A stretch of 64,000 nt of DNA from Polytrichum commune (lineage: Eukaryota; Streptophyta; Polytrichopsida; Polytrichales; Polytrichaceae), in assembly GCA_950295325.1 (NCBI GenBank), contig OX485805.1, positions 22,121,501 to 22,185,500 on the forward strand, given 5' to 3'. The notes below the pieces were generated by a model. It did not search any database, was not told the origin of the DNA, and saw only the letters and a program-made list of their open reading frames with translations. Made by a program: the position numbers and the translations under genes. Shown piece by piece: positions 1-64,000 of this stretch (the stretch's first letter is position 1; each line of letters starts with the position of its first letter).

Positions 1-2800
1 CAAGACTTGTGTCAATTGATGTACATTTGTCATTTTAGGCCCTCATTATGTGTTTTTTTTATACTATTAGTGGGTTGTTTTAATGTAGCAACAAATGCAT
101 GCCTTTTATCAAATTAGAATTTTTGAAAGATGCTTGGGTGGCAAATGAAATCCCATCTTTAAAGATTTTTTAGGTAATAAATGGCTTAAGGAATTTCCAA
201 TGAGAAAAAAATGAATATAAAATATAGCAAGGAGCTATTTAGTACTACTTGTTTTAAGAGCACAATTATACCAAAACCCCACATGCCACAAAATGCAATG
301 GAGACACAAAGACTTTACTAAATAATTTTAGATTGATACCAACAAGTATTCTTCACAAAGTTCTTACTTTCTTACAACACTCTTTGAATAGCAAAGGCAC
401 AATGTTCTTTACTATGTGAAAAGGGTTGGGCCTCTAGTGGTGAAGGTCTATGAGGTGAAAATGTAAGAAGTTACATAGATATAGGGACTATCTACAATTT
501 TGGATTGTTCATAGAATGCGTTGCAGTCCCTCAACATGTTCCACTTTCACTTCACACCAAGCTTGAGGGCCCATCAATGGTAAAGTTGGATTTTCATTTT
601 CCCCATGGTACAACCTTCATATGGGTTGCATGGGTTTCATCGAGGTTGTCCTAAGAGTAAAAAATTCTTGCAAGGAGAGCAACTTAGAGAAAGGGTTGGT
701 CAATCCATCAAGGAGAGCTTTTAAGGCCATGAAGTTTTGGGATTTAAGCCCCACAACTTCAATATTGGTTAAGTTATAAAGAACTTAGCGACTAGAAGGT
801 TGTGACTACATGGTTTAGATGTCACAAAAAATTGTGTAACCAAAGATTCATTATGAAAGGTTGTAAGCAAAAGTTATAAGTTGTAACAACCATAAGTAGA
901 GGTTGTAAGCATTTGCAAAGTCATGGTTCATGTAAGAAGCTTGTAACTTGAGGTTGTAACATGCTCAATCATGATGAAGTTGTAAAAATGAATTCGTGAC
1001 TAGAAAATTGTTCAATCTTGATTAGGTTATGTAAAATGTGTACAACAAGAGAGTTTTCATATGCTCACAAGGCTACGAGGTATTGAGGTCCAAACCCCAA
1101 AACTTAGATTTGTGGTCCTTAAACGGGCTACTAATAGTATTGTAGTTAAACGGTTGCATATTTTTAGATCCCGTGTACCTTGTTGGGGCATTATAACAAT
1201 GCTACAATTCGATATGTACTTTGTGATGTCAAAACTTGTTGTTGGTTGAATTTTATAAAGGTTTGTATGGAAGATTGTACCTTGCTTTGGACTCCATGTA
1301 CATTGTTGTAAGGTCACGATGCTATTTGTAAATTTTGATCATGCATGACTTGCAACATAAAAACATATTTGTGGTCATCTCATTATAATTTTAGATATAG
1401 AATAGAATAGAATAGAATTGAATTGAGGTCAACAATTATATATTTTTAAATACCTCCAATAGTGGGGTGTTTTGTATGATGATAGGAATATAGAAGGTTT
1501 CAACCAAACTATGTTATAAACATACTTCATCATAAACAAAATTGAGTGAGCCTTGACCTTGTAAATACCCTTCACCACTCAAAAAAATACTACTTCTTGA
1601 GAAAGCAAGTAACATACAACTATGTATGGTTGCAAATACATTCGTCGATGAGCCAAATATTTAGCAAGTTGCAACGCTCATGCTATAAGTTCCTTTCCAT
1701 GACCTAGCCTTCGATTATGACTATCAATTACAATATTACAACCTTTTAGTTACAAGTCATAATGTCTTATTATAACCAACATGTAGTTACAACAAGTTAC
1801 AACCTTCTTGACTACGGGATATTTTTGCAACACCTAAAGTAGGTTTATCACAACTCTTTAATTACTAATATATTCATAATTTAGCCAAAACCGAAGTTAT
1901 GGCGTTTGGATTCCGAAACCTCATGGTCTTGAAAGCCCTCGTCCATGGACTGACTAACCTTTCTCTAAGTTGTTTTGGTGGCAAGAATGCAAGGAAAACC
2001 TAAGTCTTAGAAAAATCTCACTGAGATCAAGTCAATGTGTTTCAAAATAATCCTATGGGCTGAAAATTAAAAAAAAAAAAGAAGTTATGAGGAGAAGAAA
2101 AATGAACCACACATGTCAAGAAAAACTGTGACTCGTGCATGTTAGATCTCCTCAATTAGCCAACCATAAACTCCATGGCTCAAGTAAGGTAGAGGGGCCC
2201 TTTCCCACTCGGGTCCTTAAACCGCTCACTAGACCTATCCAAACAAGAGGTACGTTATAGCTTCCAACCTCAAATTTCTATGTAATCATGGTGTACATTT
2301 TTGGGGTGAGTGGTTTTGGGTACCCCTATGAGTTCTCCTTCCAAAATTCATAACTAATTCAATATTAATCCAAAATTAATTATTCCAATTGGTCCAATTT
2401 CCAATGTACTTTGCACATCTTCCAAGATTAATTCCCCCTTAATAACTCCCCAATGAACATGCCAATCTGAAATTCGAGCGGGAAAGGGCCCCTCTACCTT
2501 AATGTGGGGGTGTTCATGCCACCCATGACTTGCTCCTTTAGCAAGATTTTTGTTATTCAAAGACACAATCTAATTGAATTAACATAGAACAAACACATAT
2601 ATTAAAGAACTTCTAACAATTACTTGCACCACAAATCCACTTCCAACAAGCCAATGTGAGGGATAAAGATCCACATCATGTACTCAATATGCGACTAGTT
2701 TGTGTACACTACATAAAGTGTAGACTTCAATTTTGTCATGATGGAGTTGATACAAAAGGAATGACCTCCATAAGTGCCCAAGGATTTAGGGTGCCCTATG
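1..2800. other. AT-rich non-coding stretch, no gene recognised
   Basis: No open frame here has plausible codon structure, introns or a recognisable domain. The largest, at 1057-1317 on the minus strand, is not supported by anything else. Short simple-sequence runs are present (AGAAT repeats near 1398-1425, poly-A near 2069). The text around 2200-2230 and 2470-2510 shares an inverted phrase (GGGGCCCTTTCCCACTC and its near inverse), so a degraded inverted-repeat element may lie at about 2190-2510. Nothing else was recognised. Confidence 0.5.
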
Positions 2801-2808
2801 TAAACTAA

Positions 2809-3309
2809 GGGCCACTTCACACACGAGACTGAGAGCCCGTGACCATTACACTTCAAGCACTCCCATTGGTGGAAAAGGCGGATCCGGTCCAAGTTCACTT
2901 CACACTACGCTTGAGGGACCAACGGAGTTATGTGAATGCAAGATGGATGTAAAGTCTACATGGATTCCTACATGGCATCGAATGGATTATGTTTCATGGT
3001 CACTTGGACTATTTTCAAAAACCACCTCTTGGAGGTAGGCCTAACACAAAACCTCGGGACCATGGCACTCCGAATGCTCACAACTGTTGATTTATTCTAT
3101 TTTATCATGTGAGGACCCGCATGAATAGAAATTCATTGAAATAGCATTTGGTTGAGGAGCTGGTCACATGTGGCTTCACATTGTACTTGAGGATCCGTGA
3201 CCACACGACATGATGTTGGAGGTGTCTTGGGACTGCCTTCGAACACTTTTGTTCGGGCTCTCACAATTTCATGGTCACGCCTCTTGGCTCGTGTGTGAAG
3301 TGATCACCC
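2809..3309 (-). mobile_element. MITE, 'CACTTCACAC' family (PIF/Harbinger-like), ~500 bp
   Basis: The left end reads GGGCCACTTCACACACGAG and the right end is a near inverse ending in CTCGTGTGTGAAGTGATC. The left end is preceded by TAA, as expected for the 3-bp TWA target duplications of PIF/Harbinger elements. The right-hand TSD is not clean. The same element occurs in opposite orientation at 43658-44156, and related copies lie at 18721-19008 and 46309-46889. There is no transposase ORF, so it would depend on an element elsewhere. The superfamily is inferred from TIR and TSD only. Confidence 0.6.
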
Positions 3310-6083
3310 TCATCCATTTGGAACGTGAAAATGCAATGAACTATTCTATAACATGATAATATCTTACTTTGAATGATTCAAATCTTAAAATGATATCTTA
3401 AACCCCAAAGTAATCTAATGGGGCTCAAATTGGAATGAATCGGCCCTTTACTTTAAATGGAGTTTGTTTCTATAGTGAAGTCCTTCATTCACGGTTCATG
3501 AACGCTTGGGCTTGAGATTTGAATATGCAGAATACCTAACCATGAACCCCATAACTATAATTGGGTAGTAACCATTCAAATCTCGTCCAAATATTGATTC
3601 CTTACTTCAATAATAAGATTGATGAAGACTCTTGTTACTTATGCCTATTGGGAACTGCATATATGATTTTTGGATCAATTCCAAGTTTTGCATTTCCTAG
3701 AACCTTGTAGATGAAAATAAAGTATATGGAAGGCTAACTAAAGGTAATCCTATTCCATTTCCTAGATGGAGCACATGTAGACTATTGATTTAAGTTTGTG
3801 ATTAATTTCAAAGGTGATAAGCATGTTTGACACTTTGTTCAAATTCTAACAGTTAGAATCTTTACAAAATTTCACATGTCATTTCAAAAAAACTTGACAG
3901 CTTGGAACAAAAGTATCGAACATGCTTGAAAGAAAAGAAAAGAAAAGAAAAAGGAATGTCCATGTTTATGTTGCATTGACATGCGATGTCCGTTCATCAC
4001 TTTCCTACCCATGACCACATGGTTGTGGGTATTGGGGGGGGGGGGGGGGGGAGGAGGAGCTACTCCTGTGTTGTCGTTGCATGTTAGCAGCGACGCGGCG
4101 CCAACCTTAGCCCAACTCATGGACAAGTGCAAACCTATTCCCTACAATATTGGGAGAATTTATTAAACAAATGGAGGATGAGCAATTTCATGCTTTTGCG
4201 TGTCTAAGTGCATCTTGTTCGATTACTTGGCAAATTTCATCATTTTCCATCTCATCTAAAACTTAGATTATGGAACTCATTATCATATGTCCATATAGTG
4301 TGGTGGTTGTCTTCTTAACAATACTAAGCTTTGATTACTTACATGTTCTATGGGGCTGAAGAATAAGCCATATATACATATATACATTTTTTTGAGGTGA
4401 TTTCATGTAGATCTTCCCCGTCCACAAGATTCAACACTTAATTCGTGACTTGGGAGGGGCATGCTTTCCAATATTTGCCACTTGCCATTGTATTCTCCAT
4501 AACATGGAAAGATAACATTGCGAGTTCACTAAGGAATGTTGTGTCTTTAGAAATCTAGAGGACATTTGGGTCACAACATGACATCTAGGTTGGAATTTGC
4601 ACTCATCATGAGGCCAAAAACTAGCAAGAATCAAGGAAATATCAACTTGGCCCATCGTTGAAAGACAACTTTAAAAATCTACTCATCACAAGGTAAAGAA
4701 AATAAGAAAATCACATGTTAGTTTGCATGGACAGTATAGAACAACACGTCCTTACTTTTGCAAAAATCATCTTATATTTTACAATCTGTAGCCTTCTAGA
4801 TAAGATCGGATTAATGATATTGAAATGCGAGGTCCATGATGTCAAATTCCATGTCCTTAGTTCTCAAACTCTAATTAGAGCAACTCCTAAACCATGTCTT
4901 CAGCCTCTGAGGTAATAAACTATTGTGTCACTCCATGAGCACGTTTAGTTTTCTTCATTTTTTTTGTAACCTTGTTCATCGAACGTTTTAGTTTCATTGA
5001 CCTTCTCAATCTTTGCGTTGGATGTCGTACGTGTTGCTTGAAGGAACTTGAAGCGAAACTATGAATCTAATTTTGGTGTGGCATTAAAGTTTGGTGTGCC
5101 ATATTAATTGAAGTGGTCTTCATGACTTGTCATGCAACACCAAGTGTCATCTGCCACCTTCTTTAGTTGTCAACCTATGATCGCAAGACAAAACAAATGA
5201 ATGCACGTCAACAATGAATAGTGTTCCAGGCCACGCCAACTCAACACGCTTATTGTACTTAAAAATAAGAATTCTTATCTCGACTTACGTGAGTTGTTTT
5301 CCCATACTTGTCAAAGCTATTTCATGACAAGCAATTCTGTCACTGTTTTCTCAATCGAAAATCATGAAGAATAGAAGACTTTCCCATAATTTGAAAACTT
5401 TAATTTATAAATGACCTCGCTCCATTGAAAAAACATTCTTTAGTAGCAATGTGTGTGAGAATCTTGCACTATCACTTTCAATTTGCACTTGTCATTCAAA
5501 AAGCATTTCTCAAAAATTACCGTGTCACACGAAAGGGAAAATGCAAAAGAGAGATGGGATTATCACATACAAGCGTACCTCTCATCCATCCAACACAAAA
5601 ACTTCAACCCCTACAGATTTGTGGCTAATTCATCTCAAATGACTTGGATTCGACGAACTCGGGGCCTTTCGAAACTGTGTCTAGTGCCGAAATCAACTAA
5701 CAACGGAGACACGCATCACGGTGCGTGTCTATCAGTGGCTAAACGACAGTCCCTTTCCAAAGAAAGAGGCAACGGTTAAAAAACTTTGATGATTTACAGT
5801 TGCCTGTCAAAACGTTCACAGTCCATAGCTTGAGTGCTCCTCATAAAAAAAAAAAAAAAAAATCATGTTCATGTGATACATGGTCCCACAGATTGCAATC
5901 AAGGAGTCGTGTAATTTCAATGTAAAGATAATATCCTCTGGACTGCACGTTGTTGCAGGGCATTTATGTTGGATGATTGAGAGGTACTAGCATACGATAA
6001 TTCTTCCCTCTCTCTCTCTCTTCGAATATGAACAGCAACCCGTGAAAACTAAGTCAGAAGATCTCGTCAACTTCCAACACTCA
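3310..6083. other. Non-coding, simple-sequence tracts, no gene recognised
   Basis: Contains an 18-base G homopolymer at 4034-4051, a poly-A run near 5847-5862 and a CT microsatellite near 6007-6021. The short frames at 3884-4166 exist only because the G tract codes for runs of Gly or Pro. Overlapping frames at 5425-5779 show no domain or splice structure. Confidence 0.5.
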
Positions 6084-6940
6084 CTGATTGAGATCGATAG
6101 GAGATCAGAAGCAACGAATTAATTAACCTGATGGTTCACGACACGACACCACCACATTGAAGCTGTCGACACCATTCGTGACGTGATGGAGAGAGATGAG
6201 ATGAAAATTTTCACTTCACTACGATTGATGGAACTTCTGTGTACATTATTCAAATTCCACTACTGATTGAGATCGAGATCGACAGGAGATCAGAAGCCAC
6301 AAATCAACCTGACGATTCACGACACCACACCACCATATTGAAGCTGTCAACACCATTCGTGACGGAGAGATGAGATGAGATTTCACTTCACGATGATTGA
6401 TGGAACTTCTGTGTACATTATTCAAATTCCAATGCTGATTGAGATCGATCGGAGATTAGAAGCCAACTAACCTGATGGTTCACGACACGACACCACCACA
6501 TTGAAGCTGTCGACACCATTCGTGACGGAGAGAGATGAGATGAAAGATTTCACTTCACGATGATTGATGGAACTTCTGTGTACATTATTCAAATTCCAAT
6601 GCTGATTGAGATCGAGATCGACAGGAGATCAGAAGCAACAAATTAACCTGATGATTCACGACACGACACCACCACATTGAAGCTGTCAACACCATTCGTG
6701 ACGGAGAGATGAGATGAGATTTCACTTCACGATGATTGAGGGAACTTCTGTGTACATTATTCAAATTCCAATGCTGATTGAGATCGATCGGAGATCAGAA
6801 GCCAACTAACCTGATGGTTCACGACACGACACCACCACATTGAAGCTGTCGACACCATTCGTGACGGAGAGAGATGAGATGAAAGATTTCACTTCACGAT
6901 GATCGATGGAACTTCTGTGTACATTATTCAGCGCCGTCAA
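6084..6940 (+). repeat. Tandem satellite, five ~170-bp units with a dimeric higher-order pattern
   Basis: Units begin with CTGATTGAGATCGA at 6084, 6263, 6435, 6602 and 6774. Each continues through CACGACACGACACCACCAC, GAAGCTGTC, CCATTCGTGACGGAGAGA and GGAACTTCTGTGTACATTATTC. Unit spacing is 179, 172, 167 and 172 bp. The units at 6263 and 6602 share one set of variants (GAGATCGAGATCGACAGG, CTGTCAACACC). The units at 6435 and 6774 share another (GAGATCGATCGGAGAT, CTGTCGACACC). The true repeat is therefore a dimer of about 339 bp. The first unit carries extra insertions and the last is cut after TTCA. Period and higher-order structure resemble centromeric satellites, but this block is very short. 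Confidence 0.9.
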
Positions 6941-9563
6941 CAACTCATCATCCAAGCTAAGGGAGAATATTATAGGATTCCCCTCGGATAATTGATGGGT
7001 TCTCGAAGTCTAGGATCTCACAGTAAGGCACAATGTACCTGACCTAGTTCTAATCCTTATCATTATGCCCACGGAACTGAAGGAACCGTGGAAATTGATA
7101 GAGACCTCGCACACGAGTCCTCGCTTGAGAGTCACTCTCAAAGCATATTAGGTTCAGCTATTCAGTACACAAGCACCTAATTAAGTGGTTCAGTTCCATA
7201 GCCGGTTTAGGAAGGGTTATTGAAACTTGCCGCATTTTGAATCTTGGTGATGTATGATGTACTCATTGGACACGAGCATGTTAATTATAGACCATAGCAC
7301 GATTTTTTCTTACAAGATGGTCATCGTTACGTCTGATATTGTATAATGTTGTCCTACTACAACGAGGTAGTGGTACGAGGACACCTTGCTACGATTCGTA
7401 GCAGGGTTCCTCACGTATGATGTTTTAATCAGAGTTTTCAGATTTTCTTCATGAGGTGATCAATTACGAGTGATACTCAACTTGAGTAGGTGGATAACTC
7501 GCTGCTCTAGTGGCTTGTTGTCTGCTTTCCTTTCATTGGTTATCTAGTCTAGTTGAGGTGTGTGGGTGTTATTTGTGTGCTCTTCTTGTTCTCCATCTTG
7601 TATTGATCAAATTCAGATTCCGAAGGTTGTGTTGTATTAGCGAACCTATATTGAAACATCATCAAAAGATGGATTGCACATCACATCTCTCAAGGTTTAC
7701 CTGTGTTAAGCTTTTTTGACCAATCCAACCGTATAGATGTTTGCAGGTTAGGGGTGACTACTCATGGTCCAAAATTTAAATGTTGAAGTTTTGTTATGTA
7801 GGAGATTATGATAGGAATGTCAATAGTGGTCTTGAGGGGCAACAATTCAAAATTTTAATTTGGTTTTTTGATCGAACCTCCACTCAAATCATCTCCAAAT
7901 GACAAAATGATACCTTCATTCAATAGAGGGGCACTTTAACTATTCAAATCAACTCACAAATCTTTAAACCATTATTTTGTGAAATTTCAGGAAGCTTTGC
8001 AATTTGAGGTAGCAATGCCACAACTATGCACCTTCCACATGAATGTACACCCACCAACACATGTCCAACTAAAAAACTCCAACGGTGAAGTGTTACGAAT
8101 ATGTTGTGTTTGAGTGTCTTGCAAATTTTCATATCAATTGGGATAATTTGCACACATGGATCAACAAAAAACATGTTTAGGATATGTTGCCCCCTAAAGC
8201 ATGGAGGAGAGAAATGTCAAACATGCATTCGTGCACTGGTTCCATTGTGTACCAGTTAAGAGCACACTCCCATATTTGAATTGATATAAAAATAACTAAC
8301 TTTGTTGGACATTGTAGACTTGAACATGAATGAGAGGAGTAGTTCAAATGGTTCAAAAACCATCTGCCCAAAGAAATTATCATGGATGAAAGTCTATGTG
8401 CATTCCTACATGGTAGACTACATGGTAGTCGTGTTTCATGGTTAGTCAGAATTTGAGTTAGGCCCACCTTCAAGAGGTAGGTTTGACGCAAATTTCGATA
8501 GCCCTTGTCAGTGTACGGCCTTTGGATGAGAATCAAGGGTCCTCACAAGTACATGGTCACAATCTTTTGCTTTTGTGTGAAGTGGTCCTAACCCCACCAA
8601 TTTGTTGTGACTATTGTTCAGTTGGTGGTGAGGGTTGGATAGAGCAAGTATGCATTTAAAGGTATGAGAGACCCCATCTGGGACTCAAGATGTCATATGG
8701 AGGGTTCAAATACACTTGTTGATATTTTAATTCAAAAGTCATAGAAGTGGATACCCTATCTAGAATTAGCCCATTCATCATATGCATTATTATAATATGA
8801 GTATCAAACATATATGTAGGATGAATCATAGAAAGGTTTGAACATGTATAAATGACCAGATGACCTAGACTCAAATTACATATTACGTATATCTAATAAT
8901 TGTTGTCACATATGACTTTGTTTTCACATTCATTTTATTATGGTTTCTTCTAAATATGGATTCAATATCTTACACCAAGTAAAATACCAATTGGATAATT
9001 GTTCAAAGTTCGCACAAATTGTCACATTGATCATGTATAATTAGACACTCCATCCTTTAAGGGCAAGATAGACATGCCCGATCCCAACATAACAATAATA
9101 TGAACATCTATATCTGAGTGGTATGTGGTTAGGTGTGGAGTGAGAATGGACACTAAAAAGACATGTCTTTCAAAAGAGATTGGACTATGTGCTTAAAAAT
9201 GCTAATATTTCTAGGCTTAATAGCCAACATGATTGGGGAGATCTATATGACAACTTAAAGAGCACATGAATCTTCACTTTGATAATGAATAAGATATTCA
9301 TATGAACTCCAAAAATTATAAGACAAATGACTACGGGCAAAATTCCATGTTGCTAATTATCTTGCACTGATTACATGTTTCATATCCTACAAGAAGTGGG
9401 TGCAGAGGGGAAAGTATCCAAATAACACATGTCTCCCTTAATGGGTTTAATTAGTGTTGTGGCCTTTATTATAGGTGTAATCCGGTGGAGCTGTCAAGAG
9501 ACTCCAATGCAGCTAAAATGTTATGATAAGATTTACTTACAACAAGTCTCTTTCTAAGAAATG
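6941..9563. other. Repeat remnants, no gene recognised
   Basis: The segment at about 7555-7680 (GTGTGGGTGTTAT through TTGTATTAGCGAACCTATA) recurs in diverged form at about 41938-42060, so both are copies of one dispersed, LTR-like repeat. An arm of another dispersed family, containing TGGTTAGGTGTG and AGATTGGACTATGTG, lies at about 9060-9460. Its relatives lie at about 15775, 29150-29890, 48010 and 52385. A diverged end of the CACTTCACAC MITE family lies at about 8540-8595. No intact coding region was recognised; the 119-codon frame at 8177-8536 (minus) lies partly in this MITE remnant. Confidence 0.45.
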
Positions 9564-9911
9564 CTACACTACATATGATATTTAGTGTCATATGGTATTT
9601 TATGTCACTATGGTAACTTTTCGGATGACACTTATGAGTAATTGAACAAATATTGTTGTGGATGATGGATGAGTTCATCCATTGGCCAAAACTCTACCTT
9701 CTCTTGATAGCAACTACTAATGAAATATTGCCATGGATGATTGAGATTTGGATGAAAAATCACTTGGTAAGTGACAGTAATTGCAACATTGTAAATCTAT
9801 AATCCCCAAATGTTTTACAAGGAATGACAACTAATGTTGGGTTAACATTTAGTGTTGTTGACATTACACCGCGGTTAGAATTGGTGACACTAAATATCAT
9901 ATTTAGTGTAG
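9564..9911 (+). mobile_element. MITE, 'CACTAAATAT' family, ~348 bp
   Basis: The terminal inverted repeat of about 27 bp starts CTACACTACATATGATATTT on the left; the inverse of the right end reads CTACACTAAATATGATATTT. The TIR itself contains a near-palindrome (ACACTAAAT-ATG-ATATTTAGTGT). Related copies lie at 38930-39282 and 42447-42801 and share internal text such as CACTTACTAAGTGATTTTTC or its inverse and GAAGTGTCA or its inverse. There is no coding capacity, and target duplications could not be assigned. Confidence 0.7.
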
Positions 9912-12900
9912 TTTACAAGCACAAAGTTCAAACTCTTTGTTACTTACAAGAAGCCAAGTTGTGACTAAAGTTTGGGAAGCCAAGTGTACTTCATACTTTA
10001 CTCAACATTTGCAAATACATACATCATTGCATAGTCAGAAGGGTTGGGCACATGGCTTGGGCTTCCACAACCTGGGCGGCCCTTGAAGGACCTAGGTTGA
10101 AACAATAAAAACTAAAAAACTAAATGCAACGGTAAACATAGTTTTCTAGAAAAGTTTTATTAATTGTCAAGTAAAACACATGCATTGTCTTTATTACGTT
10201 GGGGTAAAACGCATATTCCATTTTTATTGCATTCTGCAGCATGCACGGTGGCCTATCTTGGTTGTACCACTTTTGTTGTTGTTGTTGTGATGCACAAATG
10301 TTTGCCCGGTTGCCCTGCATCCCCAACAACTAAAAATAGTTACATAGCAACAAACTTGGGCCATGTGCCCAACCCATCATAGAATGTCTCCTTGACAACA
10401 TTAATAGGCATGTAAAAGGGCCTATACGATCACCCTTTTTAGTTGGACATTTATATTTTAGCGGTGAGTTGTATGGGAAGCTTGGTAGTTTAGCGCCTAA
10501 CTTCCCAAGCAACCCATTTTTGGTTGATGGATGATTTCTTCCCTACATTATCCCCACCTAATTCATACATCCATAATCAAACTAAGCATAAACATCAAGC
10601 AAACATGAATATCTATCCATAGACACATGAGCTGTGCAATTTGTAGATGATTAGAATGTGTTAAAATATGTCAAAGTGGGAAGTGGGCAAGTATTTTATT
10701 GTGTTGGGAGCTCATGCGAGGGTGTTGACTCCAATCAATGTTTGCCACTTCAATGCAAACTTCATATAAACATGAAAGACGTTTAATTTTGGTAAATAAT
10801 GAAATGTTTCTTGATGTTCATATAGAAATGGACTTTGTGCTCACATTCTCCGTTACATTTAACATTTGGACACTCTCAAATTTTGAAGGTATTCTTTGCA
10901 TATATGTGGTTAGAAATATGAAAACATTTACATAATCCACATGCAAGGTGGCTAGCCTATTGTGGTTTGCACATTTTGGCATGAAAAATTATGGAGATTC
11001 TCAACTCTTAAGTTGTTCCTGTATAATGGATTCCCATTTATTTATTCTACTGCTTTTCTAGATGAATTTGATTAGTGAAGGTTCTCCTGACCGGGATAAA
11101 ACATGGCATTTTCTTGTGCACAACACTTCCTTCGATTGTTAAAATCTAAAAATCCCAAGGGTTATTCGTGCCCATTTCTTTCCTTGTTATAGCTCATGTC
11201 CCATGCTTCAAGATCTTTCAGACAAATCCCATTTTAAAATCAAAACTTGTTAAAGAATTTTCCACAACCAACATTGAGTGAAATGCAATAAAAACAACCC
11301 TTTTAGGGGCTTGGGAAGTTAAGGGTTAGGCTAAACTAATTATTCCTATTAGTGAGGGAGGGCTAATAGTGAGTGTGTTAAAATTGGGAACCACATGCGT
11401 GTATGACCATGAAATTAACACCCTTAATATACAAGATTTTCGCACTCATAAGATGATATACATTCAAATATATAGCTAGAAATTCTCCTAAAAAACATAC
11501 AGAATTGAAAATTAAATAAACCTTTTAGACCTCAATCATATGCATACATCAAGAAGATGATGTGAAAAATATGGCTAAATTACTCTTAGCAAGACATATT
11601 TATTTATCATTGATGAAATCATTGAACACTTGTTCATTCATTGATGTAACTCATACAAATTTATTTCTACAATATAAGTCATTTTAGTCAATGATGGTTT
11701 CTAACTCTACCATTAAAGGATTCATCAAATCATAGGTCTACATTGACCCATTCTTGTTTTGATACCAACATAATCCTATTTCCATATTGGAAGGCTGATC
11801 TAAGAGGTCAATTGGTTGTTGATACTCAATCCACTTATTGCCATTTTGCTGTGCATCCTACATACCCTTCCCAAAGACCAAGTCTTGGTGGTTAATTTTT
11901 GGTCAATTTGTTTTCCCTCTTTTTTTGACTCCTTCAACTATTCCTTGAGAGATAAATGATACCGTACAATCACATCCCAATTTCAATGAATGATCGTTAT
12001 CCCCGGCTCTAGATAGTCGAACTTTAGGTTTGACATACAACATACCAGACTTAATTCTAGTGAGCCTATCCTTGGACAAGGTGAGTCAAACTTGAATTCG
12101 GGGTTGTACGGGCAAGTGACCTTGACAAGGCATATACTGATCCTGTTCTATATTCATTATAAACAAAGTAGGCGATAGCCGCCACTGAGAAACACCAACT
12201 CACTTGGTTGAACCGAAATGTGGTATAAGTAATAATGTAGAAGCAAGGGCCAATGGCCGAAAAGTGTGAATGTTGAAGATGAAGATGGGCATCATAAATG
12301 GACGTTCAAACGATGATGCCGCAACAACCCCCAAAACACCACAATTTGCAACAACAATCTCATCACCGGAACAAGAAGCAACCACAAAAAGAAAAGAAGA
12401 AAAATTGCCTACGAGCTCCACCCTCACTGCACTTGCAAATTTCACAATATAAACCTTTAGGGTTTCCAAAGAGTGGTCTTCCCCCTCTCATCCTAAGCCT
12501 TAAATTTCATGGATGAATGTGTGCTTCACATATTGGATGAAATACTCATTTGGATCTCTCATAGATCACCCACTTTATTATGATTGACTATGGGCCTCAG
12601 GGTAGAAATATACTAGGATTATATGAATTATATGCCTAGTATATTTACAAAGCTAGAACAAAAAATACCTAGACCTTATTTGTATTTGTAATCCCTAGGC
12701 ACCATTAATACCCCTTTTGTGCACCCATGCGGGTCCATACTTTTTACAACGAGTGCAGCCCCAAGAGCCCTATTCACTGACAAGCACGTGTGTTTCCATT
12801 TCTTTTCTATCACTCTACAAACACCTTAGAGCACACACTAAATTCCTTGAAATGTATGGTAAGTGAGCATGTATTTATGAATTTGGTGTCACTCAGCACT

Positions 12901-13090
12901 AAATTTGAAGACTTGGTAGAATAGTGAATGTTTTGGAAATTAATACGACATGCACTAATTGGGTGATCGGTGTAACCTTATTCCTTAATCATTAAAAAAA
13001 ATGCTAGCAAAATGAGTTCTTCAATGCATTGTTGTAACATCCAAATTGGTACATATGTGGATTTGAAAGTGGCCATGTAATTTATTTAAT
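9912..13090. other. AT-rich non-coding stretch, no gene recognised
   Basis: Frames at 10120-10382 and 12200-12516 are short, overlap on both strands and include low-complexity sequence (a TTG/CAA run near 10276-10290; CAA/CCA-rich text near 12320-12400). None has a domain, an intron pattern or a good start context. No structured repeat was recognised beyond this. Confidence 0.45.
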
Positions 13091-13265
13091 TACATGACAT
13101 TATTAAGGAGTGTGCGTTCGTTCATGTGGACCCCGAGAATGTAACCATGGGTTGTTGTAGCTAGTGCACATTCAGATTGAATTTGCACTAGTTGCGACAT
13201 CCCATGGTTACATTCTTCGGACCCACATAAACGAACGAACGCACATTGCTTAATAATGTTATGTA
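13091..13265. repeat. 175-bp near-perfect foldback (hairpin/MITE)
   Basis: The left arm from TACATGACATTATTAAGGAG pairs along its whole length with the right arm ending AATAATGTTATGTA, with only a short loop near 13175-13182. Internal landmarks match in inverse: TGTGCGTTCGTTC, GAATGTAACCATGGG and CTAGTGCA. Identity is roughly 85 percent by eye, with a 4-base GTTC/GAAC length difference. It could be a foldback transposon or a long hairpin precursor for small RNA. Its length is similar to the unrelated foldback at 34137-34301. Confidence 0.8.
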
Positions 13266-13429
13266 TCATTCTCTCGAGCCACTTCCAAAATGGAGACTTT
13301 GATATGTTAAACATGTAGTTGCTTCTCGAACTGTGCGTCACTGGTGGGGGCGCCATGATCCCACCGGTTTGGTTCCATGAAGAATTTGGCATGCATGAAA
13401 GAAGACAAACAAAGTCGAAGATGAACCCG

Positions 13430-14418
13430 ATCAGTGTCGGGGGAGATCTTGGGCACAAGTGGTCGAGATCTTAATGTTTCCAGGTCCAACCTGTTACATG
13501 TTGATATCTAGCAATTCTTCTTTGTTGATTCGAGATATATACCATAGATTCCTCCAACATGATGGGCGATGTGGCCTAAGTCTTGAACTTCAAGCGGTCC
13601 ATCTGTAACTAGCGGTCAGATCTCCCCAATCTTAGAAGCCGATGACAGTCCCCAAGAGGAATCCGGAGACAGAGAAAATGTCTGAATGACGCAGGCTTCC
13701 AGCTTCACGAGGAGGTAGCATTTATGGAAGTCATTCAACACACAAAGAGTCCATTGTTCAAAGAAACGAGGCTGTTTGACAAGCACAAACTCCCTGTTTA
13801 TACTTACAAGATTATGAAGCCAAACATGACCGTTCACATTACTCCAGGCGTTTAGAATAGCTGTTAACAGAAAAACTATGGATGTGGAGTTGATTTCGCT
13901 TCACAATTTAATGTAAGTTACTCGTCTGCAAACACAGGTAGCAGACAGTCAGAGGTGTCCGATCGAATTGACTGCCTGACAACAATATGAGAGTTATCCT
14001 TTGAGCACTTTGACACTAGTGTCCGGGGAGATTTTCGGGCATAATCTGTCCAGATCCTATTGTTTTCAATAGACAACAACAGTGACATGTTGACATCTTT
14101 CGGGTTTTCTTGATTAAATTGAGGGATATTCTGTAAATTCCTCTAGATTGATCGGTAATTTTGCTGAAGCCTTGAATTTGAACCAGTTATTTCTCAAACT
14201 GAACCAGTACATCTGTAACTAAGTGTCTGTTCTCTCCGTTCATTGGTTTGAATCCTTTCATGGATTACTTTCGTGTCAAAACCTGTGATGTATGGGGAGG
14301 AAATGTGACAACAAGGAGGGAGATTCAAACTGAGCACATCCGTTCCCTAGAATTTCAAGATATGAGACATCGAGTGACATTATGAAGGATGGTATTGCGG
14401 AGGTTAGGGTGTATTAAA
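13430..14418 (+). repeat. Diverged copies of a ~250-bp repeat ('TGTCNGGGGAGATTTT' family)
   Basis: Two diverged copies begin near 13433 (CAGTGTCGGGGGAGATCTTG) and 14018 (AGTGTCCGGGGAGATTTTC). Each runs through GGTCCAACC or an equivalent, GTTGACATCTTTCGG-like text, TAAATTCCTCCA-like text and GTAACTAGCGGTC. The same module recurs at 14889, 15189, 16815 (5' part) and 46920-47160. Short frames inside it, including the 122-codon one at 13090-13458 (minus), have no recognisable product. Confidence 0.6.
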
Positions 14419-14990
14419 GATGGAATGGAGCCGCCTCTGCGGTAGACAACGGAGGAGAAATGCAAGCTTAGGAGTTATGTAGTCAGGGACTGCCAAGGAG
14501 GGTTCTGAGGAAGATGCAGAAGGGGGTGAGTTGCACCATACGCTTTGGAAACAGCGAAAGGAGGCCGTTTACAACAGATATTGGGCCCAAATCTGGCACG
14601 ACTATACTTGAACAGGATCTGTTCTATAGTGCGTACCTTTGATCTCTGTTCTCCAATATAGACAAGATCTTCATCCCGGAAGATGAGACAAGACTCTCCC
14701 TCCTGAGCGCGAATACTTACAACCCTCCTTCTTCAGTAATGGCAAAGGGTGGATCTGCTTGATGAACGTGCTGCTTGCCAATTCCGCAGGCGGTTATGGA
14801 TGGAGAGTATTCTGACGGGCATAATCATTTTTTTAAATTTTATGTTTGGGTGTGTTTCAACGATTTCAACACCTTCGCCGATCGCTTGGTCCCTGGTATC
14901 AGTGTCTCGGGGAGATTTTTTGGGCTTAGTCGGTTGAGATCGTAGTGCTCTCGAGTGCAACCCGTTAAATGTAGACATCTTTCGGTTTTT
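14419..14990 (+). repeat. Segmental duplication, copy 1 (of pair with 16330-16916)
   Basis: The segment starting GATGGAATGGAGCCGCCTCT and ending near ATGTAGACATCTTTCGG recurs at 16330-16916 with small differences, including a 10-bp insertion in the second copy near 16430. The copies are direct and about 1.9 kb apart. Minus-strand frames inside both copies (14733-15011, 16516-16751) are shared only because the DNA is duplicated. No protein family was recognised. Confidence 0.85.
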
Positions 14991-15500
14991 CTTTATTAAT
15001 TTAAGGTACATTCTCTAAATTCCTCCAGAATGATCGGTAATTTTCTTGGAGTCTTGAATATCAACCGGTTATTCCTCATGCTCAACCGGCTATTCCTCTT
15101 GCTTAACCGGTGCATATGTAAATAGCGGTCGGTTCTTGCCGTTCATTGCCTGGTATGAGGATTCTGGTTGTTTGGAAGGAGCTCACAGGTCCCTGGTATC
15201 AGTGTCTCGGGGAGATTTTTTGGGCATAATCAGTTGAGATCCTAGTGTTCTCAAGTCCAACCCTTTAAATGTTGACATCTTTCGGTTTTCCTTTATTAAT
15301 TTGAGGTACATTCCCTAAATTCCTCCTGAATGATCGATAATTTTCCTGGAGTCTTAAATATCAACCGGTTATTCCTCATGCTCAACTGGCTATTCCTCGT
15401 GCTTCACCGGTGCTTAACCGGTGCATATGTAACTAGCGGTCGGTTCTTGCCGTTCATTGCCTGGTATGGGGATACTGGTTGTTTGGAAGGAGCTCACATG
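14889..15500 (+). repeat. Tandem duplication, two ~300-bp units
   Basis: The first unit starts at 14889 (GTCCCTGGTATCAGTGTC) and the second at 15189. Both continue through GGGGAGATTTTTTGGG, CTTTATTAATTT, GAATGATCG, AACCGGTTATTCC and GGTTGTTTGGAAGGAGCTCAC. The second unit has an additional short CACCGGTGCTTAACCGG duplication. The unit is a member of the dispersed module also seen at 13430, 14018 and 46920. The start of unit 1 lies inside the larger duplicated segment at 14419-14990. Confidence 0.85.
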
Positions 15501-16329
15501 GAAACTGTCTAAGGCATACGGGTCTAGGAATGGTTACTTTTTCCAACTAGCCTACTTCACCTAGGATGTGAAACACACGATCAGTACAAGATGGTTACCA
15601 ATTCCAAAATCGAGATTGAATCCACTTTCCTCATCATTTTTGGAGCTCACACGAATATTCTAAATCAGTGTCAAAGTGCAGATTCTTGTGCTTATTAACT
15701 GGTAATATAGGTTCCGACATTTATGTTGATTGTTGATTTTAGAATGGTTATCGCATTTTAAGCATGCAATCCAATCTCTTCCAATAACATGGTTTTTCGG
15801 TATCCGTTCTTGGAGCCACACCAAACCACATACCACTCAATTAGAGGTGTCTTAATAAGAAGAGTAGCCAAATAAGGGCCGTCTACCTTAGTACTTAGAG
15901 TTGGTACTTTGTGAGGCTTAGTGTTTAAGCTGGTCGTCACTAACATGAACTCACATAACTACATTCGGTTGGATGGTTTATGATGAGATGAAGAATTTGG
16001 AATGGTCATTACATACGATTGTATTCTGGACAAAGCATAGTCGTTATATTCTAATGGACAAGTTTTCTGTTTGCATTGGAACGAATTTTGGCACCTTTGC
16101 CAACCTCTTCATCCCTGGTATAGGCATTCTGGTCGGTTTTGAACTAGATTAGTTTTGCACGAAAACTTAATACTTATATGTGGTTCGGTGTGGAATAGAC
16201 GTTGTGAGGCTCAGGGTTTAAGCTGGTCCTTACTAAGTTGTCCATATCATGCACTGGGTCATTTGCATAACTTGCGCATTCACGTGGGGATCCTCTCCCC
16301 AGTGGAAACTACATTCCGGCACTAATAGA
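15501..16329. other. Repeat remnant, no gene
   Basis: The text at 15770-15885 (CCAATCTCTTCCAATAACATGG, ACCACATACCACTCAATTAG, AGGTGTCTTAATAAGAAGAG) belongs to the dispersed family whose inverted pair forms the element at 29150-29890. No coding region was recognised. Confidence 0.45.
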
Positions 16330-16916
16330 GATGGAATGGAGCCGCCTCTGCGGTAGACAACGGGAGAGAAATGCAAGCTTAGGAGTAATCTAGCCAGGGA
16401 CTGCCAAGGAGGGTTCTGAGGAAGATGCAGTGGGACTCTACAGAAGGGGGTGAGTTGCACCATACGCTTTGAGAAGAGTGAAAGGAGGCCGTTTACAACA
16501 GGTATTGGGCCGACTTCAAGCACGACTATACTTGAACAGGATCTGTTCTATAGTGCGTACCTTTGATCTGTGTTCTCCAATACAGACAAGATCTTCATCC
16601 CGGACGATGAGACAAGACTCTCCCTCCTGAGCGCGAATACTGCGACATTCCTTCTCCAGTAATGGCAGAGGGTGGATCTGCTTAATGAACGTCCCGCTTG
16701 ACAATTTCGCAGGCGGTTATGGATGGAGAGTGTTCTGACGGGCATAATCATTTTTATAAATTTTATGTTTGGGTGTGTTTCAACGATTTCAACACCTTCA
16801 CCGATCCACTTGGTCCCTGGTGTCAGTTCCTTGGAAAGATTTTTTGGGCTTCATCGGTTGAGATCTGAGTGTTCCCAAGTCCAGCCAGTTAAATGTAGAC
16901 ATCTCTCGGTTTTGTA
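16330..16916 (+). repeat. Segmental duplication, copy 2 (of pair with 14419-14990)
   Basis: Direct copy of 14419-14990, starting GATGGAATGGAGCCGCCTCT and diverging after CATCTCTCGGTTTTGTAAAG. It contains the same CTTGAACAGGATCTGTTCTATAG-type phrase and the same module start near 16815. Confidence 0.85.
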
Positions 16917-18280
16917 AAGTCATCGGTGTGTGAACCGCATGTGCCTCTCTTAATGAGGTTGAGAGAGCCTCAAGATTGTGATATCATGAAACAGACATGA
17001 GAATCCAAGCTCAATGTGTAAGGACAAACTTTCGTGACTCACAAAGACGGTATTGTTTATACAATACATCTTTGTCCTCCCGTTGAAGCATCATGAGTGT
17101 TGTGGATTCTTCCATTGGTTCCTAATTTCCATGAGCATGTCCACTATGACATAACAATATTCATATGGCTTGTTAAGTAGTTGTAGCAGACCCTGCCAAC
17201 CCGGGTATTTTTCACATTCAAGTTGAATGTGGTTATTATTCGGGAATCATTCCCATTAATAAGGGGTCTATTTGAATTACTTACAGTATCTGGATAATGT
17301 TATGAAGGCAAATGCATATTGGGAAAATGTAGTTAGCAGTCGTTTCCTTTGGTCGAATGCCACCTTGCAGTTAGCCAAACGTCTCCTCCAACTTGATTGT
17401 TGGATACAACCACATCCAACGGTTAGGATCAAGAAAATCGGCCCTATGGGATGTGAGACCCTCCCAACCTATATATAAGGTGGGAGGCCTCATTGACCTC
17501 ACTTTCAACCACCCACTCAAGTGGGACATTGGAATCTAGCGTGCCTAACACACTTTGCCCAATGTTCAAAGAGGGTCAAAAAGAGTTGGAAGATTGATGA
17601 CAGGGTCAAACCCTTGCAAATTATGAATTAGATTTTTACGAAGTTGAGGTGTGGATACCACCATGTTCATGGACACGTTTAAATTATGTTTGTGAACACA
17701 AGTTTACCATGTTATTAAACATGATAGCAGAATGGAGTTGAATGATGAGAGATGACAAGCTAGATGGTTCGAATAGGGTGTCTAAATGGCATAATAAAAG
17801 GCAAAGGCATTCGAATGTGGAATTGGCTAATTCTATGGGGTCGAAACCAACCATAGCCCCCTGTTCTAAATGTAGCACCCCTGTATGTTCGATTGTCCTT
17901 GCCTACTCATGCAAGCAAGGAAGGGCTTTTGAGTCCTCGGGATCATCCACTAAGAGCAGAAAGCCAAGGATGAATTTTTTTGAAGCTATAACAAATGGTC
18001 CACAACGCCATCATAAATGGACATGTGTGCAACGATGAGTACGGTGTCAAATGGAAATTTATTTGGAGCACCCCGAAAGAAACAAGTGGCTAACCGAATG
18101 AAATAAATTGAGGAAGCCATTCAATACGCAGTGGGATGGACCCAAATTTAATGAGGATCAAACTCTTGCATGTTTTGACTCTTGAGTGAAGAATAAGGCC
18201 CGAAATGGAGTTTTCAACCTCAAACAAGTAGTTGATAATGTTTTCCCGCCCCCTAAAGCGGGTGAGGTAGTGATCCCTCT
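16917..18280 (+). other. Possible LTR/internal remnant of a copia element
   Basis: A TATA-like CTATATATAAGG at about 17469-17480 sits in a stretch that could be a retroelement promoter. A Ty1/copia RNase H relic follows downstream at 18330-18720. No matching second LTR was found in the window, so the LTR assignment is weak. Short frames at 17684-18038 have no recognisable domain. Confidence 0.25.
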
Positions 18281-18288
18281 AAATCACT

Positions 18289-18720
18289 ATGACTCAAAAG
18301 AGACACATAACATCAACAATGGAGGAAGTTGGATTCATTGATTGCAATCTTTGTTCCACTTCTATGATTAAAATAAATATGGAGCAACCCTCAATTGATG
18401 TAAAATTGCATCAAAGAATGGTGGGGAAACTTATTTATTTAATTCAATGTAGACCTAACATAGACTTGATATAAACTTATCTATTTAATTCAATGTTGAC
18501 TTACTCAGTCAACATCGTGAGTAGAGACATGAACCAACCTCGATACCTCAAATGCTAGCAAGTAAACATATCTTTACATATTTGAAGGCGACTAAGAACT
18601 TGGGTTTGTGTTACAAAACAAGGAGATTCCAATTTCTTAACTCGAAATGCAGATGCAAATTGGGCAAGAGATTCACAAAATAGAAAGTCCACTATTGGAT
18701 ATCTTTTTAGTAGTGTATCA
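18289..18720 (+). pseudogene. Ty1/copia polyprotein fragment (RT C-terminus to RNase H)
   Basis: Translation in shifting frames gives conserved copia landmarks. These are HQRMVGKLIYLIQCRPNIDL (family form: YRSLVGSLLYLTxTRPDI), then SVNIVSRDMNQP (VSRFM..P), then HIFTYLKATKNLGLCY (RILRYLKGT..GL), then NADANWARDSQNRKSTIGYL (DADWAGD..DRKSTSGYLF). Stops and frame changes separate these blocks, so it cannot make a protein. It is cut at about 18720 by a truncated CACTTCACAC-family MITE. The element would have encoded the polymerase of an LTR retrotransposon. Confidence 0.85.
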
Positions 18721-19008
18721 ACGGTTGTGAGCGTTCAGAGTGCCGTGGTCTCCCAGTTTTGTGTTAGGCCTACCTCCAAAAGGCAGTTTTTGAAAATAGT
18801 CCAAGTGACCATGTAACATGATCCATTCGATGCCATGTAGGAAGCCATGTAGACTTCTACATCCATCTTGCATTCACATAACTCCGTTCTTCCCTCGAGC
18901 GTAGTGTGAAGAAGCGAACTTGGACCAGCTCCTCCTTTTCCACCAACAAGAGTGCTTGAAGTGTGATAGTCACGGGCTCTCAGTCTCGTGTGTGAAGTGG
19001 CCCTTAGA
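18721..19008 (+). mobile_element. Truncated MITE, 'CACTTCACAC' family
   Basis: Matches the 3' part of the element at 43658-44156. Shared text includes ACGGTTGTGAGCG, CCAAGTGACCATG, ATCCATTCGATGCCATGTAG and the terminal GTGTGAAGTGGCCCTTAG. The left half is missing; the copy starts where the copia relic stops. It has no coding capacity. Confidence 0.65.
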
Positions 19009-20471
19009 TCCATTGCTTCGGCCCACCATGGCATCAGTCAGATCCACACCAACGGTGGCACCAATAACGACATCAACAATAGCATCATGGAGAGGAACCA
19101 AAGGAAAAATTGTGTTGTTGCCAAATAGCGCCTCCTATGTCACTGCAACCTTGCCCATTTAAAAAAATCCAATCCTTGCTACTCAACAGAAGAAGGATTC
19201 TTTTCAGATGAGTCTGGCAAGAGCTTTGAAATCGGAAATGGGCCCCGTTCAAGTGCGGAGAGAGGATGGCAAGAGCCTCGGAGACGAAGTGGGGGAGCAT
19301 CAAACACAATGTCTCCAAAGTCGCACAGAGTGTGCCAAAATGTGCAAGGACCTCAGTAATATTGGCAAGAGTGATGAGGATATCAGTCGCGATGCTCGAG
19401 GTGAAGCATCCCAAGGGTTTAGATCTGGATTTGAGCATTGTTGGAACTGCTCTACAAAGTGAGCCCTTTGGGAGGGATGCACACGATGCCAGCAGCTGAT
19501 CGAATGCTCGACAAATCCACACAGGTTAGTTAAGACTCCTGTAAGATCTGTGTCTAAGCTCAGTAAAATCCAAGTAATGCACATTGCTAGAGCTGCTGAC
19601 ATACCCAGGGACATTGTTGGATGCCATTGCTCAATGAAAGGTGTGTAGTAAGTGTGGAACAATGCCAGTGACTGACGAGAGGGTCTTGTTGTTGTTCAAG
19701 TAAGAAAGCAAGCCCTAGAGATCCAAACAGAAACCTCAAGGGGTGGAGTACGAGTGTAGTATTAGTCCATCAATTTGTTTTGTGTCAGAGTTCGTTAAGC
19801 ATTTGCATCTCATGCTCAAAGAGCAAAACCATAGGCTTGTGATATGAATTAGGCCACGTGGAACTGAGTGGACACATTTTGTATCCTGTCCTGTTTGTGT
19901 ATCATTGAACAGGATACAAACCTTGGAAGCCTTTGCTATCTAAGTCAGGAATTCAACAATCTGCAAGTCATTTAAACTCTTTGTTAAGTCACAAAAGTAA
20001 AGTTATACCTTGACTATGGTAAAAAGGCACAAATTTAAATCTCTTCACAAACACCACAATTTACATATTTGCCTGTTAGTTCCATGACAACCAAAAGATA
20101 GGTATTGAGAGCACCAATTTGGAAGACATCTTACAAAGCCAGTTACCACACATTTTATTCCAGCATGTCAACTGTCAAAAAGTGGACCAGTTTTATGCCC
20201 ACGAGAGGCTCGATTTCTAATGGGGCAGCTATTATACACAAACTTCAAAACATCATGCTTACAATCAAGGCTGACAGCAGACAGCCAGAATCAATCAAAT
20301 CAGAGTTACAGCCAGTAGTTTACAAGGATGAGTGAGTTGAGATTGCCAAAAAGTTCATGATCCTAGGGAGTATTTGTAGAGCTCACTCCAAATTCCTTGG
20401 AGGTGGAAGACGTTCCTGTTCCCATTTGCACTTGCAGGCTTAAGGCATGCAAATGAGTAGCAATACAAGGT
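19009..20471. other. 3' flank of CENP-C; candidate poly(A) signal, otherwise unassigned
   Basis: An AATAAA on the minus strand at 20159-20154 is about 310 bp past the CENP-C stop and is a plausible polyadenylation signal. Overlapping frames on both strands at 19085-19662 (up to 145 codons) have no recognisable domain and no splice signals to connect them to the neighbouring gene. Confidence 0.35.
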
Positions 20472-23400
20472 TCATTGTGCTGCCAGGCGTATCAAGTCAT
20501 TGTATTTAGCAGGCACAAAAGACTCCACTTTATAGTTCCCAGGAGCCTTGTTTTTTCTGTCCTGTTGTTGTGGCCTGGGCCACACTGGGTCGGGTGATAA
20601 ATGTTTGATCCCTATCAATGTGTTCAAAGCTGCAAAACAGAGGCAAAAGTGTATCAGATGAATGAATGAAGGGCTACCACAATGAGATGAAGTGGATCAC
20701 AATGACAAAGACAAGAGGCCATTACTTATGCTCTACGTAGCAACTTTATGCAGAGCAATTTTCAGCCTAAATAATAACCATACTAGATGTAACAATCTAT
20801 TCCAGATTTCAAATATCTCAAGGGCATGGTATTAAACAAGGGAATTAGGTGCACCCAGTGTTAGTGTCCCTTACTTGAATGAACGCGCCCATAAAGCATT
20901 TTCTCCCCCCTCCACCACTCCAAAGGTTTTGATCTTATGCGTGTGCTCTTTCGCTGTCCATTCGACCACTTAGACCCAGCATCTGCACAGAAACATGCAT
21001 ATTAGATAAATACAGTGACATTGGATGAGGGCATTGATCCTATTTTGAGACCCCTGGCATTATAGATTTGATGAATTTAACAGTTCGTGCCTGCATGCAA
21101 GCCACATCAGTGCTTGAAACTGTACCTAGAGGACTTGCGGGCTTCAAGGAATTTGTTCTCCTCCTCACTCGTTTCTTCTTTGTCTGCTGCTGGGCAGAAG
21201 TACATTCACCCTCGGCCTGATCCTTGTTTTTGCCATTGGTTGGTGTGGCCTACCAGAAACCAGAAAATAATGAGCAACAAGTCATATCAAAGGTAATGAT
21301 GCAACTATTTATTAAAACACTTCCCTTCAGAGGGGATACTATAATTTTGCAGTGCAGAACAATGCTTACAATATACAGTGATAAAGACATGACACACAGA
21401 ATGTGGATGTGTCACAGGTGTAAATAAGGTGTAGATGGAGCCAAATTAATTCTTCCAAGTATATGAGCACATTCTAGAAAGCTAAAACTATGGAAAAATC
21501 CATCATTTAGTGATTTAGGTGAAGGACTGCATCTGTCATCATGCAGTGCAAGCCAAACAATGAAGCACTGTGTAAATGAAGCATCGTGTTCACTTATGTA
21601 GCTCAACATATGCATAAATCAGAATGGATTTGACGAACTGGAATCACAATGGCCACAATAATGATGGGGGACCTCAGTGTCAATGGAGTAAAGATTTGAT
21701 ATTGTGTGGAGAACAGAGCAGATTCCAGAGTATGGAACACATACCGGCTCTTGAGCAGCGCTGCCTTCTTCAGCATCTTCGGCAGGAATTTCCATAGATT
21801 TAACCACTACATCGGCTCCAACGTCAGCTCCATCGTCACCTGGAGCATATTAAGTGAACCTATCAGATTGATGCAATTATGTAGTAATATTTGCCCAACT
21901 TCAAACTAATGTGGTCAAATGCTGAGATGCGTGCATCTTGGCAAAATACATGTGCAAGAATCTGATGCTCAAATCCAACAAATACAAAGAAAAGGAATTT
22001 TACTAGTAAGGTGATTTTGAGAAAACGTTGCTGAATAACATGCCATTATGGAAGAAGTGATATAGAGACCATACCAGTGGCACTCCGCCCTTCCACTTGT
22101 GCATCATTGACACCTGGTGTCACCTGATACAAGTTAAAAAGTAGTGTCAGGGAAGTGTTACAGCATTACAAAACTTAAAAGGCTACAGAATGTGAAATGT
22201 TCCTCCCTGCTGTACAGAACACAAAAGAGTATGTTTTATTACCCTTCTACTACAGCTTCACCATGTTCCAAAGAGTACACTCCAATACGCAGTGTAGTAA
22301 TTATGGAAGAGCATATTGACTCTCGTTTATAAACTTCCTTGTGGTTTCACATTTGCCCATCCTTCGGTAAACCAGTAGGCAAGCCAGGAAGCCAAGCTAT
22401 AAGCAAGGGGAAGCAAGTTTCCATACACTTTCTAAGTTACTTGATAAAGGAGGTGAACGCAGACAACTCTGTAGCTGTCGATATAAAATATGAACAACAC
22501 ATTTCGACCCAGTTGAACAAGGCATTGGTAAAACGGCCTTACTAACATCAAACAACAGAACTTTATTCCAACCAGAATGCCCCATAATCTGTATGCAGTA
22601 GCTACAATACACTTGGAAATGAAATGGGTTTACCTGAAGAGAATTGACAAACTGCTCAATGTGCTGCTCAACATGAGCTTCCTCTAGGTGCATTTGTGGA
22701 TAATCAACAAGTGGAGTTGGCGACGTTAAGAAATCTGTAATGAGGACATGGATTGATAAGTCAATGGTGCAAATCGTCCCCTTTTCAGAAATCTTTAGTG
22801 AGACAACATATGTATACACAAGTGTCTAGGTAACTGCTACAAAGTAGTAGTAGCAAAAACACTCAAAACTGCGAGGTCAAAAACAACCCAAGAAGCCAAT
22901 AGATAGTGGACTGCACACTACAAGTTCAAGTCACAACACAATGAGCTTCCAATAAGGCATCCCCCTTGTTAGTTGTTACATCTGGGTTGAATGTGGGTGT
23001 CATTAAAAAACAGTTAGATCACATGCACAGCAATTACCTCTTACAGGAGTGGATTCTCTACAAAGCTGATCCTTGTCAGGTGCTTCTTCCTCCGGACAAT
23101 GTTCTTTCAAGGCACTAGTGCCTTCCTGGTCATTATGAGAACTTGATGCACCCGTTTGTACAATACAAGTAGTATCATCACTGATGACATCAACATCACT
23201 GTATTCCATAACCCCTGCACAAACCAGAATTTGCTTCTTAGGGAACTAGCTTAGGGTAGAAACAAGCTCAAAAGCCGCTTGTAATGGCCTTCAAGAGGTA
23301 GCATGAATTACAGTAAAAATCCGCCACATGCATTGAAATTTCCTCCTTTCCCTTTTAGTCCCTAGGCTCTCACATGGTTACAAGAGTGATCAGTTTCTAG

Positions 23401-26400
23401 ATTTATAGGCAGAACTTGTGTGGTAGGACACAAGCAGGTCACTTATCCACATACTATTGAAATACTAGCCTGAATTTTTTGGAGTCCTGTCACATACTGC
23501 CACTTATGCATTGCACTGAAACAGCCCTACATTGAGGGGAAATGCATCCCACAACACAGAATTTTGGCTTGAAAATGATATATTGTATAGAGAATTTTGG
23601 AATTGGTAGTAAGTGCAGTGACACCCTTACCAATATTGTCGTCACTGCTTGCGGCATCCTCCTCCTCAGCCACTGGGAGAACGTCCTCACCAGATTGGGT
23701 TGACGTGCTCTACATAAACAGAGTGAACTGTAAGTGTCAACATTTCTGTTATCAAATTGACTCTATTGCCAGATTTGAAAGCAAATATGACCATGAATTC
23801 ACCAACAGAATTGTTTGGAGAAGATTCTTCTAATGTAGAACAGGGTAATAGGTGAGTGAGAGCACATAACTATTTCTTATAGAAAGATTCAACCCTCAAA
23901 TATAACATCAAGAAGCTGGGGGTAAACAAGAGTTTAAGAACCCACTACAGCTATAGAGCTGAGATGATGGGGCAATTGGAATACACTCCCACTGATGCAA
24001 CCACCAGGGGCATCCCACAGAAACATAAATGGAACCTAACCTGTTGCAATTGAATGCTCATCTCCGCCTCAAAAGACATGGGCGGGTGCACAGGAGCAGA
24101 CTCCGCTTTTTGTATTTGCATTGTCTCAACACCCACACCTGAAAGGGTACAAGGAGGACTGCAGAATCCCAACCATTTTCGGCCAACCCCTTCACGGTCT
24201 GCTCGTCTATAGGGAAACCCATACACTGACAATGGATTAGTTGGAGGAGTCGGGGATGTTCCCACTGGGATTGGAGTTATTGGTTCCATACTGGGAGTGG
24301 CAGCATCCACACAATCATCTCCTCTAAATTGTTCTGCTGTTTGAGGGGTTGGTGACTCAAGGGAGCTTTCACTAGTCTTCTCGTTGAGAGTTTCTGCTGG
24401 TTCTTCCGGACATGGATGAGAAGACCCTGGGGCTTCTTGGGACCATGACAAGCGTCTGCTGTCAAGGATTGCTTCACTGTCCCCAGGGATATCCATTTGT
24501 ATTCTGATAGACTTTTGATGGTCTTTTTTGGCCAACTCATCAGCACTAACATGATCAGAAGCAGATGCAGCCCTGAAATCCAGAAATCTAACTGGTTCTT
24601 CTGTCCTCAGATTTCGTTCCCCATGATCTGTAGCTGGAGTTTGTAGACACATCCCTTCAGGGGTTTCCAAAAGTTCATTACCCTGCTGATGAGGGGAAAC
24701 GAATTTCAAACTTGAGCTAGTCGAAGGTTTGTCAACATCGGACTGTAAAGTATTCTCACTGTGATCAACTGACATGGAGGACAGCTGCCAACGGCTTTCT
24801 TCTGCAATAGAAACATGACCTTGTGATAGAAATGAACAGACTGCAAGTCTTGTCGACCATGGTGATGGCCTGCTGCTAAAATACTGGAGACTTTCTCTTC
24901 TCCTGCGGCTAGGATCTAGTTCCACTGACCACATTTGTACAGCCTCTACTGTTTGCGCCACTGTCCATTCCACTGCCATTGAGGAGATGCATAACCACCA
25001 AAATATGCAATTAAGTCGCAGATAGAATATCAAGATGTTGCAAACTAAAGCCTGAGAGGGCAGTATGACATTCGTAAAAAAAATGATGTGCTTCACCAAA
25101 ATAAACACAAAAAAATAAGAGAAAAGAAACAGTTGTGGGGCAATGGATGCATGATCTGACATTTACTTTTGTCTGGCTTTCTGGAAAAGTTATATCTACA
25201 TGCTCCAAATACAGACATTGCATTATGAGAAGTCCAATGTCTAGCATCATCTTTAAAGCTATAGATGCCAACACTGATGCAAAACAAGGGAAAAAACTCT
25301 GGCACACCTTTCTCATGATCACTTTCTTGGTGAGTATCTAAGTCTGTGATATAACGTGAATCGGACGGGAGGTTTGCCAGGGGCGTCTGCTCATTCTCTG
25401 CTATTATAGCTGCAATACAATGTACTATTATTCGCAAAGAGAACTCAAGAAAGGTCAACAGATAACTGTCAAAATGCAAACAAGAAGAACAAGTACTTAC
25501 CTTGATCACTAGTGGAAAAAAGCATATGATGAGTGAGTAAGGTCACCTGCTTGTAATCAGAAGCACAAGACAAAGAAACACCGACTGAATCCGCCTGCCT
25601 ACCTCTTTCAGCGTCACTTGTCTCTGGTGTAACCCCAAGCTCCAGAATCGTTGGTGAAACCCCTGCAAGGACAACCTCCTGATCCTTCCTTCCAATTTCT
25701 TCGGGATTTTTTGGTCTGGGAGTCATCAAGTCTATCTGGACTAAATGTCTTCCGCCTTCAAGCCCATCTTCTACCGGGCTTAAAAGATCACAATCCTGGC
25801 TGTTAGAGTGCTCCGCTGGAAAGTTTTCAAAATGTGCTTCCTCTTGAACGCATTTTTGGGCTGCAGTGAAGCATTTAAATGTCTCAATATTTTCTGAGAG
25901 CTTCGCACATTGTACTTGCAGCTCTTTTTGATAGAGAGCCACGCATGATAGACAATTTGTTACTCCTATATAGTTACTATCCATTGAATATATACTATCA
26001 TAGTGACTCACAAAGAGAATGCAGGAATACTAAGTAATTTTTAACACACCTGTTTCCCAAGTTTCATTTGCGACTTCCGCAACCACCAGCTCTTGGTCCT
26101 CCTGAAGGCCCTTAATTTGAATGCTGTTATCAGGCATCTCCTTTATTTGGAGATACTCATCATCCATCTTTCTAAATTGCTCCATGATCTCACTTGTATC
26201 AAGTGGGGTGGGCTTTGTATATAATTTCCCTCTTCCACCCCGTTGCCATCTTGCTGCCACTCTCTTCAAATAGTGCGTTGACCCTAACTCCTGATAGTTC
26301 AGGGGCTTCAGCTGCAGGTTTGCAAGAGAAGATTTCTGTATAGCAGCAACTACAGCTGCAAGCCCAAGTAGCAGAATGAATAGTTGGGCAATCCAACAAT

Positions 26401-27595
26401 TGCACTGCAATATCGCTCGTGACTCAACAGATCAAAGCCAAACCTCTTATGTTCTCCACTTTAAGTATTAATCTACCTCGGAAGACTCACTGTAAAGGGA
26501 AATAGATTCTTGACTATTTTTTTCCCTCTCCATTTTTCTAGGCGCCCAGACACTCTTTAGTTCCACCAGAAGATACTAAGTTCCAGCACTTATACCCCGG
26601 AAATTGCTTGGTTCATTGCATGATCATTGTCTGACCAGGGCCTTATGTCAACGAGTGAACTGAGGCTTACCTTTATTGCGAGCTTGAAATGTTTGAAAAT
26701 CTTCAATGACGTATTTCAGTGGCATCTGCAGCACTGATACTCCTGCGGTGTTCTGACCTCCCCTGACCTGTCCATTTAGCATGATTCGCTCCTCCAGTGT
26801 AACATTACTGGCCCGTACGTCATCTGATATAGTCTCCAATGTGCTTAAGGATGCCGAGACTTGGGAATGCGCAGGCTCAGAGATCACATCGTCCTCAAAA
26901 ACTACAAAGGAATTTCTCTTCCTTCCCTTAGTCTTGGATCTGGACAACGGTGTAAGAAACATTCTGAGAATGGCCTTCGTCGGGAACCATGGAAGTATGT
27001 GACACAGCAACTTTCTTCTATTTCTGAACAAAATTCTTCTACTCCTTGAGTATTGCTCACATAGCATGGAATCGTTAGCTTGGGAAATTGCTCACTAAAC
27101 CCGACACATTGGTGAATGCCCGGAAAGGCCTCATACCTTGTCCCGCCTTTAACTCATGAAGCGAACCAATTAAAACCCACCTAGTTGTAGGCTGTTTCGA
27201 CAAATTGATGTAATACATAATGCTGCCGGTTGCGAGGCATAGTAATGAGGCATAATTACCGCACAATCCGAATAAGTCATTGTCATACGAGGAGATTTAG
27301 ACATGAAATTTCCGAGTCCTACATTAAGGAGACGAGAGACATACCTTGGCTTAAAATTGTAAGGACTCACGTCAACCTGGAGTGGTCGATGCTTAGTAAG
27401 CCGGCCCCTACCGGATCCAGACTTCAGCTGAAACTTTCTCGCAATATCCTTGAGATAACGAGGCCGCGTTTTCGAGCCGCTAAGGCTCAATCTCCGTCCC
27501 CCGCTCCTCCCCAAGCTCGTCCTAACCTCCTCCCCTTTCTTCCGTCTACCATGCACGGGTGTATTCTCCTTATCATCATCCTCCTCACCCGCCAT
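20472..27595 (-). CDS. CENPC: Centromere protein C (CENP-C), 14 exons, 1,057 aa
   Basis: Inner-kinetochore protein that binds CENP-A/CENH3 nucleosomes. My exons, in minus-strand order: 27595-27345, 26939-26671, 26355-26050, 25923-25501, 25409-25308, 24972-24041, 23709-23631, 23214-23038, 22734-22634, 22123-22075, 21839-21745, 21249-21126, 20982-20875, 20629-20472. They total 3,174 nt, all have GT..AG borders and every phase matches. The diagnostic part is the CENP-C motif at residues ~978-1003 ([14 protein letters not shown], then LYGRVHS). It is followed by the plant-type tail ([10 protein letters not shown] ... [18 protein letters not shown]), which ends at residue 1057 without the long cupin tail of fungal and animal homologues. 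The rest is acidic, Ser/Glu-rich and low in conservation, as is usual for the family. The start is ATG 27595; the upstream in-frame GTG at 27670 is not a credible plant start. A second possible exon-4 donor lies in the GCAG|GTGACC context ~50 bp before the chosen one. Confidence 0.93.
20857..20982 (-). other. CENPC: CENP-C motif exon
   Basis: Exon 13 (20982-20875) encodes the nucleosome-binding signature: STRIRSKP, then two adjacent tryptophans, then GEKMLYGRV. In CENP-C the basic residues contact the H2A/H2B acidic patch and the paired aromatics contact the CENP-A tail. Here both aromatics are Trp, whereas many plants have Tyr-Trp. The donor after TTCAA is GTAAGG. Confidence 0.9.
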
Positions 27596-28360
27596 TGAGC
27601 CCCTACACCCCAACCTACCTTCCACCAATTCTCCCAATGCCTGCCCCCTCACATAGCTCTCTCTCCCCACCAGACCTCAGCTCACTAAACATCAACTTCC
27701 ATTCTCTCCGCCATCGAACACCACAGCACGACACTGCACAACCTTTACCTTAACATGTAACCCTCAGAAACCAAACTCCTTTTCTTCCTTTTCTTCTACT
27801 TCGGAACCGATCCCACGGCATTCAAATTATCCTCTGCCATTCCTTCCACATCTCCTTGCATATTCCTGTCGCTCTAACGATGCCCGAGAACTTCTCCAAC
27901 CTCAACCCTAACACATTACTGCAACCTTCACTTTAACACGTGTGCAAACCTCACAAACCAAACTCCTCTCCTTCGCTTCCTTTTACTCTGGAACCGATCC
28001 CACGGCATTCAAATTCTCCTCTGTCATTCCTTCCGCATCTGTTTGCGTATTCCCTTCGTTCTAACGATGCCCGAGAACGCCTCCAAACCCTAACATCTTA
28101 CACATTAACAGAGGGTCCGAGGAGCCTGTTTCCCATTCTGCTCCGAAACTCGTCGCACGGCATTCAAATTCTCCCCCACCATTCCTGCTGAGAGTGCCGT
28201 GAGAGTGTCAGAGAATGTCAGGGACTAGCATTGCTATAGCGATATTGCAATCTGTGTTGCTTGTTGCATCTGCATTGCGATGATGATCTTCCCTTAGACG
28301 CATTTTTGCGAAGGGAATGAGAACGCACAGTGAAAAGAAAAGGAAGGGAGAGGGTGAGTA
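27596..28360 (-). promoter_or_regulatory. CENP-C 5' flank: CpG-richer, with a ~187-bp tandem block
   Basis: A block containing GGAACCGATCCCACGGCATT, TTCCTTC, CTAACGATGCCCGAGAAC and AACCCTAACA occurs at about 27765-27950 and again at 27951-28110. A shorter third copy (GAAACTCGTCGCACGGCATT) follows at about 28140-28190. The sequence is visibly richer in CpG and C than the flanking repeats, which fits a promoter and 5' UTR. The transcription start cannot be placed. Confidence 0.55.
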
Positions 28361-29149
28361 GCGCCTTTAGGGTTTGAATGTGCGTTTTGGCGGGGCTTCA
28401 TGACCGTTTCCCCTGGGCCTGGAAACTATCATCCATCCGTTTATAGGGATTTCATCCGTGTGCGAAAGAAATTGGGCAGGCTTGGAAGACATTGTTCATC
28501 CACAGAGGACGAACGTCCAATAAGAAACGGATGGGAAACTTCGTAGGAAAGATTATCCGCACAACAAAAGGGTAAAGTTAGAATTTCATTGTCTGAGTGA
28601 GTAAGATATTTGAGCCTACAAGTGACACTTTCAGAAACTTGTGCTATTTCAGGCATGTTAAATAGCTTGGAAAGTTTTCAAATAAATTTCATAGATTAGC
28701 AAATCTATACAAAATCTACACACAAAAGAATTCAAAAACTCATATGCAACCTATAGAAAATCACTGAGTTGTGTTAAGAAGTGAATCTTTTACTCTCCAG
28801 TATGAGGGTCCATTGATGTTGAATTGCATACGAGAATCACCACGAAATTTTTCTTATTATAGATGAGGGTTTTCCCTTTTGTGAATCACTTCTTACACAC
28901 ACCTTGTTGAGTGAATAGGTTCCCCAACTACAGTAGCCATTACGATTGGCCAAAGTTGATGCTCTTCTTAAAGCATTCTTGAAGCATCCTTCGTACACCA
29001 CTATTATGAATGGTCGAAGTGGTGCTATTTTGTACTTAATGTTGCATATGCTTAATTGCTTTGAGCGTTGAGTTACACAATGCCACACTATTGCACTCAC
29101 TTGTTGATAGCTTAAGGATGAAAAGGAGGTGTTGCCAAAAGGAAGGAGT
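28361..29149. other. Intergenic, no gene recognised
   Basis: Short minus-strand frames at 28441-28656 and 28837-29100 have no domain and no splice partner. Nothing else was recognised. Confidence 0.4.
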
Positions 29150-29890
29150 TACTTTAAGGCATTGTTACCTAATTGTAAGCATGCCCAATTCCAATCCTCA
29201 TCTTCAATGGACTCTGATATTTGAGTGGTGCGTGGTTAGGTGTGAATCTAAGACTAGACACCAAAATTACATGTGTTCAAAAGATATTGGACTACGTGTT
29301 CAATATATGATTCAACACTCAAAATGATTGGGGGATCATGTACGATTATTTATTCAAAAAAATAACTTTTCACTTTGACGATGAATGAGATATTTGTATA
29401 AGCTTTAAAATTCATGAGAAAAACGGACACAATTTGGATTTGCTAATTATCTCACGAATCATGTGTTTCATAGCCTACAAGAAGTGGGTTGATAGGACAA
29501 AGTTCCTTTTTTAAGACCTACTTACCTTAAGTGGGCCTTCAATTGATGCTTTTAACTCTACACACACTTCTCTTAGGATATAAACATATGAATACTACAA
29601 GATAATTAGCAAACCCAACTCAAGGATGTAGCCATTTTGCTCATAATGGTAAGGAGCTCATATAAATATCTTATTTGCTATCAATTATGATTAAATGATC
29701 ATGGCTGTCTTCCCCAATTATGTTAATTGTCAAATCGAGAATAATTAATAAATTTTTAACACATAGTGCAACTTCTTATAAACACATGCATCTTATATAT
29801 ATGTTTGTGATCCACACCTAACCACACACCATCACTCAAATCGAGGTGTCCGATTAAGACAAGTAACCAAATTAGGCCCACTTACATGAG
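29150..29890. mobile_element. Large inverted-repeat (foldback) element, ~740 bp
   Basis: The left half contains GTGGTTAGGTGTGAATC, TAATGATTGGG-like text, GAATGAGATATTTGTAT and TTTGCTAATTATCT. The right half carries the same phrases in inverse, in mirror order: AGATAATTAGCAAA, ATATAAATATCTTATTTGC, CCCCAATTATGTT and GATCCACACCTAACCACA. The two arms are roughly 330 bp each and diverged. Single arms of the family occur at about 9060-9460, 15770-15890, 48010-48130 and 52380-52450. There is no coding capacity. Confidence 0.6.
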
Positions 29891-32329
29891 TAAGTGACGG
29901 ATGTTGAAGAAGGATGATAGAATGCACCCATCATCCTAACTATCGATATAGTTCACGAATCAAGGAAACAATCAATCAATGAATATTATAACAATCATTG
30001 ATCATAAACATTGCAAGTGAACTTAGGAAAACTCATTAAATTCGTTTGAAACTATATTCATTGTGTACATGTGTGTTTCTATGAGAGATAGTAAACTATC
30101 CGTGACCACATTGGCTCTACCCTCCTTTGATGTCATGATGCTTCTCAAGTATGGAAACTAGAGAAGTATATTCTTCCCACAAACAAATAATTTTTACAAA
30201 GTTGGACCCTAAAGCATCCCCAACAAGTTTTTTTTAAGGAAGGGGTCTCATGGTAGAATAAGGGCCAGGACTTGTGACATGCAACCCTTGGGCAACCCCC
30301 CAAAAAACTTGTTGAACCTGACCGGAAAATGTTGTATGCCCCGTCTGACTTCAAAAAAGAAGAGTTGTCCTTGCATTCTTGGAGGTTGGCTAGTCCACAA
30401 AAACCATATTGAGTGCACCTCAACCTCAAGGCCCATAATCCAATACATGTGTTCATTTCCACTTAGTAAACAAGCAATTGATTTGGATTTCATTCCCGAA
30501 ATGAAACTATCAATAAAGTATATAATTAACTCATAAGTTAAAGATATGAAAAATCCCTCATTAGCATCGAGGTGATAATTTTTCGCGGTTTACCATTTGA
30601 AAGGGTCGTTGTTGTTTTGAAACTGAGCTTAAAATAATGAGCTTAACAAATTGTCTCCTCCTTCCACAAGTATTCATATACATTCAATCTAAATAAGTGC
30701 GGTTACCTACAGAGAAGGAAGGTAGGGTCAACTTTCGTGGAGCATATTGAGCACTTGCCCTTATTATTTGTTTTTGTGAAAAGCAATGGGGGTTTGGCTA
30801 CATGATGAGTTCAAAAGCCATCGAGGTGGCAAGCATAAGATTTTTTTATGGAGTTTGGGGTGGCTATATTTAGATGAATCAAAGGGAGTATTTTGGTGAA
30901 TACATGGAACCTATGTGTCAATTTGGGTGGCAACTTCTAATTGTACATGGAAGAAATCCAAGGCTACATATGTGCTTCAATAAATATAAAATAATAAGCA
31001 ATCCTATATTTATGTTCATATTTTGCAAGTGGCCACACAAAGCACAAACTAAGGTCAAAGCATCTATAGCCAACAAGTTCATTTAACCACTCACTAGGGT
31101 AAATGTAAGGCCAACATGGATGAGATCTATATTTTTTAGGCAAACGGAGTTAAGGTTCATGTGGTGGAGGCTTGTGATTGATTACCCTCTTAAGAGTTTG
31201 GACAATTATTGTAGCCAAGAACTAGCATCTAGATGAGCGGTCATGGGTTAACTTGTAGGTTAAATGTGTGTCTCCCTATACTTTACCCCTTCAAAATTTT
31301 AAAATTTCCATACTCATGAAATTTTATTTATTTTAAAATTTTAAAATTTTTGCATTCTCTTCAAAATTTGTTTCTCCTTGCAAGAAAAATAATCCTGAGC
31401 TATTACTCCTCATAAATAAATGAAAAGATACTATTTTATCAGTTATAAATGCCTCGACCTTAAGTGGGAAGTTGGCTACGTATTGAAATTAGCTACACAA
31501 GAAAATTGCACTAGCCCCTTCAACCTCTTGAGGCTTCCAAGTTCAACTAACTTAGGTTGCAAATGTATGAGAGGATTAGCATGCACATATCATTTGTTTC
31601 AAGCCGTTAGCAACATCTTAGGCCAACAAGTGTTTCACTAACCCTCTTAAATATCAATGTGCACCCCAATTGCACCAATTTGCACACATATAAGATGATC
31701 AACATCAAAACATCCTACACTTGAAGTACCTAATACATGTTTACATCCAAAAAGATTGGACCACCCCACTTGAACAAGAGAACACACCCAAAATGAACAT
31801 CATTGCTTAAAAAGACCACTCATACAATCACACATACAAGTACAAATATGCATAGAAGGAGGTTGGTGCCTTCAAGCACCAACAATGCATTCCACTCCGA
31901 AACTTGAAATTTGGTACCCAAAATTCTTAAACTCCACTACAATCAAAAGGAAGTGCTACTAATTGTCACTACATGAATAAAGAGACTGCAAGGTACAAGC
32001 TAAGAGAAGCCATGCGCACATGATACTCTTCGCTAAGGCGTTTGTCACTATAGTTCCCACCACCTAGACGGCGTAGTGAAGGTGAACATACAGCGGTGAT
32101 GGCGAAGAGCAAATTTTGATTTTTACACCTCGCCACTTTCGCCAGGTTCATCAATTCTAGACTACACGGTGAGAGGCTAAATGAAGGCATACACCTTCAT
32201 GTGCAAGGGCTAAGAGCAAGAAGGTGGTGACCATAGGGGTGGAATATGGAGGAGAAAGTGGCGAGACCACTCACCCTACCCAACTAACCCTAGGTGACTC
32301 GAGCCCTTGGATGGGAGGATGAGCTCCAT
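29891..32329. other. Non-coding, no gene recognised
   Basis: Frames at 30145-30536, 30874-31086, 31420-31641 and 31969-32190 are short, unspliced and without recognisable domains. The stretch at 31310-31360 is a low-complexity AAAATTTTAAAATTT run. Confidence 0.4.
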
Positions 32330-32590
32330 CCATAGCTCACAATGAAGCTCATTGGCTGCTCCCATAAATGAAGCTTAGAAGCATGTCACACGTTTTAAGG
32401 CGACTCCACTTCACCCATGGCTCACAATGGAGCTCATTGGCTACTCCCATAAATGGAGCTTACAGGCATGTCCCAAATTTTAGGCAAATCCACTTCACTC
32501 ATGGCTCCCGGTGGAGCTAATTGGTTACTCCCATAAATGTAGTTTAGAGGCATGTCCCAAATTTTAAGGCGACTCCACTCCACCCATGTA
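32330..32590 (+). repeat. Tandem repeat, three ~90-bp units
   Basis: Units begin near 32334, 32419 and 32513 with GGCTCACAATGGAGCTCATTGG or close variants. They continue through CTCCCATAAATG, GGCATGTCCCAAATTTTA and GACTCCACTTCACCCATG. The units are diverged and there is no ORF. Confidence 0.75.
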
Positions 32591-33230
32591 AAGCTAGTTG
32601 GCGCCACCTCTTAACCAATAAGAGTGGAAGTGGCACCAGGGGTGTTTTTTCACAAGGTCCCTAACATGTCTAGGGACATGTTCATAAAAAAAAAACATTT
32701 CCAGTGGACGGGTTCTTAGAAAATGAACCGGTTTTGGGACGTGTCAAATTCACTTTGGACGGGTTCTAAAAATAACTTTTTTAAAATTAAAAAAATGATA
32801 CAAATATCAATTACGTTATGTCATATATGACATGTGAATATAAGCATAATGCAATCAAACCACTAATACCCAATCAAACTATCAATCTTAAAGTGCTTGA
32901 TTCACCTGCATACATTAATTCATCAACCACAAAATTTAGAACCTTTTTAACATAATGTCAAAGACAACGCTTCCACCATCTTAGGCACATGTAAGGCTCA
33001 AATATCTATTCATACATTGACCCAACAACTTACAAGCTCAACCCTGCAATTTGCTAGGGTTTAACTCGAATTGACAGAAATTTCCTGCACAGCCCTCGAA
33101 TCTGCACTCAACCCACAACAAAAGAGAGGAATAAGACTCTCAAGATTTAGGATGCTAATGAATCGAACATATGCAACTGAAAGCTAAAACAACTGAGAGA
33201 CCGGTGAGAGATTACTTGATTGCAGTCGTC

Positions 33231-33465
33231 AAATGAACCGGTTGAGTTTGAGAAAACACCTGTTGAAGTTCAAGATTGCAGGAGAAGATTGTTCCAGCAA
33301 CACTCTTCAACTTCTTGAATTCGAGTTAGTTTCAAATGAACCGGTTGAGTTTGAGAAAACACCTGTTGAAGTTCAAGATTGCAGGAGGAGATTGTTCCAG
33401 CGGCACTCTCCAGCTTCTTGAATTCCAGTTAGTTTCAAATGAACCGGTTGAGTTTGAGTGACTAA
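33231..33465 (+). repeat. Tandem repeat, 103-bp unit, 2.3 copies
   Basis: AAATGAACCGGTTGAGTTTG recurs at 33231, 33334 and 33437, exactly 103 bp apart. The first two units share GAAAACACCTGTTGAAG and AGATTGTTCCAGC. The 62-codon frame at 33233-33421 simply reads through the repeat. Confidence 0.85.
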
Positions 33466-33659
33466 GTCTAGTTCAGTTTCTCTGAACTAGTCTGTGGATA
33501 AACAGGCAAAATGAGGCAGTGGCAGGCTGGCAAATTGGTAATTATAATAGAAAAAGCAGAAATGAACGAAGATAGTAAGATACTATTGTTTCCAAGTGGC
33601 AAGTGCACCAATCACATGCCGACATCTTTCGGGTTATCTTTATCGATTTGTTTTTTCCT

Positions 33660-33835
33660 TTAACCTTTTCATGGACGGGTTGGTTTAGAAATTACCGGTT
33701 TTGGGACGGGTTGTTTTTTCTTCAACCTTTCCATGGACGGGTTGGTTTTGAAATTACCGGTTTTGGGACGGGTTGCAATTTTTTTTGCCTTTCAATTCGA
33801 GGTTTTGGGACGTGGACGGGTAAAAACTTTGTGAA
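33660..33835 (+). repeat. Short tandem repeat with ACCGGTTTTGGGACGGGTTG core
   Basis: Two ~61-bp units (TTCATGGACGGGTTGG, GAAATTACCGG, TTTTGGGACGGGTTG) start near 33664 and 33725. The same phrases occur earlier at about 32700-32770, so that stretch and this one may be the two ends of one element of roughly 1.1 kb, with the inner repeats in between. Confidence 0.55.
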
Positions 33836-34136
33836 AAAACAGCCCTGAAGTGGCACCTTCGGAGGCAAAATCCGATTTGTTTAACATGTGTATGTAAATC
33901 AATTCACTTGACTGTAGCAAAGCCGCTCCTAGTAGCCGGAAAAAAAGGGGTTGTTGAGTACCATCTGACAAAAAAAAAAAAAAAAAAAAAAACAAGAATG
34001 AAATGATTTTGGCTACATGGTTGTGGATGTACTCATCAAAGGCTTTAAGCCTAGGAATTTCCTTGCCCTTCTCTTCTCCATAACAGAATGAAGAGGTTGC
34101 ATTGGAGGATATTTCTCTACTAGGAGTGTGGGACCT

Positions 34137-34301
34137 AGAACACACTTCAGATTTGACAAGGGTGGTCAGTAGGACATGGCCGCATTCACAAGTATCAAGT
34201 CCAATTTATGATAGTCAAATTGGATTGGACTCGACAATTGTGGATGCGGCTGTGTCTTAATGACCATCCTTGTCAAATTGGAAGTGTGTTCTAGGCCCAC
34301 A
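34137..34301. repeat. 165-bp near-perfect foldback (hairpin)
   Basis: The left arm from GTGGGACCTAGAACACACTT pairs with the right arm ending AAGTGTGTTCTAGGCCCACA, with matching internal blocks TTTGACAAGG, GGTCA, GCCGCAT and GAGTCCAAT or inverses. There is almost no loop. A 23-base poly-A lies 145 bp upstream (33970-33992). It may be a foldback transposon or a small-RNA precursor, and it is unrelated in sequence to the foldback at 13091-13265. Confidence 0.8.
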
Positions 34302-34658
34302 TTTCCTGTCAAAACATTCAATGCCTGGTAGAATTTCTGTCGAGCAGGTCAATATGGGGGATGACAAGAATCTGTGTTGCAAGAATTCGAGACAAATGTT
34401 CGTCAATTGAAACTTAGTTGCTTGGATGTCCCCAAGGGGGGTGTAAATGTATGGTACAATCCCTGAGAGCCTAACTCATTGCCCTGGAGGCTTGCTTTGC
34501 CTTTATCCTATTGCTACCAAAAACTATCAATTTGCAAGCTCCAAAATTCTTCTTTTGGTGGAAGAGTGAAAAATCATCCAGAACAGTATGTTGCATACAC
34601 ATTACAGACCTAAGAGGGGGAAAATCCTTGCCAGACGGCATGCCACATACTCTATCAA

Positions 34659-37034
34659 TCACTCCACTTTGGCTGTCTTCAATTTCCTCATGGTTCTACT
34701 AAATGGCCCGACAGATGAGTCTGTGATGTACTTGTAGATCACATAAGTCCATGAAGTATGGTGAGCCAGGTTCTCATAAAATTCAGGAGCAATTTGCTTG
34801 ACCTGTTGAGAAATGAATCAAAGGTCAGAAGCCATCATATAACTCAAACTTCGAAAAACATTCACTTGCAACGAGCATGAAAAACAATGTAAGTTCGAAT
34901 GAAACACCTCAGTAGATTGCATGCACAAATCCATCTTCACCAAATTGAAGATCACAATGCCAGAAATTTGGCACTTACCCTGTACAGCTTGCAGCCAGGA
35001 ATTCGGGGGAAGTCGTGATGTTCCACATGGTAGCCAACATTCCAGGCCAAAAAGTTGAGAGGGCCATAGTAAGAATAGGTCTCTTGTCCCTTCAGAAACA
35101 CATAGTGCTCTGCAATGAAGTGGCCAGCAATAGGATGCATTCCCCCTCCAAGAAATGTGGAAAGGACCAAGTATATCAAAGCCTTCCACCCTGAACAATA
35201 GATTAATGCGGCATCAAAAGACAGTTGGGCAACTAAGTTTGAAACCTCCCATAAACCTGGGGTTTTTGGATTGAGGAAGAGGGGCCTGAGAGCATAGAAG
35301 AACAGTTGGCATAACACCCACAGTAATTTTGCCAAGGTGTTGGTCACAACCCGTCCTTCTGTGTAACTTGGGATGTCCATGTCATACCCTTCAACCCCTT
35401 GGTACCTGTGGTGCTCCAGATGATACTTTTGGAATGTCACTGACATGGGTATACTGATTGGTAGGTTTGCAAACACGCCAAGGAACCGATTGTAGATAGG
35501 TGTTGAGAAGGCCAGATTATGACTAAGCTCATGAATAGCGAGAAATAAGTTGTGGTTGAGAAAAGCCCCAAAGCAGTAGGCTACTGCTATCAGAATGGGC
35601 CATCTTGCATCTTGCATGACAGTTGCTGTCCAGGTTTGTAAAACTACAACAGAAACAACCTGCAAAAAGCCCACATACAGGTGTAATTAGACCTTCCTTT
35701 GTTATATCAAACACATCTTACCAGATGTGGGTAATCAAAGATTTGAAATAACCTATTTGGGAAATAACCTAGTCAAACCTACATCGAGATTTTAAGCCAA
35801 AGCTTTCCACTTCAGGAAGGCTCATCCAGCTAAAATCTGGAATCACAGACCATTCTGAGAAACGAAGGAATGCAACGCTGAAAGACTCCAGCACAAACCG
35901 ATACAGGATGCCAAACATGCTATTCCATGGAGGAGAGAACATAACGAGGACTCCTTCCACTCACTAAGAATCATAGTGTTCTTTTGACATTTTTGCTCCC
36001 AAGATATGGACAGCCAAGAACATGCTATACGTGCAAAATGTGCACATACATGTAACCATTACCAAACGTGCACCTACATGTAGACACTAGCGAATGTCGT
36101 GTTAAGGGATCCATTCCTTTACTCGAACAAACCAGCAACTTCGTTTTTACCACGGTTCTCATTCCAGGCGCCTCCCCTGTTCCTGAAACTTTTATCTTGC
36201 AATCCTTTGACTGCTTAGCATTGTTGCCTGGGAAGCACTCCCTTCCATCAGGGCTCCTTGCACGGCTCGTAAAACCCTCAACGACCTTACCAGTATCATT
36301 AATGATTGACATTCAATATCCTTAATTCAGATATTTCTTACGACATTTTTGCTCCTGAGAGTTGTAGAGTCAAAAACATGTCATGTGCAAATGTGCACCT
36401 ACAAGTGACCATTTAGCAGGTGTTTGTCTTGAAGGACACATTATTTCACTCGAACTCAAATTCTTTCACGGTTGTCATTCAGGGAGCCTCCCCTGTTCCT
36501 AAATTTTTTTTATCTTGCAATCCTTTGACTGCTTTGAATTATCTCCTGAGAGGCATTGTCTTCTTTCAGGGTTCCTTGGACGGATCCTAAAACCCTCGAC
36601 GACCTTACCAGTCTCGCACAGAGTACCGTCCACGGGGCGTACAGAGGCTTAATTCTCTTTTGCAGCTCACAGTGGGTGCAGACACGCATCATCGAACAAG
36701 GAGAAAAATCATCTCCATACGTACGTGTAACTGACATTACCAAAGTGCTTCACAATCTACTGACATAACCATCACGTTTCAGTTGAGGTTTCTAAAAAGA
36801 GAGGAGGCCCTAAATAAATCTCACCTGTGCAAATGCCCAGGGATCTGGTCCAAAGAGCTCCCGAATCTCGGGATGTGCTGCTAATATTTGCTTCCGCCTG
36901 GTGGCGTGTGGTTCATCCGTTTCAGACCAGAAGAAATCGGTTGCCATTTCATTCCCATTCTCAGACTTCGGCTCTCCCATGATTGGCACCGGGTGCGGCG
37001 TCGTTAGCAATCCCCCATCACCGCCACGGCCCAT
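34659..37034 (-). CDS. DES1: Sphingolipid delta-4 desaturase (DES1/DEGS type), 3 exons, 344 aa
   Basis: ER membrane di-iron desaturase that introduces the 4,5 double bond into the dihydroceramide long-chain base. Exons on the minus strand are 37034-36825, 35659-34979 and 34802-34659 (1,035 nt, all phase 0, GT..AG). The N-terminal lipid-desaturase region reads [15 protein letters not shown]...[13 protein letters not shown] (residues ~44-67). The three histidine boxes are intact: HELSH at 113-117, HLEHH at 150-154 and HVEHH at 281-285 (within [16 protein letters not shown]). Hydrophobic stretches lie around 91-112, 180-198 and 213-240. Length and boxes match the family, so the enzyme should be active. 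The start is ATG 37034 in a GCCATGG context; an upstream in-frame GTG at 37070 was rejected. Intron 1 (1,165 bp) holds a diverged tandem duplication. Confidence 0.96.
35986..36620. repeat. Diverged tandem duplication inside DES1 intron 1
   Basis: Two units about 356 bp apart start at 35986 and 36342 with GACATTTTTGCTCC. They share GTGCACCTACA, CTCCCCTGTTCCT, ATCTTGCAATCCTTTGACTG, AAAACCCTC and ACGACCTTACCAGT. Both lie wholly in the intron and have no reading frame of note. Confidence 0.8.
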
Positions 37035-38110
37035 GGCTGCCTGGTCAACAACAACAAGAAATGCAGCCACGCACAGATCCGATCACATAGGCTTCCGGAT
37101 TCACACGATTCTCCAGCAATACGGTCTGCAGAAAGATCGGACGAAAATGTACGTATGTCGCTTCCGCAATACGGTCTTCACGAATCCAACACACCGCCAC
37201 TCCCAGTGAACAAGAGATGCAACAAGCACGTCAAAGGCTATTCGCTGTTGAGGGACTCCAATGTAGGCCAACGCTGGCAATGATCTCCAGCCTGCCAATA
37301 CCAACGATGCTCAAAAAATCAGAACCAGTAGCTCACAACACCATAAAATGCAACCACACCTTCTTATCCAACCTACTCGTCACTCCTCTCTCCCCGCCCA
37401 CCGACGCCAATGCCAGAGCGCTGGCGAAACACTTGGCCACATCTATTTACAATGCCATCATCAAATAACAAAAAGAAAAAGGCGTGATCAAGCACCGGCG
37501 CGCCTCGAGAAACTCCCGGGAGGAGATGAAAGAAGACAAAAACAATAAAATGCAAGGCTGCGTAAACTTAGGATTGACGAAATGGAACGGAGTCCTGAAA
37601 TACAGGACTCCAAACACTCTAAGGCGCACAACAATGTAGTGTATCCCCCGGAGCCCAATCGAACAAGAACTTGACGCCTCCCGACGAATGCAAAACGAGT
37701 GGAGAAAATGTGCGGAAGTAGTTTGAAGGATGTAATAATTTGAGGAGTGCTCGGTGAACAAGAGGACAAAGGGAAAGCGGAGAAAGAATCGGAGGAGAAC
37801 CTGCAGGGCAAAAAGGATGGACGTGGCCACAATGTGCGCAGGGTTGTGAATGGGGAGATGATGCGACGGTCGATGAATAATGCCAGCCTGCCCGGAGATG
37901 GCGATGGCGATGGAGGGAAGGGGAAGGGAAAGGGAAGCGGTCGGAGGTTTCTTCCGCGAAGGCTTGGAGGCGCCGTTCGTTTGTGTCTCGTTCCCAACTG
38001 CTGTCTGCGCTGACAGGGTCTAGAATGTACAGGGTGGGTACATACCTCCGGCTGAAGCCGAGACCCCCCCCTTCTTCCTTCCTTCTCTCTGATCTTTGGG
38101 CTTCCCAAGC
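37035..38110 (-). promoter_or_regulatory. CpG-rich 5' flank of DES1
   Basis: This kilobase is clearly richer in G+C and CpG than the surrounding repeats, as expected for a promoter and 5' UTR of a gene read leftward. GACCGTATTGC occurs twice, near 37125 and 37170, in the probable 5' UTR. A 206-codon minus-strand frame at 37488-38108 is Ser/Pro/Arg-rich low-complexity sequence with no domain. It is more likely an accident of composition than a gene. Confidence 0.5.
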
Positions 38111-38929
38111 TGTGTAGATGAGGTAATCTCCTAATAAGCTAACCCTTGAAGGACCGTGAGTCTTGAAGGACCGTGACCCTTGAAGGACCGTGTTCTCTGT
38201 GGGCTCTGTTCCGGGTCAGTTTATTAGTTATAGTACAGTACCCCGTCTCATTTAGGGGCCTGTTTACATCATCAAAGGGCCACCAAGTTGTCCCATGTCA
38301 CATGGCCTTCTCCCATGGCCCCATTTCTATGCATGCGGTTTTTTGAAAAGCCTTTGGGGTTGTTCATGAGGCGTGAATTGGACGTGGATCAAGAGGAAGT
38401 GACCATGTACCGAAAAGTTGGATATGTTGTTGGGAAAGAAAAGAAAAAATAACGCCAGTAATAAGGTACTAGCATGAATACGAGCCCGTTAGTCCTTTGT
38501 TGATCGGAGTGTCCCGTGATGCAGTTTAGGGTGTTATGCCTCCTTTGGGAGGTGGGCTTTGGTGTTGTTACAGGGAACTTTGTTCCATTAGGGCATGTTT
38601 GTCCACAAAAGGTAGTTTTGGGAGGAGTTGTGTTTCTTCCCATGTTTGACCTTCTCTCCTTCTTCCGCTTAACTGTAGTAATCTTGGGCCAATGAGTAAA
38701 TATTCAATTGGCATTTCTCTACCATGGTCCCCTACCGTTTGTAGTGAGGGAACTACTTCTACCTCTTGCACCGCTGAACATGTTGGACCGTGATAGTGGG
38801 TAATGTAGGCATGAGGACTTTAAGCTTCATGGTCACTCTTGCACTTTATTTTTTTCTTGATGTAAACCAAAATGGTCCCGGGACGACTTCATGGTTCGTG
38901 ATGTAAACAACCCCTTATTGTGGCCATCA
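38111..38929. other. Intergenic, no gene recognised
   Basis: GACCGTG phrases repeat near 38150-38190 (AAGGACCGTG three times). No coding region was recognised. Confidence 0.4.
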
Positions 38930-39282
38930 CTACACTAAATATTGTGTTTGGTGTCACCAATTCTATTTGACTTGCTCATTACTAATTGTAGACTGTCATG
39001 TACTGCAACCAACACTAAATGCATACCTAATATTATTAGTATAATAATTCTAATATTGCAATTATTGTCACTTACTAAGTGATTTTTCATCCAAATCTCA
39101 ATCATCCATGACATAACAATTCATTACATAACTGCTAGGATGCATAAGATATCAAAAGAGATGAACCAAAAGTGAATTGGGATGACAATATTTGTAAACT
39201 TATTCATAAGAAGTGTCACTAAAAGAGTTACCACAGCAACACAAAAACATCATAAGGACACTAAATACAACATTTAGTGTAC
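38930..39282 (+). mobile_element. MITE, 'CACTAAATAT' family, ~353 bp
   Basis: The left end is CTACACTAAATATTGTGTTT; the right end reads AATACAACATTTAGTGTA, its near inverse. Internally it shares CACTTACTAAGTGATTTTTC, CCATGACAT, GGATGCATAA and CATAAGAAGTGTCAC with the copy at 42447-42801. It is non-coding. Confidence 0.75.
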
Positions 39283-42200
39283 ACCTTTCACACCTATTAT
39301 TGTGGGTTGGAAGGTAATATGGGTGTAAAAAATATCATAGCCTACAGTATTTTATGTGGGGGTTGACAACATAAGTGCTTGTTAATTGAGTAATGTTAAC
39401 CATAATACGGGAAAGTGCGCTCCTAGGTCTAGAACTAGGGAGGGTTGCCCTAAGAAAAAACCTCTTGTCTCATCCAAGGGCGCAGACACACTTGCACAAA
39501 TTACAAGCGACAACTACAAGGGCTCGCTTTGTTAGGTCGTGTTTTGTTGATTTATTACAATTAAAAGAGCTTTCATCTAAGTCTTGGCTTGTGCGGCTCT
39601 CCAATTATAACATATTGATGTTATACCCACGTTTTATAAAACAAACATTTGTTTTGTATTCCTAGTTTTGAACATATGGTATTGTGGGTTCAAAAATGGC
39701 CTATGTCAGGAAATTACATTGACTATGATTTGTACGGTATGTCAAATTTAGAGTGGACCCCAGTATTAGGTGTACAAGATGTATTCATCATCAACCCACA
39801 TTATATTTGTATTGCAATCATGGGATGACAATCAAAGAGGGTGTGGCATGACACTTGGTACTATATGACAAGTCATGGAGAGTGCTCTAAGTAACATGGC
39901 CTACCGACTTTAATGCCGCACTAAACCAAACATACCAAGGTACATGATTTCAATTATTGTATGTAACGTTATAACGGCCAATTCCAACTCCACATACAAT
40001 TCAATTTTGGATTGGTGCATCATACATGGAATTGTCTTATATATGCAACTACAAGTCACAAAGATTTAGATTTTAAAATTATGGATTAGAGATGAGGTGC
40101 ATAAGATAGAGGAAGTCAAAACAAAGATGCTATGTGGTCACATAGCCCCCCCCCCCTTTATGTTAACCAATGAACTTAGAATAACGTCTATGTTTTGAGC
40201 ACGTAGTCCAATCTTGTTGTAACACGTGTCTTTTGGTGTATAACTACAAGCCTTATCATTGGGTGGGTTTTCATTAGGATCAGGTCGAAAACACACCTTC
40301 GTGGACCTCAAGCCTTTGTTACACTAGAACTCAAGTTGACAGCTTGAACAACCAATTATAAGAAGATTGATACTTGAAGTTGACAAGCTTTCATCCAAAA
40401 CTCAAACTATTAAGAGCTTGACTAATCCTCAAGCTCTCAATTGTTTAAACAAATGCATAGTGACCATGTTTAAAGTGAGAACAAATAGTGTGTTGTTAGC
40501 CGAATTAGCTGAGCATAGAAGGGGGAGTGATATTGAACAAAGGAACACTACATGGGAGGTTTACAATTAGTATCGAGCAAGACAAATGGAATTGGTAACA
40601 TTTAATACAATATTAAGTCTAGTGCATCATCATCATTGAAGTTTATATCTACTCGATCTCGAATCATTTTGAACACCAACATTATTGAGTAAGTCTTGAG
40701 CTTCTATTAAAGGGGTGACCTTTCAACAAGTCGATTGTGCGTTGACAATAAAGTTAGTGACCCGTAATGGACTATGCCTGCAACGATACACGTATGATAA
40801 GAAGACCACCTTTTTCTATAGGAAAAAAAGAAAAAGAAAAAGAGCATTACATGTTACCTATCTACTAATTCAAAAAATATTCATGTCCGCTTCAAGAATG
40901 TCCTCGATATGGATTTTGTTGATTACATGACCTTTGGAACATGTCTACATGTATGAGTCGGCACCATGGGTATAAAAATAAAACACTTATTTTGAATGTA
41001 TTTCTATCATACATAGCATTATTCAGCTCCTTGGTTGGGTTTCATTGGACCAGATGTCGAGCAAGCATAATCATCGTATAATTCTGGGATTTCCCATTTA
41101 TGGGGAGCACCTACAATGTGTACTATGAAGTGTTTCACAAGCATCTATAAATTCAGAGGCTTTTTAAAAACAAATGCAACCTCTTTCTTTAGAATGAGAC
41201 CAACATCTACCTACTTGGTAATGTTATGTGTGAGAAGACTTTGAAGTCTTAAATGCACATAGCTAGATCAAAACCATTAAATAAAATCTACGAGGGTGCT
41301 TCAATAATTCAAAAACAATCCACCTTCGGCCAAGTCCAAAAACAACAAGTTTCATTTCTCATGTTCCTCATTTGAACATTGCACACCAACAAATGTTAGC
41401 ATGGAGTGGTGGAAGTGAGCAAACAAACAAACAATATCATCCATTCTCACCTCACCTACCTCAGTGAAAGTGAGGCAAAAGTGTGTAAAAAGTTGGAGGT
41501 GTGGGTTCACCTTAAGTGGTCACTCTTCTTAACCAAAAGCACGGATTTTAAAGTGGTACCTAATTAATACTATGATGCACACTCCTATGGGCCCATGCCC
41601 AACCCGACATGTTGCACCCATGCATAGTGAATTAATGCACCCAAGCAATCCCAACAATGGTTATTGAACGTGTCGTCATTAATGGCTAACTATTTTGCAA
41701 GTAGGTTGAACATCAATTACCCATATGACATTCATTCAATGTCTTTAGAATGTATGGTCGACTAGTTTGGCGTGTTGCCATGACACTCGTACATATGAAT
41801 CAATATCTTGAGTCATCCTCACACTGGCAACTTAACATGTCGTCATTGATGACCGGATGTTTTGGAAAGGTTGAATAGCGATAGGCTGACCACCTTTGTG
41901 CAATCACTATTCAACATCTCCTAAATGTACAATATGGTGTGTGGGTGTTATCGGGCTCATTTTTCATGTTGTCCACCTTCTGTTGATTAGATGTACACAA
42001 TAAAGAATGTGTTGCATTAGCAAATCTATAATGAAGCATAAGCAAAAAACCGGATTGAAAATTGGACCTCCTTGGATTTAGTTACGGCCTCGTGGGGCCG
42101 GGCGCTTCGACAATTATCGGAAGTGCATGTTTGTTGATTCCTTAATTGAATACACATGTCCCAATTGTGTTCATTATTGGATACACACCTCCCATTGGTG

Positions 42201-42446
42201 TTCATCATTGAGTGTGGAGTAGTTAATAAATCTTGAAGATGTAGTCCAATCTCTTGTAAAGATATGTCTTTATGATGTTTGTTCTTTGATCCTCAACGAA
42301 CCATCCACCAATCAAATATAGGTCTTCAATTAAGAAAAATAATTGAATAACACCCGCATACTTTAGATCGGAGTCGAGTGGTGTTGCATTTGCACTAAAT
42401 AATGTGCTCATACTCATAGCTTCCACAAGGATAGTGAATATTGTAA
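39283..42446. other. Non-coding, no gene recognised
   Basis: A 13-base C run occurs near 40147-40159. About 40190-40240 carries the TAGTCCAATCTTGTTGTAAC phrase of the dispersed family that forms the 29.2-29.9 kb foldback. About 41938-42060 is a copy of the LTR-like segment at 7555-7680. Frames at 39393-39665, 40367-40930 and 42026-42208 have no domain. Confidence 0.4.
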
Positions 42447-42801
42447 CTACACTAAATATCATATTTAGTGTCACCAATTCTATTTGCCTTGCTCAATACT
42501 ACTTGTATGCCGCACATGTAGTGTCACCAACACTAAATGTAGCCCTAACATTATTTGCCATTCCCGTGTCATTTGGGCATTACGAATTTACAATGTTGTA
42601 ATTCCTTGCACTTACTAAGTGATTTTTCATCCAAGTTTCAATCACCCATGACATTAGTTAATTACACGGATGTTAGGATGCATAATATACCAAACTAAAA
42701 GTGGATGAACTAAACGTAAGTTGGACTGACAATACTTGTAAACTTATCATTCATAAGAAGTGTCACGTGGAATACCACAACAACACTAAGTACACTATCT
42801 A
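42447..42801 (+). mobile_element. MITE, 'CACTAAATAT' family, ~355 bp
   Basis: The left end is CTACACTAAATATCATATTT. The right end, near ACTAAGTACACTATCTAC, is a diverged inverse. Its right part is included in the tandem duplication that starts at 42646. Confidence 0.65.
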
Positions 42802-43602
42802 CATTGACTATCTCAAATAGTGTGTAAGGTACTAATTCTTGAAACACACACCAATTTGCAAGGTCTCAAAATCAACGAGCGTTGAACTTTCTTATTGAGT
42901 GATACTAAAACTCATGAATACATACATGCTCATTTATTATACATTTTAAGATATTTAGTGCATGTTCTAAGGTGTTGGTAGAGGGGTACAAAATTATATG
43001 CCAACACATGCTTGTCAATGGATAGTAATTTCAGCAAATAATGCCAAGACGAGCAATACTTCCTACATCTTGTGGTGGCACTATGAAACCTCATAATGTA
43101 AAGAAGTTTAGTATCACGTTCACCAACCCATGACATTATTTCATTACAAATATGTTAGGATGCATAATACACCAAACCAAAAGTGGATGAACTAAACGTA
43201 AGTTGGATTGACAATACTTGAAAACTTATCATTCATAAGAAGTGTCACTTGGAATAGTTACCACAACGACACCAAGTACACTATCTACACCGATTATCTC
43301 AAGTAGTGTGTGTGGTACTAATTCTTGAAACACACACCACTTTGCAAGGTCTCAAAATCAACGAGGGCTGAACTTTCTTATCGAGTGATACTACATTCAT
43401 GAATACATGCTCATTTATAAGCATTTATAGTGCGTGTTCTAAGATGTTTGTAGAGCGATACAAAATTATATGCCAACACATGCTTGTCGATGGATAGTAG
43501 TTTCAGCAAATAATGCCAAGACGAGCAATACTTCCTACATCTTGTGGTGGCACTATGAAACCTCATAACGTAAAGAAGTTTAGCATCACATTTACCAACT
43601 TC
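42646..43602 (+). repeat. Tandem duplication, two ~482-bp units
   Basis: CCATGACATT recurs at 42646 and 43128. Both units share GTTAGGATGCATAATA, AACTAAACGTAAGTTGGA, GAAACACACACCA, GCCAACACATGCTTGTC and CAAATAATGCCAAGACGAGC, ending in AAGAAGTTTAG. Each unit starts inside the neighbouring MITE, so the duplication happened after that insertion. The similar minus-strand frames at 42930-43136 and 43411-43620 are by-products. Confidence 0.9.
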
Positions 43603-43657
43603 CCTCTCACACATACACACACTATTTTCCGTTCCTCGCTAATTGAGGTGATAATTA

Positions 43658-44156
43658 AGGCCACTTCACACACGAGCCAAGAGCCGTGACCATGAAATTG
43701 TGAGAGCCCAAAAGAAAGTGTCCAAAGGCCGTCCCAACACACCTCCAAACTCATGTAGTGCGGTCACGGACTCTCAAGTGTAGTGTGAAGTCATATGTGA
43801 CCGGGTCCTCAACCGAATGCTATTTCGATGGATGTCTATTCAAGCGGGTCCTCGAACATGGTAAAATAGAATAAACCAACGGTTGTGAGCGGTCGGAGTG
43901 TCACGGTCTCCCGGTTTTGTGTTAGGCCACCCTCCAAGAGATAGTTTTTGAAAGTAGTCCAAGTGACCATGAAACATGATCCATTCGATGCCATGTAGGA
44001 TTCCATGTAGACTTTACATCCATCTTACAGTCACATACTCCGTTGGTCCCTCAAGCGTGGTGTGAAGCGAATTTGGACCGGCTCTGCCTTTTCCACCAAT
44101 GAGAGTGCTTGAAGTACAATGGTCATGGGCTCTTAGTCTCATGTGTGAAATGGCCC
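43658..44156 (+). mobile_element. MITE, 'CACTTCACAC' family, ~499 bp, TTA target duplication
   Basis: The left end GGCCACTTCACACACGAGCC is preceded by TTA. The right end ATGTGTGAAATGGCCC is followed by TTA. The TIRs and 3-bp TTA duplications match the PIF/Harbinger pattern. This is the best full-length copy of the family in the window. It is non-coding. Confidence 0.75.
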
Positions 44157-44425
44157 TTAGTGTAAAGTTGCATACATACAAAGTGACAAGAGAGGCACCA
44201 TGATGTTAATTGAATGCTTGTCTGCAACGACTCTGAAACTTGAGTAAAGTGGGACTGGGAAACAGGCAAGGATTTGACTTGGTACTCAATTGACTTGTAA
44301 GTTGCACTGCAACTGGGAAGGGGAAGTTTAAATAGGTCCTCAGCCTGCTGCCATGCCCAGGAAACCAGAATTGTTGCAGCTTTGTAAGTTAGGCCTTTCA
44401 AGTTTGGTATAACTATAGCACCTTA

Positions 44426-44875
44426 GGCCCTCTTTACACTAGAGGCGAGAAGCCATGGAGAAAACCTCACAAGGGCCATGCATGGCTCATCTTGAGAAGT
44501 CAACCTTTGAACTTGATGGTCTTTGGATGTAGTGTAAAGTGAGAAGGGGCCACAAAAGTAAAGTGCTGATTTTTTTAGGTGGTTGTTTTAAAATATTCTT
44601 AAAAATTTAAAAAATGATTGGTTATGAGAATTTTGGCCAAACGGCCGCCCAGATTTTGCATGGGCCTGATGCAAAATCCGGGGGCCTTGAAAAATGTGCA
44701 CTTTTCCTGCCACGAAGGATAAAAGTGTTTGTCCATGTTATTTTCTCCTCCTTCTGTCCCTTGGGCTGAAAATTTCGGGTGGAAAGTGGCATTCTTTGGT
44801 CTTCTCGGTTTGTAGGCCTCCCGTTGGATGAAATTTCTCTCCTCGCGGCTTCTCGCCTCTAGTGTAAAGAGGCCC
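44426..44875 (+). mobile_element. MITE, 'CTCTTTACACTAGAG' family, 450 bp, TTA target duplication
   Basis: The 29-bp TIRs match almost perfectly: 44426-44454 begins GGCCCTCTTTACACTAGAGG, and the inverse of 44847-44875 begins GGGCCTCTTTACACTAGAGG. TTA flanks both sides (44423-44425 and 44876-44878), the 3-bp target duplication typical of PIF/Harbinger. It has no coding capacity. The high TIR identity suggests a recent insertion. A second family member lies at 48219-48604. Confidence 0.88.
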
Positions 44876-44878
44876 TTA

Positions 44879-46308
44879 GGGCCGCTTCACACTATGGCCG
44901 TCCAAGTCGAGAGGCCATGGGATTGAGTGGCCAAACTTTGTTGAGAGTCCAAAGAAATGGGCTGAAACTAACCAACCAACAAAAGTATAAGAATTGGAGC
45001 CTTTGGCTTGGCATAGTGTGAAGTCTCCAAAGGCCAAGCCTCAAAGTCCAAACCTTTGGCCATGAACTCCCACCGCCCTTCAGTCGAAGGGCTTGTTCAA
45101 ATCCAAAACGTCAATCCAAGAACATAGAAATTAAATACAAAACTCATATCAAACATGTGCATGAATGATATGGTCCATGTTTCCAATACAATGCAAAGAC
45201 TCGAGAATCAACCATCTAACTCCAATTCTTGTATCGACAATGCCGTACGCTTGTTGGTTCATGTGGCAGACATAATATGTTGAGGACTTCAAGCGATGTC
45301 TTTGTTTCCAATTTGGGGTGGCGTTTTGGAGGGTTGTTTTGAGAGAGGTAAGTATATTTGAAGGGCCAAATCACATTTGAAGGGCAATGAAGGCTTCGAT
45401 CTTGAACACTGAGTGGATGCAAGTTCGTTGCTATGTTCAAGGAAAACCGACGGCTAGTTCATTATTAGCCGCTGGATTTCCCCTCATGGCCGGTCCAAAT
45501 TTCCAACCATCGGATGACAATCTGACTGTAATTTCAATCCTCCGGCAATTATCCGATGGCCAAAAAATGTCCCGGAAATGTAGCCGATTCTTCTTGTGAG
45601 TTATTGGATTTCAGCCAGAAGCATGCAGAGCGCTATTTGTCTGGGGCATCTGATGATGCACTTGAGGAAGTACCCTAAACCTTAAACTTTTTGAATTATG
45701 CAACCTTTCCATGACCAAATCCAATTGCTTCTATGAAGAATTGGGGGACCCTTGGCCTTCAAGCGGTGAAGGCATTGCTAGGTTCAGTTCCTGCCAAGGA
45801 TATTAACTCTTCAAATTGAAAGTTTTGAGCATGCCTTTCTTTTCACTTATTCAAGATTTTGTACTAAGAAATGATTTCTAATAACTTTTCATACATTTTT
45901 TAAACAATTAGTGCCGATATGAATTCCATTTAATCGGATATTGGCCAATGAAAATATGAAACTATAGGCAATTGGCCGATTGATTTTACAAAAGACCGGC
46001 TGTTGCCGATGTAAATTGGGAAAAATCCGATCCTTCGTAGCAACTACCGGCAATTAGCCACTAAGGCTTCAAAAACTTCCCCAACTCTGGTTCGTTGTTC
46101 TTTCTTTGAGTATATTCCTCCTTCGCCTGATAAAGCTCAACCCCATTTTGAGTGCACAGAATCCAGAAAAAGCAGATGCGGCTCTCAAGCAGTTGGGGTG
46201 ATGGTGATGACCATGATGATGATGCGCATTCAACCAGGTGCAGATCCACATACATCGCCTGCTTGCCTTTTGAATGGAGCACTAGAGGGGGGCTTTGATG
46301 GGCCTAAA
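44879..46308. other. MITE fragment and unassigned DNA
   Basis: The start GGGCCGCTTCACACTATGGC at 44879, together with GGCATAGTGTGAAG near 45010, looks like another short TIR element of a related family, abutting the MITE at 44426-44875. The rest has no recognisable gene; frames at 45387-45599 and 46061-46282 lack domains. Confidence 0.4.
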
Positions 46309-46889
46309 GGGCCACTTCACACATGAGCCAAGAGCCGTGACCTTGTAATGGTGAGCACCCTTGACTCTCACCCAAAGGCCGTACCATGGGTGTTGGGAAA
46401 GCCATTTTATGTAGTCACGGGCCCTCAAGCATAGTGTGAAGTGGGAATGGATCATGTTGCGGGACCATTGCCTATTTTGTTGGCGAAAAAAGAGGGGAGG
46501 ATCTGGTTTAATATAATATATCTCAAACTATATCAATTTGAGAGAATTACTTGGTGGTGATTTGTGTGTCCTAGAATTTGTTTTGGAATCTGCCTTGAAA
46601 TCTGTCATGCTGGAAAAAAATGTTAAGAAAAGTCACGGTCTTCCGGAATTTTCGTCAGGCCCACCTCTTGGAGGTGGGCTAGACGTAAATTATGGTAGAC
46701 CGTGTAGCCTTATCCACAACCTGCCATGTAGGACTCCATGTAGACTTTTCATTCACGAACTTTTCTTTGGACCTTTAGGCCTTCACCTTCTAGTGCGAAG
46801 TGAACTTGGACGGTCTCCACCTTTTTGACCAATGAGAGCTCTTACATTGCCATGGTCAGGGGCCTTCAACCTTGTGTGTGAAGCGGCCC
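46309..46889 (+). mobile_element. MITE, 'CACTTCACAC' family, ~580 bp
   Basis: The left end is GGGCCACTTCACACATGAGCC; the right end CTTGTGTGTGAAGCGGCCC is followed by TAA, and TAA also precedes the left end. It contains the family's internal AGGCCCACCTCTTGGAGG phrase. It is longer and more diverged than the copy at 43658. The 96-codon frame at 46538-46828 is inside it and has no recognisable product. Confidence 0.65.
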
Positions 46890-46909
46890 TAACTTTACTA
46901 GGTGTGGGC

Positions 46910-47590
46910 ACTTCCCACCAGTGTCCGGGGAGGTTTTAGGGCATAATCGGTCCAAACCCTACTGTGTCCAAGTCCATGCGGTTAGCATGTTGTGATCTTT
47001 GGGATTTTTCTCTAACAATTGAAACTGTATTTCGTAGATTCCTCTAAAATGATCGGTAACGTTCATGGAGTTTTGAACTTCAACCAATTGTTTCTTCAAC
47101 TTGGTTGGTTCACTTACAACTAGAGGCCGGTTCTCCCTGTTCATTGCTTCCAACTCCATGTACATTTTTGGTCATTGGATCGAACTGGGAGTTCTTTCCG
47201 CCGGTTAGCAATTTGTGAATCACTAAGGGTTGGTTCACATGAGGTCCCAAGTCCCAAGTCCCACTCATGTTCAGTAAGCCCAACATATTAGCAAAGTCCC
47301 AACTTTTGAGACCCAAGAAATTGTTAATTTAAAGTTTATTAAACGTAGTTCACATGTACTAGCGGTTGGTTCTCTTTGTTCATTGCTTCCAACTCCATAT
47401 ACCATTTTGGCGATTGGATCAAATCGGGAGTTTGCTCAACCAGTCAGCAATTTGCGAATCACTAAGGGTCGGTTCACATGGGGTCCCAAGTCCCAAGTCT
47501 TGCTCATGTTTAGCAAGCCCAACGTGTTAGCAAAGTCCCAACTTTTGAGCCTCAAGAAATCATCAATTTAAGGTTTATTTCCATTAAAGT
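46910..47590 (+). repeat. Dispersed-module copy plus ~240-bp tandem duplication
   Basis: A copy of the TGTCCGGGGAGGTTTT module (see 13430-14418) starts near 46920. The text CTAGAGGCCGGTTCTCCCTG at 47119 and CTAGCGGTTGGTTCTCTTTG at 47359 begins two units about 240 bp apart. They share CATTGCTTCCAACTCCAT, CACTAAGGGT, GGTTCACATG and AGCAAAGTCCCAACTTTTGA. Confidence 0.75.
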
Positions 47591-47862
47591 CAGATCTTGA
47601 TTATTTTATGCAAAAAAAACTCATAGGGCTTGTCTTGAGAGTCGAGTCTAGCTTTCTGCTTGACTTGACTCTCAAAACAAGTCCCAAGGCTCACCTTCAA
47701 AAAATGTTGCCATGTAGGTATCCATGCCATACTTGGGACTTGGGACCCCATGTGAAATGGTAAGTTCCAACTTGCATGCTATCAACGGTTTAGGTTACAT
47801 GGATTGACCTCAAGTGACTTGGGACTTAGGACTTGGGACTCCATTTGAACCGACCCTAAGAT
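47463..47862 (+). mobile_element. MITE, 'GGGTCGGTTCACATG' family, ~400 bp
   Basis: The left end GGGTCGGTTCACATGGGGTC runs into CCCAAGTCCCAAGTC. The right end is its near inverse (GACTTAGGACTTGGGACTCC ... GAACCGACCC). CTAA precedes it and TAAG follows, which fits a TAA-type 3-bp target duplication. A truncated copy of its left end lies at 47223-47345, created by the neighbouring tandem duplication. It is non-coding. Confidence 0.8.
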
Positions 47863-48218
47863 TGCAATTTCAAATTTCAATATTGAAGTTGGGATGTAAA
47901 ACTTATAGGATGTCAAAGTGATGATTTATTTATTTATTTATTATTTCTTCTTCAAACAAATTGATAGTTCCTTTGTTAATTGTTGAGCTTATAACATTGT
48001 TTACACTTTAGGATATAGTCCAACCTCCTCGTAACATGTGTTTTTAGTCTATGTGTTTAACAAAAGCCATGCCATATACCACTTAAATATAAAATGTCCA
48101 ATCAAGAAGAGTGACCACACGAGGCCCATGTGCCTTAGTGGGGAGCTTGATGTTCACCAATGGCCTTCTATGGACCTCCCACAATTTGACACAAACTTGG
48201 AAGGGTCTAATGGACCGA

Positions 48219-48604
48219 GACCCTCTTTACACTAGAGCTAAGTTAGAGTTGAGAGGTTGAACTTGCAAACCTTCCAAAGTTCCATACTTGGAGTTTGGCT
48301 TTGGACCCACGAAAGGAGAGCTTAACTCTCCACAAAATTCCTAATAGACCTCCATGAGGTAGTGTGGATCTGGAACAAGAGCTTGTAAAAATGACGAAGA
48401 GCTTGTTGTAGGCATTTCACATGGGTTCCTTTAGTCGAGGCGTTGTCTAAACACTCTAATTTTTTTAGTAATACATTCAAGCCTTCATGTTGAAAGCACA
48501 CATGTTGTGTGGACTTAAGTGTATGTAGCATGCGTAGTATACTCCGTACCAATGGGGTGGCTTGTTTCTTTGAGCTCTCAACCTCTCTAGTGTAAAGGGA
48601 GCCT
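48219..48604 (+). mobile_element. MITE, 'CTCTTTACACTAGAG' family, ~386 bp
   Basis: The left end is ACCCTCTTTACACTAGAGC; the inverse of the right end reads GGCTCCCTTTACACTAGAG. It is the same family as 44426-44875 but more diverged and shorter inside. A clean target duplication was not seen. Confidence 0.7.
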
Positions 48605-50119
48605 CACGCTTTATGATGTTTTTACAACTCATGCTTTATGATGTCAAGCTCTCTACTTCGTTTTTGACAATACTAAACTCAAAGTATGTTTTTTTAACCC
48701 GCTTGTGATCCATTGGAAGTTTTGTGAAACCACTTTCTTAACGTCTAACTTTGGAGGTCATTTTGCCAACACCAAAGTCTTGGCGGATCAGGGTGTTTAT
48801 GTTTGGGTTACATCCTAAAGCTTAAGGATGTTATGCCCAACCAAGTTGTTGTTATTGTCGGCATGTTGGGGGAGACATCGATTTACCTAATTGCTTTGAG
48901 AAATACATGTATAGTTGGTAAAATTTTATATCTTAGGGAAGGCGAGGGACTCGTGACACAGTCCATGTAAGTTGAACGTGAAAACATTAGGATTTGCTTG
49001 TACATTTTCTCTTGTAGTTGTTCAATATTAAGAACTAACACCATCATGGACCCCAAATCAACCTTGTGAGTTCAAGTTGGAATGAAGCAACTACATACCT
49101 ACAAGGGAAGAGCATGAGGCCAACCCCTTATTTTTAGGCAATTTTGAGCAAGAAATTGACATGAAAAATGTGAAGGTGACATTTGTGTGTTATATTATGG
49201 GATAAGAAGACCCATGTATTGTCAACTTCCATCCACCATAACTTATGATGGCGGCATATCCCAACCCATCTTCTCGCAATTATCGCCAAATCCTACCCTC
49301 TATATCTAATTTGATTTTCGTTTAGGGTTATTAGTTTGCGCCTCCCACAACGTCCTCAATCGCACTTTCCTTTTGCAGATGGGGAATGAAGGCGCCAATT
49401 CAAGTTCCTTGTGTCCAATTTTCACTTGGTCTTCACCACCTTTGTCGCGACATTGTCACCACTGCTAAATCCATCCCTTCTCAACCTTCGTTGCTATTTC
49501 ATCCTAGGCTCTTGAATGATGGTCACCGGCTTTAATTGGATGCTAAACTCAAGCTACTCCCTTCATTATAAAGAGCCTCGTGCCCATTACATCTCTTTGA
49601 AGAAGCCACTGCAATTAGCATTACCCTATGTTCCGTTTTTGTCAATTATGTTGGAAGGTTTGAATGTTGCAATGGGATCTCCTTAGTTTTGTTGTTCGTG
49701 ATGGCAAATCAGGTGGAGTTTGTTGTGTTTCTATGCACATGTAGCTTGGTGGTCTTTGGGTGCATGGTTCTTATCTCCCTCGCATGTCTTTGTTTGTATC
49801 AAAACTTGCAACATTTGCATGTCTTCTTAGGCTTAGGGAGGTTTGGAGTTTATCTTGGGTTTAGGGCTTGAGGTTCAGGGCTTTACCTTGGGTGAAGGGT
49901 GATGGTGGGTGACAAGGGCGATGCGAGTTCCTCCACTTCTTCCAAGAGGAAGAAGATGTCCTCAGATGGCCAAAGGGCCACCACAACAAGCGCTAAGGCC
50001 GAGCAAGGGCGGTTGAAGATGCACAATTGGAGGAACGCACAATTGTTGTACTACGCTTCCTCTCACAATTCTGGAAATGCATTGCCCTTGGAGCTCATCT
50101 TCAATGCCATACCACTACC
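48605..50119. other. Non-coding or degenerate hAT flank
   Basis: No clear gene. The Ser/Lys-rich 98-codon frame at 49899-50195 begins with ATG and leads into the hAT relic, but in a different frame. It may be decayed internal sequence of the same transposon. Confidence 0.35.
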
Positions 50120-50372
50120 TAGTTCAACATTAGGGTCCTTAGCCATGGGTTCCTCGAGTACCTCAAGCTCGTTGAAATCGCCTTGGTCCATGTGATTGGA
50201 AGTGTCGAGCATGAACAAGTGTTTTGGTCTATTGTGTTTATGAAGAGCAAGCTCGGAAACTCACTTGACCCACACATGCATGTGGTGGTGGGCATGTATA
50301 GCCAAAAAGTGTTTAGCTTGGAGAGTTTTCCATACGATGTAATTTTCAATTCATGGATTGCAACTGCAAATT
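50120..50372 (+). pseudogene. hAT transposase C-terminal dimerisation fragment
   Basis: One frame reads GFLEYLKLVEIALVHVIGSV, then EHEQVFWSIVFMKSKLGNSL, then a stretch ending in QKVFSLESFPYDVIFNSW. This matches the plant hAT C-terminal dimerisation region (consensus GSVEDERxFSxLxFxKSKLRNRL ... FxLxxFPY). Key positions are altered (HEQ for DER), the upstream catalytic part is not found in frame, and no TIRs were identified. It is a dead remnant. Confidence 0.7.
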
Positions 50373-53300
50373 TCAATGGCTGCTATGGGCTAAGTGCTCA
50401 ATAATTGTAATTTTTTCCACGGTCATTCTATGAGGCCACTTGAGTGTGAGGAAAAGCAAACTTAGTTGGCCAACATTAGCGAAGTGGTGGTTGAGCCACT
50501 GTGTGGGGGCAAACCCATTTTGTTCCCATAACTTTAGCAATGATAACGAACTCATGACTATCCGTGATGTCATTTGCCTCTAAGGAGGTGTTGGTCAACA
50601 ATGTGCACACTCTCCCCTTAGTGTAATTTTTTGCTTATTTGTTAATAGTTTGTACTCATTGAAGCATTGGAGAGGTTTTTTTGTGTGGTTTTGCAAGTTG
50701 TGAAGGCCATGAAGTACAACTTGGGAAGTTTTTTTTATTGGAATTTAACAACATTAACAATCTTGTGACTATCCATAATACATGATTTGTTCTCACAAAT
50801 ACACACATTGTTGGTTTGTATGGTTTTTAGTGTCAACACTTTCATTTATCATCAAAGAGCTTGTTTATAATTTGATGTGCAAGGTGAATGCTTCTATGAA
50901 GGTGTTGGTTTGACAATGTGCACACTCTCCCCTTGGTGCAACTTTATTTGTTTCTTTACAATTTGTGTTCATTGAAGCATCAAAGTGGTTTTTTGTGTGT
51001 GGTTTTGCAGGTCTTGAAGGCTTGGTTGGGTGGTCTTGTTGCCACATTACTAAGTTAAGTGGGTGCATGTTAACCATTTTAACACTTCCATAGTGAATCA
51101 TTTGTCTTGTTAACAATTGAAACCATTTGCCAGCTACCATATTACGTACTAAAATTACAAGGGTTGCCAATTAACTGAGGCAAGCTTGACATTGTCACCA
51201 TTGTTTATTTATTTCCATTAAATACAAATTTCTTGCATTTTCAATAAAACCTCTATTTTTGTCGCCACCTACATGCTTCGTGTCTTCAATTGTCACCAAG
51301 CAATTTCTACACAAAAAAAACTTTATTGCCATTGACATCCTAATACTTTGCACAATGTAGCCAAATGATCAATATGCAAAAACATAATTAAAAGGGTTGC
51401 ATGGAACATGTTTCTATTGGACATCCTAACATGAGTGCCATGAATTCTAAGCCTCTCTAGGGTGTGTCAATTTAAGTGGTGGAGTAATGACATGTTGCTA
51501 TATGTGAGTCTAAAAATGATGATAGTTTCTAAATTGATGAGATGTAGGCCTTGGGAACTATATAATCCAAGGCATGGACTTTCAATATGAGAAGATTGGG
51601 GAATGCCCAATGTTGAATGTCACCTTGGTACCATTGTCTTCAAGGACCATGCAAGTCGTAGTGAGAGGGTGTGATAGTTGAAACCTTCAACATTTTGTAT
51701 TGTAAGAATATGTCTTACAATCATTGTAGAATGATTATCTCATATGGGTTGTAAAGTCTTTCAAAAAATTAGAGTTTTCATGTAATTCAATAGGAATTTT
51801 GGGCAAGATTTGGTTGTTTTGCACAAATTTTCCATGTTCAGTAAGTTTTTAGTGCATGCTTGAAGTTGGTCTAAAGATTTGTACAAAGAACTTTCTACAT
51901 AGTTCATTGAGGACCAAAGTCATTTTGGCATGCCAACAATGTGCTAAAATGACTTTGGCCTTCAATGAACCGATATAAGAAGTTCAATGACTTTGGCCTT
52001 CAATGACTTTGTTCTTTATTTAAATTTCACACCGACTCCAAGCACGCACCAAAAACTTACCAAGCATGAAAAATTATGTATGCAAAAGCCAACTTGCAAC
52101 CAAAATTGTGGTTGAATTAAAGGGCAACTCTAATGTACATGAGGCATGTGACCCTATTGTGGGCATTTCCAACTTTCTTCACATACAATTGTGGTCATAG
52201 AATCAAATTGGGATTCGTTTCATCCAAATTAGCGATCATTCAATGACAATGATTGTCAATTTAAATTGTCAAACTTAGAGTTCAGATACAAAAGTAATGA
52301 AAAATTATAGGAAAGACTCTCTTATTCTTTAAGTGATCATATAGGCCCTCTCAACCGTATCCACTACTAAACATAGAATGATGTCTATATAGTGAGCATA
52401 TAGTCCAATCTCATCATAGGAGATGATGTATTTTGGTGTCTATTCTTGACTATAAATCTTGTCATATATAAAGTAGATGGTGCTAATGTGCCAATAACAT
52501 CACCACCCCACCCAAAACTAATACACTAACATCGTGCATATTAAGTACATATTGACAATGAGAATGTTCACCACCTTAATATGAAGCTCCCATGTTGGTT
52601 TTGGATCACCTAGAGTAGAGGCGCCCATAACCAATCACTAAAGAGATTTTGTGCCAAATTTGGAGAACTATAAGGTGGTGCAAAGTTTTCCCATGTAGGA
52701 AAATAGAATTCATAAGGACTGCAATTTTTTTAGTAATTTTATTCCTTGAATTGCAATTATTGTGCATTTTTGAAGCTAAAAGTTGGCTTGGACACATTAC
52801 CATTGTCTAGATTTTGCCATAACCGCTCATTATCAAATGAATTCCTCCTCACTTTAGCACTCAAAACTAGGGACATGTGTCATGGCATTATTGATTCCTT
52901 GGTGATATCATAACCAAAGTTGGAGACTTAGGGTTAGTTTCTATGTAGGTTCCTTCACCCACCAAATTCTAGTGGAAATGTAAATTCCTCCTAGTGACAT
53001 CTACACTTCCTCTAGAATATGGTGGGCAAGCAACCTACATGAAAAGTAACCCTTAGAAATCGTGAATTGTGAAACCTTGTTTTAACCACCCATATATATT
53101 TTTAAACCAAAATCAATCCTAACTTGATCGAAATTATGGCACCCTACATATTCTCAATGGGGTCTTGAGTGGGAATAGGTGGTTCGACTCTAAGGTATTG
53201 AGGCCTTAAAGTGTCACTTTAGGAAACTTTTTCTATTTCGAGAAGGTTAATTAGCTTGGAAAATTTTCAAAAAATCTATAGAATAGCAAATCTAAACAAA

Positions 53301-53565
53301 GTCTACAAAGAAAATAAAGAAAATCATATGCAATCTATAGAAATTTGCGTATTTTTATTAAGGAAAAAAACCTTTTAGTCTCCACTAGGGGGGGTCGGGG
53401 AGTGCTATCTTATGAGCGGTAACTTATGAGAAGTGAGGAAGATGAAAATTTTGGTAATAGGGCCACCAATATCCTATAACCGTGGAATTGTGGCCTTAAA
53501 AATGATGATTTTAGGGTTTAGTAATAAGAGGGTTGAGAAGGATAAACAACATGAAGTCCAAAAAT
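50373..53565. other. AT-rich non-coding stretch, no gene recognised
   Basis: A short direct repeat occurs at about 50580-50700 and 50895-51015 (GTGCACACTCTCCCCTTGGTG, CATTGAAGCAT, TTTTTTGTGTGTGGTTTTGCA with variants). About 52380-52450 carries a phrase of the dispersed family seen at 29.2-29.9 kb. No domain was recognised in any frame. Confidence 0.45.
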
Positions 53566-56500
53566 TTATTCATAAGTAGTAGCACTAGACATGAAACTAT
53601 CTTTTGCCTCGTCATCTATATATATTCGAGCACCTTTGCATTGCGAATTGATTTTGGAACTATAGCAAGATTCTTCATTTGGATCCGAATCTTCGAGATT
53701 CAACATTGCAATTGCAACATTCTCGGCATATGATGGGAGACGCGGGCTACGACTTGGACTTCGTAGGAATTGTCTATGTGCCCAAAACGGGAGACATGTC
53801 CTCTTTCCAATCGTATTCCTGAAATCAAATCGATGAAACATGTAAATAATGTGAAGAAATAAAAATGAACCAATGAATTGAATGAAACGAATGAATTGAA
53901 TAAATTTTTTTTGTATCAAAACTTACTCACACTCAAATTCAAGCATCTCCTCATCCGAGAGGTCATCATCTTCTTTTGTGAGATCTTGTATATTCTCCTT
54001 AGATGACCCCTCTTTCAAAACCTTTTCCAAAAGCGGTTTCAATATGTGCTCAAACATGTCATTATCACCCTAAAATGCAAGAAGATGTCTGCCACATGCG
54101 CGTGTTGCTAGGATAGAAGCTCCAGTGGAACATGTCAAATCAACAACGCGTCCATTCGATGGTGTAAACAATTCAATAAGATCTTGAAAAAAACGCGGCG
54201 ATTTTTTATATGGCCCCCTCCAAGGTCTTCCCGATTTTTAAAGAAACGTGTTTTTTTCATCCACAAAATTGAAAAGCAAGTTTTTGCTTTTCAATCCAGT
54301 GCCGAAAAAAGTGGAGTTTGGTTGTCTCGTGGATTTTTTGGTAGTAAAATCCCTTACCAAGACATGAGCCATAAATGCCGGAGTCTACAAAAAAATGTAA
54401 ATTGTGTTAAAACTATATACAATGCAAATAACACCAAAATAATTAAATAGAAACAATTGTGATGTGTTATACTTACGGTGTAGGTTGGAGACTCCGGATC
54501 CTTGAACACCATGTACGAATTGAGGCAAATAAAAGTCCTAAGAACTTTCATGTTGCCGTTGTGTAAGGTTGAATTCAAAACCTTCTTGGTTTGCATATCG
54601 ATAGCAGAAAATACTATGAGGACGCCATCATCAGACAAGATGGACTTGCACAAGGACATTGTTGCAACCATCCAGTTCTTGTCATATTTATTCCAAAGAG
54701 GAATTTCAATAGGTCTATTGGAGAGGTTGAAGTCAAAACCGTCCGGAAATTGCAGAAAAACCAAGTCAACGGCAAATGGAGTCGGATTTCCCATGACATG
54801 AAATTCGCGATTGTCTTTGAACTGAAATACTACAACATATCACAATATAAGACACAAAATAAAATCCAAATGAAAGTAAGAACATTACAGAAAATACAAA
54901 ATGAAGATTACTTACATTTTCAAGAAATGCCCGCCATTGGATCCACTCAGGAGGGCCTACTTCAACCCCTTCAGACTTGTTCTTGACAGCAGTAGATCGA
55001 GCAAAAGAGAGCGTAAGAAAGTTCTTCAGTATGAATAACTCTTTTCTCAAAACATTCGTTGGCGCACGATGAATAGCGTCATAGGTGCTGGAGTAATGAA
55101 ATTCCAATACATCGCACCCGGATTTTGAACTTTCGCCTCTAAGTGTATTCTTATCCAAATCATTGGAAAGAACAAGCAATTCTTCATGTTGTGAAATTTC
55201 CGATTGACCTTGTATTTTGGTTTCAGGAACATGTTTTCTCTTACGACGTTTTGTCTCTTTTGGTTCTGGCTCTCTAAGTTTAAGCTGTACAATTTGTGCT
55301 TGCAAAATTGTAATATCACGAGGATCTACATTTTTGGCATCATTTATCTGACGGATTGTCTTCTCACTTGACGGACATGCATCCTTAGGACAATCAAGAT
55401 ACCAACCACAATCCTCATAGTGTGGGAGCGACCAATCCAAACAAATCTCAGTAGTGAACATGCATGAGTCTTCCGCACCAGTGTCATGCCAATTTGGAAA
55501 AAAACGAGGTTCTCCTATAACGCATTTGTGCGGAATCAAAACATATCGGAAATACCTACACACAAAAATATTATGAGCCAAATATTGAATGAAAAGTAAA
55601 ATGTAATGAAAAAATATCAAGAAATAGTAAAGAATAAGTTGTACCTGTATAGAACACGCTTCATAGCAAGATCAATATTCGGTTGCTCATCCCAAACGTT
55701 GTGTTTTTTTACTTTTCCGCTTTTGAATTCACGATAGAATATTGAATTGAAAGCCGCAAACTTCCAGGTTTGAATATATTCGGAGAGAGTAGGCACATCT
55801 GCAGGCAATTGAAGAGGAGATGAAAGAATACTTTGAAGCTCTTCAATAGTTTTTTTCTCTAATTGTGCCCAATATGTAGCCTTTGATAACCAATCATCAA
55901 GTGCAGAATCAGAGAGGGGTGATTTCAGGAAATACAATGCATCTTTGTCAAATCTATTGCCATTCCAAAGCTTGAGCCATCCGACTTTGACATCTGGATC
56001 CACATTACTAACAGCAACACGATGAAGTTTCTCTTGTAACATTTCAGGCACCGAAAATGAACCCCAATGGTGCTTAACTTCTTCAAGAAAAGCAGGGGTG
56101 AGGTTGATGTCAGCAATTGCTAGTTGTTTTGTAAAACTAGAAGACAACATTGCACGTTTTTTGTTGACAGCTGCGGACATTGCTTTAGAAACTCCTTCTG
56201 AAGTTCGTTCAAGAGGATGGGTTTCATTGTAAAGGTTGAGAGCAATATCGCTAGCCTCGGCAAGTTCTTGCTGAAAAATCAAACAAAATCCAAAATTAAT
56301 AAGTACATGTAGATGTGATCTAAATGAAAGATAAATAAACATTAAAAACATAGTAGGAAATGCTAGAAAAACTTACACTGTACATATAATCAAGAAAAAT
56401 TGGCCGCGTCAAAGAATACCAAGTTTCAACGGACTTCTCCTCACATCGCTTATAACTTCTAGGATCCAGTTGTTTTTTAAAAGAAGTCAAAGGCATGGTG

Positions 56501-57604
56501 CCAATACTTTGCATCCGATACAAAGTATGCACCAAATTGGTAGAAACGTGAGAGTTTTCTGTTGACCTGAAAAATAATTGAATTCATGGATTTAGGATGA
56601 TATAATTCAAATAACAAAATACAAACTAGAAATAAATGAAAATAAAGAAGTAAAAACATTACTTGTTGATGTCGTGCATAGCAGTCAACAAACTTGGAAT
56701 GTCATCAAGCTCGGGCGCCAAAATGATGGAATCCACAAAGACATGACGCTCGTAATCTTCGGTATGCAAGCGGTCAATATAACTTTTCCAAGCAAAAAAT
56801 CTGTGATTACCATCCCATATGAAGAACATCTTGTTCTTGTATGATGTAAATGAAGGATCGGCATTTAATTCAGTTTCAAACACCGCATTAGCTTGAGCCC
56901 AATTTGGGCTCCAAGATGCACGAACCTCGTCATCCATAAATTGAAAATTTCCCTTAGAGTCGGTAGCCGATAGATAAAACACACGGTCACCATCACGATA
57001 ACCATTGAAAAAGTCAGCCTCCAATTTAGTGATGTCGCCTTTCAAAGCAGGACGCACAATATGCATTGGAACCATGCGACATAAGGGTACACACAAACGA
57101 GATTTCGGTCCAGCACGGATTGAGAAAATTGTTGAAGTGGAATTAACCTTTTGCTTGTCCGTAAGCTCCCAGACTTTCTGTTGATAGGTTTTATTGTTAC
57201 CATCATTATCTTCATCCGAGTCAAAATCATCGAGAGATTCATTTATTTTTTTCTTTTTCTTATTATGAAGATTTGACGATATGTCCTGATGAACATGAAC
57301 TTGTTGAGATGGACGATCTTAACTTGAATGCATTGTAGAATCATCACCAGTAGAAATAACATTCATTCTCTCCAAATCCATTGATTGGTCCTAAAACAAA
57401 TGAAATAAGTTTCATAAATATTTCAAAACCAGTAGAAACACATTAGCAATAATATTACAAAAACAACAGCAATAGCAACAACAATAACAACAGCATACCA
57501 CGAACACAGGGAAGAATAACAAAAATTATTCTAGACACTACCATTTGCACCTTTAAATATTGTACGATAAGGGTGGCCGCTCACCCCAAAACTACAAGGG
57601 CAGA

Positions 57605-57745
57605 CCCTGTGCGTTAACTAGGTCGACAGTTTGGGTCGGTCGACCCAAACTAGGCCGACAGTTTGGGTCGCTCGACCCAAACTAGGTCGACAGTTTGGGT
57701 CGACCGACCCAAACCAGGCAGACAGTTTGGGTCGACCGACCCAAA
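57605..57745. repeat. Palindrome array 1: four 20-bp palindromes at exact 32-bp spacing
   Basis: TTTGGGTCG-NN-CGACCCAAA occurs at 57630-57649, 57662-57681, 57694-57713 and 57726-57745. The central dinucleotides are GT, CT, AC and AC. The 12-bp spacers are similar (CTAGGCCGACAG, CTAGGTCGACAG, CCAGGCAGACAG). The array is preceded by a half copy of the second palindrome type (CCCTGTGCGTTAAC at 57605-57618), so the two repeat types are physically fused here. It lies in intron 1 of the minus-strand ParB/methyltransferase-like gene. Confidence 0.95.
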
Positions 57746-57978
57746 CTGCCCGCAATTTACGCCTAATTATGCGCAATTACCCAGTCATCACGAAAGTACA
57801 AACAAACCTTGTACTGCACCTGTAGATGACAGAGCTTGCAGCGACGAGCTCCGGTCCGATAGATGAGAGAAAAAAGACTGAATGCTTTGAAGGTGTGGCA
57901 ATTTGTACTACTCGTCCCTGCGGCCATATTTAGCGTGGCTCTTCGTGCCCCGCATAGCCGCTAGAAAGTTGCCAGCGC

Positions 57979-58135
57979 AGACCCTGTGCGTTAACGCACA
58001 GGGTCTACTTGCCCAACTTTGTGAAGCCTCTAGCTAGGCAAGTAGACCCTGTGCGTTAACGCACAGGGTCTGCGCTAGCAACTTTGAGGCCACTGTGCGT
58101 TAGCGCATAAGGCCTGTGCGTTAATCGCACAGGGC
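57979..58135. repeat. Two perfect 28-bp GTTAAC-centred palindromes in a larger inverted repeat
   Basis: Each is the arm AGACCCTGTGCGTT followed by its exact inverse, at 57979-58006 and 58044-58071. The flanks are themselves inverted: GCCAGCGC on the far left against GCGCTAGC on the far right, and CTACTTGCC against GGCAAGTAG in the middle. The whole of about 57970-58082 is thus a palindrome made of palindromes. A third, imperfect set (CACTGTGCGTTAGCGCATAA, GCCTGTGCGTTAATCGCACAGGG) follows to 58135. All lie in intron 1 of the minus-strand gene. Confidence 0.92.
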
Positions 58136-58178
58136 CGAGACATGAATTTGCTAAAAACTTTTTTTTTTGAATTTGAAT

Positions 58179-58810
58179 TTACCAAGACATGAGCCATAAA
58201 TGCCGGAGTCTACAAAAAAATGTAAATTGTGTTAAAACTATATACAATGCAAATAACACCAAAATAATTAAATAGAAACAATTGTGATGTGTTATACTTA
58301 CGGTGTAGGTTGGAGACTCCGGATCCTTGAACACCATGTACGAATTGAGGCAAATAAAAGTCCTAAGAACTTTCATGTTGCCGTTGTGTAAGGTTGAATT
58401 CAAAACCTTCTTGGTTTGCATATCGATAGCAGAAAATACTATGAGGACGCCATCATCAGACAAGATGGACTTGCACAAGGACATTGTTGCAACCATCCAG
58501 TTCTTGTCATATTTATTCCAAAGAGGAATTTCAATAGGTCTATTGGAGAGGTTGAAGTCAAAACCGTCCGGAAATTGCAGAAAAACCAAGTCAACGGCAA
58601 ATGGAGTCGGATTTCCCATGACATGAAATTCGCGATTGTCTTTGAACTGAAATACTACAACATATCACAATATAAGACACAAAATAAAATCCAAATGAAA
58701 GTAAGAACATTACAGAAAATACAAAATGAAGATTACTTACATTTTCAAGAAATGCCCGCCATTGGATCCACTCAGGAGGGCCTACTTCAACCCCTTCAGA
58801 CTTGTTCTTG
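58179..58810 (-). repeat. 632-bp direct copy of methyltransferase-like exons (source 54354-54985)
   Basis: Base-by-base reading found no difference from 54354-54985, including both introns, so this is a DNA-level duplication rather than a retrocopy. It carries the end of exon 5, all of exon 6 and the start of exon 7 of the surrounding minus-strand gene, in the same orientation and inside that gene's intron 1. Its ends fall in exon sequence and show no obvious target duplication. A second GTAAG..AG exon set here could be spliced in as an aberrant exon. Confidence 0.95.
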
Positions 58811-58949
58811 CATTCTAACCCCGTTTTGAATGGTTTTTTTGTTCCTACGCTCTGAAGATCGATTTAAATTCATACAATAGATATTTGTTTACTTTTAGGC
58901 TCTCCTAGTCGTTTTACCTCCCAACTTTTGGCCTTCCTAAGTTGCTCTT

Positions 58950-59430
58950 ACAAACCCTGTGCGTTAACGCACATTGTTTCTCCTCCTAATTTTTTGCCTC
59001 CTAAGTTGCTCTTGCAAACCCTGTGCGTTAACGCACAGGGTTTCTCCTCCTAACTTTTTGCCTCCTAAATTGCTCTTGCAAACCATGTGCGTTAACGCAC
59101 AGGGTTTCTCCTCCCAACTTTTGGCCTTCCTAAGTTGCTATTACAAATCCTCTGCGTTAATGCACAGGGTTTTAGCTCCCAACTTTTGGCCTCCCTAAGT
59201 TGCTCTTATAAACCTTGTGCGTTAACGTATAGGGTTTTACCTCCAAACTTCTCGCCTCCTAAGTTGTTCTTATAAACCCTGAACGTTCTCCTCTTGCCTT
59301 CTAGCCTTCCTTAATTTCTGTTATATACCATGTGCATTAACGTATAGGTTTTTTCCTCTCCAATTTATAACCTCTATAAATTATTACTACATGATATGTG
59401 AGTGAACGTACAAGGTTCTCCGTCCTAACT
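58950..59430 (+). repeat. Decaying tandem array of ~64-bp units around the GTTAAC palindrome
   Basis: Units contain the arm CCCTGTGCGTT plus its inverse, then TTTCTCCTCC, AACTTTTGCCTCCTAAG and TTGCTCTTGCAAA. Palindromes start near 58955, 59019 (perfect, 59019-59040), 59083, 59148, 59212, 59275 and 59328. The match falls off from left to right until only ATGTGCATTAACGTATAGG remains at the end. The array ends just before exon 1 of the minus-strand gene and lies in its intron 1. Confidence 0.9.
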
Positions 59431-59758
59431 TACAACTTATGCACTATCAAATTATGTGAACGTTGAACTGACTTACCTTTTTGTTTGTCGTTTTCTTTGA
59501 ACCCGTCTTCAATTCGGACTCTGATATACGATCATCTATATCTTCTTTGGTCTTTGCACCTTCATCATCCTCCATCGCATCAAAATCCAGTGTCTTCATA
59601 GTTTCTTCTACCGTACTCAACAAGTTTATTTTCCCTTCCTTATTTGCATTCTTCTTTCCCACACTCAGTGTGAACTTTTTTTTCTCGGAAGTGAAATACA
59701 AAGCTTTCCTACGTCTTCTCTTCGGCCTCACGGGTGTTCTCTCTACATCGTCCACCAT

Positions 59759-60280
59759 CGTTGGTGTCTATGATATGTTTTCTATCAGGTACTATCATTT
59801 ATTCTTCCAATGTATCTATCTCACAAAATCCGGCGTATATTACGATCACATGTTGTAATTGGCGTTCAATGAGCGAGATATTTCGACGCGTTTGTCATTA
59901 TGTGTTTATTTTTGTTATATCCGCCAAAATTTTCTGACACCTACTTTGTTCTATTCATAATGAGCAATAATTTATTTTTCCAACCAATTTTAATTCTTTC
60001 TACATCTACGTCAGTCCACACATATATATTTTTGTTTTCTACCAATACTTTTAGTATTTGACGTCATTTTGTGTATATCTTGCTCGTAAATATTCTCTGA
60101 CTATTATTGTGTTATGTCCACTTCTGTATTATTAGATGCTATGTATCACACGCTTTCATCTCCATCCATTATTGTATCACACGTTTTCATTTCCATTCAT
60201 TTCCTCACACAATTCTATACAAAACCAACATTCACCCCATATTTTTGTGATGTGTTGTTCATATGTTCTTTTGATTTTCT
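59759..60280. promoter_or_regulatory. 522-bp divergent promoter region between the two element genes
   Basis: The minus-strand ParB/methyltransferase-like gene starts at 59758 and the plus-strand transposase starts at 60281, so any core promoters lie here. The region is AT-rich and has TATA-like text near 60021-60027 (ATATATA). No palindrome array occurs in it. Specific regulatory sites were not identified. Confidence 0.5.
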
Positions 60281-63200
60281 ATGGCTACCATTAGAGCTCA
60301 TGGATCTTTTGTTCCCTTCATCTTGCCACTCCAAGATGATGGTCATGTGAGTGTTTCAGAGGATTTACTTAGTTTGAGATTCAACCTCCAGATAGGAACC
60401 ATGTATTTAGAACATGAGATGTACTCTGCAGATGGAGAGGTGTATGAAACGATTTTGGTTCCAAAAAATAGAACTGATGTTGGTTTTATGTGGATCTTAG
60501 GACCTGGTTCAATTAGGGTGATAGGACTTTCTGAGTCTCAGATGCAAGCTTCAACTGTCATTTTGACAAACGAATCCGGTACATCCACAGTTCAAATTCC
60601 CTCTATCGCACCTGTTAAGGTGGAACCCCTTGATGATAGTGTGTTTGTGCTATCAGATTCAGAAGATGACATTTGTGCATCTGTTGATCTTTCAAACACA
60701 TCGCCATTTCCATTTAGAAGTGTTCATTCTACTCCTTCCCAACTTCCTATACATGTAGCCAAATCCCCTTGCGGTCTTATGTACAAGAAGGTGGTTCCCC
60801 AAATCTCACCTTCTCAACGTCCTCCACTACACCCTTCACCTTCATCTACAGGGTTGACTATGGTTGATGCCTTGAAGCTGACAAAGTCAAGAAAAAGATC
60901 AAAGTCCGATCTTGCATCCATTGATTTTGACAGTATAGATGTTCGTGAAGTCAAGTACTTACCATCTTCTTTTAATGGTGATGTTTTGTTTCTCTTGCCT
61001 CCTATGGCACTCAAAGCTCCAAGTACGTATGGTCGCTCAATGGACGGCATGGACAAGATGTGCGACGGTCATCCTTGGTGCACCACCAAAACCACGAATA
61101 TCCAAAATGACTTTAGACTGTCATTCCGGCGCTCTACTTGTGCTGGTCATCTCCAATGTCATAATGACTACTGTGATTACATGAATCGCAAAGGGGGCCT
61201 CCGAAACAACACTGAATGGGCCGGTTCAACTCCTATCCCATTTGTTGTGGGTGTTGTTCCCCCTACTAAGTCCACTGTCGAGTGTAAGGTATGTCGGTCC
61301 ACACCTGTGTGCATTGCTTTGTGTAATGCTCGAATCATATACATCCACTCCACATCCGTTGGAATGTCCAGGGCTTGCATTCATCTTGGTGTACATGATC
61401 ACCCTGTGGCCAATGGCACATGCTGTGAATCATTGGACATAGCATACCAATGCGTTGCAAATGAAGTATTGAAAACATCCACAGCAAAAAATTCAGCCAT
61501 AGTTATGGCGGCGAGCAAACAATTCTTGGCCGATTACCTTCTCAAATCTTCCGCAAATGTCGAAGGCCATCACTTGGTTGGTTCATCCCTAGAGGTCGTC
61601 ATGGACAAATTCAGCACTTTTGCGACTCCAAATTGTCGTAACTTTGTATCTGGATCAAAGCGTTTTTTGCGTAGTGGAATGGGAACTATGGATAGTATTA
61701 TGGCGCTCAAAGACCACTCTGCTTTCAAATTCGTCCATGGTAGTCGGTTCCCAGGGCAGTCAAAGGACAAAGTGTTTGTTTTCAAGATGTCTGTAGACCT
61801 TCCAGGTAGTGGTGTGGAGCTTGTGAAGAGGATGCAAGTCGGTGGGGATATGGAGAATTCATGGATTATGTTTGACCATGTCAAACGTTTGAAGGATTGG
61901 ACGACCATGGCTTGCCATGTGTACGACAGTCGATATTGTAAAGTGTTAACTATTGCGTGTTGTGACATGCAATCTGAAGATGGTGCAGCACAAATTCTCT
62001 TTTGGGAAAATTTGAATGCTGTCATGGCAGAAAATGGTGTACCATACGTAAACTTCAAAGGGTTTATGGCTGATAGTGCTCAAGCTAATTGGAATGCGGT
62101 GAGGGCGATTTACGGGGATGGTGATTCAAGTCTACCCATGGTTGCACGTGAGCGTACATGTCTTTTCCATTGGTCCGCAAGCTTGGATAAGGTGACCCAA
62201 AAGTATATCAAACCATCCTTGCAATTTCAACACAAACAAATATGCAAGGATTACAAAGACGCGAAAACAATGGACGACGCTGAGACCAAGTACCATGTGA
62301 TTCGTTCTTGGTGGCTGTCATCTGGAGCTGCCTCCGAGGAAGGCATCCTTGGCCTTTTAGAGTGGTTGGAATTTTGGCACTTTCGTTACAGACAATGGGG
62401 TGGCCATATGCTACTTGTAAGTACATATCAAACTTCATTACTCAATGTAATATATCTTATGTTTTTCTTATCTTTGTCTTTCTGTATTGTTCATAGGATA
62501 TGACAATAGAAGAGCGTACGGGAATGCCAACATGCAACCTTGCAGAGACTGTACACAACAAACAACAAATAGTTTGGGTCGTTCGACCCAAACCTTGTAT
62601 GCAGTTTGGATCGAACGACCCAAATGTGGCAGGCAGTTTGGGTCGTTCGACCCAAACGTGGCAGCCATTTTGGGTTGAACGACCCAAACCTAAATATATA
62701 ATCTATCTTATGTTTGTCTTATCCTTGTATTTGTGTGTTGTTCATAGGATATGACAATAGAAGAGCGTGCGGAAATGCCAACATGCAACCTTGTAGAGAC
62801 TGTACACAACAAATGGCTCCAACAGTCCGGCAACAAGATGACTTGTTTATATGAAGCTACAGTGGACGACATGATCCGTGCTTTCATGCAAATTGCAAAT
62901 TACCGGACATGGTTGAAAGGGGGGTCTGATGGTAAAGGTCCTGATTCGGCATCCTTGAAACTCAAAGCGGCTGCAAGGTGTGGAGATCCAAAAATGTTGG
63001 CCGATGCCATGAAGTCTTATCCAGGGGCAGAAGACGTCAACACTAGAGATTGTGCATTGGAAGGGTCAGAGCTCTTTGGTTCCACCAAACGCAAACTCAA
63101 CCTACCACCGGGTGCTGATTGTGACTCTCATCGACCCGACAAAGTGAACTATTCCATTCCCCGTCCGAACACCCGAGCAACTCGTCAACGCATAGAGGAA

Positions 63201-64000
63201 TCGTTAAGTTCTGCAATTCATGGTGTGGCTCATACTACATCCGTGTTAGAGACTGATTGTCTTGCTTCCAACTGGCACATTGCAAGATTATCACCCAACT
63301 CAGCCAAACGATGTTGGACACTGCAGGCCATCACAGGGACTATATGCAATGCCAAAGTCGGGACTGGGAAACATGGCACACCTGCTCCAACATATAAAGG
63401 GCTCAGGAAGGAATTTCGCTCTCCCAACAATGTGGAGTATGAATTTTGGTTTTGCCCTGACGACATCAAACGTTGTGTGAGTGGCAGTAAGAAGAAATAT
63501 GTGTTGGACTGGCCTATAGTATCCAACACGTGGCCGGTGAAGATAGGTACCAATCTATCGCGAGAGGAGGTTTTGGCACTTGAAGATGCTGGATTTCAAC
63601 TACAGCAGAGGGAGGCATTGTCCCCTCGTCGTAGGCTTTCAACAATCGCAACTCTTCCCATCCCTCGCTCGCATTTTTCTATGCCACCAAACCCGGACGC
63701 CCACCCTACATTCAGGTTTGGGAAGACAGTGCGTCGTAATCCAACAACACCGCTAGCGGATCACAAAAACAAATGGGAGAGCGCCGGACTCATGGAGGGT
63801 TACTATGTGGTTGGGGTCACTGCCATTCCATATCCGGGCTTTGGAGTGATAATCAACATTGTCTCCAAGCAGGATATCACCTACCATGTCACAATTGGCG
63901 ACATCCCGCATTGCACATGCCCGGATTTCACGAAAATGTCCTCTCATGCATTGGGAAAGAAAGAAAAATGGGTGTATTGTAAACATCTTTATTATGTGTT
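60281..64000 (+). CDS. MULE-type transposase with zinc cluster and SWIM finger (3' end outside window)
   Basis: Exon 1 is 60281-62416 (712 codons, phase 0). Exon 2 runs open from 62748 to the window edge (417 codons, no stop), so at least 1,129 residues are encoded. Residues ~261-298 and 335-338 hold Cys/His pairs (CDGHPWC, CAGHLQCHNDYC, CKVC) resembling the WRKY-GCM1 fingers of Mutator-like transposases. The core has D562 (IACCDMQSEDG), D598 (FMADSAQANW) and the CxxH block RTCLFHW (627-630). A Glu in EEGILGLLEWLEFWHF is the likely third acid. The C-terminus has a CxC...CxH SWIM finger (CTCPDF ... YCKH, 63912-63986), typical of MULE and FAR1 proteins. Residues ~120-240 are a Ser/Pro-rich linker. 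The frame is fully open, unlike the other transposon relics, so the gene may be functional or recently active. Its TIRs were not found. Confidence 0.85.
62417..62747 (+). other. Transposase intron with duplicated splice acceptor
   Basis: The donor is CTT|GTAAGT at 62417. Two nearly identical acceptors, each TTGTTCATAG|GATATGAC, lie at 62497 and 62748. Only the second leads into the long open frame, and it keeps phase 0. The first leads through the palindrome array to a TGA at about 62752, so using it would truncate the protein. Confidence 0.85.
62446..62813 (+). repeat. 117-bp direct duplication (intron end plus exon start) flanking palindrome array 2
   Basis: 62446-62562 and 62697-62813 are the same intron-end and exon-start sequence, offset by 251 bp with about ten differences. 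Both carry ATCTTATGTTT, TTCATAGGATATGACAATAG, AAGAGCGT and ATGCCAACATGCAACCTT. The palindrome array sits exactly between the two copies. The duplication looks like a by-product of array insertion or expansion. Confidence 0.92.
62573..62688. repeat. Palindrome array 2: four 20-bp palindromes at exact 32-bp spacing
   Basis: TTTGGGTCG-NN-CGACCCAAA or one-base variants occur at 62573, 62605, 62637 and 62669, with centres TT, AA, TT and AA. The second and fourth have one arm change each (TTTGGATCG, TTTGGGTTG). The 12-bp spacers are CCTTGTATGCAG, TGTGGCAGGCAG and CGTGGCAGCCAT. It has the same unit, spacing and copy number as array 1 at 57630-57745, about 5 kb away, and lies in the intron of the transposase gene. 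Confidence 0.95.

Follow-up and report, generated by a model that had tools for sequence, protein, structure and literature searches.

A Mutator-like transposon pairing its transposase with a divergent ParB/methylase-like gene, and lineage-specific palindrome arrays as candidate recognition sites

In the window (the whole 64,000-nucleotide stretch of Polytrichum commune DNA that was analysed), a transposase gene and a ParB/methylase-like gene on the opposite strand (gene 2) together make up one mobile unit that has been copied many times in the genome. ParB/methylase accessory genes are already known from algal transposons (excerpt of PMC12477816); new here are a Mutator-like carrier with a 10-bp target site duplication (TSD) and, as candidate targets, palindrome arrays that are specific to lineages. 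We tentatively propose, with confidence just short of even, that these palindromes would serve as an address label by which the gene 2 protein recognises its own element, in a VANC-like manner.

The transposase gene and gene 2 form one mobile unit

The start codons of the two genes lie at 60281 (transposase, + strand) and 59758 (gene 2, - strand), leaving 522 bases between them, as the original prediction had it. That the pair is one mobile element, for which no ends had been found, was confirmed by extending beyond position 64000 and aligning copies. The transposon, a member of what we call family A, is 11,604 bp long (53397-65000, or C3:22174897-22186500 in the genome), and its right end is 1,000 bp past the window. 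The ends and a 10-bp TSD were present in all four family A copies compared, and an imperfect terminal repeat (GCTATCTTATGAGCG...) was common to both ends of these copies. A variant of this repeat was found at both ends of one copy of the sister family C; the single C copy with both ends read was flanked on both sides by the 10-bp TSD CATGTCCCCA.

The head-to-head arrangement recurs, as expected of a unit: a divergent ParB exon adjoined 51 of the 62 scored transposase matches (49 within 5.4 kb). Divergent transposase relatives also adjoined the ParB exon in family C (77% identity) and in family D (an N-terminal match, 40%); of 8 further loci, 4 had one as well. The gene pair has been kept together across several lineages. 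We regard the pair as a unit because of this repeated adjacency and the element ends, not because of the palindromes. Use of the palindromes as proof of gene linkage was rejected, since the same palindromes occur in an unrelated type of transposon (see below).

The transposon was assigned to the Mutator-like elements because of the 10-bp TSD, the terminal repeats and a weak match to the SWIM zinc finger; TSDs of the MULE superfamily measure 8-11 bp (excerpt of PMC6446971). To that extent the predicted MULE-type class stands, but the Pfam model for the MULE transposase domain does not recognise the protein: with E values up to 10 allowed, PF10551 matched neither exon 1 nor exon 2 of the window copy nor its relatives, and none of the genome's listed PF10551 matches, read by eye, fell at a listed transposase position. 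The SWIM finger (PF04434) was matched at E=0.099 in the window and at E=0.039 in the relative fragment L014, both below cut-off. If exon 2 is as long as in the C6 copy, a second family A copy, the stop codon would lie near 64115.

Table 1. Features of the transposon and its surroundings, in window coordinates
Feature	Position	Strand	Remarks
Transposon, family A copy	53397..64000 in window (full 53397-65000)	.	ends by comparison of four copies
Left 10-bp TSD copy AGGGGGGGTC	53387..53396	.	right copy at 65001-65010, beyond window
Left terminal inverted repeat GGGGAGTGCTATCTTATGAGCGG...	53397..53440	+	right end, opposite strand: GAGGGAATCTATCTTATGAGCGATGAGC...
Transposase exon 1, Mutator-like	60281..62416	+	gene model
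Transposase intron 1	62417..62747	+	gene model
Transposase exon 2	62748..64000, continues past window	+	SWIM-like zinc finger near end
Transposase-intron array, spacing 32	62573..62688	.	exact copies at 62573 and 62637; one-mismatch copies at 62605 and 62669
Gene 2, ParB/methylase-like, 8 exons	53511..59758	-	gene model
Gene 2 exons 1-4	59758-59477, 57390-56663, 56566-56377, 56270-55645	-	
Gene 2 exons 5-8	55555-54916, 54821-54477, 54384-53927, 53818-53511	-	
Gene 2 intron 1	57391..59476	-	carries both palindrome arrays
Array 1, four exact TTTGGGTCGNNCGACCCAAA, spacing 32	57630..57745	.	gene 2 intron 1; copies begin at 57630, 57662, 57694 and 57726
Array 2, ACCCTGTGCGTTAACGCACAGGGT plus degenerate copies, most intervals 64-65 bp	57986..59345	.	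two blocks
Exact 632-bp copy of 54354-54985	58179..58810	-	separates the blocks of array 2
ParB-like domain, containing GNHR motif	56663..57156	-	motif reading
N6/N4 DNA-methylase-like domain, in exons 6-7	53927..54821	-	PF01555 below cut-off in C6 copy; profile to DpnA

Palindrome arrays within the element and across the genome

Four copies of one palindrome at 32-bp spacing had been predicted in the first intron of each gene. The spacing is as described in both introns and all four copies in gene 2 are exact, but two of the four in the transposase intron carry a mismatch. Gene 2 intron 1 holds a second array family, GTGCGTTAACGCAC, with five exact sites at 57986-59100. We compared the number of palindromes with arms of at least 8 and G+C of at least 40% with that in dinucleotide shuffles: window 53397-64000 has 11, where 20 shuffles averaged 0.15, and window 1-53000 has 4, where 10 shuffles averaged 0.90.

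Genome-wide, the main palindrome (the TTTGGGTCGNNCGACCCAAA type, with two central bases) has 9,731 sites, while the reversed-pattern control has none and the same arms around three central bases have none; other spacer lengths were counted in the fetched loci. The arms of the palindrome are informative and its centre is weak. The spacing of the half-sites is fixed and the central bases are free. Among 100 listed sites, 97 lay no more than 7 kb from a listed gene of family A or of a second family, B, and all 100 within 17 kb, although these genes with 7 kb added cover less than 1% of the contig concerned. A further sample comprised 13 sites, and the five retrieved from it were all in B elements. 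In the sites sampled, therefore, the main palindrome is confined to two types of transposon and is not a feature of unrelated introns across the genome. The two genes do share it, as the original prediction stressed, but with so many sites, some of them in an unrelated transposon, it is not specific to the pair. A further palindrome, TGTGCGTTAACGCACA, has 694 sites; of the 50 listed, 43 lay no more than 7 kb from A genes and every one within 18 kb.

Family B is a transposon type unrelated to A that also carries a ParB/methylase-like gene. Its elements are 16.95 kb long, with 28-bp perfect terminal repeats and a 4-bp TSD (ATAA and TTGT in the two copies read), and the only domain found was DUF7869 (PF25273, E=2e-41). 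A 4-bp TSD is typical of the Sola superfamily (excerpt of PMC10741241), and family B may represent the same type of carrier as Sola1-1_Ec32 of a brown alga.

The arrays might be functionless by-products, if slippage and break repair amplified palindromes and tandem repeats inside these elements. Some observations would fit this: in the window copy, the exact 632-bp duplication separates the palindrome blocks (its left junction is missing in the C6 copy), a repeated stretch surrounds the transposase-intron array, and the number of exact main-palindrome sites differs between A copies (6 in the window, 10 in C6). Moreover, 4 of 8 new ParB loci had no repeated palindrome even when the centre was allowed to vary. 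We nevertheless consider an origin as by-products quite improbable, given the contrast between two and three central bases, the conservation of the arms in B elements (1.6-2 bits, against mostly less than 0.4 bits in the spacers), the position of some B palindromes inside an open reading frame, and the absence of repeated palindromes from six of six control stretches, all taken from window 1-48000. CpG decay was rejected as the main mutation at the sites: CpG transitions, possible at 4 of 18 positions, made up 4 of 16 changes in A and 7 of 36 in B.

Different palindromes in sister lineages

Several sister lineages have different palindromes. The half-site TTTGGGTCG was absent from 30 kb of C loci and from 30 kb of D loci. 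The C palindrome, GGCATCTCGNNNNCGAGATGCC, has 38 sites in the genome and occurs within 6 kb of 6 of the 10 ParB-C matches (chance about 0.0006 for each), the other 4 having no exact copy nearby. The D palindrome, GGKTTCGGNNCCGAAMCC, has 552 sites (control, 1), and one cluster picked from its list contained a ParB-D exon (95%); the two D-type ParB matches on contig C1 had no D palindrome within megabases, and locus L013 had none. All eight palindromes tabulated are centred on CG-(2 or 4 bases)-CG; the secondary repeated palindromes of D and of locus L041 are without the CG centre.

Before fetching eight new ParB loci, we predicted that each would repeat one palindrome and set the bar at half. 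A repeated palindrome was present in 3 of the 8 under the strict rule and in 4 with a variable centre. Only a loosened rule brought the count to 6; the two added loci, L038 and L044, have palindromes that lie in longer repeats, where chance is possible, and that are without the CG centre.

Similarity of the ParB parts did not predict the palindrome: A and B have one palindrome in common while their ParB parts align at 18%, and A and C have different palindromes while theirs are 45-49% alike. That two types of transposon share a palindrome while differing widely in their ParB parts is what would be expected of a common host factor as reader. Such a factor, or else the transposase, might read the sites instead of the gene 2 protein; the arrays would then act as enhancers or sites of assembly, with unrelated transposons having converged on a site that the host reads. 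Such a reader would also suit the half-site geometry, which is that of a dimer, and the finding that 12 of the 18 C palindrome clusters (20 of 38 sites) had no listed ParB-C match within 6 kb. The last result lowered our confidence in self-recognition by the gene 2 protein from even to slightly below it. However, palindromes differing among several sister lineages would be needless for a single host factor, and the sampled sites of the main palindrome adjoin two transposon types that both have a ParB/methylase-like gene. Reading by the transposase or the host is therefore unlikely in our view.

The gene 2 protein and its candidate role

Gene 2 of the window copy is broken: exon 2 contains one in-frame stop, exon 7 contains two more, and exon 8 has a one-base gap. 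In the C6 copy it is open and encodes 1,191 amino acids. In 9 of the 10 pairs where it was computable, dN/dS was 0.03-0.35, which indicates purifying selection in these pairs; the C pair gave 0.58.

By reading, the gene 2 proteins have the ParB/sulfiredoxin-type motifs GNHR or GQHS, and the GNHR motif we take to be that of ParB. Homology to ParB is proposed from these motifs: searches of Pfam and PDB did not identify ParB (only DUF1015, at E=0.11), ParB-B had no match among phages, and single-sequence prediction gave a poor model for the ParB exon of the window copy (pLDDT 43.5).

N6/N4 methylases usually have [DNS]PP[YFW] as motif IV. The corresponding stretch of gene 2, by reading, is QFPDG in A, DLPEG in C and DIPEG in D, and this alteration makes methylase activity doubtful; the methylase label describes a resemblance. 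As to that resemblance, PF01555 (N6_N4_Mtase) was matched in two lineages, A (intact C6 copy, E=1e-4) and C (E=4e-4), with scores of 22.7 and 20.9 bits, under the curated cut-off of 26.7. A four-row profile run against PDB found methyltransferases as 9 of 10 sequences, DpnA first (E=0.0022). NCBIfam matches were all far below cut-off, including a DNA methyltransferase model (E=0.0018 in C), and a search of plasmids with the methylase part returned five records (best E 0.02). The predicted methyltransferase-like character thus holds as a resemblance below the Pfam cut-off, with an atypical motif IV. These similarities and a motif I-like stretch that is kept would fit an active 4mC or 6mA methylase that marks its own element, as already proposed for algae (excerpt of PMC12477816). 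This reading is very unlikely here, as the PF01555 matches begin at profile position 30-36 and leave out the catalytic end, and motif IV is replaced. We argue from the altered motif IV that the importance of this protein lies more in binding than in catalysis.

In the proposed self-recognition, the gene 2 protein would bind each intronic palindrome as a dimer, and clustered sites would gather sufficient protein for the element to be covered or marked. Once loaded, the protein may prevent silencing of the element, as VANC does, or control the shared promoter region; the methylase-like domain, if it still methylates, may mark the palindrome sites. We infer both the role as palindrome binder and escape from silencing as its outcome. 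Several results speak against the proposal: the new loci in which no palindrome is repeated, the C palindrome clusters and ParB-C matches that lie apart from each other, the D-type matches far from any D palindrome, the poor agreement between ParB similarity and shared palindromes, and the altered motif IV. A broader version, which we hold more loosely, is that ParB/methylase-like proteins in general are self-recognition factors with private, parS-like palindromes (arm-CG-2 or 4 bases-CG-arm) that co-evolve with them, an anti-silencing system that arose independently of VANC; family A, which has the palindrome of the abundant family B in addition to its own, might also ride on the protein of B. 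The ParB dimer of plasmids and chromosomes loads at a palindromic parS site. Unlike bacterial ParB/parS, the transposons here are eukaryotic, have arrays of sites that differ between lineages, and are linked to ParB by motifs. No ParA gene was noticed. If self-recognition holds, a eukaryotic genome parasite has put a bacterial partition-like protein to new use, and VANC and the ParB/methylase-like proteins are two protein types that give transposons the same sequence-specific self-recognition.

In the excerpt of PMC5735166, VANDAL elements of Arabidopsis are MULEs with additional proteins, of which VANC binds short motifs and induces loss of DNA methylation. As here, the motifs are in tandem in introns and upstream regions and differ between related families. 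Unlike VANC, gene 2 resembles ParB/methylase, and its binding and hypomethylation are candidate roles; the motif of VANDAL is YAGTATTAY, while here CG flanks the centre of a long palindrome.

No Mutator-like element paired with a ParB/methylase was found in a literature search (mostly of titles), which agrees with the original statement that no such MULE was known, but ParB/methylase partners of other transposons are in print for algae. Sola1-1_Ec32 of the brown alga Ectocarpus has such an accessory gene, green and red algal cases are cited with it, and the accessory protein is suggested to bind and modify its own transposon (excerpt of PMC12477816). Like gene 2, it is a long protein with ParB-like and N4/N6 methylase-like parts, encoded opposite the transposase in a large DNA transposon, although the domain labels are weak in our case. 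Unlike Sola1-1_Ec32, the lineages here are MULE-like, with 10-bp TSDs where ends were read, and have lineage-specific palindrome arrays and an altered motif IV. The excerpt mentions no palindromes and names no target site; the arrays are a concrete, testable candidate target that differs between lineages. Bce_0392 of Bacillus cereus is bacterial, and no palindrome array or transposase partner is mentioned in the excerpt of PMC5512222; like gene 2, it joins a ParB-like domain to a DNA methylase, and its ParB part is reported to nick DNA.

A Mutator-like transposase gene and gene 2 form one mobile element

In the window (C3:22121501-22185500), the transposase gene and gene 2, the ParB/methylase-like gene, lie on opposite strands with their starts 522 bp apart, which bears out the divergent pair described in the original prediction. 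The transposase gene consists of two exons, and the intron between them contains the second array of short palindromes. Window gene 2, on the minus strand, is interrupted: exon 2 contains one stop, exon 7 contains two, and exon 8 has a gap of one base. In the copy on contig C6, gene 2 is open, with 8 exons, GT-AG introns and 1,191 aa; exon 2 of the transposase gene there contains one stop.

Part of window gene 2, exons and introns included (54354-54985), recurs exactly over 632 bp at 58179-58810, in gene 2's own intron 1 and between two palindrome blocks; the left junction of this duplication is missing from the C6 copy. A 118-bp direct repeat (92%) on either side of the transposase-intron array (62445-62562 and 62696-62813) duplicates the start of exon 2. 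Outside the element, the window holds tandem repeats (172/339 bp at 6084-6930; 472 bp at 42644-43599) and, at 34952-35686 (-), an open frame with histidine-box motifs, which we take to resemble a sphingolipid desaturase and perhaps to be a host gene.

The genome (408 Mb, 64 contigs) was searched with transposase exon 1 (62 scored matches of 2,788 first-look candidates) and with the gene 2 exon carrying the ParB-like motif (151 matches of 1,241 candidates, 150 used in pairing). Both are partial lists, not genome totals, and nearly all listed matches lie on seven contigs. Among the matches listed, 51 of the 62 transposase matches had a divergent ParB exon upstream, one had a ParB exon in another orientation beside it, and 10 had none within 20 kb; the distance was at most 5.4 kb in 49 of the 62, mostly about 3 kb.

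We compared four copies of the element (family A) end to end: the one in the window and those of the three transposase matches that ranked next. They are 11,604 to 11,893 bp long. Each has GGGGAGTGCTATCTTATGAGCGG at the left end and, on the other strand, GAGGGAA(G/T)CTATCTTATGAGCG at the right end, and each is surrounded by a perfect 10-bp duplication, all different (AGGGGGGGTC, ATCCTACAAG, CCTTATCTTA and GTCCTTTTAG). Adjacency and alignment thus uphold the proposal that the pair is one mobile element: it is real, mobile and repeated.

At C7:12035862-12076594, two A copies are mirror images of each other, with 3,069 bp between the genes in both, which suggests a large inverted duplication or an assembly effect. 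At C1:438280-479996, transposase and ParB matches of type A lie 39 kb apart with palindrome clusters in between, as if one element had been split by insertions.

Sister lineages and the product of gene 2

Family C (L010 and L014), a sister lineage with 77% transposase identity to A, shares A's layout and terminal motif and has a 10-bp duplication, CATGTCCCCA; A and C are the only lineages where such duplications were read. In sister lineage D (L015 and L012), the strand opposite to the ParB exon carries, ~8.7 kb away, a match to the transposase N-terminus with 40% identity. Eight further ParB loci were chosen from the listed matches (45-56% identity to the C exon), and 8 kb was read per locus; a divergent transposase was found within that distance in four (L037, L038, L040 and L042) and not in the other four. 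For the ParB exon, dN/dS was 0.18-0.35 in eight pairs, 0.58 in a closely related C pair and 0.03 in a pair from B, an unrelated transposon type, but there with dS of 2.3, near saturation; three pairs were not computable. Transposase dN/dS between A and C was 0.10. The gene pair is kept across lineages.

The methylase end of gene 2 matched N6_N4_Mtase in A (E=1e-4) and C (E=4e-4), both under the curated cut-off; the whole 1,191-aa protein gave E 0.15. With E up to 10, a four-row profile found 10 PDB sequences, nine of them methyltransferases, the best being DpnA (E=0.0022), with matches over the profile's last quarter; in the Pfam search, neither the B nor the D pieces matched a methylase. Read by eye, the sequences of A, C and D show a changed catalytic motif. 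Gene 2 gave no profile match to ParB, and the label is based on a GNHR/GQHS motif and on architecture; it is made more likely by a published algal protein of the same architecture. The original prediction knew of no Mutator-like element with a ParB-methylase partner. The accessory gene type proved to be already published for algal transposons (available excerpt of PMC12477816), whereas a carrier of Mutator-like type, found in several lineages and with 10-bp duplications (read in A and C), is new as far as our literature searches show.

Family B and the palindrome it shares with A

Family B has 4-bp duplications in both copies read, a DUF7869 gene (PF25273, E=2e-41) and a divergent gene in which a ParB-like motif and, at the end, a methylase-like part were recognised by reading. 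Window A exons had no match in C1:2114001-2128000 at E 1e-3. Family B is common: one of its two genes gave 1,416 first-look candidates and the other 948. Judged from the 4-bp duplication, which excerpts of PMC10741241 and PMC3627910 give as a Sola feature, B could be a Sola element; a Sola1 element of Ectocarpus carries a ParB/methylase-type gene (PMC12477816, in excerpt). Some B palindromes fall in open frame and encode the peptide FGSxDPN (L008:1540-3036, L024:1861-3234). Three ParB-B matches with identical scores lie ~83.8 kb apart (C3:10603569, 10687344 and 10771186), which suggests tandem triplication or an assembly effect.

Coordinates of family B features
Feature	Position	Evidence
Family B locus	C1:2112817-2129768	28-bp perfect terminal repeats
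Phosphatase-like third gene, NLI/FCP1-type	L024:3705-4553	PF03031 E=6e-15; L024 is a relative
Phosphatase-like third gene, NLI/FCP1-type	L008:250-1092	frame alike by reading

The main palindrome, TTTGGGTCGNNCGACCCAAA, has 9,731 sites genome-wide, against 0 for the reversed control and 0 for the form with three central bases. Arrays spread genome-wide in unrelated introns had been named as evidence against a single unit. The sites are numerous and occur also in B, but 97 of the first 100 listed (C1:0.44-2.16 Mb) have a listed A or B gene within 7 kb, and such neighbourhoods make up 0.8% of contig C1; the other three have one within 17 kb. In a genome-wide sample of 13 sites, selected with an extra word, all five fetched were in B elements (four with genes of the transposase side, one with the methylase side), two more had listed ParB-B exons at 5.7 and 5.9 kb, and the remaining six were identical to fetched ones over 35 bases.

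Exact half-site pairs in fetched loci (34 in A, 37 in B) all had a spacer of 2; spacers of 0, 1 or 3-12 were absent from these loci, as was the TTTGGGTCG half-site from fetched C and D loci. The arms carry ~1.4-2 bits per base and the centre 0.3-0.6; B spacers are mostly below 0.4.

Lineage-specific palindromes and their candidate role

The second A palindrome, TGTGCGTTAACGCACA, has 694 sites genome-wide; 43 of 50 listed places are within 7 kb of A genes, and all are within 18 kb. The C palindrome, GGCATCTCGNNNNCGAGATGCC (38 sites, 18 clusters), occurs within 6 kb of 6 of 10 ParB-C matches that reach at least 61% identity. For 12 of its 18 clusters, the list has no ParB-C match within 6 kb; one of the 12 lies at 4.7 kb from a ParB exon of type A. 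The D palindrome, GGKTTCGGNNCCGAAMCC, has 552 sites (control, 1). One cluster picked from its site list contained a ParB-D exon (95% identical); GGKTTCGGNNCCGAAMCC was not found near two ParB exons of type D on C1, which belong to other sublineages, or in L013.

In all eight tabulated palindromes, CG flanks a 2- or 4-base centre on either side; secondary palindromes without CG flanks occur too, among them TTGAAGCCTCGGCTTCAA (D) and ACGGGTGAACACCCGT (L041). GATC, a target of Dam-type adenine methylases, stands at the palindrome centre (CGGATCCG) in three lineages (L039, L040, L041, L010), and not in A, D or L042.

Before the eight further ParB loci were fetched, a repeated palindrome was predicted for them, with half as the bar. 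Under the strict rule, three were positive (four copies in L039, three in L040, thirty in L041), or four if L042 is counted, whose two copies agree in the arms and differ in the centre; L037, L038 and L043 had no repeated palindrome and L044 a single one, and none of six control stretches, all from the window, had one. With the rule loosened afterwards, L038 and L044 were also positive; their palindromes lie inside longer repeats and lack the CG centre. The prediction was half supported, at the preset bar.

The palindromes are probably candidate binding sites of an element-coded dimer: their geometry is fixed, the centre is free and the arms are strong, arrays stand in the introns of both genes, and the sequence is lineage-specific, all features expected of such sites. 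A difficulty is that A and B have one palindrome in common, but no close ParB in common. In that case, B's sites either spread into A, which relies on the protein of B, or are read by some other factor. Intronic arrays and lineage-specific sequence match the pattern in the available part of PMC5735166 for VANC targets, which form tandem arrays in introns and upstream regions and differ between related families. Binding, methylation and anti-silencing are putative roles of the gene 2 product. Palindrome arrays as candidate targets are likewise new as far as searches of the literature show.
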